From Alitta virens (Eukaryota; Annelida; Polychaeta; Phyllodocida; Nereididae): a DNA stretch of 64,000 nucleotides. The stretch is taken from NCBI GenBank assembly GCA_932294295.1, contig OW028582.1, forward strand, positions 38,600,204-38,664,203, given 5' to 3'. Below the pieces are notes generated by a model. That model was not told the origin of the DNA and searched no databases. It saw only the letters and a list, made by a program, of their open reading frames with translations. The position numbers and the translations under genes were made by a program. Shown one piece after another: positions 1 through 64,000 of the stretch (its first letter is position 1; every line of letters begins with the position of its first letter).

Positions 1-2
1 GG

Positions 3-557
3 CTGAAGGAAATTTTGCAGTTAGACACAGGAACAGGAACAGGAACAGGAACAGGACTAGACACAGGAGTAGGAACAGGCTCAGGAACAGGGACCTCATG
101 CGAACAAGAATTAGACAGAGATCTGGATGTGGATCTTAGCATGGACATGGACATGGACCTGGACCTGGATCTAGAAGAGCTACATGATGGAAATGAAATG
201 AGGCTGCTTCTAGACATTCTGTATGACAATAATATAGTGGGAGATGGTAGTGGTGAGGGTGATAATAATAATGCGCCTATTTTAAATGATGCTGATGATG
301 CTGATGATAGAGATAACAATGATGATGATGATGATGATTTTGAAGGTAACATGGTTTTTGATGGAGATGATTACTCGGTGAATTTCCACCGCCACATTAA
401 CGTAGAAAATATACGTGACCTCGAGTTCGATGGAGGGGCAGTACGGGAGACTGTGTATCGTGTACACTTTAATGCTAACTGGGCCGGTGTAAATCTAGTC
501 GATATAATGGGTGGACTTGAGGGAGTGATCGATGACATTGTCACCAGACTCAATTAG
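3..557 (+). CDS. N-terminal part of a protein-primed family-B DNA polymerase, left end outside window, ends at in-frame TAG
   Basis: The reading frame is open from the first bases of the window, so the true start lies to the left or is one of the internal ATGs. It begins with a hexamer-repeat region (about 27-100) giving alternating Thr-Gly, then a very acidic Asp/Glu/Asn-rich stretch with Met-Asp and Leu-Asp dipeptide repeats (about residues 30-120). The last 60 residues are ordinary sequence ending in a helix-like segment. The TAG at 555-557 is in the same frame as the polymerase that resumes seven codons later, and the text on both sides reads as one continuous N-terminal domain of metazoan Polinton-type PolB proteins. 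I therefore treat this and the next entry as one gene with a nonsense codon. It could be a decayed copy, a readthrough codon or a sequencing error. Confidence 0.65.
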   Translation: MKEILQLDTGTGTGTGTGLDTGVGTGSGTGTSCEQELDRDLDVDLSMDMDMDLDLDLEELHDGNEMRLLLDILYDNNIVGDGSGEGDNNNAPILNDADDADDRDNNDDDDDDFEGNMVFDGDDYSVNFHRHINVENIRDLEFDGGAVRETVYRVHFNANWAGVNLVDIMGGLEGVIDDIVTRLN

Positions 558-578
558 AGTTACAATCCTCATGATCTG

Positions 579-3500
579 GTGAGATTTTTCATTCAAAACG
601 AAGCTTTTTACAGCCCCCATACCTTAGGACTCATGCCTCTACACCAGCTCAATATTTTCAAAGTTCTCGAACTGCTGGAAATCTTACTTCAATCGGATGA
701 CGAGTTGTACTTGGATGAGCCTCTCGAAATCCACATTGGTGTTATACGCAATCCTCTAGGTGCTGGTAGGAGTGAGGGCCTCAATTATGTTGATGACCTG
801 CATAGACTTCGATGTATATGCAAAATAAACAATAGTGACAATTTATGTCTATCAAGGGCGATTGTGGTGGGAATAGCCAGGGGGGATCTCAGTGAAGCTC
901 CTTCGACTGATCGGGTGTTACATCAGAAGGCAAGAACTAAATACTACACAATGATTAATTCAAGACGAAAGTTACAAAAGGTGGAGGCTGTGAGGTTGCA
1001 CACGCGTGCTGGGTTCGATCTAGGTTACGTGCCCTCATTCACTGACATTCCCTCTTTCGAGCGGGAGGCAAATACACGTATTGTGGTTTTTGGCCGGGGG
1101 TCAGGTGTTCGTCCTCTCTATGTGGGTGTTGAACAGCGCCAGAGAACAGTTTACCTGCTTTACGTCGAAGATCCTCTGAGGCCTACAGCTGTAGGACACT
1201 TCCACACCATCACCAAAGTGAATTGTCTCTTTGGAAAGAGCTCATTTTGTTCGAAGTGTCTGCAGCCCTATGACAAGCGCTATGGTCACAGTGGTTGTGA
1301 ACAGTGTGTGTCATGTAGAGGTGATTCATGTGACATTGTTAACTCTGAAAAACACTCATGTACCACGTGTAACCGCTTCATGCGATCCACGGAGTGCGCC
1401 CGTCGGCATCTCGAAAATGGTGTCTGCTCCAGTACACACAGATGCAAAGCATGCGGTGTGTACTATATTCCATCTCGTGAACACCGATGCGACATGCGCG
1501 AGTGTCGTATTTGCAAGCAGTGGGTGTCTGGGGTCCATTTTTGCTACATCAGACAGCAGCCCCCGAAAGCTGTGTCCTACAAATATATGTTTGCTGATTT
1601 CGAGACTGACCCCACAACTGAATATCACACTCCTAATCTACTCTGCGCTCACTGGGAATGCGAGCACTGTATCGACTACACTTACAGGGAGAGACAACAC
1701 TGCGCACACTGTGGCACAGCCTGTCCGAAATGTTCGGCTCTCGTCTCGCGCAATATTGCCAGGGGTCACCCTGAGAGAACACTCTGCATGGATGATGAAA
1801 CCTGTGGAATGAGGTCCGTACGCTTTTTCGGCGATAACACCGCCACTGAGTTTTGCGAATTTTTTTTCACAAGGGAATTTGAGGGTTATACACTCCTTTT
1901 CCACAATGGGCAGGCGTATGACGCGTATTTCATCGCTAAGTACATCTTCTGTACCATGCGCAAAATGCCCCGAGTAATTTACAGGGGGAGCAAGATCGTT
2001 GCGATCGACACTGGGAAGTTCCGAGTGATCGACTCTCTAAACTTTCTGACGTTCCCCCTGAGTCAGATGCCTAAAGTTTTCGGCCTGCAGGGTGTTAAAA
2101 AGGGCACGTTCCCAGTCTTTTTTAATCAGAAGGAGAACTGGGACTACGTGGGGCCTATGCCTCACCCCTACTGCTACCGTGTGAACAGCATGAAGCCTAA
2201 GGCTCGTGAAGAGTTCATGCAGTGGTATGTACAGCAACGGGGTAAGGTCTTTGACTTTAAGAAAGAACTACTGGCATATTGCGAAGATGATGTGAACATT
2301 TTACAGGAAAGCTGTAACGCATTCAGGAGCTGGCTTTTGGGTATCACATCGCGTGATGAGGTGGTGGACATCGGAGAAGGGGGTGAACAGAACACCAAGA
2401 CTATCGGTGTTGATCCCCTTCAATATAACACACTGGCCAGCGTATGCATGGTTACGTACCGATATCTGTTTTTAACAGAGAAATATTCAGTCGAGCTGGA
2501 GGATGGTCGTACAGTGAAGGGTTTCCTTCAAAACGATAAGTTAAAGCTAGTGGGGGATGAGGGAAATGTTATCAGCAGTGAGGAAGTGGAGGTGCGCTCG
2601 ATGCAGTTTGAATCGACACCTTTTGCCAGAATGCCATCTTGTGGTTTTGCTGGTATTGATGCTCACAGTCGCTCGTCCATTGTTTGGCTTGAATATGAGT
2701 CACAACGGCTGGGAGTACCCATTCAGCATGCGCGCAATGGTGGCGAGCATCGTGTGAGGAATCAGACTAGTGATGGGTGGTTAAAGTTAGACGGATACTA
2801 TCTCGATGTAAAGACGGGGCGCGCATCGGCGTGGGAATTCTATGGATGTGTGTTTCATGGTTGTAAATGGTGTTTTGGTGGAGCGAAAGCCATGCCCAAT
2901 GTACGACACCCCCATACTGGCGAAAGTCTCAAGACTCTCTTCATGCGAACTGAAGCAAGGCTAAAGTATCTGAGGTATGTACTCAAACTCGAAGTTCACA
3001 CTATGTGGGAATGTGAATACCATGCGATGTTGAAAAATAATCGGAGGCTACAGGAGGTTGAAAGTACGTGCGAGATGCTTCCACGTCTCGATCCCCGTTC
3101 TTCTTTCTACGGGGGGCGCGTAAATGCAGTGAAACTTTACCACGAGGCCAAAGATGGTAAGAAAATCGGATACGTTGACATTTGCTCGTTGTATCCGATG
3201 GTTCTGAAAAACGATGTCTTCCCTGTGGGGATTCCAGAGGTCATCGTGGATCCTCAGACAACCGATATCAGTACCTACTTTGGTCTCGTCCAGGCACGCG
3301 TTCGCCCCCCTAGGGGTCTATACCACCCGTGTCTCCCTGTGCGCCTCAATGGTAAACTCTTCTTCCCTCTCTGTGTTAACTGTGCTCGGAATTTGTCTAA
3401 AGACCCGTGTAGCTGTTCAGATGAGAAGCGGGACCTCACTGGTACATGGACTACGGTGGACCTCCAAGATGCCCTTCTTGTGGGGTACACTGTCATAAAG

Positions 3501-4484
3501 GTGTACGAGGTATATCACTTTAAGGAGCGAACCAAGTTTGATCGTACTCAAGAGACCCCCGGACTGTTTTCGGACTATGTCAACATGTTCTTGAAAGGGA
3601 AACAGGAAGCTTCGGGGTGGCCGTCTCGAGACATGAGCGACACTGAAAAGAATGAGTACATCAAGCAGTATGAGTCAGTCGAAGGTATTCGTCTTGATGA
3701 GACCAACATTGAGTTTAACCCAGGAAAAAGAGCAACAAACAAGTTGCTCCTGAACAGCTTCTGGGGCAAGTTTGGCGAAAACAATAATCATCGCACTCAT
3801 CAATTAGCCGAGCGAGGGGTAGACATTTTCAAGTTAATAACCAATCCTTCAGTATCTCTGAAAGGGATGCACATTTTGGACGAGAAGAGATGTATGTTGG
3901 AGTACTGTAGTTCAGAGGGCTTTCTCCCCGAAATGTCGCATGTAAACGTGTTCATAGCGGCGTTTACAACTGCCAACGCGAGAAGTCGTCTATTCAATGT
4001 GCTCCACAATCTAGGCCGCAGAGTCCTTTATTTCGATACAGACTCAGTTGTCTATGAATATGACGAGAGAAACCTTCGTGAGTACACACCTGACATGGGT
4101 GATCATTTGGGGCAGTGGACAGACGAGTTGAAGAAGGATCAGTTTATATCACGTTTTGTCAGCAGTGGCCCCAAATCATATGCGTATCTGACAAATGATG
4201 AGGAAAGGACAACAAAACTCAAGGGTTTTACGTTGAACCACGAGGCAACAAAACTCTTAAATTTCGAGAGCATTTGCCGACTGGTGCTTTTTTGGGCTGA
4301 CCCCGACAACAATCCACTGCCCTCTGATGAACAGCCCCATGTTCAGGTGACCTATAACAAAATTAGACGTAACAAATACCAGTTTAAACTTTTTAATCGT
4401 GAGGAACTCAAGAAATTCAGAGTTACCTACTCGAAAAGACGACTTCTACCAGGCACGTTTGACACCGAACCCTTTGGGTTTTAG
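579..4484 (+). CDS. polB: Protein-primed family-B DNA polymerase (Polinton/adintovirus-like), main part
   Basis: Family-B polymerase of the protein-primed branch, which copies linear element or viral DNA from a terminal protein. The frame resumes after the TAG with GTG at 579; the first ATG is 633. Residues about 212-325 form a cysteine/histidine-rich zinc-binding region of CxxC pairs; a second Cys cluster (about 351-390) lies inside the exonuclease domain. Exonuclease motifs: FADFET (D340, E342), HNGQAYD (N443, D448) and YCEDD (Y567, D571). Polymerase motifs: DICSLYP (D867), K1055...NSFWG, DTDS (D1153, D1155) and KSY (K1199). Between exonuclease and polymerase, residues about 735-830 hold an inserted nuclease-like segment (D738, E753, FYGCVFHGC). 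The C-terminus ends in the short basic/aromatic tail common in this family. All catalytic positions I can identify are intact, so loss of function would come from the upstream TAG. Convergent with the next gene. Confidence 0.9.
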   Translation: MRFFIQNEAFYSPHTLGLMPLHQLNIFKVLELLEILLQSDDELYLDEPLEIHIGVIRNPLGAGRSEGLNYVDDLHRLRCICKINNSDNLCLSRAIVVGIARGDLSEAPSTDRVLHQKARTKYYTMINSRRKLQKVEAVRLHTRAGFDLGYVPSFTDIPSFEREANTRIVVFGRGSGVRPLYVGVEQRQRTVYLLYVEDPLRPTAVGHFHTITKVNCLFGKSSFCSKCLQPYDKRYGHSGCEQCVSCRGDSCDIVNSEKHSCTTCNRFMRSTECARRHLENGVCSSTHRCKACGVYYIPSREHRCDMRECRICKQWVSGVHFCYIRQQPPKAVSYKYMFADFETDPTTEYHTPNLLCAHWECEHCIDYTYRERQHCAHCGTACPKCSALVSRNIARGHPERTLCMDDETCGMRSVRFFGDNTATEFCEFFFTREFEGYTLLFHNGQAYDAYFIAKYIFCTMRKMPRVIYRGSKIVAIDTGKFRVIDSLNFLTFPLSQMPKVFGLQGVKKGTFPVFFNQKENWDYVGPMPHPYCYRVNSMKPKAREEFMQWYVQQRGKVFDFKKELLAYCEDDVNILQESCNAFRSWLLGITSRDEVVDIGEGGEQNTKTIGVDPLQYNTLASVCMVTYRYLFLTEKYSVELEDGRTVKGFLQNDKLKLVGDEGNVISSEEVEVRSMQFESTPFARMPSCGFAGIDAHSRSSIVWLEYESQRLGVPIQHARNGGEHRVRNQTSDGWLKLDGYYLDVKTGRASAWEFYGCVFHGCKWCFGGAKAMPNVRHPHTGESLKTLFMRTEARLKYLRYVLKLEVHTMWECEYHAMLKNNRRLQEVESTCEMLPRLDPRSSFYGGRVNAVKLYHEAKDGKKIGYVDICSLYPMVLKNDVFPVGIPEVIVDPQTTDISTYFGLVQARVRPPRGLYHPCLPVRLNGKLFFPLCVNCARNLSKDPCSCSDEKRDLTGTWTTVDLQDALLVGYTVIKVYEVYHFKERTKFDRTQETPGLFSDYVNMFLKGKQEASGWPSRDMSDTEKNEYIKQYESVEGIRLDETNIEFNPGKRATNKLLLNSFWGKFGENNNHRTHQLAERGVDIFKLITNPSVSLKGMHILDEKRCMLEYCSSEGFLPEMSHVNVFIAAFTTANARSRLFNVLHNLGRRVLYFDTDSVVYEYDERNLREYTPDMGDHLGQWTDELKKDQFISRFVSSGPKSYAYLTNDEERTTKLKGFTLNHEATKLLNFESICRLVLFWADPDNNPLPSDEQPHVQVTYNKIRRNKYQFKLFNREELKKFRVTYSKRRLLPGTFDTEPFGF
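2760..3060 (+). other. Inserted endonuclease-like domain within PolB
   Basis: This segment (residues about 728-828) contains LDGYY, then Trp-Glu-Phe-Tyr-Gly-Cys, then Phe-His-Gly-Cys and a Trp-Cys pair. The spacing Asp-x14-Glu followed by a His-Gly-Cys motif is like the very-short-patch-repair/restriction-endonuclease fold found inserted in many metazoan element-encoded PolB proteins. The fold assignment is inference from the motif pattern alone. Confidence 0.45.
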
Positions 4485-4733
4485 GGTGAGATATAAGTAG
4501 AGTAGTCATGTTACCTTTTTTCAATGTCCACTGTTACACTCTACTTCGTCTATAAAAAAATTTTTATGTTAAATGTAGTAAAACGATTTTTTTCCATTAG
4601 AGCATGTTTATTAATTATTTAACGTTTGAATCACCATACATGTACTTATTTTTTCCCCCCTACAGTATCATTTCCAGTTATGTCCGATGTTCAGAGCTTT
4701 ATTTTTATATATTCAGTAGAGTATACGTACCTG

Positions 4734-4830
4734 AAATGAATGATTTAATGATTTAACGAATGATTGACTGAATGAATGAATGATTTAACGCGTGATTGAC
4801 TGAATGAATGAATGAATGAATGAATGCGCG
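4734..4830. repeat. Degenerate (GAAT)n microsatellite
   Basis: Repeated TGAA/GAAT units interspersed with two GATTTAACG(A/C)GTGATTGACT-like blocks, giving a two-level repeat just downstream of the polymerase. Confidence 0.8.
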
Positions 4831-5271
4831 AATGCGGTTTTTTTCAGTATCGATTCTTGTTTATTAGTGGTCGTATACCAGAGAATTTTGACTGTGATAT
4901 ACATATATAATACTGACTGTTGACTGTTGACTGTTCAGGTAATATATGAATAAACCTATGTGAATGTAAATATATATATATTTAAATGTCAATTACCGCA
5001 ATGTTTGTAACTCCTCCTCCTTTTATTTGATATAATGAATGTAACCTGTCTTTTCTACGTTTGCTGTTGTAATAAAATATGGCCATTGAGCTTTTTTAAA
5101 ACCGGAGATACTGACTTAATTTTATTTCGTGTTGGAGTGTCTCCTGAATATTTAGCTGTTAATGATGATGATGATGATGATTTTTTTTTGTAAGCCTTTT
5201 TTTGAAAATCACAGGCCACTTTTTTTTACTAAGAAATTGAAACAAAATCGATTGTTTGAAATTTGAGAATA

Positions 5272-5277
5272 TTTATT
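5272..5277 (-). terminator. Poly(A) signal for the leftward 358-codon gene
   Basis: TTTATT on the plus strand is AATAAA on the minus strand. It lies about 35 bp beyond the stop codon of the leftward gene, a normal distance for a short 3' UTR. Confidence 0.6.
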
Positions 5278-5311
5278 AAGTCATCAAAACGAATAAACAA
5301 ATCACACTGTT

Positions 5312-6388
5312 CTATTGAGGCTGAGGTGGAAGGACATTTGCCTGTTGAATTTCATTGTCTCCTCTTTTTACTACTAATTCATAGCAAGAATCTATTAACC
5401 GTTCTGATACAAGTTCAGAAGGTGTTACAGACTTTACAACCTGCTCTTCAATTTTAGCAATTCCATCTACATAAGTGAAAATATCATAAATTTCACTTAA
5501 GAAATACAGTCTCTTGTGATTGAGCATGGACGAAACGGCCTCAACAATCCGCAGAACATTGACCTTGGTTACTTTCTCCTCGATGGTCTCCCTGACTAGC
5601 GCTGCTGAAGGAGGCATGATAGTCATGTCATCCACGTCATAACCGGTCTCCTTCAATAACACGTTGTAGTACACTCGTTGAGTAATTTCGAGCTTAGAAG
5701 GTCTCAATAGCTGTACAGCCTCTATGGTGTAGGAGGAGGGGTCATTATCCTCTCCAGGTGAAGACTGAATGTAGTTCTGCACTGCCATTTCACACTGTTC
5801 ACGATCCATGTACACATTTAGAGACTTGAGACCTCTTTTTTCAATAGACCATCTGTAGCACTTGACAGTGGGGCACTCTTCAAGATGTTTGTATTTGTCA
5901 CTGTCATTTCCACCACTCTGAGGTGTGCTTATAACATGGTCAAGCTTGTCAAGCGAGGCGTGAAGTTTTTCGAATTCCTCACGGCGTAAATTGATTGTTT
6001 TGCTGTGTAGAAATTCGGTCACACTGGCAATGCTCTCCTGCTCTACCTTAGGGTGTAATATGGACAAAAAGTATAGTTCTTCCTTGTCATGCTTCTGGAA
6101 CTTCGTGCTCATCAGAAACTGCTTCTTGGTTAGGCGTTGCTCCATGGCTTTACGATTCACAATCGCATCAAGCAGGTTATCGGCTGATTCTCGGATTTTC
6201 TCGAAAGACTTCTTCGCGATGTGAACATTACGCCACTTGCCTGTATCGTCGTTGTATCTGGATATGGTTATGTAGCCAGTCTTGTATTGCAGAGCCGCGT
6301 CTGCGATGACTCTCGTCTTCTCTGACAGGCAGATGGTCATTCCACTGGAACCCTGAGGAGTCTGGGCATTGAGCTGGCTGGTAGTCAT
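5312..6388 (-). CDS. Hypothetical protein of the PolB element (358 aa, possible PC4-like N-terminal region)
   Basis: A long, uninterrupted leftward frame. The first true ATG is at 6388; an upstream in-frame GTG at 6418 is less likely because the TATA box sits only about 40 bp beyond it. I do not recognise the protein with certainty. Residues about 35-80 read as short strands followed by a helix (YITISRYNDDTG, then VHIAKKSFEKIRESADNL). This loosely recalls the PC4/Sub1 single-stranded-DNA-binding fold; that is a guess from pattern. The middle has CPTVKCYRW and a helical segment, and the C-terminal third is mostly predicted helix. There is no signal peptide or membrane segment. Its GC content matches the polymerase and the two genes converge, so I infer they belong to the same element. 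A DNA-binding or replication-accessory role is possible but unproven. Confidence 0.6.
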   Translation of the reverse strand: MTTSQLNAQTPQGSSGMTICLSEKTRVIADAALQYKTGYITISRYNDDTGKWRNVHIAKKSFEKIRESADNLLDAIVNRKAMEQRLTKKQFLMSTKFQKHDKEELYFLSILHPKVEQESIASVTEFLHSKTINLRREEFEKLHASLDKLDHVISTPQSGGNDSDKYKHLEECPTVKCYRWSIEKRGLKSLNVYMDREQCEMAVQNYIQSSPGEDNDPSSYTIEAVQLLRPSKLEITQRVYYNVLLKETGYDVDDMTIMPPSAALVRETIEEKVTKVNVLRIVEAVSSMLNHKRLYFLSEIYDIFTYVDGIAKIEEQVVKSVTPSELVSERLIDSCYELVVKRGDNEIQQANVLPPQPQ

Positions 6389-6454
6389 GCTGTTTATCGA
6401 GTGATTCTTTGTTTTCACGAAAGAAGCGAATGACTCTAGGACTCCGGGCTTGAG

Positions 6455-6462
6455 TTTATATA
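6455..6462 (-). promoter_or_regulatory. TATA box for the leftward 358-codon gene
   Basis: TTTATATA on the plus strand is TATATAAA on the minus strand. It lies 67 bp upstream of the ATG at 6388, which predicts transcription starting near 6425-6435 with a 5' leader of about 40 bp. Confidence 0.6.
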
Positions 6463-6652
6463 CGACCCAGGGTCAACGTTAGCGAGGGCATTCATGCAAA
6501 TGTCATGGTAATGCAACCCTAACACCCAATCGTTTTACTGTATCATATTGAACTGGCCAATTTCGACATGCCTCAGAGTGTAGCAGGTGAGAGTGGACCA
6601 ATCAGCTGCGTTATCATATTGCTCTAGCGGTCTAACCAATAGCAAACATTCA

Positions 6653-6997
6653 TCAGGGTTTACGTGTAGACAGCGTGGGCTGGGGCAACATAATTCCCAG
6701 TGATGATGAGAGGAGTGCGGTCCACAAATTGCTATCACCATTGCGTAAAGAGAGGTTGGCTATACACGTGATGATTACGATATATAGAATCACCACTTGG
6801 CAAATGAAAATAACCTCATTCTTCGGGAGAATTCTACCGAAAAGTTTCCAATTGCTGGTGCTTGTGACGGAGTAAATATCGGCGACATCAGGAGTGTCAT
6901 GTGCTGTAGAACTTATTCCCGAGTTTTCATGTGTTTCCTCACTAGGATGAAGAGGTAAACCCTCAATGAATTTTCCTGTAACGTCCTCACCTTCCAT
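6653..6997 (-). CDS. Small membrane protein of the PolB element (114 aa)
   Basis: Leftward ORF starting at ATG 6995-6997. Residues 1-60 are polar and acidic. A strongly hydrophobic segment follows at about residues 62-80 (VIFICQVVILYIVIITCIA), long enough for one transmembrane helix. After a short polar loop (NLSLRNGDSN) comes LWTALLSSSLGIMLPQP, a second hydrophobic stretch ending in prolines. The layout is a polar N-terminal tail, one firm membrane helix and a short membrane-associated C-terminal end. The tail pattern LLSS-x-LG-x-x-LP-x-P resembles small hypothetical proteins in other invertebrate genomes, as far as I recall, but I cannot name a family. It lies upstream of the 358-codon gene on the same strand, inside the GC-richer block. 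Confidence 0.5.
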   Translation of the reverse strand: MEGEDVTGKFIEGLPLHPSEETHENSGISSTAHDTPDVADIYSVTSTSNWKLFGRILPKNEVIFICQVVILYIVIITCIANLSLRNGDSNLWTALLSSSLGIMLPQPTLSTRKP

Positions 6998-7990
6998 CGC
7001 GCAGAGTACAAATGATTGAAATAATCGATGTATTTACATTGTCCCATAATAAACATAGCCTAGGGGTGAACATAGTTGTCGCATAGTTGTCACATGACCC
7101 GGAGCTAATAAATCATGTGCAGTCCAGCCCTCAATGGGGGAGTATAATTAGTAGCGGCAGTCAAGCGTAGCGAGATCGCTCTCTCCACAGCCACACCCAC
7201 AGCATGATATGATATCATAGCCCGATGTGCGTATCATAAAGGCACTAATGTAGTTATATAGACACTGATATATTTATTAAACCAAGATTAGAACGGAGCT
7301 CCAACTAAGAAGCTGCAAATGAATATAGCAAATGGCATTGCAGGAAACGAAGGCAATTAGGATTGAAACTAATTTAACTTTTCTCTTTAGGTAATGCCAT
7401 TTTATGTTCTGATTGCCCTCCTTCTCCCATTCAACAGCAGGGGGCCTTTTTAAGTGTACAGACTCCTTCATTTTACTGCAGTTCACGAGAAAAGACCTGT
7501 GCGCTTCACTGCATGTTTTTGAGCTATGGGACCAACTGATGTAGCCTTAATAATTTTGTATTCTATTCAGTGATCTGAACTGAGACGTATAGCCTGGGAA
7601 TGGAACCCGCTGACCCTCATGAAGACCTGACCAGCCCTAACCCATAAGCATTAAGCACTGCTAGGTAAAACACATGCATATACAAGAAAGGATTCAAATA
7701 AGAATTGAAGTAGCAAGGAAATGAAAATGTTTATGTCTAGAATGTAAATGTGGCCATAGAATCTCTATAGTGTAGCAGCATAGACGTTTTTTCTGTGTGG
7801 GGTAGGGTGGTGTGACTGTGGCATATATACAGACCCAGTTAAAGCATTCATTGGGAAATGGAGACTTTACATGCCAAATGACCTTCAACTCTGCCAAGTG
7901 AGCCTTTTAAGCACTTGGAAAATGCAGTAAGTAATTTACAATGAAAGAAGGACTGGGAACAAAATCAGTGTGGGTCACGCTCTTCAAAAG
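6998..7990. other. Right flank of the PolB element; possible element end not defined
   Basis: No convincing gene. It contains a repeated CATAGTTGTC (about 7070-7095), a perfect 12-bp palindrome TATGATATCATA (about 7207-7218) and a change to AT-rich sequence from about 7240. I could not find a long terminal inverted repeat, whose partner would in any case lie outside the window. Confidence 0.4.
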
Positions 7991-8004
7991 GGATGCCATC
8001 TACA

Positions 8005-8130
8005 CTGTAAAAATGTAAAAAAAAAATTCCTGTCGTTTTTACAGTATTTTGCTGGCAAACTTTTGCACAGTATCTTATTGCAAAATTTTAAGTTACAAGC
8101 TGGTCTTCTGTTAAGTAAAACAAATGGATA
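8005..8130. repeat. Short copy of a TTTTTACAGTA repeat
   Basis: ACTGTAAAAA followed by GTTTTTACAGTATTTTGCTGGCAAA and a GCACAGTATCTT segment aligns by eye with 11905-12030, where the same words recur in the same order. Dispersed MITE-like repeat. Confidence 0.5.
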
Positions 8131-9440
8131 ATTATTCGTTGAGCAGCAATAAAATATGCAGTAATGTGGTTATCTTTGGTCAATTACCATTCTTTATTCT
8201 GTCATACAGCATGCTCGGATTTAATGAGTTAATCCATTTAGGCTTGATTTCTCACAGATGAACCGCCCCAAATAATTAATAAGTGGCATTATATCTGCTA
8301 GAATGACACCATGTGTAGTTTGTCTGATCTAATCTTGTCCTGGACATTCTGGTCAATGTCTTTGGTTCTGGTCAATGCCCTACATCAACTATGTCTTTGG
8401 TCAGTATTTGGTCAGTTCCCAGATCACAATTTACACACCAGGAAAATTGTCCTGTCTTAAAACCTGTTTACTTTTATATTGAAATGAAACGAAATAAAAC
8501 TTTTACTCACATAACTTGTAGTTGTATTAGATAAATGTTATTATCGTTGTAATAACGTATAATCGCTCTTCAAATTTTCTCTTGAATCTGAGAGCATGAT
8601 GTCAGTTTTCTCCTGTATTTGCACTATAAATTACATGTTTCATTTTCTAAAAAAAAACAACAATACTCATAACTAAGACTTAATCAAAACAGTTTTAAAT
8701 TAGCAGTTAACAGTTTGTTTGACTAATTCCCTCATGATGTCACGGGTGAAGAAGAAACGTGTGTATTGCTATTTATGAACTTTTTATTTCATTTTCTAGG
8801 TCCATATTGCCAATTTACCTATATATGTCACCTAATCTAAAAAAATTAAATTTTCCTTTACAAACAAACTAATCTTCACAAAAACTCAAACAAACTAATG
8901 CCTATATTTTCTGGTCATTAACTGCAGAGAAATGGGAAAATCCTCGCCTGAGAAGTTAAATTGAGGGGAAGACACATATCTTACAGCTAAATCAATTCTG
9001 TAATGACATTCAGGCCATTTACTTGTGGGTAAATTGTTAGTAATCAAAAAATTTGTTTAACAATTGTGATGATAAAAACATTACACTGTCATTTTTAAAA
9101 AACGAAAAGTCAAACACATTCCTATGTTCTGCAGCATTATGCCAATAGAGGTCACTAGGAGCAGGTTGCTTTAATACCAGGTTACAAAGTCTTGGCTGCC
9201 TCATCAACTACCAATTGAAACTTTGGTGTAAGAAACAAGATCCATAAAATAAATCATAAAGTTATCATCAAATCTAAAATAGAATTTCTTTAATTGTGAT
9301 AATCGGTATTAGGTAGCCTACAATTTTTAATATGAAAAAGAAAAGTTCTGCTAAAAAGAATGATCTTACAGGTTAATTGTATTGTCTTTCAAAAAACAGA
9401 TTATTCCAATGTCTGGTATTATCGCCGATTTCACTGTGTC
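8131..9440. other. Non-coding AT-rich DNA
   Basis: No long frame on either strand, no recognisable repeat beyond a GGTCAATG/GGTCAGT word repeated around 8350-8420, and no clear regulatory site. Confidence 0.5.
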
Positions 9441-9445
9441 ATTTA

Positions 9446-9590
9446 AAGTTCTTCGTTGTTTCTGTTGCTGTTGTTGATGTTGATGGTTCTGCTGTTTTTT
9501 TTGATGTTTCTGTTGTTGCTGATGTTGTTGTTGTTTGTGTTGTTGTTGATGGTGTTGATGTTTTTGTTGTTGTTGTTGTTAGTTTATCGC
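9446..9590. repeat. Imperfect (GTT/GAT)n trinucleotide repeat
   Basis: Runs of GTT with interspersed GAT and TCT. The valine- and leucine-rich frames that open through it are by-products of the repeat. Confidence 0.8.
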
Positions 9591-9650
9591 AAGTATTTAA
9601 GCATCAGTGATCCTGTTCCTGATATGCTCTTCAAATTTGGATCATTTTAA

Positions 9651-10470
9651 TTGACATAATATCTATTTAATAGCACGAATACCATTTGCCTGATATAAAT
9701 CATGTAAACATTTATAATGCTCCACTGACCCTTTCATCACTTAGGGCTGCAAGGCCACTAATTGGGGTTCTCCCTGTCACTAAGATTGACAGAGCAGCTT
9801 ATCTCTTCCTGCCAGTTTCCTTAACCAGCCATCTCATATCATCTTAAGATACGTGAGTTTGTAGCATCCACTACCAGCCTCAGAATCTACATCCAAGCAA
9901 TATGAAGTTCAACGTAATTTGATAGACGTGAAGATCTGATCTTAAATACCACTAACTATCACATTTGGATCATGTCAATTAAACTGCTGAAGTTAGCCTG
10001 GTATGTTAACAGGCCAAAGAGTGACAAGTTGAGATTAGGCTTGAGATTTATGTAATGAGGCTAAAGATCTACAGTATGGCCACAGATGGTATGTCAGCAT
10101 CAAGCCAAACCCCAACTTTCTAAATGATAAAAACACTTCTGGGAAAGAAATAACTTGAAGTTTGCTATATTTGCCATTGTGTAATTTCTGCTGCTTCTTT
10201 GTGACCATAACAAATAGCTATTTGTGATGACAAAAAGACAAAACATTAGCATTGCTAAGATAGGGAATTTGAAGTTAATTTGTACAGAGAAGTTTTTTAT
10301 GGGTTAGAAAGTTGGGCTTTGGAAACATGTATATCTTTTTTTTGTTCTTCTCCAAGACATGTATGTAAAGTAAGGCCAAAAAAATGAGTGATATGTATTT
10401 GCGATATCCCGATATCCCAAATAGGAGGGAGTTAACTACTGATAATAGACTTGAAGATCTGATAATGACC
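9651..10470. other. Non-coding AT-rich DNA
   Basis: No credible frame. I see no diagnostic repeat or RNA gene in this stretch. Confidence 0.45.
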
Positions 10471-10965
10471 AGCTGGGTGGCCTAGATATTAAGGCATTCG
10501 CCAATTCCACATTGGCCAGCTCTGCTGAAGGTCACAGGACCCGGGTTCTATAGGGTTCAATCCCAGGTCCGGGCACTCTTTATGAGCTACATCCCAGCAG
10601 GATGTCGATCGCATGAGACGTTAAATTGGAGGTGCCTTGTACTCTATGTCTATGCTGAGGCAAGTAAAAGACCCCACCCATGGGGTAAATGTGTAACATG
10701 GTATGGACTCTAAGCCTTATCATCTCATCATTACATATGCCTCTGGGAGCTGGTCATATAAGCTGACTTAGCTTCAGACCCAGTAGCATTGATACATCAG
10801 ACATAAGCTGACATTTTTGTTGGTCATATCCCGACGCTGAATGATAGCATTATTGCCCGCTCAGAATAATAGGAAAACAGTCTAAGTGGAGTATAATTTG
10901 GATTATTGATTGCTGTTTCCCCTTTGTTCTTAGTCCGCTAAGTGGTGATAATAAAGATGTATTAT
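10471..10965 (+). mobile_element. tRNA-derived SINE, copy 1
   Basis: The head begins AGCTGGGTGGCCTAGATATTAAGG, a degraded tRNA box A region, and has a box B-like GGTTCAATCC about 75 bp on. The body contains GGAGGTGCCTTGTACTCTATG, GTCTATGCTGAGGCAAGTAA and ACCCCACCCATGGGGTAAATG, also found in the copy at 63595. The 3' end runs into GATAATAAAGATGTATTATAT, like a LINE-type tail. Related minus-strand copies lie at 19553, 28795 and 46700. Confidence 0.75.
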
Positions 10966-10977
10966 ATATTATAAATG

Positions 10978-11000
10978 TCTATATATATATATATATATAT
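10978..11000. repeat. (AT)n microsatellite
   Basis: About ten TA dinucleotides immediately after the SINE tail. A longer TA run followed by poly(T) is at 11323-11361. Confidence 0.8.
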
Positions 11001-11059
11001 TTATTACATACCAAATGAGGTATACAGTTACAATGTTGTATCAAGGAAAAAAAAAAGGA

Positions 11060-11326
11060 AAACAAAATTAAATCAATAAATTACAAAGACTAATCCCATT
11101 TTATAAGAAAGCTGAGATACTTGTGTGAATGATACTCTGCCAAAACGTATTGCCAATTTATTTGAAATACCATCACATAACTACCTTCAGATCTATAATA
11201 AAAGTTTTTTAGGAAGAGCTCCGCACCTTTGGCTGCATTTACCACAGCAATTAAGAAATGTAAATACTCAAATATCATTTGTGAAATCCTATTCAAAATC
11301 ACGTTTCAATCATTATTAGCATTATA

Positions 11327-11357
<31 letters not shown>

Positions 11358-11570
11358 TTCTCTTTTCATTGAAAAATGATACTGAAATTAAGTCCATTGT
11401 TTATTATTAATTTTTCTCGTTTTCTTGTTGCCTTGTATTATATATTCTGTATTTTTGATTGATTAAACATTTTTCTTTTACTGGGGGGCATCCACCCTAT
11501 GGGTAACTGTATATTGTTATACTCAGGTGTACCCCCATTACCAGTCAGTTTTGTGATATTCCTGTATAAT
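11060..11570 (+). mobile_element. 3' remnant of a non-LTR retrotransposon
   Basis: The frame at 11125-11319 reads like the end of a Jockey/CR1-type reverse transcriptase ORF: PHLWLHLPQQLRN, then an FVKSYSK-like basic tail. A stem-forming pair follows in the 3' region (GGGGGGCATCCACC at 11483 with GGTGTACCCCC ending at 11536), the same kind of hairpin as upstream of three other LINE ends here. No intact gene remains. Confidence 0.45.
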
Positions 11571-11904
11571 TTATTTATTATTGTTTTAATCGGTTACTAA
11601 TTACGATCACAATTAAAATTGATAGGATGGTAGGAAACCTTTTAAATAATAAGACATACAGCCCAGACATATAGCATAGGATATTAAAAAAAGAAGACTT
11701 TTTAAGTATATTTCTTGTTGATATAGCAGACGCCGTTCGAGGGCGTCTGGGCATATAAAGGAAAAATCAAGACGAAGAACTCGTAATAATTCATGACTTC
11801 TGACGTACTATTTACTATATATCATATATTTGGTATTCAAGATTCAAGATTATATTGACCATACTATAATTATTACATGCACATAATCATAAATATACAT
11901 ACAC

Positions 11905-12445
11905 TATAAAAAATTTCCTGTAGTTTTTACGGTATAAACCTGGCAAATTTTTGCACAGTATTTTGCTGCAAAAATTATTGTGACAAGTTGGTCTACCGTA
12001 ATATAGAACTAACAGATCTACAGCACATGCATCTGTTTAGTTGTGATGATCATTACCGTAAAATCATCCAAACGACACCTTACCGTAACTTGCTGTTGTA
12101 CTTTCATGTTGGATATAGCCCCTAAAATAAGCTAATGTTTGGCTATCCACCGTAAAGTTTACGGTATCATACTGCAGTTCAAATTCACTGTAAAATGCTA
12201 AAATGCTCCGGTATCCTGGTGTAGAGTAGTTTTATGGTATAGTCCTGTAAAATATGCGATGCCTGGCTGTATGGTGGATTTGGTAGATTTTACAGCAATT
12301 TACTGGATGCCATTTTTTTTGCCTTAGCTGTAACTTTTGTATTATTATGCATTAGGATAGATTCACGGCATCTTGCCATAAAAGATTTACGGCAGCAGGC
12401 TGCATACCAAATCAAAAGTATTTTAGCGTAAAAACTAAGGTTAAA
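11905..12445. repeat. ACGGTA/TACCGT-rich dispersed repeat
   Basis: The words TTTTTACGGTA, TTACCGTAA, GTTTACGGTATCAT, TTTACGGCAGCA and TTTTAGCGTAAAAAC recur on both strands over about 540 bp, with ACTATAAAAA at the left. Its first 125 bp align with the copy at 8005. Likely a non-autonomous DNA transposon; its ends are not sharply defined. Confidence 0.5.
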
Positions 12446-15400
12446 TATCAAGACAACCACAGAAACTCGTTACGGTGTACAGATCCATCTGGCAGCCTGA
12501 CATCAAAAAGGCATATGTGGTTTTTCCTTCGTCTAATGGTATATTCCATGAGGGAAATGAAATAATTATGACAGAATGACTACATCAGGCTCAGGCAGAT
12601 ATATATTCACATCAATCATATTCTAGCATAGCAACCAGTCTGACTGATGCAGCGCCTCAAGGAAATTAACATTTTGGTGTTTCTTCCTTTTAACCATCTC
12701 TTTGTAAAGGTTAACAGATTAGGTATACCACAGTTATATATACTTACAATATTGTATGCTGTCATTAGCACCAATGATGTGTACTATTATGTCAATGTCC
12801 AAATCTGGAAATAAACAAAGTTGAATCAAATTACTACTGAGTGAATACAAGGTAATCAGACAAATTAGCATGATCAGACGGATTGCTGTTGCCAATTGAC
12901 CTAATTGACATGTTGCAAATTGCCATAATTGCTCTAGCAATCTAGGCACTTGATGGTAATCTAGGCATTTGATGGCCTATTAATGCCAATCTCGTTGTCC
13001 AGGTTAATGTCTCAGCGCTACTGATATGTGAAGCATGGAAATTAATATCAAGGAAGCCAGAACTGGTTTTTCCGTGGGAGTTTGACGAGCAGTTTGGCAA
13101 GGTGTGAATTTGGTTTTTATCAGAGATAGCTGCTTTACTTGCCTCAACATGTATTTGTAAATTATGGACACAAAGCATATCAGATTGGAAATCATAATAG
13201 TGGAAATTTTTGACAAACAAAAGTGTGTAAGGCATATGGAATACATGAAAATGCGGATCAAATGTTATGGCTGTCAGAATTACTCTGTTTTTACTCAATG
13301 GAAGTCAAAATAATTTGGAATTTTTCATCCACTGTCATAACATAATTCAATAGCACTTGGATTTTTCTATGCAATCATAAACTCCCGTGCAGTTCTTTAC
13401 GTTATTTTTTTGTAAAGTGAAAGAACCTGATTTATTCTGAAGATGCTAATATTATACAAGACTCAAAACCCATCAATCCTTCTTAAGGATTTGACCAGAA
13501 AGGGAAACACTCCCAGGTATCAGTCATAATGAGGGTGAGCCGAATATTACAGCACAAAAAAACAGCAATGTATGCCAATGGGATGCAGCTTCCTTAAATA
13601 TTACAGGTTACTTACGTATTAATGAATATCTCTTGTATCAAGCAAGTCTCAGCATAAATCTATATACCAGTGTAGGCAACAAAAATATATATACATACAC
13701 TAGGGCAGGAAAAAGATAACTATGACAATCACATTAACAATTTAAGTCACGCAATAGACAACCATGGTAATCAATTTTGTTTTTGGTAATTCATACATCA
13801 CATCTAAATGCAATTATGATGATTGACATTGCCTATGGGTAAATGTAGCAAACAGCCAGTAAACGTGTAGGTATTTCCAAAAGTATGACAGTTCATCTAA
13901 GCTGTTTCTATGCAACTCTTCCCATTGGAAACTGAAAAAGAATTATCAATCCTTAAACTTAAGGTTCGACTTGACCATGACAATATCCATGTGTATTATT
14001 TGAGCTATACATGATTTTTTTTTTATATAAGTAGTTTAGTTGTAACTGCTCATTTCTATCTACTCAGAAATATTATAACTTCTGTTGTAGACAATCACAT
14101 TGATTCTACATCTAATAAATAACCCAAACGCTTAACAATTTCAAGAATGCAGATTCCATAATTACTCTCGACAAATCCATGTCTGTGAAAATGTTTGAGC
14201 GATTTTTTTTAATTAAGCACACAAAGCATTTTTTTGGCTTTTTTGTTGTTTGTAACACGATTTAACATCTTCTATCATCTCTTGGCTTTGATATGAATTT
14301 CTTCACTGAAGGCAATTCTCCCATCTGGTTTATTCACAAGATGGGAATAAAGAACTGGACACAAAAGCAACTAATTCTTCTGGGGAATTTATTTTGAAGC
14401 TGGGTAGGGAATTTTAGCCCCTCTGGGCATTATAACAACAGGTTCTAGGTAGTATCTGACAATCAAAACAAAAACGCATCAATTGAATGAACAGACGCCT
14501 AAGGAATGCAATGTAGCAATAAAAACTGAATTTCACCATTAAAACCCTTGTATTTGAAACCCACTGGTTCTCAATAGCAAGATGGTCTAAAATGTGGAGG
14601 AAAAATTGTGTTTAGGCCAAAATATGAGCGGGTCTGTGAGGTTGCTTTTGTAATAAAACAAAATATAATGTTATGAGTACTAATAACAGCATACAAGAAT
14701 CATAATACTGAAATTGTCATAAATATAAAAAAATATAGAATAGTATTGATATAATGCAATATATTAGTGGGCTTTACTGTGAGTCAGATTCTGCAGCTTA
14801 GTTTTTCTTTGATAGGTTTGCCAGCAAGTAGTCCATCATTTAAGCACACGGCTGTAACCCTCTGAAGTTCTGTTAACTGTCTGAACTAATCAGCATTGAA
14901 GCCCCAGACGCCAGGTCATTGACCATTTCTAAACAACAGAATTATCAGCAGTTGGCTTAGGGAGGTTGTGTGGATAAAGCTCTCTGGAGGATCCAGGATT
15001 CGATCTAAAGACCCGAGCTGTATCTGTGAGCTTTATGTAAGCTGGAAATTTGTCTACTTGTGATGTTAGATTGATATCAACTGCAATTTGGTTTCTGTAT
15101 AAACTCCCCACTTAAGCACCCAAAGGTACTAAGTGAAAAGAATTACTAAGAAATTACTTTCAGCCTTATATCTCCTTTTTTCAAATTACCTATATAAAGT
15201 ACCAGAAGTTACTTCTTCATGACCTAAAATTATGTTAAACGTATAAATCACATTCTCCCGAAATATTTTATTGATCTTCTGCCATTATCACCAATTGAGC
15301 ATCATAATTATGAAACAAGACAAGTACATAGATTTAGATTGCCATTAGTTAATCATGAATTTGCCAAGCAAAGTATTAAGTAAAGGTACATAAATAATTT

Positions 15401-16796
15401 AAATAACATGTCTGTCAACTATAAGGAAAAACTACACATAGTCAAGACGGTTTTAAGAGGTATATTAAATTTAGTATGATTGCAACATATAATGACTTTT
15501 GTGATATTCCTAATTGTTATATTTGTTCAAGGTCAAACCCTCATTAGTGTCATAATATTCATAACATACCTTTCGTATATGTCATCATTGATGAAAAGCA
15601 CTGTTTATATTTTTGTTTTTGTTAATTTGAAATAGTACAAAAAATATTTTATGAATCTTTAATCCCTGTAGGTGGCCCCATGATAGCGAAGGGATATCCA
15701 TTACTCTAGAATTACTTACAATTAAATAGTTTTTTAATTTAAAGTTTAGTCAATTGCATGTTAGTTTATATTTGTTTAAAGTTAGAAAGTTTAGTCTACA
15801 ACATTGTATGCACATCATACCTTATCATTAAAAAAAATTATATGGCCACAATAAAATGCTTAGTTGAATATAGCATGTGAATGTCATCAAAAAGATAACA
15901 TGGGCTCAGTGATCTCCTTCTTACAACCATGCTTGATTTCTATAAACAATCTTAGGGACATACTTTCAAACATCTTCATTAATGTAATAAATAAGCCTTT
16001 GTCATTCACTAATAATGATTTGCTTGGATCTCTTGGAAAACCAGGAGGGCACTTGATAGTGATACTATTAATGTGTCTTAGAGTGTTGAGTCATCTCATC
16101 ACTATGTCTGCCTCTGGCAAGTTATGATAAAGCTTAAGTACAGACCATTATCAAAAACAACATAAGCTTGCTCAGAGAAGAATACAAGGTCATTCATGTA
16201 ATGTTGATAACATTTTGCCAACAATATTTATTGTCCTCCTCAGCCCAACATGAGCCTAACATGTAATTTGTGCCAGAATGTTTTACAGCCAAGCTGGTGA
16301 TGACAATGTCAACAATTGTGTAATTTCTGATGTATGAGACAAGCAAGCTGTGGCATTTTGCAGCTGTATGCCACATTACATTTTGGGGAGATGATATCCA
16401 TAATTCTACAATGAGCCATAGCAAACAAATTCCTTTGTTTATCCTCACCCCGTTTTACCACATCAGTTTGCAGCGTAATGAAAATGTGCATTTTTACAGT
16501 GGAGTGAAGTCAGGGCAGACGACATGAGACACTATAACACAATTCAGGACTGTTTTTATAGATTCATTATTTTCATATAACTATTTCTTTTGTATGATTA
16601 TAAGACTACTATGAAACATCTGACATACACATTTGCATAATGTATGCTTAATTACAGGCCATCATGTTTGGTATATTTATCAGGCTTAATATCAGTGGTG
16701 TTGTGTGCTATAAGCCACATTGCCAAAGTATCAATCGAGTAATAATGAAGCTAAACTTATTAGAAAGAAGTGTTTGTCATCAAAAATATGTTGTTC
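12446..16796. other. Non-coding AT-rich DNA left of the tandem units
   Basis: Only short, overlapping frames with no recognisable domain. At about 14945-15060 a minus- or plus-strand tRNA-like fragment may be present (GTGTGGATAAAGC, then AGGATTCGATCT), a weak SINE candidate resembling 55900-55950. Confidence 0.4.
14945..15075 (+). mobile_element. Possible tRNA-derived SINE fragment (second family)
   Basis: A tRNA-like head with GTGTGGATAAAGCTCTCTGG and a box B-like GGATTCGATCT 30 bp later, followed by GAGCTGTATCTGTGAGC. The segment at 55900-55960 has the same order: GTGGATAAGCTCCTCTG, then GGGTTCAAATTC, then GACCTAGCTC. Confidence 0.35.
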
Positions 16797-16815
16797 TTAT
16801 GGTTATACCAGGCTC

Positions 16816-18226
16816 TTACTTTTATAATTAATAAGTCTATAAATCAGGGAATATTTCCAGAAAAATTTTAAATTGCTTAAATTTCACCAGTTTATAAGAA
16901 AGGTGATACACACCAGATGACAAACTATCAACCTATTTCTATACTACCAGAGATCTCCAAGTTATTTGAGAAAGCATCAAGTACATGACTTCTTACAACA
17001 AAATGATTTGTACAATAAAAATCAAAAGGTTGTGTGTATCTCTGAAATGGACAATGGTGATATATCCACTAAACATACACATGAACTTATCGAAAGCATT
17101 TGATTCGATAAATCATGAAATATTGTTACAAAAGTTCCATTATAACAGAATAAGAGGCAAAGCCTTGACCCTATTCAAAAGCTATCTCTTAAACAGAAAA
17201 CAATATTTACAGTGCAATGAAACATATTCAGAATACATCACGGTAACAACAGGTGTGCCCCAAGGGTCAGTATGAGGACCGTTGCTTTTCATTATTTATA
17301 TAAATGATATATCTGTAGATACTTACCATGCAATCTCTTATGCAGGTGATATCACTCTTTTCAAAGCTTTAAGGTCTAAAATGCAATTGAACCATCTGCC
17401 ACAATCCTGAACACAGAAATCCAAAACATACATACTTGGCTACAACTCAACAAATTGTCACTAAATATTGAAAAAACAAAATGTATGCTGTTCACCACTG
17501 TCACCAAACCCATCAAATATCCATCACTGCCCTAGATTTTGTTGACAATTTTGACTTTCTGGGAAACGTTTTTGATTAGTATATGAAATGGGACGGTCAT
17601 GTTGATAAAATAGCCAATAAAATCTCCAAAACAATAGGCGTACTGAAAAAACTGAAACATATTCTTCCTCTACATACACTAAAAATTATATACAATTCTT
17701 TAATAAATTCACATCTGCACCATGGTCTCCTATGCTGGGGCTATCGAACAAATAGGCTATTAAAGCTACAGAAGAAAGCCCTCAGAATAATTACAAACTC
17801 TGTATATAACGCTCACACACAACCACTTTAAAAAAAATCATTTAATATCAATAACAGATACATATACAAAATTATTAATGTTTCATTATAACTTTTCAAA
17901 AAATCTTCTCCATATTATTTTTTCTCCACATTCAAAATTATGCATTAGCAAGAAACCCATAATTTCAACACAAGAAATAGATTATACCTGATACATAAGG
18001 TAAAACATAAATTTGCTGAAAATATACATGTCAACTAAATGGTACTGTGTAACACCCTATATTTCACACTGTGCTTTTTGACATACAAAGGGCACCCATG
18101 CTAGCTTCCTAATTGACACAAAATGGGTGTCCCTTGATCCTATATGTTTCTCTTTTTTATGTAATCCAAAACATCATTGTATTTTTTTGGGTCCAATAAA
18201 TTCATTTCAATGTCATTGTCATTGTC
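16816..18226 (+). mobile_element. 5'-truncated non-LTR retrotransposon in unit A (RT pseudogene)
   Basis: Broken pieces of a reverse transcriptase are readable in different frames: NYQPISILPEISKLFEK near 16925; LSKAFDSINHEILLQK near 17090; TTGVPQGS near 17250, followed by a stop and then LLFIIYINDI; and HGLLCWGYRTN with RLLKLQKKALRIITNS near 17725. The expected FADD/YADD region is present only as a decayed YAGD-like string. The 3' end has a GGGCACCCAT/ATGGGTGTCCC hairpin (18090-18133), AATAAA and a TCATTG repeat tail. Units B and C have the uninterrupted sequence GGCTCATAATTATG, so this is an insertion into A with no target duplication that I can see. Jockey/CR1-like superfamily. Confidence 0.8.
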
Positions 18227-19552
18227 ATAATTATGTTCGTTGCTAGATAACAAAGATATGATGTTATGATCTGTTAGATAGCAAGATGGAACACACTATA
18301 TTCATTTGATGTTACTCTCACAAGATTCGTAATAGTTAAGAGCAATCTACAGGAAATGTACATGCACTGTATGTATAATGCTAAATATATAATCAAAACA
18401 TATAAAACAATGACAACATAAAAGGCTTGTGCAATTATTGTAATTATTAGCTCAATTAAACGCAAGTTCTTGAAAGTAGGACAAAAAAGTGGAGAGGTAT
18501 CTTATGGACACAGATGTTTATGATTCAAGAACATCACACTGAACTGACAGCAACAAGTTGCCATACAATAACAATTTCACAAATTTTCCTAAATCTGGCA
18601 TACACACGTATACTCATAGATGTTGATTTCTGGCACTTTTCAGGTAGATCCTGCCATCCAAAATTGAATGCAACTTTTTTTATTCTTCTTTTGTTTTTAA
18701 ATGTGTTCAATTTCTATTCCATTGTTTAGAAACACTTCAAACTTGATGGCTATTGGCCCAGTTCATTTCCATGGCAAACTGGCATGGATTGTTTTTTGGG
18801 TATAAAGGTGGCTTAAAAAACAACAACTTGTCTAAGAAGAGCACTGACCTGTTTGGTAAACTCCCTGAGAGCAAAGATGCCAGGAGAAAGATTAGAACAC
18901 TCAGTACATAAAGGCCATAGAAAGTCGGTTTTTTTGCAACATATTGCATCTGTATTGACCTTAGTGTTCGGAAGCTGAGCTGGCTTATATGACCTAGGTT
19001 TTTCCTCAGAATATTTGCATAGCATAGTGAACTAATTTAAAGTTTTATGCAAACAAATCCCACCTGAAATAAGGCAACCAGGAGGTAATCTGACCGCCTC
19101 AACTACATAAAGGGCAAATAGGTTATTGCTCAAGCTGAATTAACATTAAATATTTCATGTACCATGGCTAGTTTATTGGATCTTAAAGGAATCCTATTCT
19201 GACCACATTGACCTTCCTTATACACAATGTGTAATCTGGAACAGTAAGGTGAGTTATTGTTCTGTGCTATGACATCAGCTGGCACCTTAGCATTAACATG
19301 TGGTAATACAGCATGAAGTATTAATATCAAAAAGCATGACTGATTGAATTTTTCTGCGTGATTGGTATCCAGTTGCCTGAAATGAATGAAACAATGTGGA
19401 ACCATTGGTCATTGCCAATAAGCCAACAAAAGTTGACCAATTTCTGACCAAAAGCAAACATTAAAAGTCTTACCTTGATGAACTATTGTATAGTGCTTTA
19501 GTTCATACCATGAAATACACTTTAATTTTCCAGATTATAATAGAGCCACCCT

Positions 19553-19770
19553 CTTAAGGCAAGGGTTGATTGATGAGACATACACACTGTATGGGATTCG
19601 ACACATTTACCAGGAGTGTGGGATTGTTCACTTGCTTCAGCATAGACATGCAGTATAAGGCACCCACCAATTTAACACCTCATAACTCTTAAGAAGCCTG
19701 AGATTCGAACCCAGGACATCCAGGGAATGTAGCAGTGGCCAAGGCTCTGACCACTGGGCTGCCTAACTGG
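19553..19770 (-). mobile_element. tRNA-derived SINE, copy in unit A
   Basis: Read on the minus strand it starts with GGCAGCCCAGTGGTCAGAGCC (box A) and has a good box B, GGTTCGAATCT, then GTTAAATTGGTGGGTGCC and GTCTATGCTGAAGCAAGTGA, matching the body of the SINE at 10471. It lies at the same place as the copies in units B and C, so it predates the tandem duplication. Confidence 0.75.
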
Positions 19771-22370
19771 ACTGAATATAATTGTCTTCTATGTCTGTCT
19801 TTTGTGAGGATTTCCATGACGATTCACATGCAAATACAATATCTCTATGTATCTCCATGCAAATTATCATCAGAAGTTCAACAAACTAATGACTATGCCA
19901 ATCAAGCTTTGTGCACACACTGAAAAAAGTCCATTGTAATTCAAAGCTGGCTAAAAGCCCTGAGCCAACACAGTGGGACTGTAGGATGTTGACATCAACC
20001 ATTTGGATGTAAATAAAAATGAAGACTAATCAAACATGTGATTCAAGCAATTTGAGAAGTCTTAGATTTCTGCAGACTAAACTCGTTTTAATCATGTTAC
20101 TTCTTTGACAGGCTATTCCTGTTACTTCTATTACAGACTTGAAGATGCCTGTAAGAGTATCCGCAGAGAAATGAGCTCTAAAACGTAACTAAATCACTCA
20201 ATTTCCTGAGAAATTGCTTATGTCTTTAGATGCTTTAATGGCTGCTCTTCTTTCAAAATCTTAAGTTCTGTCTGTGCAATATTTCTAATCTACATGGCAG
20301 ATGTTCACATGGTCTTTCATGTAAGATGAAATAACATTAAGCTCTGTCAAGGGGTCATTCAACAAGCTAGATAATTCATGGCTTCCATGGGTTGTACTTC
20401 AAAGTTTGAGGAATTGGTCTGAAAGTCTGAGAGTTGTGGAAACAAATGTTGACCTGCTCAATTTTGGTTATCTCCAGATGCCAATCTAACTCCACCTCAC
20501 TAAAACCCCTTTTATGCATTTTGCATTTTAGTTCCACAAAAACATAATGCATTTTGATCAAGCAATGCAAAACCATCTCGATTACTGGCTGAAGTTCAGT
20601 TCACACACTAGTAAGCTTGTTCGCAGGCCACACAACCTATATCATAATCCGAGAATCTCGATTTCCTTAGAACTTTTGTTTGTAATAACTTGGAATATGT
20701 ATGTGGGCTCGATTTAATCTATGCTATGCACCTGTCCCCTTCTTCTGATGTATCATTCCACTTAATGCAGGTCTGTAGAAAATTTCAAATGATTTTAATT
20801 GAAACATTTTTGCCTAAGCCAAGGCTCTTTCCAAAGTGCATCATATTACTTACAATAAAATGAAGTTATAGCCACTAGCATTTTATGCGTACCTTTCATA
20901 AAAAAACCCTTTATATACTAACTACTGGCAACTGCTACACATAAAATGCTTACACATGATGAGACACTAACATTTAGCATGCACACCACCTTCAAAAAAT
21001 ATAGGACCACCTTTCCACTGCATACACTGAACATACCAGTGATTTTATATTTTTGGATGCTGGTGTATTAAGCCATCTCAGTGGGATGAATTTGAGTTCT
21101 CAGACTATGTTTACTGCAACTTAGATGACTATTAATATATATACTTTAGTACCATGAAACAATAGCTGCTTGCATGGAAACAGCTAAACAAAATCCATTC
21201 GGGATAATAATTTACAGAACAAAGATTTTCTGAATAGCAAAGAGGCATAAAAGTTCATTACCAATGCACCTAGAGGGACGTAAGAGCAAGTGTATTGACT
21301 CCAAGAGTGAAAGAGAAAACTGTGAGTTACTTGTCTCCCGAGTGCTGTATTTGCTTCAGTCTGGTTTATTGACCAGTCACCTACAAAGGAGAGGCAATGA
21401 AAAGAAATTGTTTGAGGCTGAGGAATAAGAACGAGATTATTGTTGCAGGTAAAGTGGAACTTCGTAATTCATTTAAACCACTTTAGGCAAGACAAATAAT
21501 AAAAGAATTTCAAATAAAATGGTTTTGCTGAATAGTCAATCCAATAATCACAAGTATGCAGAAAATGTCATGCCATTTCTGCCTTTTAGTCAATAATACT
21601 TGAAATCTGGATTTTTGTTCTCCTGTTTTTCAACAACTAACTTAAATGGGGAGGTTTCCATATGTGCAGCAATACGATACACCAAGGTACATAAAATAGA
21701 CATAAAAGTCCATGGTGCATAAACTGTGTGAATGGTTAACACCCAGGTAGCTGAGTTTGAGGCTAGGGGAGCTGTATGCCTCCAAATGGGCATAGCAGCT
21801 CTTAAGAATAGGAAACTACACATACATTGTCAAAACCCAACCATATAAGGATGCAAGAAAGGCCTTGTGACCACACAACAAAAACAAGAAAAAAAGGAAA
21901 ACACATGCCAAGTTTTATAATGAATGGATGGTTAGATAGGTGCCCTGAAACATGTTATAAGACAGGCATTAGTTTGTTAAGATATTCAATGCCAATCAGC
22001 TTGTTACTCCTCTTTGCCCATCAACAAATACATTTATCTCCTTAAAATGACTCTAATTCTGATCAATCAATGGGAAAAGCAGATTAAATGGCACCTGATG
22101 GGCAATAGAAAGTTTAAATGATATAAATACATTATTTGGCTTCTATCGCAGTGGTTGTGGTGCATGGGTTTAACACCTGATCATTGCACAGTTATGAGCT
22201 GCATATCAGTCCCAGTTTTATCATTATCCTATCATAATCATCGTTACCTGATTCTTTACTCTTGTATTAATCAATAGAACATATAGTGGCTTCCGGACGT
22301 AAAAGCAGACACTTTTGGAGGCCAAATAGACTTATGCCAAGCAATCAACTTAAATATAATTACTAGATAG

Positions 22371-22397
22371 ACAGATAGATAGATAGATAGATAGATC
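22371..22397. repeat. (AGAT)n microsatellite in unit A
   Basis: About seven AGAT units. The matching position in units B (32587-32765) and C (49907-50062) has expanded to long GATA/GATG tracts. Confidence 0.8.
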
Positions 22398-23069
22398 ATT
22401 GTTGCTCAAGTGCAGACAGATTTAATAAATGGATTGCTCTTAGCACAAAATGTATTAGACCACAAATGTTAATAGTAGTTACCTTGGATAACTTACGTCT
22501 AGGTAATGACTAAATTAATTAACTGGTCTGTACTCAAACTTCTAACAAACTGTTTTTTTTTAATCAATGAGGATGCACCTGCCTTGTAATCTTATGAGAT
22601 ACACACCTGCCTCTTTCTTTTCTCAAAGACCTCACAAAAACGTGCAATAGTCAGATCAGCAGCAATGAAGACTTAAGCTAAGCGCCTCAAAGTGCTTTTT
22701 TGCGGCTGGTTAGTGTAGACTGAAAAATGTCTTGCTAACTATTATTATATTATGACAGCTTTATTTATAATATATTTAGCAAAAAAAGGGTTTGATTTAG
22801 TATCTCAAGTGAGACAAGTACTAGGAAATAATACAACTGTACACTCCGATAAAGGTCTCACTATTTTGGATTTATTGTGAGATGGTTTTACAATAGATGA
22901 TTATGTCGTGAATTTAACATTGACGTATATGTTTCATGGTAATATTTAGCATATTACCTCGTGTGTAATTCATTGTATATAGCCCACCCAGTTTGAAACA
23001 GTGTAAGAACGGCAATCTACCATAGGCAGATGTAAGAATGAGATGATGTTGGCATGGAACCAACAGCAG

Positions 23070-23414
23070 CTAAGCACAGCCACAATATAATTCAGCCTCA
23101 TAAACCCCCAGTTTTACATGTGGTAGTTCAATGTTTTGTTTCAGAGCACTCGCAATCGCAGAGAATATGCAGAACAGACAATGCCTTCCATTATGACATA
23201 TGAGAGACCATTTTTGTGCTAAGCAACAGTCTTTAGTGACATTAACTATGCTATTTCTTATTCGATATTTTGTCCCTTTGATTGGACTTGGTGATAAGAG
23301 ATACTCATCATTTGAGCAGGTGTCTACTTCCATGTTTGAGATTAAGTCACAGATCTTGGTAAAATGAAAATACCTATCTGGATTAAGCTCTAAAAGACTG
23401 ATATTTTTCATCAT
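23070..23414 (-). CDS. Uncharacterised 114-codon frame in unit A, possibly not a gene
   Basis: The longest uninterrupted frame in the tandem units outside transposons. The minus-strand sequence just upstream contains GTTTCTTTCTCAG, an acceptor-like site. The product is Cys-rich in its second half (KDCCLAQKW, HCLFCIF, ELYCGCA) and matches no family I know. The aligned sequence in units B and C is broken by several insertions and deletions that are not multiples of three, so the frame is not conserved. Either chance or a gene piece alive only in A. Confidence 0.15.
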   Translation of the reverse strand: MMKNISLLELNPDRYFHFTKICDLISNMEVDTCSNDEYLLSPSPIKGTKYRIRNSIVNVTKDCCLAQKWSLICHNGRHCLFCIFSAIASALKQNIELPHVKLGVYEAELYCGCA

Positions 23415-24797
23415 AAAAGTTATGCCTTTTTCTGAGAAAGAAACTTACAGGACTTGGTAATTAAGTTGTACATTTTACTGAAAATATTCCACATTATATT
23501 GTATTTACAAAACTCTTAAAAACGTTTGTTTTTCATTTATTCATGTACTATTGTATCATAACTTTAAACGGTATATAGAGTGTAAAACATTTTTAAAACT
23601 ACTTGAATAAAATTTAAAATAACGTTAACTTTACGATCTGCCTATGTCATTATAAAAAGGTCTGACAGGCCATAATGTGAAAGAAGCCTTGCTATTCATT
23701 CTAAATGGCAACTACCATGCAACTTGGTAATTTTTTTCTTACAAAATTGTATTTTTGTGAAATAACAAAGTTATCCAGTTGCAATAGATTAAGCCCCTAA
23801 CAACTAAGTTTATTGTGTTAGTACTGTATCATCTGGCTGGATAAAGTTTTACAAATATCCATATTATAACTCTAGCCTACTAGGCTAAGGGTAAATCTCT
23901 GAATTTATCTTTGTCTGTCATAATTTTTTAGACAAGATGCAGGTGCCAGGTTAATGACCTCATAGGTCAGTGACATTCTTAAGGGTAGGACCTGTCAGCA
24001 ACACTTCAACAAGAGCCTTACAAGAGTACTGATGTCATCATGTCAATCAATCTTAATTCACTCCAGCTCAGCAGAGATGTTCTGCAAGGAAAGCCAACTC
24101 AGTGCCACAAAAGGGACTACCAGAGTCAAATCAAAGGTATTTAAACTCATTACTCAGTTCAGATCTTGTTATATGGGGACCCTTCTATACATTAGTGTCT
24201 AAGTTCTTCTCTGAAGAGATTTGACTATAAGCTAAACATTCACATTTAAGTCATTCTTAGGAACTACAGTATGTCTTTCATGGAAATGTTTATATATATA
24301 TTAATATTTGTTTGGTGATATAATCTGAACTTTCATTTTTCATTTTTATGTACTGCATTTGACAATAATAGTAATACTAAGACCATGATAATATATTGTC
24401 TCTATTTATCATTCATAATTTAACTTAGTTACAGAGACTTTTAGGGCTGTAGTTTGACTGGATAAAATGTTTCTTGTGTGATGCTATCCTTCATTTGTAT
24501 GCCACAAAATAACAAAGGCAGACAAAGTTATTAACTGTAATGTATATAATCTATATGTATGCGTCTCATACTAATATTTTGCTATCGTCAGCAAAAAACA
24601 TCCCCCACATTCACAATTTATATTTAAGCTGCTTAGTGTCCCCAATCAGTCTATAAGATACTATTTACCTCCTTCATGTCTGGGTGTCAATGAGATCCTC
24701 ACCACCTCTCTGTACCCCTAAGGCTAGCTGCCTCCTCAAAATACAACCTGACAGATAAAAAAATAATAGATTATGCCACATCATAGCTCCTAACAGA

Positions 24798-24816
24798 CCT
24801 ATATATATATATATAT
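24798..24816. repeat. (AT)n microsatellite in unit A
   Basis: A TATATA run next to a TACTAGCACCTCACTGGC block; the same order occurs in unit C at about 52510. Confidence 0.7.
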
Positions 24817-24945
24817 TATATACTAGCACCTCACTGGCTACTTCTTTTACTGGCTACTTATTTGCACAATGGTGTTACTATGCTAATTCTATCTTTCTAC
24901 AACCTGTACCATTTAGCTGATCAACGGCGGTGGCGACAGTAAAGT

Positions 24946-25011
24946 TACTACGACTACTACTACGACTACTACTACTACTACTTCTACTATTACTACTACT
25001 ACTACTACTGT

Positions 25012-25064
<53 letters not shown>

Positions 25065-25146
25065 CTACTACTACTACTACTACTACTACTACTAATACTA
25101 TTAGTACTACTACTACTACTACTACTACTGCTACTACTACTACTTC
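24946..25146. repeat. (ACT)n trinucleotide tract in unit A
   Basis: About 200 bp of nearly pure CTA/ACT repeats with rare interruptions. The long poly-leucine frame through it is an artefact. The orthologous tracts in B (about 40828-40945) and C (52660-52706) are shorter and more interrupted. Confidence 0.9.
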
Positions 25147-26395
25147 TTGAGCTGGTGTAGTGTCCAGGTTGGAATACTCAAACAGTAGCCATCCACTTAT
25201 TGGCCAGTCCTGAGTGAACCATTATTAACAAAAGTGTCTTACCTAATCTGGCTTTTGTCTAAATAGGAAAATGATGCTCTGAACCTTGGTTTATATGAGA
25301 GATAGAGTAGGAATGGTGTCCCATGTCTTTGAAGTTGAGTGGACCGATGGCGATTGTTTTTCTTCTTTTTTTATGTTAAGCCTTCAGTTATAAAATGGTT
25401 TATTGTGCATAAGACCGGCTCCTACCCATAACTTAATAACATGGTTTATACTCCACTTTGACTGTTTTTCTTTTGTTGTTACCCTTCAATTTCTGTTTTA
25501 TTATGCATCCCAATTGAATGCCACTATTACATCTTCAACGTTTGGGACCAAATTGAAAAGATCTCAAACTTTGTTATTGTGCATCCTGGCTTGATCGACC
25601 ATTATCTATTTACTACTCTATTTGCCTAATATTGCCTGAAGTTGTCAACTTGCTTGATCAACTGTAAATTAAACTGTTTAGGGGAGGCAAGGGTAATGCC
25701 TTCAGCTAACTGCTAATTGTTGCAAGAAGTTTTCTCCACTAGGACTTTCGTTCAATGAAGTAATATCAATTTACTGAAAATCACCAATTGTGGCACATTC
25801 TAATGATTTTCTTGTTATTTTTGGCGTGTTTTTTTTTAAGAAAAGATCTAAAAAATATAGTGATTGATAATTAGGAATACACCCAAAATACATTGAGAAA
25901 TATTAATTATAAATGTACAAGACTTTTATGGTACATTTGATAACAGTCATTGATATCAATTAGATGTAATTTACTGGTCTCAACCATACACTATGTCTAA
26001 TGCACCTTTTGAAGTTTTCACATGTAGCTGCCACACCCAGTTGTTATTGAAATAATAACTACACTCATATGACATGATTTCCTGTGTTTTGTTTTGGTGG
26101 TAAAAACAATATTTTGCTGTACCATTGGGCCAAGGTATTCTTGTTTTGACACAAATAAACTTTCAGGCATAAACTATTAAGTGTCTATATAACAAGCTCA
26201 TGATTGTTGCTCAATGATGGCCTATTTAGAGTCACAAATGTAACCAACTACCCTTATGGAAATATCTGTGATTAGTTCCGTATTTTTCCAAAGCAGTGCG
26301 TAAGGACTGTGTGATTGCCATATCAGCCAAAAGCCTAACTGACAACTGGGGAATCTACAATAAATTACAGGAGGCTCCCTACTAGACTGCAATCA

Positions 26396-26424
26396 GGCAG
26401 GGTGATAGGGTGACAGGGTGACTC
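26396..26424. repeat. GGTGACAG minisatellite in unit A
   Basis: Two to three copies of a 10-bp AGGGTGACAG unit. Copy number differs in B (44278-44312) and C (54144-54177), which shows slippage after duplication. Confidence 0.6.
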
Positions 26425-27718
26425 TTGCCATATGCAATATCTATCAGTACTGAGCTATGATTATCAAAGTTGCTGAAGATTCTCACCGTTGCAACATCAA
26501 AACAATACTGAATTTACATTTGTCTTGGAAACATTGTGTGAGGAAGGATATATTTTCCTGACCCAGGACAATTTCAAATGAAGACATATTAGTTGCTCAT
26601 ATCTAACTCATTGGGTTTGGCTTGACAGGACTTGAACTTAGGACCTTCCAAGTGGTGGCCATTGCAAAAGTGTCGTTCATGTTAGCAAGTAGTCAAATAC
26701 AAGTTTTAGTGGAAATAGCAGGCTTAACAAAACATTGCAATACTGACAATGCTACCACAGTGAAAATAAAATGTCTGCATAAATATGAAGATTGAACTGT
26801 ACTGTGCATGAGTCACATCAAAAATTTGATTTCCCTGAGGGTAAACTGCATATGATGATGTAGCAAATCTCATGTTTGCAAAGAAACAATTCCATAGACA
26901 TGCTCAATGGTGTGACTCTGCATCTAAAGGACTTTTGTATACACAACAACATATATTGATATTGGAGTCTGTTTCCTGGTATTAAGGAGCAATTTCTCTT
27001 CAAGTGATTGTACTTTCATTTTATCCTATAATGGGAATGGGTGGCACAACAGTTGGACATCAAACTTCCAAAGCAGTGATTTAATGTGAGTGCTTTTAAA
27101 GCTTCATCTCTGCACTGTATATCATTTCTTTTGTAAAAAAAATAAAGTCATTTGAAAGTAACTCAAGCCAAGAACTAAGGCATACTAGTGTTTTTGGTGA
27201 CTTAAGTGCTTTAATTTTATGGTTATACCAGGCTCATAATTATGTTGGTTGCTAGATATGAAAGATATTATGTTAGGATCTGTTAGATAGCAAGATGGGA
27301 ACACGATATATTCACATAAATGTTACTCTCACTAGAATCTTAATAATTAAGAGCAATCTACAGGAAATGTATATGCACTGTATGTATAATGCTAAATATA
27401 TAATCAAAACATATAAAACCATGACAGCAAAATGAAAGGCTCGTGTAATTATTGTAAGTATTAGCCCCATCAACCGCAAGTTCTGTGGCATGATGGACGG
27501 CTGGTCTGACAACCCTTTGTGCCATATTCTGTATATTATTTCCATAAGAGAGGAGGAGTATATGAGCCATAATATGTAAGTAGGATAGAAAAGTGTAGAA
27601 ATATTTAATGAATACAAGTGTTTATGATTCAGGAACATCACCCTGGACTGACAGCAACACATTACTATACAGTAACGAAAAGTAATCCAATTTCGCAACT
27701 TGCCTATTTCAAAATTGC

Positions 27719-27855
27719 ACTTTCATTTTATCCTATAATGGGAATGGGTGGCACAACAGTTGGACATCAAACTTCCAAAGCAGTGATTCAGTGTGTGTGC
27801 TTTTAAAGCAATGCATTACTATACAGTAACGAAAGGTAATCCAGTTTCGTAACAT
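27719..27855 (+). repeat. Local internal duplication in unit B
   Basis: ATCCTATAATGGGAATGGGT with the GGCACAACAGTTGG and ACTTCCAAAGCAGTGATT words repeats the unit-end sequence at 27010-27080, and ACTATACAGTAACGAAA occurs at both about 27664 and 27818. Unit C shows the same arrangement near 45520-45640, so it arose before B and C separated. Confidence 0.6.
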
Positions 27856-28794
27856 TTACTAAATCTGCCATACACTCATTTAGAGTAGTAGTATCTCATC
27901 CAAGGCCTCATAGATATTGATTTCTGGCACTTTTCAGGTAGATCCTGACATCTAATATTGAATGCAACTTTGTTTTTTCATTTCTTTTCAAAACTTGTTC
28001 AATTACCTTAATAAGTTTCCATTGTTCAGAAACACTTCAAACTTGATGGCTATCGACCCAGTTCATTTCTATGGCAATCCGAAGGGGTTCTATTTTGGGA
28101 ATGAATGCGGCTGAAAAAACAACAACTTCTCTAAAAGGAGCATTGATCTATTTGGTTAACTCTCTGAGACCAAAGATGCCAGGATGAAGATTAAAACCCT
28201 CAGTTCATAAAGGTCATAGAAAGTCGGTTTTTTTGCAACATATTGCATCTGTATTACTTTAGCGCTAGTGGTCTGAAGCTTAGCCAACTTATATACCCAT
28301 ATGGCTGAGGCATTTACTTTCATGAACTTGACATGAAGTGTTTAAGCATGTCAGGATTTTTGCTTCAGCAATGTCAGCATTCCTGTAGTGTATAAGTCCT
28401 GAACCAATTTAAAGTTGTATGCGATAAATCCCAGCCGAAATTAAACACTGTTGGTAATCTGACCATCCAACTACTTAAAGGGCAAATAGGTTTTGCTCAA
28501 GCTGAATTAACATTGAATATTTGATGTAGCATAGGTAGTTTATTTGAAAGGAATCATATTCTAGGCACATTGACCTTATTATACAGAATGTGTAATCTGG
28601 GACACTTCATTGAGTTATTGTTCTCTGCATGAAATATGAATATGAAAAAGCATGACTGATTACATTTTTCTGCATGATTATTATCCAGTTGCCTCCAATG
28701 AATGACACAATGCAGAACCATTGGTTATCATCGATAAACCTACGAAGGTTGACGAAATACGCTAACATTACCAAGATTATAATAGAGCTGGCCT

Positions 28795-28976
28795 TTTAAA
28801 GCAAGCACTTGTCACTCATGATGGTAGATCGTTCATTTGCTTAAGCATAGACAAGCAGTACATGGCACCCACCAATTTAACATCTCAGGGCTATCAAGAA
28901 GCCTGATATCCGAACCCAGGACATTCAGGGAGTGTAGCAGTCACCAAGGCTATGACCATTAGACCACCCAACTGGA
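28795..28976 (-). mobile_element. tRNA-derived SINE, copy in unit B
   Basis: Minus-strand SINE aligned with 19553-19770 and 46700-46883. Box B has decayed (ATATCCGAACCC on the plus strand), while the GTTAAATTGG and GTCTATGCTTAAGC body words remain. Confidence 0.65.
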
Positions 28977-30546
28977 CTGAATGGAATTGTCTTCTATGTC
29001 TGTCTTTTGTGAGGATTTCCATGGTGATTGACATGCAGATATAATATCTCTATGTATCTCCATGCAAATTCTCATCAGAAAACCAACAAACTTTCCCTGT
29101 TAATGTGCCAATCAAGCTTTGTGTAAAAACTAACAGATGTCCATTCTAATTCAAAGACGGCTAAAAAGCCCTGAGCCAACACAGTGGGACTGAAGGAATT
29201 TCACTTCACTACCATCTGGCTCTTGGATGTGAATGAGAATGAGGACTAATCAAACATGTAAATCAGGCAATTAGAGAAGATTTCTGGGGACTATACTCTT
29301 TTTAATCATGTTCCTTCTTTGAAAGACTATTCCTGTTACTTCTATTACAGACTTGAAGATGCCTTTAAGAGTATCTGCAGATAAATGAGCTCTAAAACAT
29401 AACAAGATCACTTAATTTCCTGAGAACTCCTTTATGTCTTTAGATGCTTTAATGGCCACTCTTCATTCAAAAGCTCAAGTTCTGTCTGTGAACTATTTCT
29501 AATTTACATCAAAGATGTATACATGGTATATTATGTAAGATGAAATAACATTAAGCTCTGTCAAGGGGTCTTTCAACAAGCTAGATAATTCATGGCTTTC
29601 ATGTGTTGTGAATATTGACTCCATAGTTTATGGAATTGGTCTGAAAGTCTGAGAGTTGTGGATACAAATGTTGACCTACTCAAACCCCTATTTGTCAATT
29701 TTAGTTCACAATTGAGACCAGAACACTTTTATTCAAGACAGGTAAATTTTAGTTTTACAATGTCATATGCATGATTTTGACATGTTGGAGACACCCCTGT
29801 GAGCTGAGCCTGCCCAGCAAGGCTTGAGTACTTAAACAGCCTCACTGGATGTAGCATATGGATAAGAAATTGGAAAAAGGAAAGTAGTGGTATGTACTAG
29901 ACATTTGATTATGCAAATATTCTACACAAAGGGTTTATGCCTTTTGGTCAAACAATGCAAAATATTCATCTGGATTACTCGCCTGAAGTTAATTTCACAC
30001 ACTAATCAGCTCCTCCTAAGGTCTCACACATCCAACCCATACACCAAAGCCAAGATTTCCAGGTAAATTAAATTTCTGAGACAGGTGAATAACGTAGCCA
30101 CACAAGCTATAAAAAGGGGATACATTTTACATTAATGATTCCAAGGAAGCTTATTACGTAATCCGAGAGACTGGACTTCCTTGGAACTTTTTGTTATAAC
30201 TGGAATATATATATGTATGTGGGCATAGATTTAATCCATGCCATGCTCCTGTCCCCCACCTCTGATATATCATTCCACCTAATGCAAAGTCTGTAGAGAA
30301 CTTCAAAAGATTTTAATTGAAAAATTTCTGGCTAAGCCAGGGCTTTTTCCTAAGTGTGTCATATTACTTACAATAAAGTGAAGTTATTGCCAATAGGATT
30401 TTATGTGTAACTTTTAAAAAAAATCAGTTATGTACTAACTACTGGCACCTGCTACAGATATAATGCTTTCATATGATGAGATACTAACATTTAGCATGCG
30501 TACCACCCTCAAAAAACCGTACAACTGAACATACCAGTGATTTATA

Positions 30547-31098
30547 AATAAAGTAATGTAGACTTTAATTACAACTGGGCTCCTCCGATATGACACTCCC
30601 TGACATGACTGTCAACACAAATTAGAAGAGCCAAATGCCAGGGTCAGCACAATGTTGCCTGGTACTTTTATTATTTTTGTACATGTGAACATTCTTATCT
30701 TTTTGTGTTAATTTGAATCTTATTGTGATATTATGATCAGTATTTGTGTATATTTTTGTTATATTTAAATCTAATATTGATATTGTAATCAGTATTTGTG
30801 ATTTGATCTGTGATTTTAATTGCTATCTTTTATGTACTTATATATATATATATATTATTTCACCTTAATACTGAATGTTTAAGAGCAGGACTCTGTCCAG
30901 AAAACATCAAATTGTGGCAACTGGGACCTTAAATGTTAAGCTGTATATTATTTATAAAATAATGAGAACTTGTACATCAGATTTTTGTAGATGTAGTTTT
31001 AGATAGACGTAGTGAGTAGATATGTGGCATATGTAGCTTTTCTGATATGAAAAAGTGTCAATAAAAGCTATATATATATATATTTTTTTTTTTTTTTT
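30547..31098 (+). mobile_element. Insertion of about 550 bp present only in unit B
   Basis: Units A and C run straight from GTGATTTATA into the GCTGGTGTATT block, while B has about 550 extra bases. The insert ends GTCAATAAAAGC, then a TA run and a T run, which looks like a retroposed 3' end on the plus strand. It contains TTATTGTGATATTATGATCAG and TATTGATATTGTAATCAG words in tandem. No coding remains and I do not recognise the family. Confidence 0.55.
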
Positions 31099-32586
31099 GA
31101 TAATATGCTGGTATATATATGCTGGTGTATTAAGCCATCTCAGTGCGATGAGTTTGAGTTCTTAATCTATATTTACTGCAACTTAGGTGACTATTAATAT
31201 ACACTTTAGTACTTTAGTGAAAACAATAGCTTGCATGGAAATAGCTAAACAAACATACATATTATCCATTTGGGAGAATAGCAAAGAGGCATAAAAGTTC
31301 ATTACCAATGCACCTAGAGGTACGTAAGAGCAAGTGTATTGACCCCAAGAGTGAAAGAGAACCCAAGAATGAAAGAGAACACTGTGTGTTACTTGTCTCC
31401 CGAGTGCTGTATGTACTCCGTCTTGTTTATTGACCAGGTACCTACAAAGGAGAGGCAAGGAAAAGCAATTGTTTGAGGCTGAGCTGCTGAGGAATAAGAA
31501 CGAGATTATCATTGCCGGTAAAGTGGAACTTTGTAATTCATTTAAATCACTTTGAGCAAGACAAATAATGAAACAATTTCAATTAAGAAAGTTTTGCTGC
31601 AATAGTCAATTCAATAATCACAAGTACATAGAAAATGTTATGCCATAAAAAAAAAGCCTTCTTGACACCAAACTGCCAGTATGCACTTAAATTGAATCAT
31701 TTTAACTCATATACTTGAATCTCGAATCCATGCTATTGTTGAATAAAGTTTTCAATAAATGTGGTCAATGTAATTATTACCTTTTTGTTATCCTGCTTTT
31801 AATTTAACTAAACTGGAAAAGTTTCCATATGTGCAGCAACACCGTATACCAAGGTATGTATAACAGACATAAAATTCCATGGTGCAGAAACAGCGTGTGA
31901 ATGGTTAACAGGTGTAGCAGCGCTTAGAAAGAAAACAACACATGCATTGTTAAAATCCAACCATATCAGGCCTCAATAAAGGCCTTGTGACCACATAACA
32001 AAATAAAAGCCTTATTTATAATGAATGGATGGGTAGATGGATGCCCTGAAACATATTCTAAGACAGACAGGCATTAGTTTGTTGAGATATTCAATGCCAA
32101 TCAGCTTGTTACTCCTCTTTGCCCATCAACAAATACATTTATCACCTTAAAATGAAACTAATTCTGATCAATCAATGGGAAAAGCAGATTAAATGGCACC
32201 TGGATGGCAATATAAAGTTAGAATGACATGATTACATCATTTGGCTTCTACAGCTGTGGTTCTGGTGCATGGGTTCAAATCCTGATCCTTGCACAGTTTA
32301 TAAGCTGCATATCAGTCCCAGTTTCATCAGTATCCTATCATAATCATTGTTACCTGATTCTTTACTCTTGTATGAATCAATATAATATATAGCGTCTTCC
32401 GGAGGTAAAGGAGAAACTTTTGGAGGCCAGATAGACTAATGCCAATCTATTAGTTAAATATGATAATTACTACCACTGAGAGTTGACACAGCAGTAACAG
32501 GTGCATAACAACCGTTTTTCTTCAAACTGACTAAGAAACAAATTGAGAAATTCAATTTGAATTGATAATGATAGTACCATGATCTA

Positions 32587-32765
32587 TAGATGGGTGGATG
32601 GATGGATGGATGGATAGGTAGATAGATAGATAGATAGACAGATAGATAGATAGATAGACAGATAGACAGATAGACAGATAGGTAGATAGATAGATAGATA
32701 GATAGATAGAGAGATGGATGGATGGATTGCTAGATGGATAGATAGATGGATAGATAGATAGATGG
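32587..32765. repeat. (GATA)n/(GATG)n microsatellite in unit B
   Basis: About 180 bp of GATA with GATG and GACA variants. The Ser-Ile-Tyr-Leu-rich minus frame through it is an artefact. Confidence 0.9.
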
Positions 32766-33247
32766 TCTGTTTTTTTTTTGCAGATAAGAAATCTAATTTA
32801 ATACACCTGCCCTCTAACTTTATGAGACACACAGCTTTCTCAGAGACCTAACAAAACATGCAAGGGTCAGGGACTCATTCTGGCCATCTGAGCCACACTG
32901 GAGATTTAGCAAATATAAAGACTAAAGCTAAGCGCCTCAAAGTAATTTTTGGGACTGATTAGTGTAGACTGGAAAATGTCTTGCAAAATGTTATGATATA
33001 AAACTATTAAAATTTCACAATTTGGGGTTTATTATGAGACGTTTTTATGGTTGAAGATTCCGTTCTGAATTTAACATTGACGCAGATGTTTCATGGCAAT
33101 ATTTAGTATATTGCATTATGTTTAATTCATTGTATATAGCCCACCCCGTTTGAAGGATTGTAAGAACGGCAGTCTACCAGAGGCACATGTAATGATGATA
33201 TGTTATATAAGGCATGGAATCAACAGCAGTTAAGCACAGCCACAATA

Positions 33248-33455
33248 GTAGTACATGATTTCTGACCCATTTGTGTTACTTTCAGGATTAATGTGGCAAC
33301 AATATCTCTCAGTTCTGTGCTCAGCATTAGCCATATACAATGTGAATTTACATACATTGTACATGTATTGCCCATCGGGTTTTAGGACTAACAACACAGA
33401 ATTCCTAACAGACAAAAGGCATGGAATGGGATTATCAGACCGCATGGTGCGGTAA
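33248..33455. mobile_element. Insertion of about 208 bp shared by units B and C
   Basis: Unit A has the continuous sequence CACAATATAATTCAGCC at 23080-23096; B and C have about 208 bp between CACAATA and TTTCAGCC. Both ends carry AATA, a possible 4-bp target duplication. Near the right end is the palindrome ACCGCATGGTGCGGT (33439-33453), decayed in C. This places the insertion between the A/(B,C) and B/C duplications. Confidence 0.6.
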
Positions 33456-34959
33456 TATTTCAGCCCCATAACCCCCTCAGTACCAAGAATATATCATGTT
33501 ATATTTCTCTTGTGGGTACTTCAATGTTTTGATTCAGAGCACCCACAATGGCAGAAACTAAACAGAACAGACAATGACATCCTCATACAGCCATTATGAC
33601 ATATAAGAGCATATAAGTCTTTAGTGACATAAACTGTGCACGTTCTTATGTAATTTTTTATCCTTTGATTGAACTTGGTGATCAGAGAAGCTAATGGCAG
33701 GTGCCAATTTTCATATCTGAGATTAAGTCAAAAGAAATGTATGTATTTTCAACAAAGATCACCAGGTCAAATACGAAAATGAAAATACCTATCAGGATTA
33801 GTCTAAAAGATTGATATTTTTCAACATAAATGTTAAGCCTTTTTCAGAGAAAGGAACTTACAGGACTTGCTAATTAAGTTGTACTTTTTTTACTGATAAT
33901 ACTCTACATTATATTCTATATACAAAACTTTTTAATAAACAGGTTTTCATGTATTTATATATTATTGTATCATAACTTTTACCGGCATTTGGAGCTTACA
34001 ACATTTTTAAAACTGTTTAAATGAAGTTTGTAATAACATTAACTTTACGATTTGCCTGTGCCATTATAAAAAGTTCTGACAGGCCATAATATAAATGGCA
34101 ACTACTATGCAACTTGGTCATGTTTTTCTTACAAAAATTGTATTTTACAGTGTAATTTTGCGAAATAACAAAGTTATCCAGTTGCAATAGATTTAGCGAC
34201 TAACAACTATGTTTATTGTGTTAATACTATATTAACTGGCTGGATAAAGTTTTACAAATATCCATATGTTATAACCAGATTTTGGACTAGAAAACTCTAG
34301 CCTACTAGACTGAGGGTAAATCCCTGAATTTATTTTTGTCTGTCATAATAGTTTAGACAAGATGCAGGTGCCAGGTCAATGACCTCAGAGGTCAGTGACA
34401 TTCTTTAGAGTAAGACCTGTCAGCAACACCTTCAACAAGACTCTAAAAGAGTAGTGATGATTACTGATGGACCATTGATGTTGTCATGTCAATCAATCCT
34501 AATTCACTCCAGCTCAGGAGAGATGTTCTACAAGGAAAGCCAGCTTCAGTGCCAAGGAAGGGACTACCAGAGTCAAATCAAGCTATTTAAACTCATTTTT
34601 CAGTTCAGACCTTGCTATCTGATGCCCCTTTTATGCAATAGTTTCAAAGTTCTCCTGTGAAATTTAACTATGAGCTAAACATTCACATTTAAGTTATTCT
34701 CAGGTGCTACAGTGTATCTTTCATGGAAATATTTATATATGTATATATTTTTTGTGATATAATCTGAACTTTAATTCTTTATTTTTATGTAGTCATGGTA
34801 CTGCATTTGACAATAATATTAGTAATATTTAGAATATCATCTCTATTTATCATTCATAATTTAACTTAGTTACAAAGGCTGTGGTATGACTGGATAAACT
34901 CAGAAAATGTTTCTTGTGTGATGCTATCCTTCATTTTGATGCCATAAAATAACAAAGGC

Positions 34960-34984
34960 AGACAGACAGACAGACAGACAGACA
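34960..34984. repeat. (GACA)n tail of the LINE in unit B
   Basis: On the minus strand this is a TCTG repeat directly after AATAAAGTCATTTG, i.e. the 3' microsatellite tail of the retrotransposon. Units A and C have only a single GCAGAC here. Confidence 0.8.
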
Positions 34985-35025
34985 AATGACTTTATTTGGA
35001 ATATAGCTAATTAGCATACATACCT

Positions 35026-35068
35026 GGGGGCCCCTCTAAGGTATTTCACTGCTATCGAGGTGGTCCCC
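35026..35068 (-). promoter_or_regulatory. 3'-terminal hairpin of the LINE
   Basis: On the minus strand, GGGGACCACCTC pairs with GAGGGGCCCCC, about 40 bp before AATAAA. Similar hairpins at the same place precede the LINE ends at 11.5, 18.1 and 56.4 kb, so it is probably the structure the reverse transcriptase recognises, as known for other LINE families. Confidence 0.5.
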
Positions 35069-35302
35069 TAACAATATTACATTGATTTTATACAAAAAAT
35101 TTTAGTAGCTAGCAGGTAGATGTTTAAGAAACAATAACATATTAAATAAGATAATAATAATAATAATAATGAAAAGATTATGTATATATAAATAGATAAC
35201 AGAGTTGTTAACTGTGTGTGATGCAATGCAGGTAACTTCCATGGAAACCACTTATAATCTTAAGAAGTAAATAAATAAATTGATAGAAAAAAAAGGATTA
35301 TG

Positions 35303-38300
35303 TTAGTTAGCTTGAGTCTCTATTTCTGAAGTCTGCTCAGGTATTTGTCTGCAAACATAACAGCGTGGGTCCTGACAAGTATTATCATAATCATTTAGAA
35401 TTGATATTTTAATATAGTCTGAGTACCCTTTTAAGGTATGTGTATGAACTTTACAAAGTATATTAGCAGTGCAGGTGTTGACAATACTGGGCAGTCGCTT
35501 CATTACTGAGCATTTGGAAAAATTGTATTTTAGTCTCGGTGTGACATATTCAGCGTTTCTTCTAGTATAATAGTCATGTTGGTCGGCAAAACGAATCAAG
35601 ATTATGTTCGTGAAGTAATCAGGGAGATAACTTTGCATGTATTTAAAGTAGAATTTCAGCTCTTGTTGCTTGTATATATCATGTATTTTAAGTAAATTAA
35701 ATTGCTTAAAAAGTGGTTCTGTATGGGCATTGTATCTGCTAAGGGCTAGAAGCCTAACAGCTTTTTTCTGTAATTTAAAAATTTACCCAGATTGATGTCC
35801 CCACAAAAGCAAACCATAATTAAGATGTGGCATGATTAGAGTGTTATACAGTATCTTGAGAATATTTTGTGGAATGAATTTTTTCAAGTGATTAATAATT
35901 CCTATTATTTTGGAGATTTTGCCATGTACTTTTTTTATGTGATATTTTCAGGACAGGTGTTCATCAAGGATCACTCCTAAGAAATTAAAGCTATTTACTT
36001 GTTCTATAGAAATATTGTCAATTTTTATATCTGGAGGTGAAAAATTCCTATTTTGCGGGCGATATACAATGAATTTTGTTTTTGAAATATTTAAAGAAAG
36101 TCTGTTTAATTGAAGCCATTCAGTTAATTTTTGGAGTTCATTATTGAAAGTGGAAAATGTCATTGTTCTTGATTCGAGGGTAGCTACTAAGGTGGTATCA
36201 TCCGCATATATAATAAACTTAAAGAGGTCTGAAGATCTGGAAAAATCATTAATATATATTAAAAATAGTAATGGGCCTAATATGGATCCTTGAGGAACAC
36301 CTGTGCTAATATTTAGCTGGTCTGAGCAGACATTTTTATATGCTACGTATTGTCTTCTATTTGGAAGGTAACTTTTGAATAGGTCAAGAGCTTTTCCTGT
36401 AATTCCATAGTACTCTAGCTTATGGATAAGTATTTTATGGTCCAGCGTGTCGAACGCCTTAGAAAGATCAAGGAAAATGTTAATTGGAGTAGTTCCGTTT
36501 TCAAGATGATTTGTTATTCTGTCTATGTTTTCTAGTATCGCGAGTTCTGTAGAGTGACCAGATCTGAATCCGTATTGGCTAATATAATATAATTTATTTG
36601 AGTTGAGACAAGTGATCGTGTAGTTGGATATGCATTACTTTTTCAAAAATCTTTGACATGGCGGGTAGGATCGAGATGGGGTGATAATTTGTTAGGCTAT
36701 CCTTGTCATTACTTTTATAAATAGGAGTTATTTTAGCAATTTTTAATAATTTAGGGAAAGTACCACTTATGAGAGACTGATTTACAATTAAGGTTAGAGG
36801 TTTTATGATTATATTTTTAATTTCCTTTAGCAATTTAACTGAAATACCATCAATTCCAACACTAGTTTTAGGTTTCAATCTATCTATAATTTTATGTATT
36901 TCGACTTCAGTTACATTTTTAAATGAAAATTCAGGGTTTTGCGCCAGATCAAGATAATCTGTAAATGATTTATGTTGTGGAGCATTTATATTAGAGGCTA
37001 AGTGTGGCCCGATATTTTGAAAGAAGTGATTGAATTCGTTTGCAATTTGCAGAGGGTCTGTTACTATATTGTTGTTTATTTGCATTTTTTCTGGTAAAAT
37101 ATTATTATTTTCAGTTTTACTTATTATGCTGCTGATTGTTTTCCATGTGTTTTTTATGTCTTTTTTAAAATGAGAAAACCTTTCCGGATAGTACATCATT
37201 TTTGCTTCTCTGATATTTTTCTTTAATATTTTATTGTATGTTCTGAGGTTTGTTTTCAAATTCTGATATTGAGCTGATGTAGGAAGTGTCTTGCGCAATT
37301 TTAAATGCAGTTTATCTCTAAATCTTATTGAATTTAAAATTCCTCTTGTGATCCACTCTGCCTTCTTATGTTTATGTTTATCAAACTTAACTGTTTTTAT
37401 TGGAAGGTGTTTATCTTTTAATATTATTATGGCTTGATGAAATATTTCGTAATTTGTATTTGTATTTGCATGTTCTGACTGATCTAACCTACTCATTAAG
37501 TCGAATTGTTGCAATTCATTTTTAAATTTTTCAATGGATGTTTTGTTGTATTTAACTGATTTTACAGTGAGGATGACCTTGTACATGAAAGATAATCCAA
37601 TGATATAAAATAGGGCTGATGGTCTGATATTCTGTTTGTTAAAATGCCTGTTCTTGCTTTTGAGAAATTATTTGAAACTCTGCATAAGATATTATCAATT
37701 AATGTAGCCCTACTTTCAGAGAACCTGGTGGGCAGAGTAATTTTGGGAATAAAGCTGAATGAAAGTAGGACGCCAAGCTAATCGGAAATTGCTGTGTTGT
37801 CCCCAACCCTCAGCAGATCCAAATTAAAGTCACCACATATTATCACTTCTTTGGAATTATTACTAAAGTTGGATAAAATATCTGTGAAACCATTTATGAA
37901 TTCATCAATTTCTTCCCGTCTTTGTCTTGGCAGTCTGTATATGTTTCCTATAGTAATGCATTTATCTTTAAAACTTTCAGATTCAATTTGAATAAATTGA
38001 TGTTCCCAGGTTGTATAAGCAGATTCAGTGATATTTAATACCCTGTAATTGAATCGACTGTCCAAGTATATTACGAGTCCACCATGAGAACTGCAGGTCC
38101 TACTTTGATTAATTAATTTATAGCCATCTATATTTAACAAAAATATATACATATTTTCGGCAATCCAAGTTTCTTGTAGACAAATAAAATTGAAAAAGAT
38201 TCCCTTTTGTCTAAGACTGTTGACATAGATATTAATTTCCTCAAATTTGGCGAAAATACTTTGGCAATTTAAGCTTAAAACTGTGATTTTGTTACTATTT

Positions 38301-38467
38301 GTTGAAAAAATATGTGCCATACCATCCTCATCCATATAATGGCTATTTTCGAATAATTCAGGTTCTCCATTTTCAAGATCTGTATCATCTAGTTCCCCAA
38401 CTATATGAGACAAAGAATTTTGCTGTATCCCCCCATAATTACAAAGTATTTCTATGTCATGTATCAT
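35303..38467 (-). pseudogene. LINE ORF2: AP endonuclease plus reverse transcriptase, broken
   Basis: Encodes the enzyme that nicks target DNA and reverse-transcribes the element RNA. Endonuclease (38467-37590): LSLNCQSI, ICLQETW, GGLVIYL, GDFNLD, then after an in-frame TAG at 37778-37780 the ISDHQP motif. Reverse transcriptase (37586-35948): KNTWKTISSI, NYHPISILP, QYGFRSGHST, FLDLSKAFDTLDH, GVPQGSILGPLLF and the catalytic YADD (near 36205). The C-terminal part (35947-35303) has a WG-x-x-x-G motif and a late Cys pair (CYVC). Breaks: TAG 37778, frameshifts near 37585 and 36600, TGA 35948-35950, TAA 35783-35785. Apart from these five lesions the text is well preserved. The best-known relatives are the Jockey/CR1/L2 group; the exact clade needs a tree. 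Confidence 0.9.
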
Positions 38468-39174
38468 TTTGAATTACAAAATCATAATTTCTAAATATCC
38501 ATGGGCTACATCTACATTGCATCACAGTGTTTATCAAGTGTATAGTAAAAGCAAAAAGTGAACATAATGTCATGCATTCCAACATGACAAAAGAAAATGT
38601 AATTATGAGAAAGAAAAAGGGAACATGTTACATATGTACCAGCCTAGTCAACAATATCATACTTATATAGGAAAAAGGAGAGAGAAAGACAGGCATAATT
38701 TTAAAAGTTCAGTGATTAATCAGAGTAAACAAAAAGTCACTCGATTTATATAAGATACAGTCAAATTAACATGTTGACTGGGCACTCATTCAAATTTGAT
38801 ATATGTATACAGAAATACTACAATTAAGATATATATGTCATTTACATGATGTCATTTACATTATACCTTAGTTTTCTTTGTGTGTCCTCTGCACAGAACT
38901 GTGCACCAATAGTCCAACAGGAGAGCATTTGTACAGAGCTAGTTCATATGTTATATTTTGAGATTAGAAGAGGCTAATCAGGTTTACAGTAACTATCTAC
39001 AACAATGCTGTGACAACCAAGAAACAACAGTGCAACAAAAACAGGCCTTTTCACTCCATTTGTGTTATCGTGATTTTAAAAGCATGATCCATGAATTTAG
39101 GTTTGCAATTATTCAAATTGAATAAAACTTAAAACTACATTTTTTGGATGATTTACAAAATACCAATTGACATT
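38468..39174. other. Spacer between ORF1 and ORF2 of the LINE
   Basis: About 700 bp without a usable frame, unusually long for an inter-ORF spacer in this kind of element. I see no second element boundary inside it. Confidence 0.5.
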
Positions 39175-40454
39175 TCAAATATTTTGCAAAGTTTCTCGTC
39201 GAATTTGCATAAGAATTTGGCCAAGAACATTTTTGCCATTCCATTGTTCTTGATTAAACGCATCTGGGTCAGTCATCTTTCGGCCAATGCCCCAAATCTT
39301 GTCAGGACCAGCTTCAGCCAATGTAGTGTCCATGGTGCGTACGAGGAAATCCCGACAACGCTTATTTTGTAGAAACTTAGCTCTACAAGCTTTGGTTACG
39401 ACATCTTGGGCAATAGGAAGCCACTTCTCACTGACAACCTTGCAGCTGTCGCCTAGTCTTTTGTATTCTCTTGGATGGGAAGCAGCTTGTATGGCATTTA
39501 TCACGTCATGGTTACCAGCAAAATCAGCTTTGCTAAGCTGCAGGACCTTTTCCACACAGCTGTAGGTCTTGCCTTCCAGCTCAAAATTTGCAAGATGGAA
39601 GTTGGAGAGGGGAGATGCCTCAGTGAAAAAACATGTAATTGCACCCTGTGTTTTCGTCGCAGTAACAGCAGGATCCAGATTTGGCGGTAAAGTGTGGAGA
39701 GTCTTTATTGTATAAGTCTTTCCCTCTATCAGAAGCCTGTCATCTCTCAGTGATGCTTTCTTGCCAGAATTAATGGCAGTCATCATGATAGGGGCCAGTA
39801 CATTTCTTCGCTTGACTATTTCTGGAGGAAAGTGTTCACTCATGCGCTGTCCTTTGCCTTTTTCCTTCAGTTTATTTTTCAAGGCCCAGACAGACTCACG
39901 ATCACCATATTCTACGAATCTACAGATTATAGGAGTAGGTTTGTTTTTCCCTGGGAGTCTGTGGCACCGATGGAAGCGCATACTATCCACAACATCAGCA
40001 TTCATCTTTAAAGTGTCTTTTAAGAGGTTCTTAACTTTCTTTCTGCAGTCTTCGTTGTCATCTTGATTAACACCATGGAATAGCAAATTTTCCTTGCGGC
40101 TATAGGTTTCGAGTTGCAGGAGCTTCTCTTGTAGGGTTTCATGTTTTACATCAGCTTCAAACGCCTGCCTTTTAGATTTTCTATTGTTGTGTTTTGAACA
40201 TCAACAGTATTTTGCAGTACTGCAGTTTTATTGAGAGCCTCCTGGGATTTCTCCATGGCAAACTCAATAGACCGTTTGACATCTGCAACATCATTTGTTA
40301 AAGTGTCCACCTTTTTATCCAGATTTTCAAATTTAACATTCAATTGAGTAATTGCTTCCAACACCTTTTGCATGTCATTTTTTGAGTCATCTTGATTTGA
40401 AGAAGCAGATACAGGATTATTTCGAGTGCTAATCCTATTTACAGGGGTATAAAA
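39175..40454 (-). pseudogene. LINE ORF1: coiled coil, L1-ORF1p-like region and C-terminal NADAR domain
   Basis: The minus-strand frame begins in flanking DNA, so the element's own start is missing; the first internal Met is in NDMQKVLEAI. Positions about 40370-40150 encode a heptad-rich coiled coil (LDKKVDTLTNDVADVKRSIE). A one-base shift in an A run near 40155 moves to the next frame. This continues with ENLLFHGV, an RFHRCHRLPGK-type segment and PIICRFVEYGDRESVW, the nucleic-acid-binding part of L1 ORF1p-like proteins. At 39645-39187 follows a NADAR (YbiA-like) domain: ASPLSNFH, CVEKVLQLSKA, KFLQN, WGIG and GKNVLGQILMQIR, all in family order and spacing. In known proteins this fold acts on ADP-ribose-type or related N-glycosidic substrates. 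The domain is open from end to end. What it does for the element is unknown. Confidence 0.85.
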
Positions 40455-40827
40455 AAAGTTATTAACTGCCTTCCACTGTAATGTATTTGTTCTATATTTA
40501 TGTGTCTCATACTTATATTTCACTATCATCAACGAACAACAACCCCCACATTCACAAATTTATATTTAAGCTGCTTAGTGTCCCTCATCAGTCTATAAGA
40601 TACTATTTACCTCCTTCATGTCTGGGTGTCAATGAGATCCTCACCACCTCCCTGTACCCCTAAGGCTAGCTGCCTCCTCAAAATACAACCTGACAGATAC
40701 AGCACCTCACTGGCTACTTATTGTACTGGCTACTTATTTGCACAATGGTGGTATTATGCTTTACCTATCTTTCTACATTCTGTACCATTTAGCTGATCAA
40801 CGACGGTGGTGACGGTCAAGGCAGTAC

Positions 40828-40945
40828 TACTACTACTACTACTACTGCTACTACTACTACTACTATTACTACTACTACTACTACTAATGCAACTAATACT
40901 AATGCTACAACTAATACTACTACTACTACTACTACTACAACTATA
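40828..40945. repeat. (ACT)n trinucleotide tract in unit B
   Basis: Interrupted ACT repeat with AATGCTACA-type variants; orthologous to 24946-25146 and 52660-52706. Confidence 0.8.
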
Positions 40946-42435
40946 ACTATTTTACATCCATCTACTAGCCATTACTACTACTACTACCATAAATACTTAT
41001 TTTCACACTAGTGATAGTACACTCTCTTTATCTTTTGTGCAATCTATGCCATTTGACCATTTAGCTGATTTAGACTGTGGCAACGGTAAAGGCATTAGTA
41101 ATTCTTCTGCTGTTACTACTTCTGCATTCCACTACTTCTACTACTTGAGCTGGTGTTGTGTACAGGTTGGAAAACTCAAAGAGTAGCCATCCACTTATTG
41201 GCCAGTGCTGAATGAACCATTATTTACTCAGAACTTTCAAGAACTTTTTACCTAATCTTGTTTCAGCTAAATAGCAAAATGATGCTCTGAGCCTTATTTT
41301 ATATGAGAAACCGAGTAGGAATGGTTTTCCCATGCCTTTGAAGTTGAGTGAACTGTGTACTATGTCAATTAAGTTAGAAACTGAATAGGGACTTTATAGT
41401 GTAGTGCACATGCATGGACACAACAGACGGCCCTTAGGCTAATTGATTGTTTTTTTTTCTTCTTTTTCAGGCTTCCAGTTATAACATGGTTTATTGAGCA
41501 TAAGACTGGCTCCTATCCATAACTTTGTCCAATTACTGTGTTTTGTCCTATAATGGGAACAGTGGTTTTGTCAAATTTTAAAGTAACTAGATGAGCTACA
41601 GAAATGAATGACCCTTTCATTCTACTTATCATGCCAATGTTTTTTTTCTTGTGATGGGGAATGATATATAACATGGGTACAGAATTGTCTTTTTTTTATA
41701 ATAGCTGTAGCCTGCAACTTTTGGGACATAAAGTTATTCAAATTAAACTAAAGTTCAGACTACAATATTTCTAATGGAAAATAGTAGAAAAATTTTGATG
41801 TAAACAGTACAAAATATACTTGGTAGACTGATGCCCTTTTTGACACCTATTAACCTTCAGTTTCGGTTATATTATGCACCCTAGCTGATCAGTCACTAAT
41901 ACATTACCAACAGGTGAGGCCAAATTGAATATATCAAACCAAACTTTGTTACTGTGCGGCATGGTTTGATCGACCATTATCTAATTCCTACTCTAATTGC
42001 TTAATATTGCCTGAAGTTGCCAACTTGCTTGATGAACTGTTAATCAGGCTAATTAGGGGAGGCAAGGGAATTCCTTTAGCTCATTGTTGTAAGAAGTTTT
42101 CTCTTCTAGGACTTTTGTTTAATGAAGTTTGAATCAATGCTGATAAGTTGGTTATTAGTGGAATAATATCAATTTTTTGAAAATTACCAATTGTGGCACA
42201 TGCTTATGACTTTCTGGATATTTTTGGTGTGCTTTTGTAAATAAAATATCTAATAATTATGGTGATTGATGCTAACTATTTCGTTATAGTGATTAATACA
42301 AATTTATTTGGATATAATTAGGAATACTAAAATACATTGAGAAATATTAATTATTAATGTACAAGAATTTTATGGTACATTTGATAACAGTCACTGATAT
42401 CAATTAGATGTAATTTACTGGTCTCAACCATACCT

Positions 42436-43783
42436 CCCAGTAGGCGCAAGTCGTAAAAATGACGTCTTTTTCTGGTCTCAAATTGGTCATGACGTCGGTG
42501 ACCAATATGAGACGTAAATGAGACGTAATTTTCAAGACGTCAAAATGACCAGGAAATATGACGTCTTATCGACGTCTTATTCTGGTGCTCAAGCAGACGT
42601 AATTATTTTACTTAATTTTTATGTCTTTATTACGTCGAAAAATTACGTCTAGAATACGTAATTTTTTTACGTCTTATCAATGTAATCTTGTGGTCTTTAA
42701 TATAACCAATTCTTTAACCATTAAGTCTCATACAATTTGCAAGTTAACATTTTTAGCAATTAATATATAATGACTAAATTCACATTTTGTGTAACTTCAT
42801 ATTTTTAATTTAGGATAGAAAAATTAAATGTGAACTCCTTTTCAGAATATATTTCAATGTATTGCAAATTTATCAACTTTTCTAACCAATCTGAAGTCTA
42901 TCTATTGGGGTTAATGGGCTCATAATATCACCCTGACCCCAGTGCACCCTATATTATAGCCATGTGCCTATCATTATCTGAACTGGCTGACCAATCAAAC
43001 CCCTAGAAATCTTGAGCAGCTGCAGGACAGGTCACATCTTGTCAGTTAAGAATTTGAAATTCATTCAGTAACTTTGGAGGGATACTAGTGAAGTTGGATT
43101 TTAAACTTAATTCTTCTATGTAGTGATATATACCATTTATCACATCATTGCATGGTAAGTGAAGTTTTTTAAATTCTAACCACTGTGAAAATATGTTGCA
43201 CATGCTGATTCATATATGATTTGGTGTTAAGTTTATTTTCTGAATATAAATTCATTTCAGGGATCTATGGAACTATGGATGAAACTTGGCTGAAGAATTC
43301 TGATATACATGAATAAAAATATATATTTCTTTAAAACTTAAATTGCAGCAGTCCCATGTATATATTTGCATCATATGTGCATGCATGCATCCAATGATGT
43401 ATGCTATATTACACAATATAATAAAGTTTTTTTCTTTAATTTTAAACTTGTGTGTGTTCTCTGTACATTCAATATGTCCAAAGATTGCAAAGTTCATCTT
43501 AAAGAGGTTGTCTGATGATGTCTAAAAGACATCATCTGATGACGTGTTTTAGACGTCAGATATTGGTCAACTAAATACGTCTAAAAGACGTCATCTGATG
43601 ACGTATTTTAGACGTCAGATATTGGTCAACTAAATACGTCTAAAGACATCGTCAGATGACGTCTTTGAGACGTCTCATATAAGACTTCATTGAAGTTTGC
43701 ATATGAGACCAGTATGGGCTGGTCATGAGACGTCTTGCAGAGACGTCAAAATGACGTCAATGAGACCACTTTTGCCCACTGGG
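42436..43783. mobile_element. Non-autonomous inverted-repeat DNA element rich in ACGTC, in unit B
   Basis: Ends are CCCAGTAGGCGCAAGT on the left and, read inward on the other strand, CCCAGTGGGCAAAAGT on the right. Unit C keeps the empty site CATACCTATGTCTAG, so the element lies between CT repeats, a 2-bp target duplication. Both ends (about 42445-42665 and 43505-43770) are packed with GACGTC, TACGTC and their variants. The right end contains tandem blocks of about 68 bp (43515-43650), and the middle 800 bp is plain AT-rich DNA. No transposase is encoded. Confidence 0.75.
43510..43665. repeat. Tandem ACGTC block (period about 68 bp) inside the foldback element
   Basis: TTTTAGACGTCAGATATTGG plus TCAACTAAATACGTC occurs twice in a row, with AAAAGACGTCATCTGATGACG between. 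Each block is itself nearly palindromic around TCATCTGATGA. Confidence 0.7.
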
Positions 43784-46699
43784 CTATGTCTAGTACACCT
43801 TTGGAAGTTTTTTACATGTAGCTGCGACACCCAGTTGTTATTGAAATAATAACTATACTCATATGACATGACTTCCTGTGTTTTGCCTTTTTATAAAAAC
43901 AAATAACAAAAAATATTGTACTGGCCTCAGCTCTATGCAGCTAATTTCCATATATCAATGTCTGAATGCTGATAATGATGTTATTATGCTATTGACTGGT
44001 AAATTGCTGTACAATTGGGCCAAGGAATTCATGTTTTGAAACAAATACAATTTCCGGCATAAATTAAGTGATTATGTAACAAGCTCATGATTTTTACCCA
44101 ATGATAGATAATTTAGAGTCACAAATGTAACCAACTACACTTATGGAAATATCTATCATTAGCTCAGTTTTTTTCCAAAGCAGTGCATAAGGACTGCAAA
44201 TATATCTGTAACAGCCTAACTGACAACTGGTGAATCTACAATAAATTACAGGAGGCTCCCTACTAGACTGCAGTCAGGCAGGGTGACAGGGTGACAGGGT
44301 GACAGGGTGACTCTTGCCATATGCAATATCTATCAGTACTGAGCTATGATTATCAAAGTTGCTGATGATTCTCATAGTTGTAACATCAAAACAATACTGA
44401 ATTTATATTTGTCTTTCAAATGAAGACATATTAGATGCTCATATCTAACTCATTGGGTTTGGCTTGACAGGACTTGAACTTAGGATCTTCCAAGTGGTGG
44501 GTGGCCATTGCAAAAGGGTCGTTCGTGTTAGCAAGTAGTTATATACAACAAACGTTGAAGTGGAAATAGCAGGCTTAACAAAACATTGCAATACTGACAA
44601 TGCTACCACAGTGAAAATAAAAAGTCAGCATAAATATGAAGATTGAACTGTACTGTGCATGAGTCACATCAAAAATTTGATTTCCCTGAGGTTAAACTTA
44701 ACAAAGCTGCATATAATGATGAAGGAAATCTCATGTTTGCAAAGAAGTAATTCCATAGACATGCTCAATAGTGTGACTATTTAAGTATGTTTCCTGGTAT
44801 CAAGAAGCAATTTCTCTTCAAGTGATTGTACTTTCATTTTATCCTATAATGGGAATGGGTGGCACAACAGTAGGACATCAAACTTCCAAAGCAGTGATTT
44901 AGTGTGAATGCTTTTAAAGCTTCATCTCTGAACTGTATATCATTTCTTTTGTAAAAAAAAAAGAAGTCATTTGAAAGTAACTCTAGCCAAGAACTAAGGC
45001 ATTACTAGTGTTTTTGTGAATTAATTGCTTTAATTTTATGGTTATACCAGGCTCATAATTATGTTGGTTGCTAGATATGAAAGATATTATGTAAGGATCT
45101 GTTAGACAGCAAGATGGAACACGATATATTCACATAAATGTTGCTCTCACTAGAATCTTAATAATTAAGAGCAATCTACAGGAAATGTATATGCACTGTA
45201 TGTATAATGCTAAATATATAATCAAAACATATAAAACCATGACAGCAAAATGAAAGGCTCGTGTAATTATTGTAAGTATTAGCCCCATTAACCGCAAGTT
45301 CTGTGGCATGATGGACGGCTGGTCTGACAACCCTTTGTGCCATATTCTGTATATTATTTCCATAAGAGAGGAGGAGTATATGAGCCATATGAAAGTAGGA
45401 TAGAAAAGTGTAGAAATATTTAATGAATACAAGTGTTTATGATTCAGGAACATCACCCTGGACTGACAGCAACATGTTACTATACAGTAACGAAAAGTAA
45501 TCCAATTTCGCAACTTGCCTATTCCTATAATGGGAATGGGTTGCACAGCAGTTGGACATCAAACTTCCAAAGCAGTGATTCAGTGTGTGTGCTTTTAAAG
45601 CAATGCATTACTATACAGTAACGAAAGGTAATCCAGTTTCGCAACATTTACTAAATCTGCCATACACTTATTTAGAGTAGTAATATCTCATCCAAGGCCT
45701 CAAAGATATTGATTTCTGGCACTTTTCAGGTAGATCCTGACATATAATATTGAATGCAACTTTGTTTTTTCATTTCTTTTCAAAACTTGTTCAATTACCT
45801 TAATAAGTTTCCATTGTTCAGAAACACTTCAAACTTGATGGCTATCGACCCAGTTCATTTCTTTGGCAATCCGAAGGGGTTCTATTTTGGGAATGAAGGC
45901 AGGTGAAAAAACAACAACTTCTCTAAAAGGAGCTTTGATCTATTTGGTGAACTCTCTGAGACCAAAGATGCCAGGATGAAGATTAAAACACTCAGTACAT
46001 AAAGGTCATAGAAAGTCTGTTTTTTTTGCAACATATTGCATCTGTATTACTTCAGCACTAGTGGTCTGAGGCTTAGCCAACTTATATGCCCACTGAGGCA
46101 TTTACTTTCATGAACTTGACATGAAGTGTTTAAGCATGCTTCAGGATTTTTGCTTCAGCAATGTCAGCATTCCTGTGTAGTATAAGTCCTGAACCAATTT
46201 AAAGTTGTATGCGAAAAATCCCAGCTGAAATTAAACACTGTGTTGGTAATCTGACCACCCAACTACTTAAGGGGCAAATAGGTTTTGCTCAGGCTGAATT
46301 AATATTGAATATTTGATGTAGCATAGGTAGTTTATTTGAAAGGAATCCTATTCTAGGCACATTGACCTTATTATACAGAATGTGTAATCTGGGACACTTC
46401 GTTGAGTTATTGTTCTGTGCTATACCATTAATATCAGCTGGCACCTTAGCATTAACATGTGGTAATACAGCATGAAATATGAATATGAATAGCATGACTG
46501 ATTACATTTTTCTGCGTGATTATTAGCCAGTTGCCTCCAATGAATGACACAATGCAGCACCATTGGTTATCGTCGATATGAAGGTTGACCAATTTCTGAC
46601 CAAAAGCAGTTAATATGTCTTACCTTGAGGAATTTTTGTAGAGTGCTTTAGTTTATCCAATGAAATACGCTAACATTACCAAGATTATAATAGAGCCGA

Positions 46700-46883
46700 C
46701 CTTTTAAAGCAAGAACTTGTCACTCATGATGGTAGATCGTTCACTTGCTTAAGCATAGACAAGCAGTACAAGGTACCTACCAATTTAACATCTCAGGGCT
46801 ATCAAGAAGCCTGATATCCGAACCCAGGACATTCAGGGAGTGTAGCAGTCACCAAGTCTATGACCATTAGACCACCCAACTGG
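46700..46883 (-). mobile_element. tRNA-derived SINE, copy in unit C
   Basis: Minus-strand SINE at the position matching those in A and B; nearly identical to the B copy and with the same decayed box B. Confidence 0.65.
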
Positions 46884-49800
46884 ACTGAATGGAATTGTCT
46901 TCTATATCTGTCTTTTGTGAGGATTTCCATGGTGATTGACATGCAGAAATAATATCTCTATGTATCTCCATGCAAATTCTCATCAGAAAACCAACAAACT
47001 TTCCCTGCTAATGTGCCAATCAAGCTTTGTGTAAAAACTAACAGATGTCCATTCCAATTCAAAGACGGCTAAAAAGCCCTGAGCCAACGGGACTGAAGGA
47101 ATTTCACTTCACTACCATCTGGCTCTTGGATGTGAATGAGAATGAGGACTAATCAAACATGTAAATCAGGCAATTAGAGAATATTTCTGGGGACTATACT
47201 CTTTTTAATCATGTTCCTTCTTTGAAAGACTATTCCTGTTACTTCTATTACAGACTTGAAGATACCTTCAAGAGTATCCGCAGATAAATGAGCTCTAAAA
47301 CATAACGAGATCACTTAATTTCCTGAGAACTCCTTTATGTCTTTAGATGCTTTAATGGCCACTCTTCATTCATAAGCTCAAGTTCTGTCTGTGAACTATT
47401 TCTAATTTACATCAAAGATGTATACATGGTATATTATGTAAGATGATGTCATTCAACAAGCTAGAGAATTCATGGCTTCCATGTGTTGTGAATATTACTT
47501 CAAAGTTTGAGGAATTCGTCTGAAAGTCTGAGAGTTGTGGATTCAAATGTTGACCTACTCAAACCCCTATTTGTCAATGTATTTTGCATTTTAGTTCACA
47601 ATTGAGACCAGAACACTTTTATTCAAGACAGGTAAATTTTGCACCATGAGTAATGGCTTTCTCTGACACAGTTTTACAATGTCATATGCATGATTTTGAC
47701 ATGTTGGAGACATTCCTGTGAGCTGAGCCCGCCCAGCAAGGGTAGCATACGGATAAGGAATTGGAAAATGGAAAGTAGTTTTATGTACTAGACATTTGAT
47801 TATGCAAATATTCTACACAAAGGCTTTATGCCCTTCAGTAAAAAAACGAAAAATATTCATCTGGATTACTGCCTGAAGTTCATTTCACACACTAATCAGC
47901 TCCTCCTAAGGTCTCACACATCCAACCTATACGCCAAAGCCAATATTTCCAGGTGAATGAAATTTCTGAGACCAGTGAATAATGTAGCCACACAAGCTAC
48001 AAAAAGGGGATACATTTTACATTAATGATTCCACGGAAGCTTATTACGTGATCCGAGAGACCTGACTTCCTTGGAACTTTTTGTTATAACTGGAATATAT
48101 ATATGTATGTGGGCGTAGATTTAATCCATGCCATGCTCCTGTCCCCCACCTCTGATATATCATTCCACTTAATGCAATGTCTGTAGAGAACTTCGAAAGA
48201 TTTTAATTGAAAAATTTCGGGTACACGTGTCATATTACTTACAATACAGTGAAGTTATTGCCAATAGGATTTTATGTGTAACTTTCTTAAAAAATCATTT
48301 ATGTACTAACTACTGGCACCTGCTACACATATAATGCTTACATATGATGAGATACTAACATTTAGCATGCACACCACCCTCAAAAAACCGTACAACTGAA
48401 CATACCAGTGATTTATAATTTTGAATAATATGCTGGTGTATATATGCTGGTGTATTAAACCATCTCAGTGCAATGAGTTTGAGTTCTTAATCTATATTTA
48501 TTGCAACTTAGGTGACTATTAATATACACTTTAGTACTTTAGTGAAAACAATAGCTTGCATGGAAATAGCTAAACAAACATACATATTATCCATTTGGGA
48601 GAATAGCAAAGAGGCATAAAAGTTCATTACCAATGCACCTAGAGGTACATAAGAGCAAGTGTATTGACCCCAAGAGTGAAAGAGAACCCAAGAATGAAAG
48701 AGAACACTGTGTGTTACTTGTCTCCCGAGTGCTGTATGTACTTCCGTCTTGTTTATTGACCAGGTACCTACAAGGGAGAAGCAATGAAAAGCAATTGTTT
48801 GAGGATGAGGAATAAGAATGAGATTATCATAGCTGGTAAAGTGGAACTTTGTAATTCATTTAAATCGCTTTGAGCGAGACTAATAATGAAACAATTTCAA
48901 TTAAGAAAGTTTTGCTACAATAGTCAATTTAATAATCACAAGTACATAGAAAATGTTATGCCATAAAAAAAAGCCTTCTTGACATCAGACTGCCAGTATG
49001 TACTTAAATTGAATAATTTTAACTCATATACTTGAATCTCGAATCCATGCTATTGTTGAATAAAGTTTTCAATACATGTGGTCGATGTAATCATTAACTT
49101 TTTGTTCTTCTGCTTTTAATTTAACTAAACTGGAAAAGTTTCCATATGTGCAGCAACACCGTATACCAAGTTATGTATAACAGACATAAAATTCCATGGT
49201 GCAGAAACAGCGTGTGAATGGTTAACAGGTGTAGCAGCGCTTAGAAAGAAAACAACACATGCATTGTTAAAATCCAACCATATCAGGCCTCAATAAAGGC
49301 CTTGTGACCACATAACAAAATAAAAGCCTTATTTATAATGAATGGATGGGTAGATGGATGCCCTGAAACATATTCTAAGACAGACAGGCATTAGTTTGTT
49401 GAGATATTCAATGCCAATCAGCTTGTTACTCCTCTTTGCCCATCAACAAATACATTTATCACCTTAAAATGAAACTAATTCTGATCAATCAATGGGAAAA
49501 GCAGATTAAATGGCACCTGGATGGCAATATAAAGTTAGAATGACATGATTACATCATTTGGCTTCTACAGCTGTGGTTCTGGTGCATGGGTTGAAATCCT
49601 GATCCTTGCTGAGTTTATAAGCTGCATATCAGTCCCAGTTTCATCAGTATCCTATCATAATCATTGTTACCTGATTCTTTACTCTTGTATGAATCAATAT
49701 AATATATAGCGTCTTCCGGTGGTAAAGGAGAAACTTTTGGAGGCCAGATAGACTAATGCCAATCCATCAGTTAAATATGATAATTACTACCACTGAGAGT

Positions 49801-49906
49801 TGACACAGCATTAAAAGGTGCATAACAACCGTTTTTCTTCAAACTGACTAAGAAACAAATTGAGAAATTCAATTTGAATTGATAATGATAGTACCATGAT
49901 CTATAG

Positions 49907-50062
49907 ATGGGTGGATGGATGGATAGATAGATAGATAGACAGATAGACTGATAGATAGATAGATAGATAGATAGATAGGTAGATAGATAGATAGATAGAT
50001 AGATAGAGAGATGGATGGATGGATTGCTAGATGGATAGATAGATGGATAGATAGATAGATGG
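49907..50062. repeat. (GATA)n/(GATG)n microsatellite in unit C
   Basis: Orthologous to 32587-32765, about 20 bp shorter. Confidence 0.9.
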
Positions 50063-50545
50063 TCTGTTCTTTTTTTTGCAGATAAGAAATCTAATTTAAT
50101 ACACCTGCCCTCTAACTTTATGAGACACACAGCTTTCTCAGAGACCTCACAAAACGTGCAAGGGTCAGAGACTCATTCTGGCCAACTGAGCCACACTGGA
50201 GATTTAGCAAAAATAAAGACTAAAGCTAAGCGCCTCAAAGTAATTTTTGGGACTGGTTAGTGTAGACTGGAAAATGTCTTTCAAAATGTTATGATATAAA
50301 ACTGTTTAAATTTCACAATTTGGGGTTTATTATGAGACGTTTTTATGGTTGAAGATTCCGTTCTGAATTTAACATTGACGCAGATGTTTCATGGCAATAT
50401 TTAGTAGATTGCATCATGTTTAATTCATTGTATATAGCCCACCCCGTTTGAAGGATTGTAAGAACGGCAGTCTACCAGAGGCACATGTAATGATGATATG
50501 TTATATAAGGCATGGAATCAACAGCAGTTAAGCACAGCCACAATA

Positions 50546-50753
50546 GTAGTACATGATTTCTGACCCATTTGTGTTACTTTCAGGATTAATGTGGCAACAA
50601 TATCTCTCAGTTCTGTGCTCAGCATTAGCCATATACAATGTGAATTTACATACATTGTACATGTATTGCCCATCGGGTTTTAGGACTAACAACACAGAAT
50701 TCCTAACAGACAAAAGGCATGGAATGGGATTATCAGGCCGCATGGTGCAGTAA
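50546..50753. mobile_element. Insertion of about 208 bp, copy in unit C
   Basis: Same insertion as 33248-33455 at the same site, with a few substitutions including two that break the ACCGCATGGTGCGGT palindrome. Confidence 0.6.
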
Positions 50754-52659
50754 TATTTCAGCCCCATAACCCCCTCCATACCAAGAATATATCATGTTAT
50801 ATATCTCTTGTGGGAACTTCAATGTTTTGATTCAGAGCACCCACAATGGCAGAAACTAAACAGAACAGACAATGACATCCTCATACAGCCATTATGACAT
50901 ATAAGAGACCATTTTCATGCTAAGGGTAGAAACATATAAGTCTTTAGTGACATTAACTGTGCACGTTCTTATGTAATTTTGGGTCCTTTGAATGAACTTG
51001 GTGATCAGAGAAACTAATGGCAGGTGCCAATTTTCATGTCTGAGATTAAGTCAAAAGAAATGTATGTATTTTCAACAAATATCACCAGGTCAAATACGAA
51101 AATGAAAATACCTATCAGGATTAGTCTAAAAGATGGATATTTTTCAACATAACAGTTAAGCCTTTTTCAGAGAAAGAAACTTACAGGACTTGCTAATTAA
51201 GTTGTACTTTTTTTACTGATAATACTGTACATTATATTCTATATACAAAACTCTTCAATAAATTTTTTTTCATGTATTTATATTTTATTGTAACATTACT
51301 TTTACCGGCATTTGGAGCTTAAAACATTTTTAAAACTATTTAAATGAAGTTTGTAATAACATTAACTTTACGATCTGCCTGTGCCATTATAAAAAGTTCT
51401 GACAGGCCATAATATAAAAGAAGCCTTGCTATTCATTCTAAATGGCAACTACCATGCAACTTGGTCATTATTTTATTACAAAATTGTATTTTACAGGGTA
51501 ATTTTGAGAAATAACAAAATTATCCAGTTGTAATAGATTTAGTGCCTTACAACTATGTTTATTAAGTTAGTGCTATATCATCTGGCTGGATAAAGTTTTA
51601 CAAATATCCATATGTTATAACCAGATTTTGTTCTGGCAAACTCTAGCCTACTAAGCTGAGGGTAAATCCCTGTCATAATTTTTTAGACAAGATGCATGTG
51701 CCAGGTCAATGACCTCATAGGTCAGTGACATTCTTCAGGGTAGGACCTGTCAGCAACACCGTCAACAAGACTCTAAAAGAGTAGTGATGATCACAGATGG
51801 ACCATTGATGTTGTCATGTCAATCAATCTTATTTCACTCCAGCTCAGGAGAGATGTTCTACAAGGAAAGCCAGCTTCAGTGCGCTATTTAAACTCATTAT
51901 TCAGTTCAGACCTTGCTATCTGATGCCCCTGAATTTTAACTATGAGCTAAACATTTTAGTCATTCTCAGGTACTACAGTATGTCCCTCATGAAAATGTTT
52001 ATATATGTATATATTTTTTGTGATATAATCTGAACTTTAATTCTTAATTTTTATGTAGTCATGGTACTGCATTTGACAATAATATTAGTAATATTTAGAA
52101 TATCATCTCTATTTATCATTCATAATTTAACTTAGTTACAAAGGATGTGGTTTGACTGGATAAACTCAGAAAATGTTTCTTGTATGATGCTGTCCTTCAT
52201 TTTTTATTCCAAAGGCAGACAAAGTTATTAACTGCCTTCCACTGTAATATATATTATCTATATTTATGCGTCTCATACTAATATTTCACTATATATCGTC
52301 AGCAAAAAACATCCCCCACATTCACAATTTATATTTAAGCTGCTTAGTGTCCCCCATTAGTTTATAAGATACTATTTACCTCCTTCATGTCTGGGTGTCA
52401 ATGAGATCCTCACAACCTCTCTGTACCCCTAAGGCTAGCTGCCTCCTCAAAATACAACCTGACAGATAAAAAACTAATAGATTATGCCACATCGTAGTTC
52501 CTAACAGACCTATATATATATATATTATATACTAGCACCTCACTGGCTACTTCTTTTACTGGCTACTTATTTGCACAATGGTGTTACTATGCTAATTCTA
52601 TCTTTCTACAATCTGTACCATTTAGCTGATCAAAGACTGTGGCGCTGGTAAAGGCAGTC

Positions 52660-52706
52660 CTACTACTACTACTGCTACTACTACTGCCACTGCTACTACT
52701 ACTACT
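52660..52706. repeat. (ACT)n trinucleotide tract in unit C
   Basis: Short interrupted ACT/GCT tract, the contracted counterpart of the 200-bp tract in unit A. Confidence 0.8.
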
Positions 52707-55119
52707 TGAGCTGGTGTTGTGTCAAGGTTGGAATACTCAAAGAGTAGCCATCTACTTATTGGCCAGTCCTGAAAGAACCATTATTTACTCAGAACTTTAT
52801 TTTACCTAATCTTGTTTCAGCTAAATAGCAAAATGATGCTCTGAGTCTTTTTTTATATGAGAAACAGAGTAGGAATGGTAATCCTATGCCTTTGAAGTTG
52901 AGTGGATGGTGTACTATGTCAATTAAGGTAGAAACTGAATGGGGACATTATGGTGTAGTGCACATGCATGGACACAACAGACGGCCCTAATTGATTGTTT
53001 TTTTCTTCTTTTTCAGGCTTCCAGTTATCACAAGACTATCTCCTAGCCATAACTTTGTCCAATTACTGTGTTTTGCCCTGTAATGGGAACAGTGGTTTCT
53101 TCAATTTTTTAAGTAACTAGATGAGCTACAGAAATGAATGACCCTTTCATTCTACTTATCATGCCAATGTTTTTTCTTGTGATGGGGAATGATATATAAC
53201 ATGGGTACAGAATTGTCTTTTATTATAATAGCTGTAGCCTGCAACTTTTGGAACATAAAGTTATTCAAATTAAACCAAAGTTCAGACAACAATATTTCTA
53301 ATGGAAAATAGCAGAAAAATTTTGATGTAAACAGTACAAAATATACATGGTAGACTGATGCCCTTTTTGACACCTATTAACCTTCAATTTTGGTTATATT
53401 ATGCACCCTAATTGAGCAGTCACTAATACATTACCAACAGGTGAGAATATCAAACCAAACTTTGTTACTGAGCGACATGGCTTGATCGACCATTATCTAA
53501 TTCCTACTGTAATTGCTTAATATTGCCTGAAGTTGCCAACTTGCTTGATGAACTGTTAATCAGTCTAATTAGGGGAGGCAAGGGGATTCCTTTAGCTAAT
53601 TGTTGTAAGAAGTTTTCTCTTCTAGGACTTTAGTTCAATGAAGTTTGACTCAATGCTGATAAGTTGGTTATTAGTGGAATAATATCAATTTTCTGAAAAT
53701 TACCAATTGTGGCACATGCTTATGACTTTCTTGATTTTTTTGGTGTGCTTTTGTAAAGAAAATATCTAATAATTATAGTGATTGATGCTAACTATTTAGT
53801 TACAGTGATTAATACTAATTTATTTGGATATAATTAGAAATACTAAAATACATTGAGAAATCTTAATTGTAAATGTACAAGACTTTTATAGTACATTTGA
53901 TAACAGTCACTGATATCAATTAGATGTAATTTACTGGTCTCAACCATACCTATGTCTAGTACACCTTTGGAAGTTTTCACATGTAGCTGCGACACCCAGT
54001 TGTTATTCAAATAATAACTATACTCGTATGGCATGACTTCCTGTGCTTTAAAAAAAAACAAATAACATTGAGAAAAAACCTTTACTGACAACTGGTGAAT
54101 CTACAATAAATTTCAGGACGCTCCTTACTAGACTGGAATCAGGCAGGTTGACAGGGTTGCAGGGTGACAGGGTGACTGTTGCCATATGCAATATCTGTCA
54201 TTTCTTAGCTATGATTATAAAAGGTACTGATGATTCTCACATTTGTTTTGGAAACATTGTGTGAGATAAGATATATTTTCCTGACCCAGGAAAATTTCAA
54301 ATATAGGCATATTAGATGCCTGACAGGACTGGAACCCAGGACCTTCCAAGTGGTGGCCAGTGCAAAACTGGAAATCTGATGCAGTACACCATATGACAAC
54401 ATAGGAGTTCTCAAACAATGCTGATATATCTGAATGTTTGGAAACGGACAATTTGATAGACATGCTCTGGTGTGACTCTGCATCCAAAAGATTTCTGTCA
54501 ACACAACACCTTATTGAAGTCTGTTTCCTGGTTCCAAGAAGCAATTTCTTTCCCAGTGATGTGTAGGTTTAGTCCTTGAAGACACTAGTATGTTGCCTCG
54601 TTCAATATCACACGTTCATGTTATCCTATAATGGGAGTGGGTGGCAAAATAGTTGGGCATCAAACTTCCAAAGCAGTGACTCAAGAGTGTGTGTTGAAAG
54701 CTTCATAAAATATGGTGGACTCAAGACAGCTGTAGCGCAACCCATTCCTGGCTGTAGCGATAACTGGCTCAAGCTAGACACTTCTGTCTACTCCCAGCTT
54801 ATACATACCAACACTGAAAAAATATTAACCTAGCATTGTATAGCGGAAATAGTGTAGTTTTGTCTAGGTCCAATTTTACAGGCCGTTTTTAATGTAACCA
54901 ACTTTATTTATGAGCCATATAGGAATGCCTGTCATATCACAGAACATACACTGATTGTTGATATTTGTATTTCATGCAGATAAATCCTGACCACTGCCGT
55001 TTCCTATGGTGAAAGCAGAAATTGGTCATGGTTTAGTGAATTAATAGCCACATTTCTGAAAAGTAGCAGTGGACACCATATATAATTCATAATTATATAA
55101 TTCTTACACTGGTACTCAC

Positions 55120-55372
55120 CCAGCAACCAACGATTTTCAGACTCGGTTATTGCTTCAAAAATTTGAATATGTTGGGTTCGGATTAAATCCCTGGGGTAAC
55201 ATTCATTGACATTTGTGCCTGTGTTTACAGCAGAGGATAATCCCATCAAATGATTGATTTCCCCCAGGGCGAAATTAATTAAGCTGCATATAACGATACA
55301 GTAATTCTCCAACATGGTGATTAATTCCAAATTGTCAGACTGCTTTGCAAAATTCATTGTCCACGTGCATCT
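55120..55372 (-). CDS. Possible exon of an unidentified leftward gene
   Basis: An 84-codon open stretch on the minus strand lies between an acceptor-like CACTTCAG (ending 55373) and a consensus donor G|GTGAGT (55120/55119). The translation is balanced, with ENYCIVICSLINFALGEI and NECYPRDLIRTQHIQ followed by ENRWLLG at the donor, and reads more like protein than the neighbouring frames. I do not recognise it. The first ATG inside is 55357. A related but broken sequence is in tandem units A and B (26825-26875, 44670-44740). A chance frame remains possible. Confidence 0.3.
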
Positions 55373-55894
55373 CTGAAGTGCTGAAGAATCTCACAATAAA
55401 GACCACCTCACTTTCAAGAATCAGATAGGTTACCAAAACTTAGATAATGTGCAAACACTTTGTAGAGGTATAGGAGTACATTAAAACCTGGTTAAATGTA
55501 TTCCTGATTTTCAAAACCAACTATTAGTACCTCCATTTTATAAGCATTGGATTTAGTATTGAATCTGTAACAACACTTTGGAACATATTTTCGAATATAG
55601 ACTACATCAATTCACCATCCAAGCAATTCTCACGGGTGGTTTTATCTGTCACATCAGCTGAAGGACACTTTGGCTGACAATCACCTTGGGTGAACATAGA
55701 TGTTATTTGGTAACACTTACTTATACTAAATGATGGATTATGATTAATATTCGCTCAATAACTGTCAGTTACAAGATCGAGATAATATATTGACAGAGTT
55801 GATCTAAAACTACCCAGAGAGGTGATACAATAATAATTGAGTCCTTGAACTGCAAAATAATATATGGTGATATAAGTAAATCTTCTTGCTATTA

Positions 55895-55960
55895 GCCAGT
55901 GGATAAGCTCCTCTGAAGGTCCAGGGTTCAAATTCAGGACCTAGCTCTTATATATATTAT
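55895..55960 (+). mobile_element. tRNA-like SINE fragment
   Basis: GCCAGTGGATAAGC followed by GGGTTCAAATTC 30 bp later gives box A- and box B-like motifs in the right order; similar to 14945-15075. Confidence 0.4.
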
Positions 55961-56329
55961 GATATATTTCCTTTTCTTTATCTTCTATTAAAGGATTATG
56001 GATATTTACCGCTGCCACGGATATTATATAACACAACTAGATTAGTTTCGAGTGGAAACTTTTGACAGAATTAGCAGAGCTATGAAGGAAATCCAATAGT
56101 GTATATGAGAAACTCCTTTTGAAAATATTGTTTCACAGTCTTTTACTCAGTCTTACCCCAGTGAATGCTTGATTGTCAATTGTTAAATATGCAATAGAAT
56201 CTAAAAATATTTTTTACACTATTTATTATCTGCCTTTTTAATAGAATTTGAGACATCTGTAATTCTTTCATCCATTCATTCATTCATGCAAATGTTATTA
56301 TGTTTTTTTAGTAGACAATTTAGTTTTTT

Positions 56330-56526
56330 TTGTGTGAAATTTATGGAAGCAGTAGCATCCCTCAAACTGTCTGAGAGGTCTGTGCATGCAGGCATTCCTC
56401 CTTCCATCCATAGGGGCCAATCTTGTCCTAAAGTGGTCCCCAGTCAAATATTCATGCATTACTTTTTTTGTTTACTTTTTCATGTAATACACAAAAGGAC
56501 AATAAAGAGATTCTGATTCTGATTCT
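56330..56526 (+). mobile_element. 3' end of a non-LTR retrotransposon
   Basis: GGGGCCAATC and AGTGGTCCCC (56413-56441) form a hairpin, followed 60 bp later by AATAAA (56501-56506) and a GATTCT repeat tail. This is the same arrangement as the two LINE ends in the tandem units. Only the non-coding tail is present. Confidence 0.65.
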
Positions 56527-57240
56527 GTCTGTCGATAGATATAGCACCTAGTCAAAAAAGCTGAGGGGACTAGGCTTTAAAAAATGCACTGTGACAATTT
56601 ATCACAAATGTCATGGATGTTTATTTATAATTGATTGTATCTAAATTTAGCGTCTATGAATTCACCAAATAAATATGATATTTTTTTAGTTTGCTTTCTG
56701 TAAAATAAACCCACAGGCATTAGAAAGATTTATGCTACTGCATAACTGTTTCGAGTATTAGATATTGAGATATAGTCAATAAGAAATCATATGAATTTGC
56801 CCATGCACTTGAGCACTGCAACTTAACTCCCATAAGGAAAAGTGTTTTTCAGTCTGAAGCGTGTCTCTGCACCTAGACAACTTCAGCCAACCCAGCGCTG
56901 CACATATTGAAATTTTCTCCTAGGTACTAAGAAGCAATTTTCCCATAAGCTGTACATTACTTTACAAATGAATATGTCATTTTCTTGCTGCTGTATTTCT
57001 TATGATTTATCATATATGGTTGGAAATATGACATTTAAATGCATTATTTCGTCGTTGCTATGCATAATACAACCACAAAATCACTTGACAAAATGCATTT
57101 AGCCGATATGATCTTCCATATACACATATACGTTAGTGACATATGGATAAAACTTTGATATTTGAAATGTCAATAAAACATATATACACGTGGAAATAAT
57201 TATACTATGGCCCAACTTGAGACAGTGCAATATCCCATAC

Positions 57241-57331
57241 CAGAACAATGATATTTGGCACATCTGGTCCAGTGTTTTAATTAGTTCAGGTAAAATCTCA
57301 TCTGATGCTTTGCTGACAGAAGTATGCAGCT
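57241..57331 (-). CDS. Possible short exon of an unidentified leftward gene
   Basis: 91 bp on the minus strand between an acceptor-like GGTTCACTCAG and a donor-like G|GTATGG. It encodes about LHTSVSKASDEILPELIKTL then DQMCQISLF, an amphipathic-helix-like text. Its phase does not join directly to the possible exon at 55120-55372, so at least one more exon would be needed. Weak candidate. Confidence 0.18.
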
Positions 57332-57868
57332 CTGAGTGAACCACTAATTAGCAACTCGCGGAGTAATCACAACCAATTAGATTGTTGCTATATCAATTAT
57401 CTAATTACTGATTACCTATGGATATCTCAACCTCAGACAACTGACTTTTAGGTTGATTCTATAAAGAGCTGAGGATGACCACTGCACATGGTATGAACTA
57501 GGAATATTTAGATATTCCTAGGTGTGAATACATTATATAATCATAAACCAAAGCAAATATATGATAGTTACACATTTAATTACCACAATACACATTGATC
57601 ACATTCAAACTGTGATATTATCCCCTTCCCTTTTGCATGTACCATTGCTGACTATAACCAAGTACTCTTTTACACCAGGGTGGAGTGGAGCAAAGAGTTA
57701 CAGAGGATCTGCTCAGTTCCTCCATGCCATGGTGGGGGCTCAAACTCACAACATTGTATAAAACAGCAAAGAGTGAAGTTTGAACCCATGGCCCGGAATC
57801 ATTGTCATAGACAACAAAACTCTTGCCTACAAGAGGACTAAAGGCCCAGGGTATACCATTCAGTTACC

Positions 57869-57952
57869 CATGGACATCTCAGGGCCACCCATGGACATCT
57901 CAGGGCCACCCATGGACATCTCAGGGCCACCCATGGACATCTCAGGGCCACC
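57869..57952. repeat. Minisatellite, four copies of 21 bp
   Basis: CATGGACATCTCAGGGCCACC is repeated four times almost perfectly. Since 21 is a multiple of three, the frame stays open as MDISGPP repeats, but no gene context supports translation. Confidence 0.9.
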
Positions 57953-58261
57953 CCTCTGGGAATAGGCAAAGAACCTGGTGCAGAGAGATACGGCCTTGAT
58001 GCAGTAATTAGTCAATATTTCAAAGGTCGTCCAACCATTGCTTATGGTGGGTAATTGATTAAGTAATTACATATAAGGTCAGTCTTCTTATTAAGTATAA
58101 TAGTATGGAGAATATATTGCTTGTGTAGATCCATGGAGTCATAAAATATAATTAGTTTACATCACTGGCCACGCACATGTTTTTCTTTTCTGCACCCAAG
58201 AATGGCATATGTCATATCGCTGTCATTTGCAGGTAATTAATTAATATCACTATGATGGTAG

Positions 58262-58425
58262 CAGGTCGTTTCGGCCTTGAGCCTGTTCGGCCTTGCCAAA
58301 AACAAGTCGGTTCGGCTTTTTAGCGAAGTTGATTCGGCCTCCTATATTTTTGTATGGGAGCCGAATCGACTTCAAAAACGAGACGGACGGCCGTTTAATT
58401 GAGTCCTTTCGGCCTTCTGCTTTTT
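58262..58425. repeat. TTCGGCCTT-rich foldback segment
   Basis: GTTTCGGCCTT, GTTCGGCCTT, GGTTCGGCTTTT, GATTCGGCCTCC and CTTTCGGCCTT occur within 160 bp. It includes a hairpin with arms 58325-58342 and 58357-58373 (one mismatch, one bulge) and a 14-nt loop. Much richer in GC and CpG than its surroundings. Confidence 0.6.
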
Positions 58426-59582
58426 TAAGTGCAATCTAGAATGAAAGGAATCGGTTTCCATCGATAAAGGAATAGAGAAAGAATTGAATACAATGTATTA
58501 GTGTCAACTCCCATAAAGTACATGGAGGAAATTGAGGATGAACTACATCGCCTGCGTCCACAACATTCAATACATAATTGTCTCATTAATTTAACTGAAT
58601 TACACATATACAGAATTGAAAGGAAATGCTGCTGCAAAATCCCTAAAATTAGCAAATTTCTTTGGAATAATTATTGAAGATGACACATAAACACACCCAA
58701 TGACCATCATCAGCCCTGGCCAGTGTCCCTTCCTCACGAATGGAGCTATTTTCCTGACTCATTCGCAATGAGCACTATGTTTTCATCACGCCATCCAATA
58801 TCTTTTCATTGGAGTAGATCAGCTGCCAGGCTGTCTAGCTGCTGGGCTGTTTAGTTGTTCGTCTGTCTGTCTGTCTATCTAGCTGTATGTCGGAAGCTTC
58901 GTCAGCTTATGACAGTATGACATGTCTCAGGCAGATGTAACGATGAGATGATAGACTTAGAGACCACATTATGTTACACATTTACCTCATGGCTGGGGTG
59001 CATACCACTCTATGACATGGCTAATGTACATTTCAGTGTCATCACTGTCATGTGAGCGTGGCAAACGAGTTGACGGTGATACAAACTTTGGTGATTACCT
59101 GTCAAGGTTTGCCCAGTAAAGACATCAGCATCTGGCCCATTTGTATGCTGGACATGTTGCCAGTGTTGCTCAACATAGGGTCAAAGCCTACAGAGTGCCT
59201 ATCCATACTAACTCAAGGAGAGAAGAGATGATTATGGCCACATAAGGTTGTGGAATACAGACCAGGGTCAAGGAGATTAACAGATTTAGATTAATGCTAA
59301 ACAGTAAGTTTGATATAATAATGATAACTGAGTTCCTGCTAAGAGCACGATTCTATATATTTGCAATTCCTAATAGAAATTTAATAAAAAAACTACAGAT
59401 ATATGGGCTTAAATATTTACACCATGAAAGAAACAAAACCATGTAAATAAGCGGATGCAATAATATGAAGCAAACTTATGGACATAAATGTACTAAAAAA
59501 TAATTGTGCCCAGAGGGATATCAAACAAATATTATTATAATTCATTCTAATCAAGTACACACATTTTCAGTTGTTTTTTAAA
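58426..59582. other. Non-coding AT-rich DNA
   Basis: A short plus-strand frame at about 58467-58680 contains YMEEIEDELHRLRPQHS, possibly an old element fragment, but nothing supports a gene. A short GTCT run is at 58859-58877. Confidence 0.4.
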
Positions 59583-60113
59583 GCCCCGTTCCCAATACAA
59601 GAACTGTTATGAAGCTTGCACCGAACTTTCATGAATTATGAGCAAAGTTGCTGGCAGATCGCAAAGTCATCTCTAAATGTTATAGATTTTTATTCTACAT
59701 ATCGTACCCCTAATATAACCTACATAAATTCTACGAAAACGTTCTTCATGAGATGCAGTGAACTATTAAGATAATTTAAGATCTCGCTACGAACCCCTAC
59801 GAGGTACCTACGAACTTCTACGTACTGGTGCGAAGTGCATACGAACTCCTACGATCTTCTACGATCTTCTACCAACTGCGACGACGAACATACATAGCCC
59901 TACGACGTCAAGCGAGCTCTACCAGTTCGTAGAAGGCTACGATGATTTTTGAACATATCCAAAATGGTTGCCTTCCAGGAACTCTGTCAGACTCTGGCGA
60001 TTAGCTACGAGCTTTTACGATCTCTGACGAACTCCTTGACGAACTCTTAGTTCAAATGAATTCAGCAAGCAGTTCGGCATGGTGCGAACGAGGTTTAATG
60101 TTCCACTTGGGAA
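59583..60113. repeat. CTACGA/CGAACT-rich MITE-like repeat
   Basis: About 530 bp dense in CTACGA, ACGAACTCC and GATCTTCTACGA words. It begins GTTCCCAATACAAG with GCTTGCACCGAAC inside, and ends with GGTGCGAACGAGG and CCACTTGGGAATT, so the ends are roughly inverted. CpG-rich island in AT-rich DNA. Boundaries are approximate. Confidence 0.5.
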
Positions 60114-61555
60114 TTAAATGATTTGTCGTAGAGTTCTAGATTTTAGCTGCATTTCTTTCCGCACTTTCTGGCCTTACTTTTAATTTGTTAATATCTGCGC
60201 TTACCTTTAAGTTAATCCATTGACGTTATCTCCTTTGTATGGATTTGTGCCGTTTGAAAAAAGACATGAGGCAAACTAAGAGTTAAACCCCAACACGTGA
60301 CCTTTTCTGTTGTTCTCACGAGGGATATAACCAACGAAAATGTTATTTAACTCCCTCCTGAGTCCAAACTTAACTTTAATAGCTTAATAACAGCAGTTAA
60401 ACAAAACAAATAGTCAAAACGAATTACTAAATATGTCTAATGGAGTATAAGTTACTAACATCCGGCGTCGGGATATAAAAACAAAAAGGTTAGTTAACTC
60501 CCTCCTTTTCAGTATATAACTATTACTTGTAAAACAAAGTGTTTTCTAATTGATTTCAAACTTTAATGTTTGCACAAGTGCTTAGTTGAGTATTTTGCGG
60601 AAACATTTCTTTGTAAAACTTCAAAACATAAGCCATAAAGAGAGTTTTCACTTCTTAGAAAAGAGTAATTACTTAAAACCCCTAAAACTTCATCAAATGA
60701 TTGAAAATCACTTTATTTCATCCAGGCACACTAAATATGTGTCAGTTAAGGAACCCACCAGGCATTAATTAAATTTTAAAAAAAGGAAGAAGATACATCG
60801 AAAGAATAGATATATAGTGAACCCAGCAAGGCTCGATATGGTAGGTAATCACAATTAAGAAGACAATGAAGTGAATGCAATCGATTTTGGCCACTTACTG
60901 TTGGATGTTTTGCATTTTTATAATTTTAAAGTGTGAATTCTATCGATCATTATTATGATTGTATTTAAGGTAAATAAAGCATTACTATTATTATTTGCCG
61001 ATATAAATTTTTTTATATGACCTATATTATGTAGCAATAGTCATATATGGCATGAGAAGTGTTCTGCCTTGTTCACTGATGAGTTTAATTTCATTCAGCA
61101 ACAGGTCATATTGAGTGACAATCCAGCTTTAACTCCTAGAAGACTTTTAAAGTTATAGGGCATTGAGGCAATATTGCTTCGAAGGTCGACTAATCCTACA
61201 AAATGCGAAGATTAAGTGTTCTAGCATTTGGAAGGATTAAAACCACGAGGATTCATTCCTAGACAATGGTAGAAAAGGATTAAGCAAGCCATATTTCATG
61301 ACTTTATGCTTTCATGACTAACAACATCTTATGTATGAGAATTTTTTACAAGGTGACATTTAGATTTTGGGGGAATAGTTTTGTTTGAAATGTTGTACTT
61401 GTGTAAAATAAAGTTTGGAAACCTCACAATAAAAACAGCCTCACAGTTGCTACCAGTGCATTTTCCCGCTGTCTGTCATTGGGTAAATGTATAACATGGG
61501 TGGACTCCTCCTCTCTTTGTCACCTAGTGGCAAGAATTTGCCTTAGAGGGCTGCA
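60114..61555. other. Non-coding AT-rich DNA
   Basis: No credible frame. At 60965-60995 an AATAAAGCATTACTATTATTATT end looks like an isolated retroelement tail, without a recognisable body. Confidence 0.4.
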
Positions 61556-61562
61556 TTTTCCA

Positions 61563-61720
61563 TATCCATCTAACTATCCAACTATCTAACTATATGTCTA
61601 TCTGTCTATCTATATATCTATCTATCTTTCTACCTATTTTTCTATCTTTGAATCTATCTTTATATCAATCTATCTAACTGTCTATCTTTCTATCTATCTA
61701 TCAATCTATCAATCTATCTT

Positions 61721-61751
<31 letters not shown>

Positions 61752-61760
61752 ATCTATCTT

Positions 61761-61815
<55 letters not shown>

Positions 61816-61816
61816 C
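61563..61816. repeat. (TATC)n microsatellite
   Basis: About 250 bp of TATC with TTTC, AATC and GTC variants on the left and a pure run of roughly 20 units on the right. Confidence 0.95.
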
Positions 61817-62136
61817 AGAAATATGTCAGTACAGCCAGCTTTCAATTAAACATACTACTCCAAATGTATTGATGTCAACATCATGGGCTACATGATGTCA
61901 GTCAGAGATTGACAGATGGCCGTCTTTGGTGCAAATATTTTGGCTTCTCAGCAGCTGAAGCAATTAATGATGATGCATCACATTAATCCATGTCAATTGC
62001 TGCAGCCATAAAGCAAAGCAAAGCATTGCAGGTGATATTCAATTTGATAGCATCTGACTGATTGCTAAGACCAGTCATGAAAGGTGGGGCTGGAGCCTTG
62101 AGGGAACTAAGTCCTCCCGACCAAAAAACAAAAACA

Positions 62137-62166
62137 GGGGGAACTCTGCAAGGCCACAGTTCCCCC
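62137..62166. repeat. Short perfect-stem hairpin
   Basis: GGGGGAACT and AGTTCCCCC form a 9-bp perfect stem, extended by two more pairs after one mismatch, around a loop of about 6 nt. Unusually G/C-rich for the region. Confidence 0.6.
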
Positions 62167-62802
62167 AATGAATATTCTTGAATAATATTTGTTTACACTA
62201 ACATATTTTATTTGCAAAGCAAGTATGACACTGCAGATGTATAAGCACCCTCTGGTGAAGGGGCCATCATTTGGTAAAGGGAGCAGGCTCCCTCACCTTG
62301 GGCTTTCTTCCTTGGCCAAACTTTCTGGCAAAGAGACCCATCTTCCTTACGCGGGCCTACCTTTCTGATTTAGGGCAATAAAGCGGCCAGTCTTCCGACC
62401 TTGAGGCCAGACTTTCGTGTAGAAGACTAAGCTAACCTTCCAGAATTAGTGCCTTTTTTTTCAGGTGAATGCCATGGCCACTTGCCCAAATTGTCTGGCA
62501 ACTACAAATAACCAAAACCATCTATGATTTTAAGATGCTAACATTAAATCAGTATGGAGATACTTTTTTCAAAAAATATATAAAGTTATTGCAATTGAAA
62601 TTGAATACCTGATTAAATATATAATTTGAACTCATTACAGGTATTATTTTTCACGCTAAGCCGAGCCCAAGTGACCAATATTTCCCACTTTCATCACTGG
62701 CTAAGCCATTGGTATGGTTATGGTAGACTGAATAATTGGCACCTTTGTATAGTGACCGAGGAGTACAATTCGCGGTCTCGTGGTTTCGTGGGGAGACAGT
62801 CA

Positions 62803-62965
62803 CTTTCGCACCACGACAGTCCCAACTTTTGCACCATGACAGTCCCAACTTTTGCACCATGACAGTGCCAATTTCGTGCCACGAAAGTTACCCATTTTCG
62901 CACCAGAAAAGTACCAACTTCGTACCATGAGAGTACCAACTTTCGTGGAACGAAAGTTACGACTT
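62803..62965. repeat. Degenerate 24-bp minisatellite
   Basis: GCACCATGACAGTCCCAACT plus TTTG repeats about seven times with growing divergence to the right (CGTGCCACGAAAGTTACC, CGTACCATGAGAGTACC). The 24-bp period leaves frames open on both strands, which explains several overlapping frames here. Confidence 0.85.
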
Positions 62966-63127
62966 TGCCCCCCTCCTCCTCCTCTCACCTCCTCCTGTCC
63001 CCTCCTCCTCCTATGATTTTAAGAATCTAATTTTGCCCTCCACCCCCTCCTCCTCCTCCCCTCCTCATCCCTTCCTCCCCCTCCTCCCCTCCTCCTCCCC
63101 TCCCCCTCCTCCTCCTCCCCCTCCTCC
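62966..63127. repeat. Polypyrimidine (CCT/CTC) tract
   Basis: About 160 bp almost wholly C and T on the plus strand, interrupted once by TATGATTTTAAGAATC (63012-63027). The Pro/Ser-rich frame through it is an artefact. Confidence 0.9.
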
Positions 63128-63594
63128 CATACACGAATGCATTATTTGTCACATCAATAAGAAACCTTTCAGGTGTGCATTATGTAGGTATACCTATGGC
63201 TGGTATCAAATACTAAACCAAGATTGTACACAACTTAAAAGTCGAAATACGATATTAAACCAACTAGCAGCTTAATGTCCCGCCCCCTTGCTGATTGTTT
63301 TTTTTTTTTTGGTCATTAACACAATTAATATTGCATGTACAGCACTGTCGTGGTGGGAAATTAGTTGCTGTCGCAGTCTACTGTCGGGGGGGGGGGGGGG
63401 GGTGGGCGAACCTTCGCACCAAGAAGTGAACTCCTCGGCCACCATACCTTTGACCAGATTCGCCAATATGGTACAATTATCAAGCAGTAGTTTCTACAAT
63501 TCTCTCTATTTAAGGTTCTTGCCACTAATAGGATGACATTAAGGGCTGGGGTAAAACGGGAGGGGGGTAAATTCTACATTTTATTGTGTTAAGC
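63128..63594. other. Non-coding DNA with homopolymer tracts
   Basis: T run at 63297-63310 and an 18-base G run at 63385-63402, the latter a place where assembly errors are likely. No gene. Confidence 0.5.
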
Positions 63595-64000
63595 AGCTGG
63601 GTGGCCTAATGGTTAAGGCATCCAATTTAAGGATTTAGATGACATGTAAAATTGGAGGTGACTTGTACTCGGTGTCTATGCTGAGGCGAGTAAAAGACCC
63701 CACCCATGGGGTAGATGTGTAACATTGTGCGGACTCCAAGCTTGTCATCTCGTATTATGTCTGCCTCTGGCTAAGTTTCAGACCCAGTGGCATCTAGACA
63801 TTGAAACATCGTATTACTTTTTCACTTGCCTCGGCATAGACACATACTTTGATGAAGTTCCTGCACATTACATGCGGGCTATAGTAACCTGTTCTGTGAA
63901 TTTCACGGCTGGATTTGAGCTGAAGAAGGGATGCAATTGAGCATTGACTTTTCAGATTTCTCCCATAAATTAATACATTCAGAGCCTGTCATGGCAGCTA
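63595..64000 (+). mobile_element. tRNA-derived SINE, copy lacking box B
   Basis: AGCTGGGTGGCCTAATGGTTAAGGC is an excellent box A region. The next 70 bp of the copy at 10471, including box B, are missing, and the sequence jumps to AAATTGGAGGTGACTTGTAC, TCTATGCTGAGGCGAGTAAA and ACCCCACCCATGGGGTAGAT. Homology is clear to about 63800; the right limit is uncertain. Confidence 0.7.

What the first reader, a model, noticed from the sequence alone, without database searches (positions are those of the whole stretch)
39175..40454. A NADAR (YbiA-like) domain fused to the C-terminus of a LINE ORF1 protein
In one open frame, a coiled coil/L1-ORF1p-like nucleic-acid-binding region runs into a complete NADAR domain (ASPLSNFH, VEKVLQ, KFLQN, WGIG, GKNVLG-x-ILM-x-IR in order). 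NADAR proteins are linked to ADP-ribose and N-glycosidic chemistry, and some hosts use ADP-ribosylation in antiviral and anti-transposon defence. A retrotransposon carrying such a domain could be countering a host modification. I recall NADAR proteins annotated in marine invertebrates, some perhaps from such elements, but not a described function.
Basis: partly seen in the sequence, partly recalled or inferred. Interest (0 to 1): 0.82.

Follow-up and report, generated by a model that had tools for sequence, protein, structure and literature searches.

The report
ADP-ribose eraser fused to jumping gene
A jumping gene in a marine worm carries, on the protein expected to coat its RNA, a domain of a kind known to strip ADP-ribose from DNA; the domain has been kept intact in many families of the element, which suggests that it helps the element, perhaps against a host chemical mark, although that has not been tested.

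Summary
On the minus strand, window 39178-40200 is one open frame (341 aa): the end of a coiled coil, an L1-ORF1p-type RRM and CTD, then a complete NADAR domain (PF08719, E 3.9e-33). It is ORF1 of a 5.5-kb LINE inserted at about 34965-40454; two repeat copies without the insertion lie in the same window. ORF2 (endonuclease, reverse transcriptase) follows.

The fusion is no single capture: 119 matches in this genome (a capped search) and 34 database proteins. An ORF2 follows in 24 of 28 stretches read. Two active-site glutamates are kept in 27 of 27 and 22 of 22 loci at 36% median identity. In NADAR, pN is below pS in 171 of 171 pairs of 19 loci; young copies show no such bias.

The same genome holds a second NADAR-LINE (NADAR plus esterase-like ORF1) whose NADAR is of another subfamily; a common clade is rejected (p 0.010, thin sampling).

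A 2025 paper notes NADAR-like ORF1s in oyster Tx1 LINEs in one sentence. This is a new variant of that kind. Most likely ORF1p carries a NADAR hydrolase that clears ADP-ribose from the element's nucleic acids; activity and substrate are untested.

The parts
34965..40454 (-). LINE insertion, 5'-truncated; low-coordinate edge uncertain within 34960-34984 because tail and target share the repeat unit
   Evidence: Flanks 34800-34937 and 40455-40699 match a repeat copy without the insertion at 52066-52203 and 52221-52468 (97% and 92%); junctions read; L009 98.8% identical over 34968-40256, L010 98.6-98.9% in two pieces over 34960-39791
39178..40200 (-). ORF1, single open frame of 341 aa: end of coiled coil, RRM, CTD, NADAR
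40146..40454 (-). ORF1 N-terminal coiled coil, in a different frame in this copy
   Evidence: weak matches, mostly to coiled-coil families, all below cut-off
39691..40092 (-). L1-ORF1p-type RRM and CTD (residues 37-170, limits chosen by me)
   Evidence: LINE-1 ORF1p 2ykp/2yko E about 3e-11 with family profile; Foldseek 2ykq TM 0.63
39193..39639 (-). NADAR domain (residues 188-336, limits chosen by me)
   Evidence: PF08719 E 3.9e-33; 8bau and 2b3w
39550..39552 (-). codon of E217, equivalent of active-site E43 of P. nicotianae NADAR
   Evidence: alignment with residues named in PMC11543638; kept in 27 of 27 loci, 35 of 35 proteins
39529..39531 (-). codon of K224, equivalent of K50
   Evidence: K or R in 25 of 27 loci (S in L024, Q in L020) and 35 of 35 proteins
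39313..39315 (-). codon of E296, equivalent of E125, the YbiA-type glutamate
   Evidence: 22 of 22 loci that cover it in frame (5 of 27 do not cover it), 35 of 35 proteins
38474..39174 (-). non-coding spacer between ORF1 and ORF2, about 0.7 kb
   Evidence: no long minus-strand frame; same spacing in L009 and L010
37778..38473 (-). ORF2 N-terminus with endonuclease/exonuclease/phosphatase-type endonuclease
   Evidence: PF03372 E 9.2e-5 and PF14529 E 3.4e-4, both below their cut-offs
35303..37777 (-). rest of ORF2 (reverse transcriptase and C-terminus), broken into several frames in this copy
   Evidence: frames; RVT_1 E 1.2e-29 over cut-off for 35951-36634; counterparts in L009 and L010
34959..34984 (-). 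3' tail of tetranucleotide repeats
   Evidence: also at the ends of L009 and L010

Best explanation
The feature is ORF1 of a non-LTR retrotransposon. Its protein is an L1-ORF1p-like chaperone (coiled coil, RRM, CTD) with a YbiA-type NADAR hydrolase as a fixed further domain. By analogy with L1 ORF1p (recalled) it should form trimers that coat the element's RNA. That would place a NADAR active site all along the RNA, the cDNA and the nick where reverse transcription starts. There it most likely cuts N-glycosidic ADP-ribose off guanine or a similar adduct, so that host ADP-ribosyltransferases cannot block reverse transcription, integration or RNA stability. Shown: architecture, linkage to ORF2, kept active-site glutamates, purifying selection, two NADAR subfamilies in two LINE lineages of one genome. 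Inferred: trimer and RNA coating, hydrolase activity. Conjecture: the substrate and the anti-host role.
For: NADAR and ORF1p matches by sequence and fold. One insertion holds ORF1 and ORF2. 119 matches in the genome, some elements giving two rows (capped search). ORF2 follows in 17 of 21 ten-kb stretches and 7 of 7 shorter ones. E217 and E296 are among 10 fully invariant columns of 149 at 36% median pairwise identity. Over 19 of 28 loci, NADAR median pN 0.46 against pS 0.79, pN below pS in 171 of 171 pairs; of the 14 closest pairs printed, 5 have finite dS or fewer saturated sites and the 4 quoted in the report give dN/dS of about 0.12-0.25. The window and its near copies differ evenly over codon positions (3,2,4 and 3,3,3; only 9 changes each). 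A second LINE lineage with NADAR of another subfamily. Published: NADARs, an oomycete one included, hydrolyse guanine-ADP-ribose (PMC11543638, passages); E. coli and phage NADARs do so in vitro (PMC11125620); NADARs of animal RNA viruses are proposed to remove host ADP-ribosylation (PMC9503650, passages).
Against: No activity was measured. E. coli YbiA and phage NADARs did not protect cells from DarT1 although active in vitro (PMC11125620), so activity need not mean that role. In E. coli C7 NADAR the alanine change at the E43 position had only a minor effect in vitro, though it failed in cells (PMC11543638). W303 is F or Y in 9 of 23 loci that cover it (L022 among them is read past a frame change), six of the nine in one subclade; D300 is N or H in 10 of 22; K224 is lost in L024 and L020. 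Synonymous sites are mostly saturated and the pairs are not independent. No host enzyme that marks LINE nucleic acid was looked for.
Confidence: 0.5

Rival explanations
1. The NADAR acts on the element's own RNA: it processes ADP-ribose or NAD-derived groups at RNA ends or junctions, or ties the RNA to host RNA-processing factors, rather than opposing a host defence.
For: PMC12477816 proposes RNA processing for NADARs of retroelements (passage). C. [quoted passage not shown] ORF1p-type proteins bind RNA (recalled).
Against: No RNA substrate of a NADAR is shown in the passages I read; SNA-3 is described there as nematode-specific, and its authors allow that folding may be affected.
Confidence: 0.25
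2. The NADAR has no catalytic job in the element: it is a binding module for ADP-ribose or poly(ADP-ribose), bringing the ORF1p particle to host chromatin or to nicks bearing PARP products.
For: W303 is F or Y in 9 of 23 covered loci while the two glutamates stay where covered.
Against: The invariance of both glutamates, E296 above all, is what a hydrolase needs; in E. coli C7 NADAR the residue at that position is required for efficient activity (PMC11543638).
Confidence: 0.12
3. The domain acts on small molecules (ADP-ribose or cyclic ADP-ribose signals, riboflavin-pathway intermediates) and gives the host cell or the element a metabolic benefit.
For: E. coli YbiA is an N-glycosidase of riboflavin intermediates (as cited in PMC11543638); PMC9503650 argues for small-molecule targets of phage NADARs.
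Against: The domain is tied to an RNA-binding type of coat protein, which would not be needed to act on a diffusible substrate; the same paper argues for macromolecular targets in animal RNA viruses.
Confidence: 0.08
4. Chance capture by one copy, or a false domain match.
For: Only that this copy is broken in ORF1 and ORF2.
Against: Many families, open frames, selection; structure match.
Confidence: 0.01

Closest known systems
NADAR-like ORF1 of Tx1 LINEs of Crassostrea gigas (PMC12477816, passages read)
   Same: NADAR domain in the ORF1 protein of a LINE in a marine invertebrate
   Different: Reported in one sentence, without RRM architecture, selection or catalytic analysis in the passages I read. 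Those elements are called Tx1; the ORF2 here looks like the Jockey superfamily (CR1/L2 side) by motifs recalled from memory. I had no oyster sequence, so whether the ORF1 is the same lineage is open.
[quoted passage not shown]
   Same: Retrotransposon that carries a YbiA-family NADAR
   Different: LTR element of a brown alga, domain in Pol
Type II (Transposase 22, L1-like) ORF1 of CR1 and L2 lineages (PMC4120745, abstract and first part of Results read)
   Same: Coiled coil, RRM and CTD ORF1
   Different: No NADAR in its Table 1 of ORF1 domains; the paper analysed 448 elements
YbiA-subfamily NADAR hydrolases (E. coli YbiA 2b3w; P. nicotianae NADAR 8bau)
   Same: Fold, E43/K50/E125 equivalents, D and W of the WG motif region in the window copy
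   Different: Here fused to an ORF1p; activity untested
NADARs of animal positive-strand RNA viruses (PMC9503650, passages)
   Same: NADAR taken up by a selfish element that replicates through RNA
   Different: Embedded in viral polyproteins

Membership tests
NADAR (PF08719) | Match over Pfam's cut-off along the domain | tested here: met
   115.5 bits against 35.1, profile 9-161 of 163
NADAR, YbiA subfamily | Glutamate at the E125 position (not D or H) | tested here: met
   E296; 22 of 22 covered loci, 35 of 35 proteins; definition from PMC11543638
NADAR | E43 and K50 equivalents | tested here: met
   E217 and K224 in the window copy; over the family E 27 of 27, K or R 25 of 27
NADAR | Hydrolysis of N-glycosidic ADP-ribose | not testable with these tools
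   needs biochemistry
L1-type ORF1p (Type II ORF1) | Coiled coil, RRM and CTD in order, similar to LINE-1 ORF1p | tested here: met
   family profile to 2ykp/2yko E about 3e-11; Foldseek; coil largely in another frame in this copy, one 452-aa frame in L027
L1-type ORF1p | Match to Pfam Transposase_22 (PF02994) | tested here: not met
   no match at E 1 for P0001, and not among the 25 of 242 families listed for the 35 members of A1; none for P0113 at E 0.01; the genome search with PF02994 rang nowhere, controls included, so it says nothing
L1-type ORF1p | Trimer and RNA binding | not testable with these tools
   inferred from similarity
LINE (non-LTR retrotransposon) | ORF2 with EEP endonuclease and RT; no long terminal repeats; 5' truncation; repeat tail | tested here: met
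   RVT_1 over cut-off in the window, L027 and L028; endonuclease over cut-off in L028 but under it in the window and L027; no long direct repeat around the element; tail; 5'-truncated copies
Jockey superfamily (CR1/L2/Rex1/Jockey) | Placement of the RT in that clade | tested here: inconclusive
   no reference RT tree possible; RT motifs, ORF2 frames of 997-1002 aa and tetranucleotide tail agree by recall; LINE-1 ORF2p is the best solved match
NADAR-bearing Tx1 LINEs of C. gigas | Tx1 ORF2 and the oyster ORF1 lineage | not tested
   Repbase sequences not held

The most novel reading that the evidence does not exclude
Retrotransposons of marine invertebrates have taken up NADAR ADP-ribosyl hydrolases more than once, from different NADAR subfamilies and in different ORF1 architectures, as a counter-defence: the coat protein erases ADP-ribose that host enzymes place on retrotransposon nucleic acid. 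This would imply an unknown host defence by nucleic-acid ADP-ribosylation against transposons.
Probability: 0.3. Interest if true: 0.88.

Novelty: new variant of a known kind. Interest (0 to 1): 0.66.

Why it matters
LINE ORF1 proteins are thought of as RNA chaperones (recalled); a conserved enzyme-like domain on one gives a handle on what hurdle the element meets. The roles of NADARs in eukaryotes, animals included, are described as unclear (PMC11125620). A family with many open-frame copies in a sequenced annelid, and a second LINE lineage beside it with a different NADAR, makes the question testable: mutate two glutamates and ask what modification builds up on LINE RNA or cDNA. It also warns annotators that NADAR proteins predicted in invertebrate genomes may be transposon ORF1s.

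Tried and rejected
Single capture or artefact: rejected. ORF1 and ORF2 as two separate insertions, because of the 0.7-kb spacer: rejected by the insertion-free repeat copies and by the same spacing in L009 and L010. A long target-site duplication: none clear, since tail and target share the repeat unit. NADAR-bearing ORF1 in viral contigs: 70 stretches matched a pattern, none was confirmed. PF02994 in the genome: uninformative. One origin of all first-class NADARs was neither shown nor rejected (p-AU 0.14). I did not fold the second-lineage ORF1 because loci taken out of the genome are not on the list of what structure prediction accepts.

Rows dropped before counts: one search used 19 of 28 loci (left out: the window and L010, L015, L016, L018, L021, L022, L023, L026, as broken, partial or near-duplicate). 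The tree used 33 of 62 first-class sequences, picked for spread, and 12 outsiders picked from the similarity lists. The NADAR place list left out the second-lineage rows and some low-scoring rows, so 52 of 144 is a lower bound; the 144 are themselves the scored part of 1881 candidates.

Full report
What is there. The feature lies on the minus strand. Window 39178-40200 is open for 341 residues (P0001). Residues 194-336 match Pfam NADAR at E 3.9e-33. A profile of P0001 with its 34 database relatives matches human LINE-1 ORF1p (2ykp, E 2.8e-11, coil to CTD) and NADAR structures (8bau E 1.9e-26, 2b3w E 2e-21) on separate parts. The AlphaFold2 model has mean pLDDT 95.5 and pTM 0.82; Foldseek finds 8bau (TM 0.72 by target) and LINE-1 ORF1p (0.63). 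Pfam's own L1 ORF1 model PF02994 does not match P0001 or the L027 ORF1, so the ORF1p assignment rests on the profile and the fold. The larger part of the coiled coil is read within 40146-40454 in another frame; this copy is broken there and in ORF2.

One insertion. Two copies of a dispersed repeat in the window (near 52066-53032 and 24352-25409) lack the element, and their halves match the two flanks (34800-34937 on one side, pieces of 40455-41486 on the other). The insertion therefore spans about 34965-40454 and holds ORF1, a spacer and ORF2 together. It ends in a tetranucleotide repeat and is cut short at its 5' end at 40454. Its RT frame 35951-36634 matches RVT_1 at E 1.2e-29; its endonuclease matches only below Pfam's cut-offs. 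A copy on contig 9 (L009) differs at 73 of 5320 aligned bases, and L009 and L010 have the same spacer, so the element is young.

Host. G000 has 671,116,069 bases in 23 contigs. The lengths of the contigs seen agree to about 0.01 Mb with the chromosomes of Alitta virens in PMC10352625 as far as its Table 2 was shown (passages; that paper has 671.2 Mb in 24 scaffolds). I take the host to be that ragworm.

Not a single capture. One search found 34 proteins with E up to 0.001; all 34 carry NADAR in the precomputed Pfam column, 28 are 385-551 aa long, and 6 are shorter (197-330 aa). One search found 119 matches in the genome, the window's own included; some elements give two rows, and the tool says counts are lower bounds. 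By eye about 34 frames have 400 aa or more and no stop in the tool's column, which does not prove that each NADAR end is whole. I read 21 ten-kb stretches, the window's included: an ORF2 of similar kind follows on the same strand in 17 and was not found in L012, L014, L018 and L024; in L015 it is interrupted by an inverted element. In 7 of 7 further stretches an ORF2 endonuclease follows. L027 has an open ORF1 of 452 aa and an open ORF2 frame of 1002 aa. From the other side, 52 of 144 ORF2 endonuclease places have a NADAR place within 4 kb upstream (the NADAR list was typed and not complete, and the 144 are the scored part of 1881 candidates). I read 2.5 kb upstream of 6 of the other 92, chosen for long ORF2 frames: 2 keep the last 91 or 58 residues of a NADAR-ORF1 and 4 have no recognisable ORF1. 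None of the six has an ORF1 that stops before NADAR. This is what 5' truncation gives.

Active-site residues and selection. PMC11543638 (passages) names E43, K50 and E125 of P. nicotianae NADAR; the alignment puts E217, K224 and E296 there. In 27 loci E217 is kept in 27 of 27; K224 is K or R in 25 of 27 (S in L024, Q in L020); E296 is kept in 22 of 22 that cover it in frame, 5 not covering it. In 35 proteins the counts are 35, 35 (K or R) and 35. D300 is D in 12, N in 9 and H in 1 of 22 loci; W303 is W in 14, Y in 4 and F in 5 of 23 loci. Six of these nine changes (L028, L029, L031-L034) lie in one subclade, two are in L014 and L016, and L022 is read past a frame change. In the same paper the alanine change at the E43 position of E. 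coli C7 NADAR had only a minor effect in vitro but failed in cells. E217 and E296 are among 10 invariant columns of 149; the median pairwise identity is 36% over 231 pairs. Over 19 of 28 loci pN is below pS in 171 of 171 pairs for NADAR, and for RRM-CTD in 136 of 136 pairs that have enough codons (of 171) (medians 0.46 against 0.79, and 0.47 against 0.81). Most dS values are saturated. Of the 14 closest NADAR pairs printed, 4 have a finite dS: dN/dS is 0.25 (L032-L028), 0.23 (L031-L033), 0.12 (L013-L017) and 0.18 (L014-L017). Pairs are not independent. The window copy and its close relatives differ evenly over codon positions (3,2,4 and 3,3,3), as expected of dead copies, though each rests on 9 changes. 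So the constraint appears to belong to the replicating lineages.

A second NADAR-LINE. A search of the genome with PF08719 scored 150 places (capped), among them 11 with open frames of 549 aa (counted by eye). Three loci of that class (L036, L037, L038) have a NADAR in the middle of ORF1 (E 3e-25 to 6e-28). A profile of the three matches, in its C-terminal part, the PDB entry 4c1b, an ORF1-encoded protein (by recall the esterase of zebrafish L2), at E 5e-4; GDSL lipase matches L036 and L038 only below cut-off and L037 not at all. In L036 an ORF2 frame of 1263 aa with endonuclease and RT over cut-off follows. In L037 an endonuclease frame follows (over cut-off); in L038 an RT frame (just over cut-off) and a weak endonuclease match follow. 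The L036 ORF2 is 25% identical to that of L028 over 471 aligned columns. Its class of NADAR has histidine at the E125 position in 3 of 3, and the K50 position is K in L036 and M in L037 and L038. PMC11543638 gives histidine there for phage NADARs. On a tree of 48 NADARs (33 of the first class, 3 of the second, 12 bacterial or phage ones) the two classes fall on opposite sides of a branch with support 100/97, and holding them together is rejected (p-AU 0.010). The 12 outsiders were chosen by similarity to one class or the other, so the sampling is thin. One origin of the first class is neither shown nor rejected (p 0.14).

How it may work. L1 ORF1p coats its RNA as trimers (recalled); here that is inferred. 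The NADAR would then sit at the place of reverse transcription. NADARs of bacteria, a phage and an oomycete remove ADP-ribose from guanine (PMC11543638 and PMC11125620). Guanine-directed transferases exist in shellfish and butterflies (CARP-1, pierisins; PMC11543638, which says that erasure of their marks by NADARs is assumed, not confirmed). The simplest story is an eraser that travels with the element and removes a host mark that would block reverse transcription or integration. It is a conjecture; RNA processing, ADP-ribose binding and small-molecule roles are the rivals given.

What is known. PMC12477816 (passages) reports NADAR in Gypsy elements of Ectocarpus and, in one sentence, in ORF1 of several Tx1 LINEs of the oyster. 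Searches of the open library for NADAR or YbiA with retrotransposon, transposon, LINE and ORF1 gave no other description among the listings I saw (one search shows 20 of 29 papers and one search shows 20 of 517; many of the hits are on unrelated subjects). PMC4120745 lists no NADAR in its Table 1 of ORF1 domains (448 elements by its abstract). I assign the ORF2 here to the Jockey superfamily by motifs recalled from memory, the ORF2 length and the repeat tail; no reference tree was possible.

Verdict. The element is a new variant of a kind noted in one sentence in 2025, now with architecture, linkage, selection, active-site residues and a second case of another NADAR subfamily in the same genome. 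The anti-host function remains untested.

Noticed in passing
L036 (G000:C2:2391000-2398500), L037, L038: A second LINE lineage: ORF1 with a mid-protein NADAR of histidine type and a C-terminal esterase-like part, followed by ORF2 frames (1263 aa in L036); 11 open frames of 549 aa among the 150 scored places.
   Followed up: partly
window 24352-25409, 34800-34937 with 40455-41486, 52066-53032: A dispersed repeat family present three times in the window on the + strand, one copy split by the LINE.
   Followed up: partly
window 42440-43790: A stretch full of gacgtc-type palindromes with inverted repeats between its two sides; looks like a non-autonomous DNA element or palindromic satellite.
   Followed up: no
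window 40825-40943: TAC trinucleotide array of about 40 units a few hundred bases from the 5' end of the insertion.
   Followed up: no
L014 and L016; L028, L029, L031-L034: LINE NADARs in which the otherwise conserved tryptophan W303 is Y or F while both glutamates are kept, a possible change of substrate.
   Followed up: no
G000:C12:23388738-23394944; C2:10575944-10590627: Arrays of LINE ORF2 fragments spaced about 1.8 kb, and mostly about 3.8 kb, apart on one strand.
   Followed up: no
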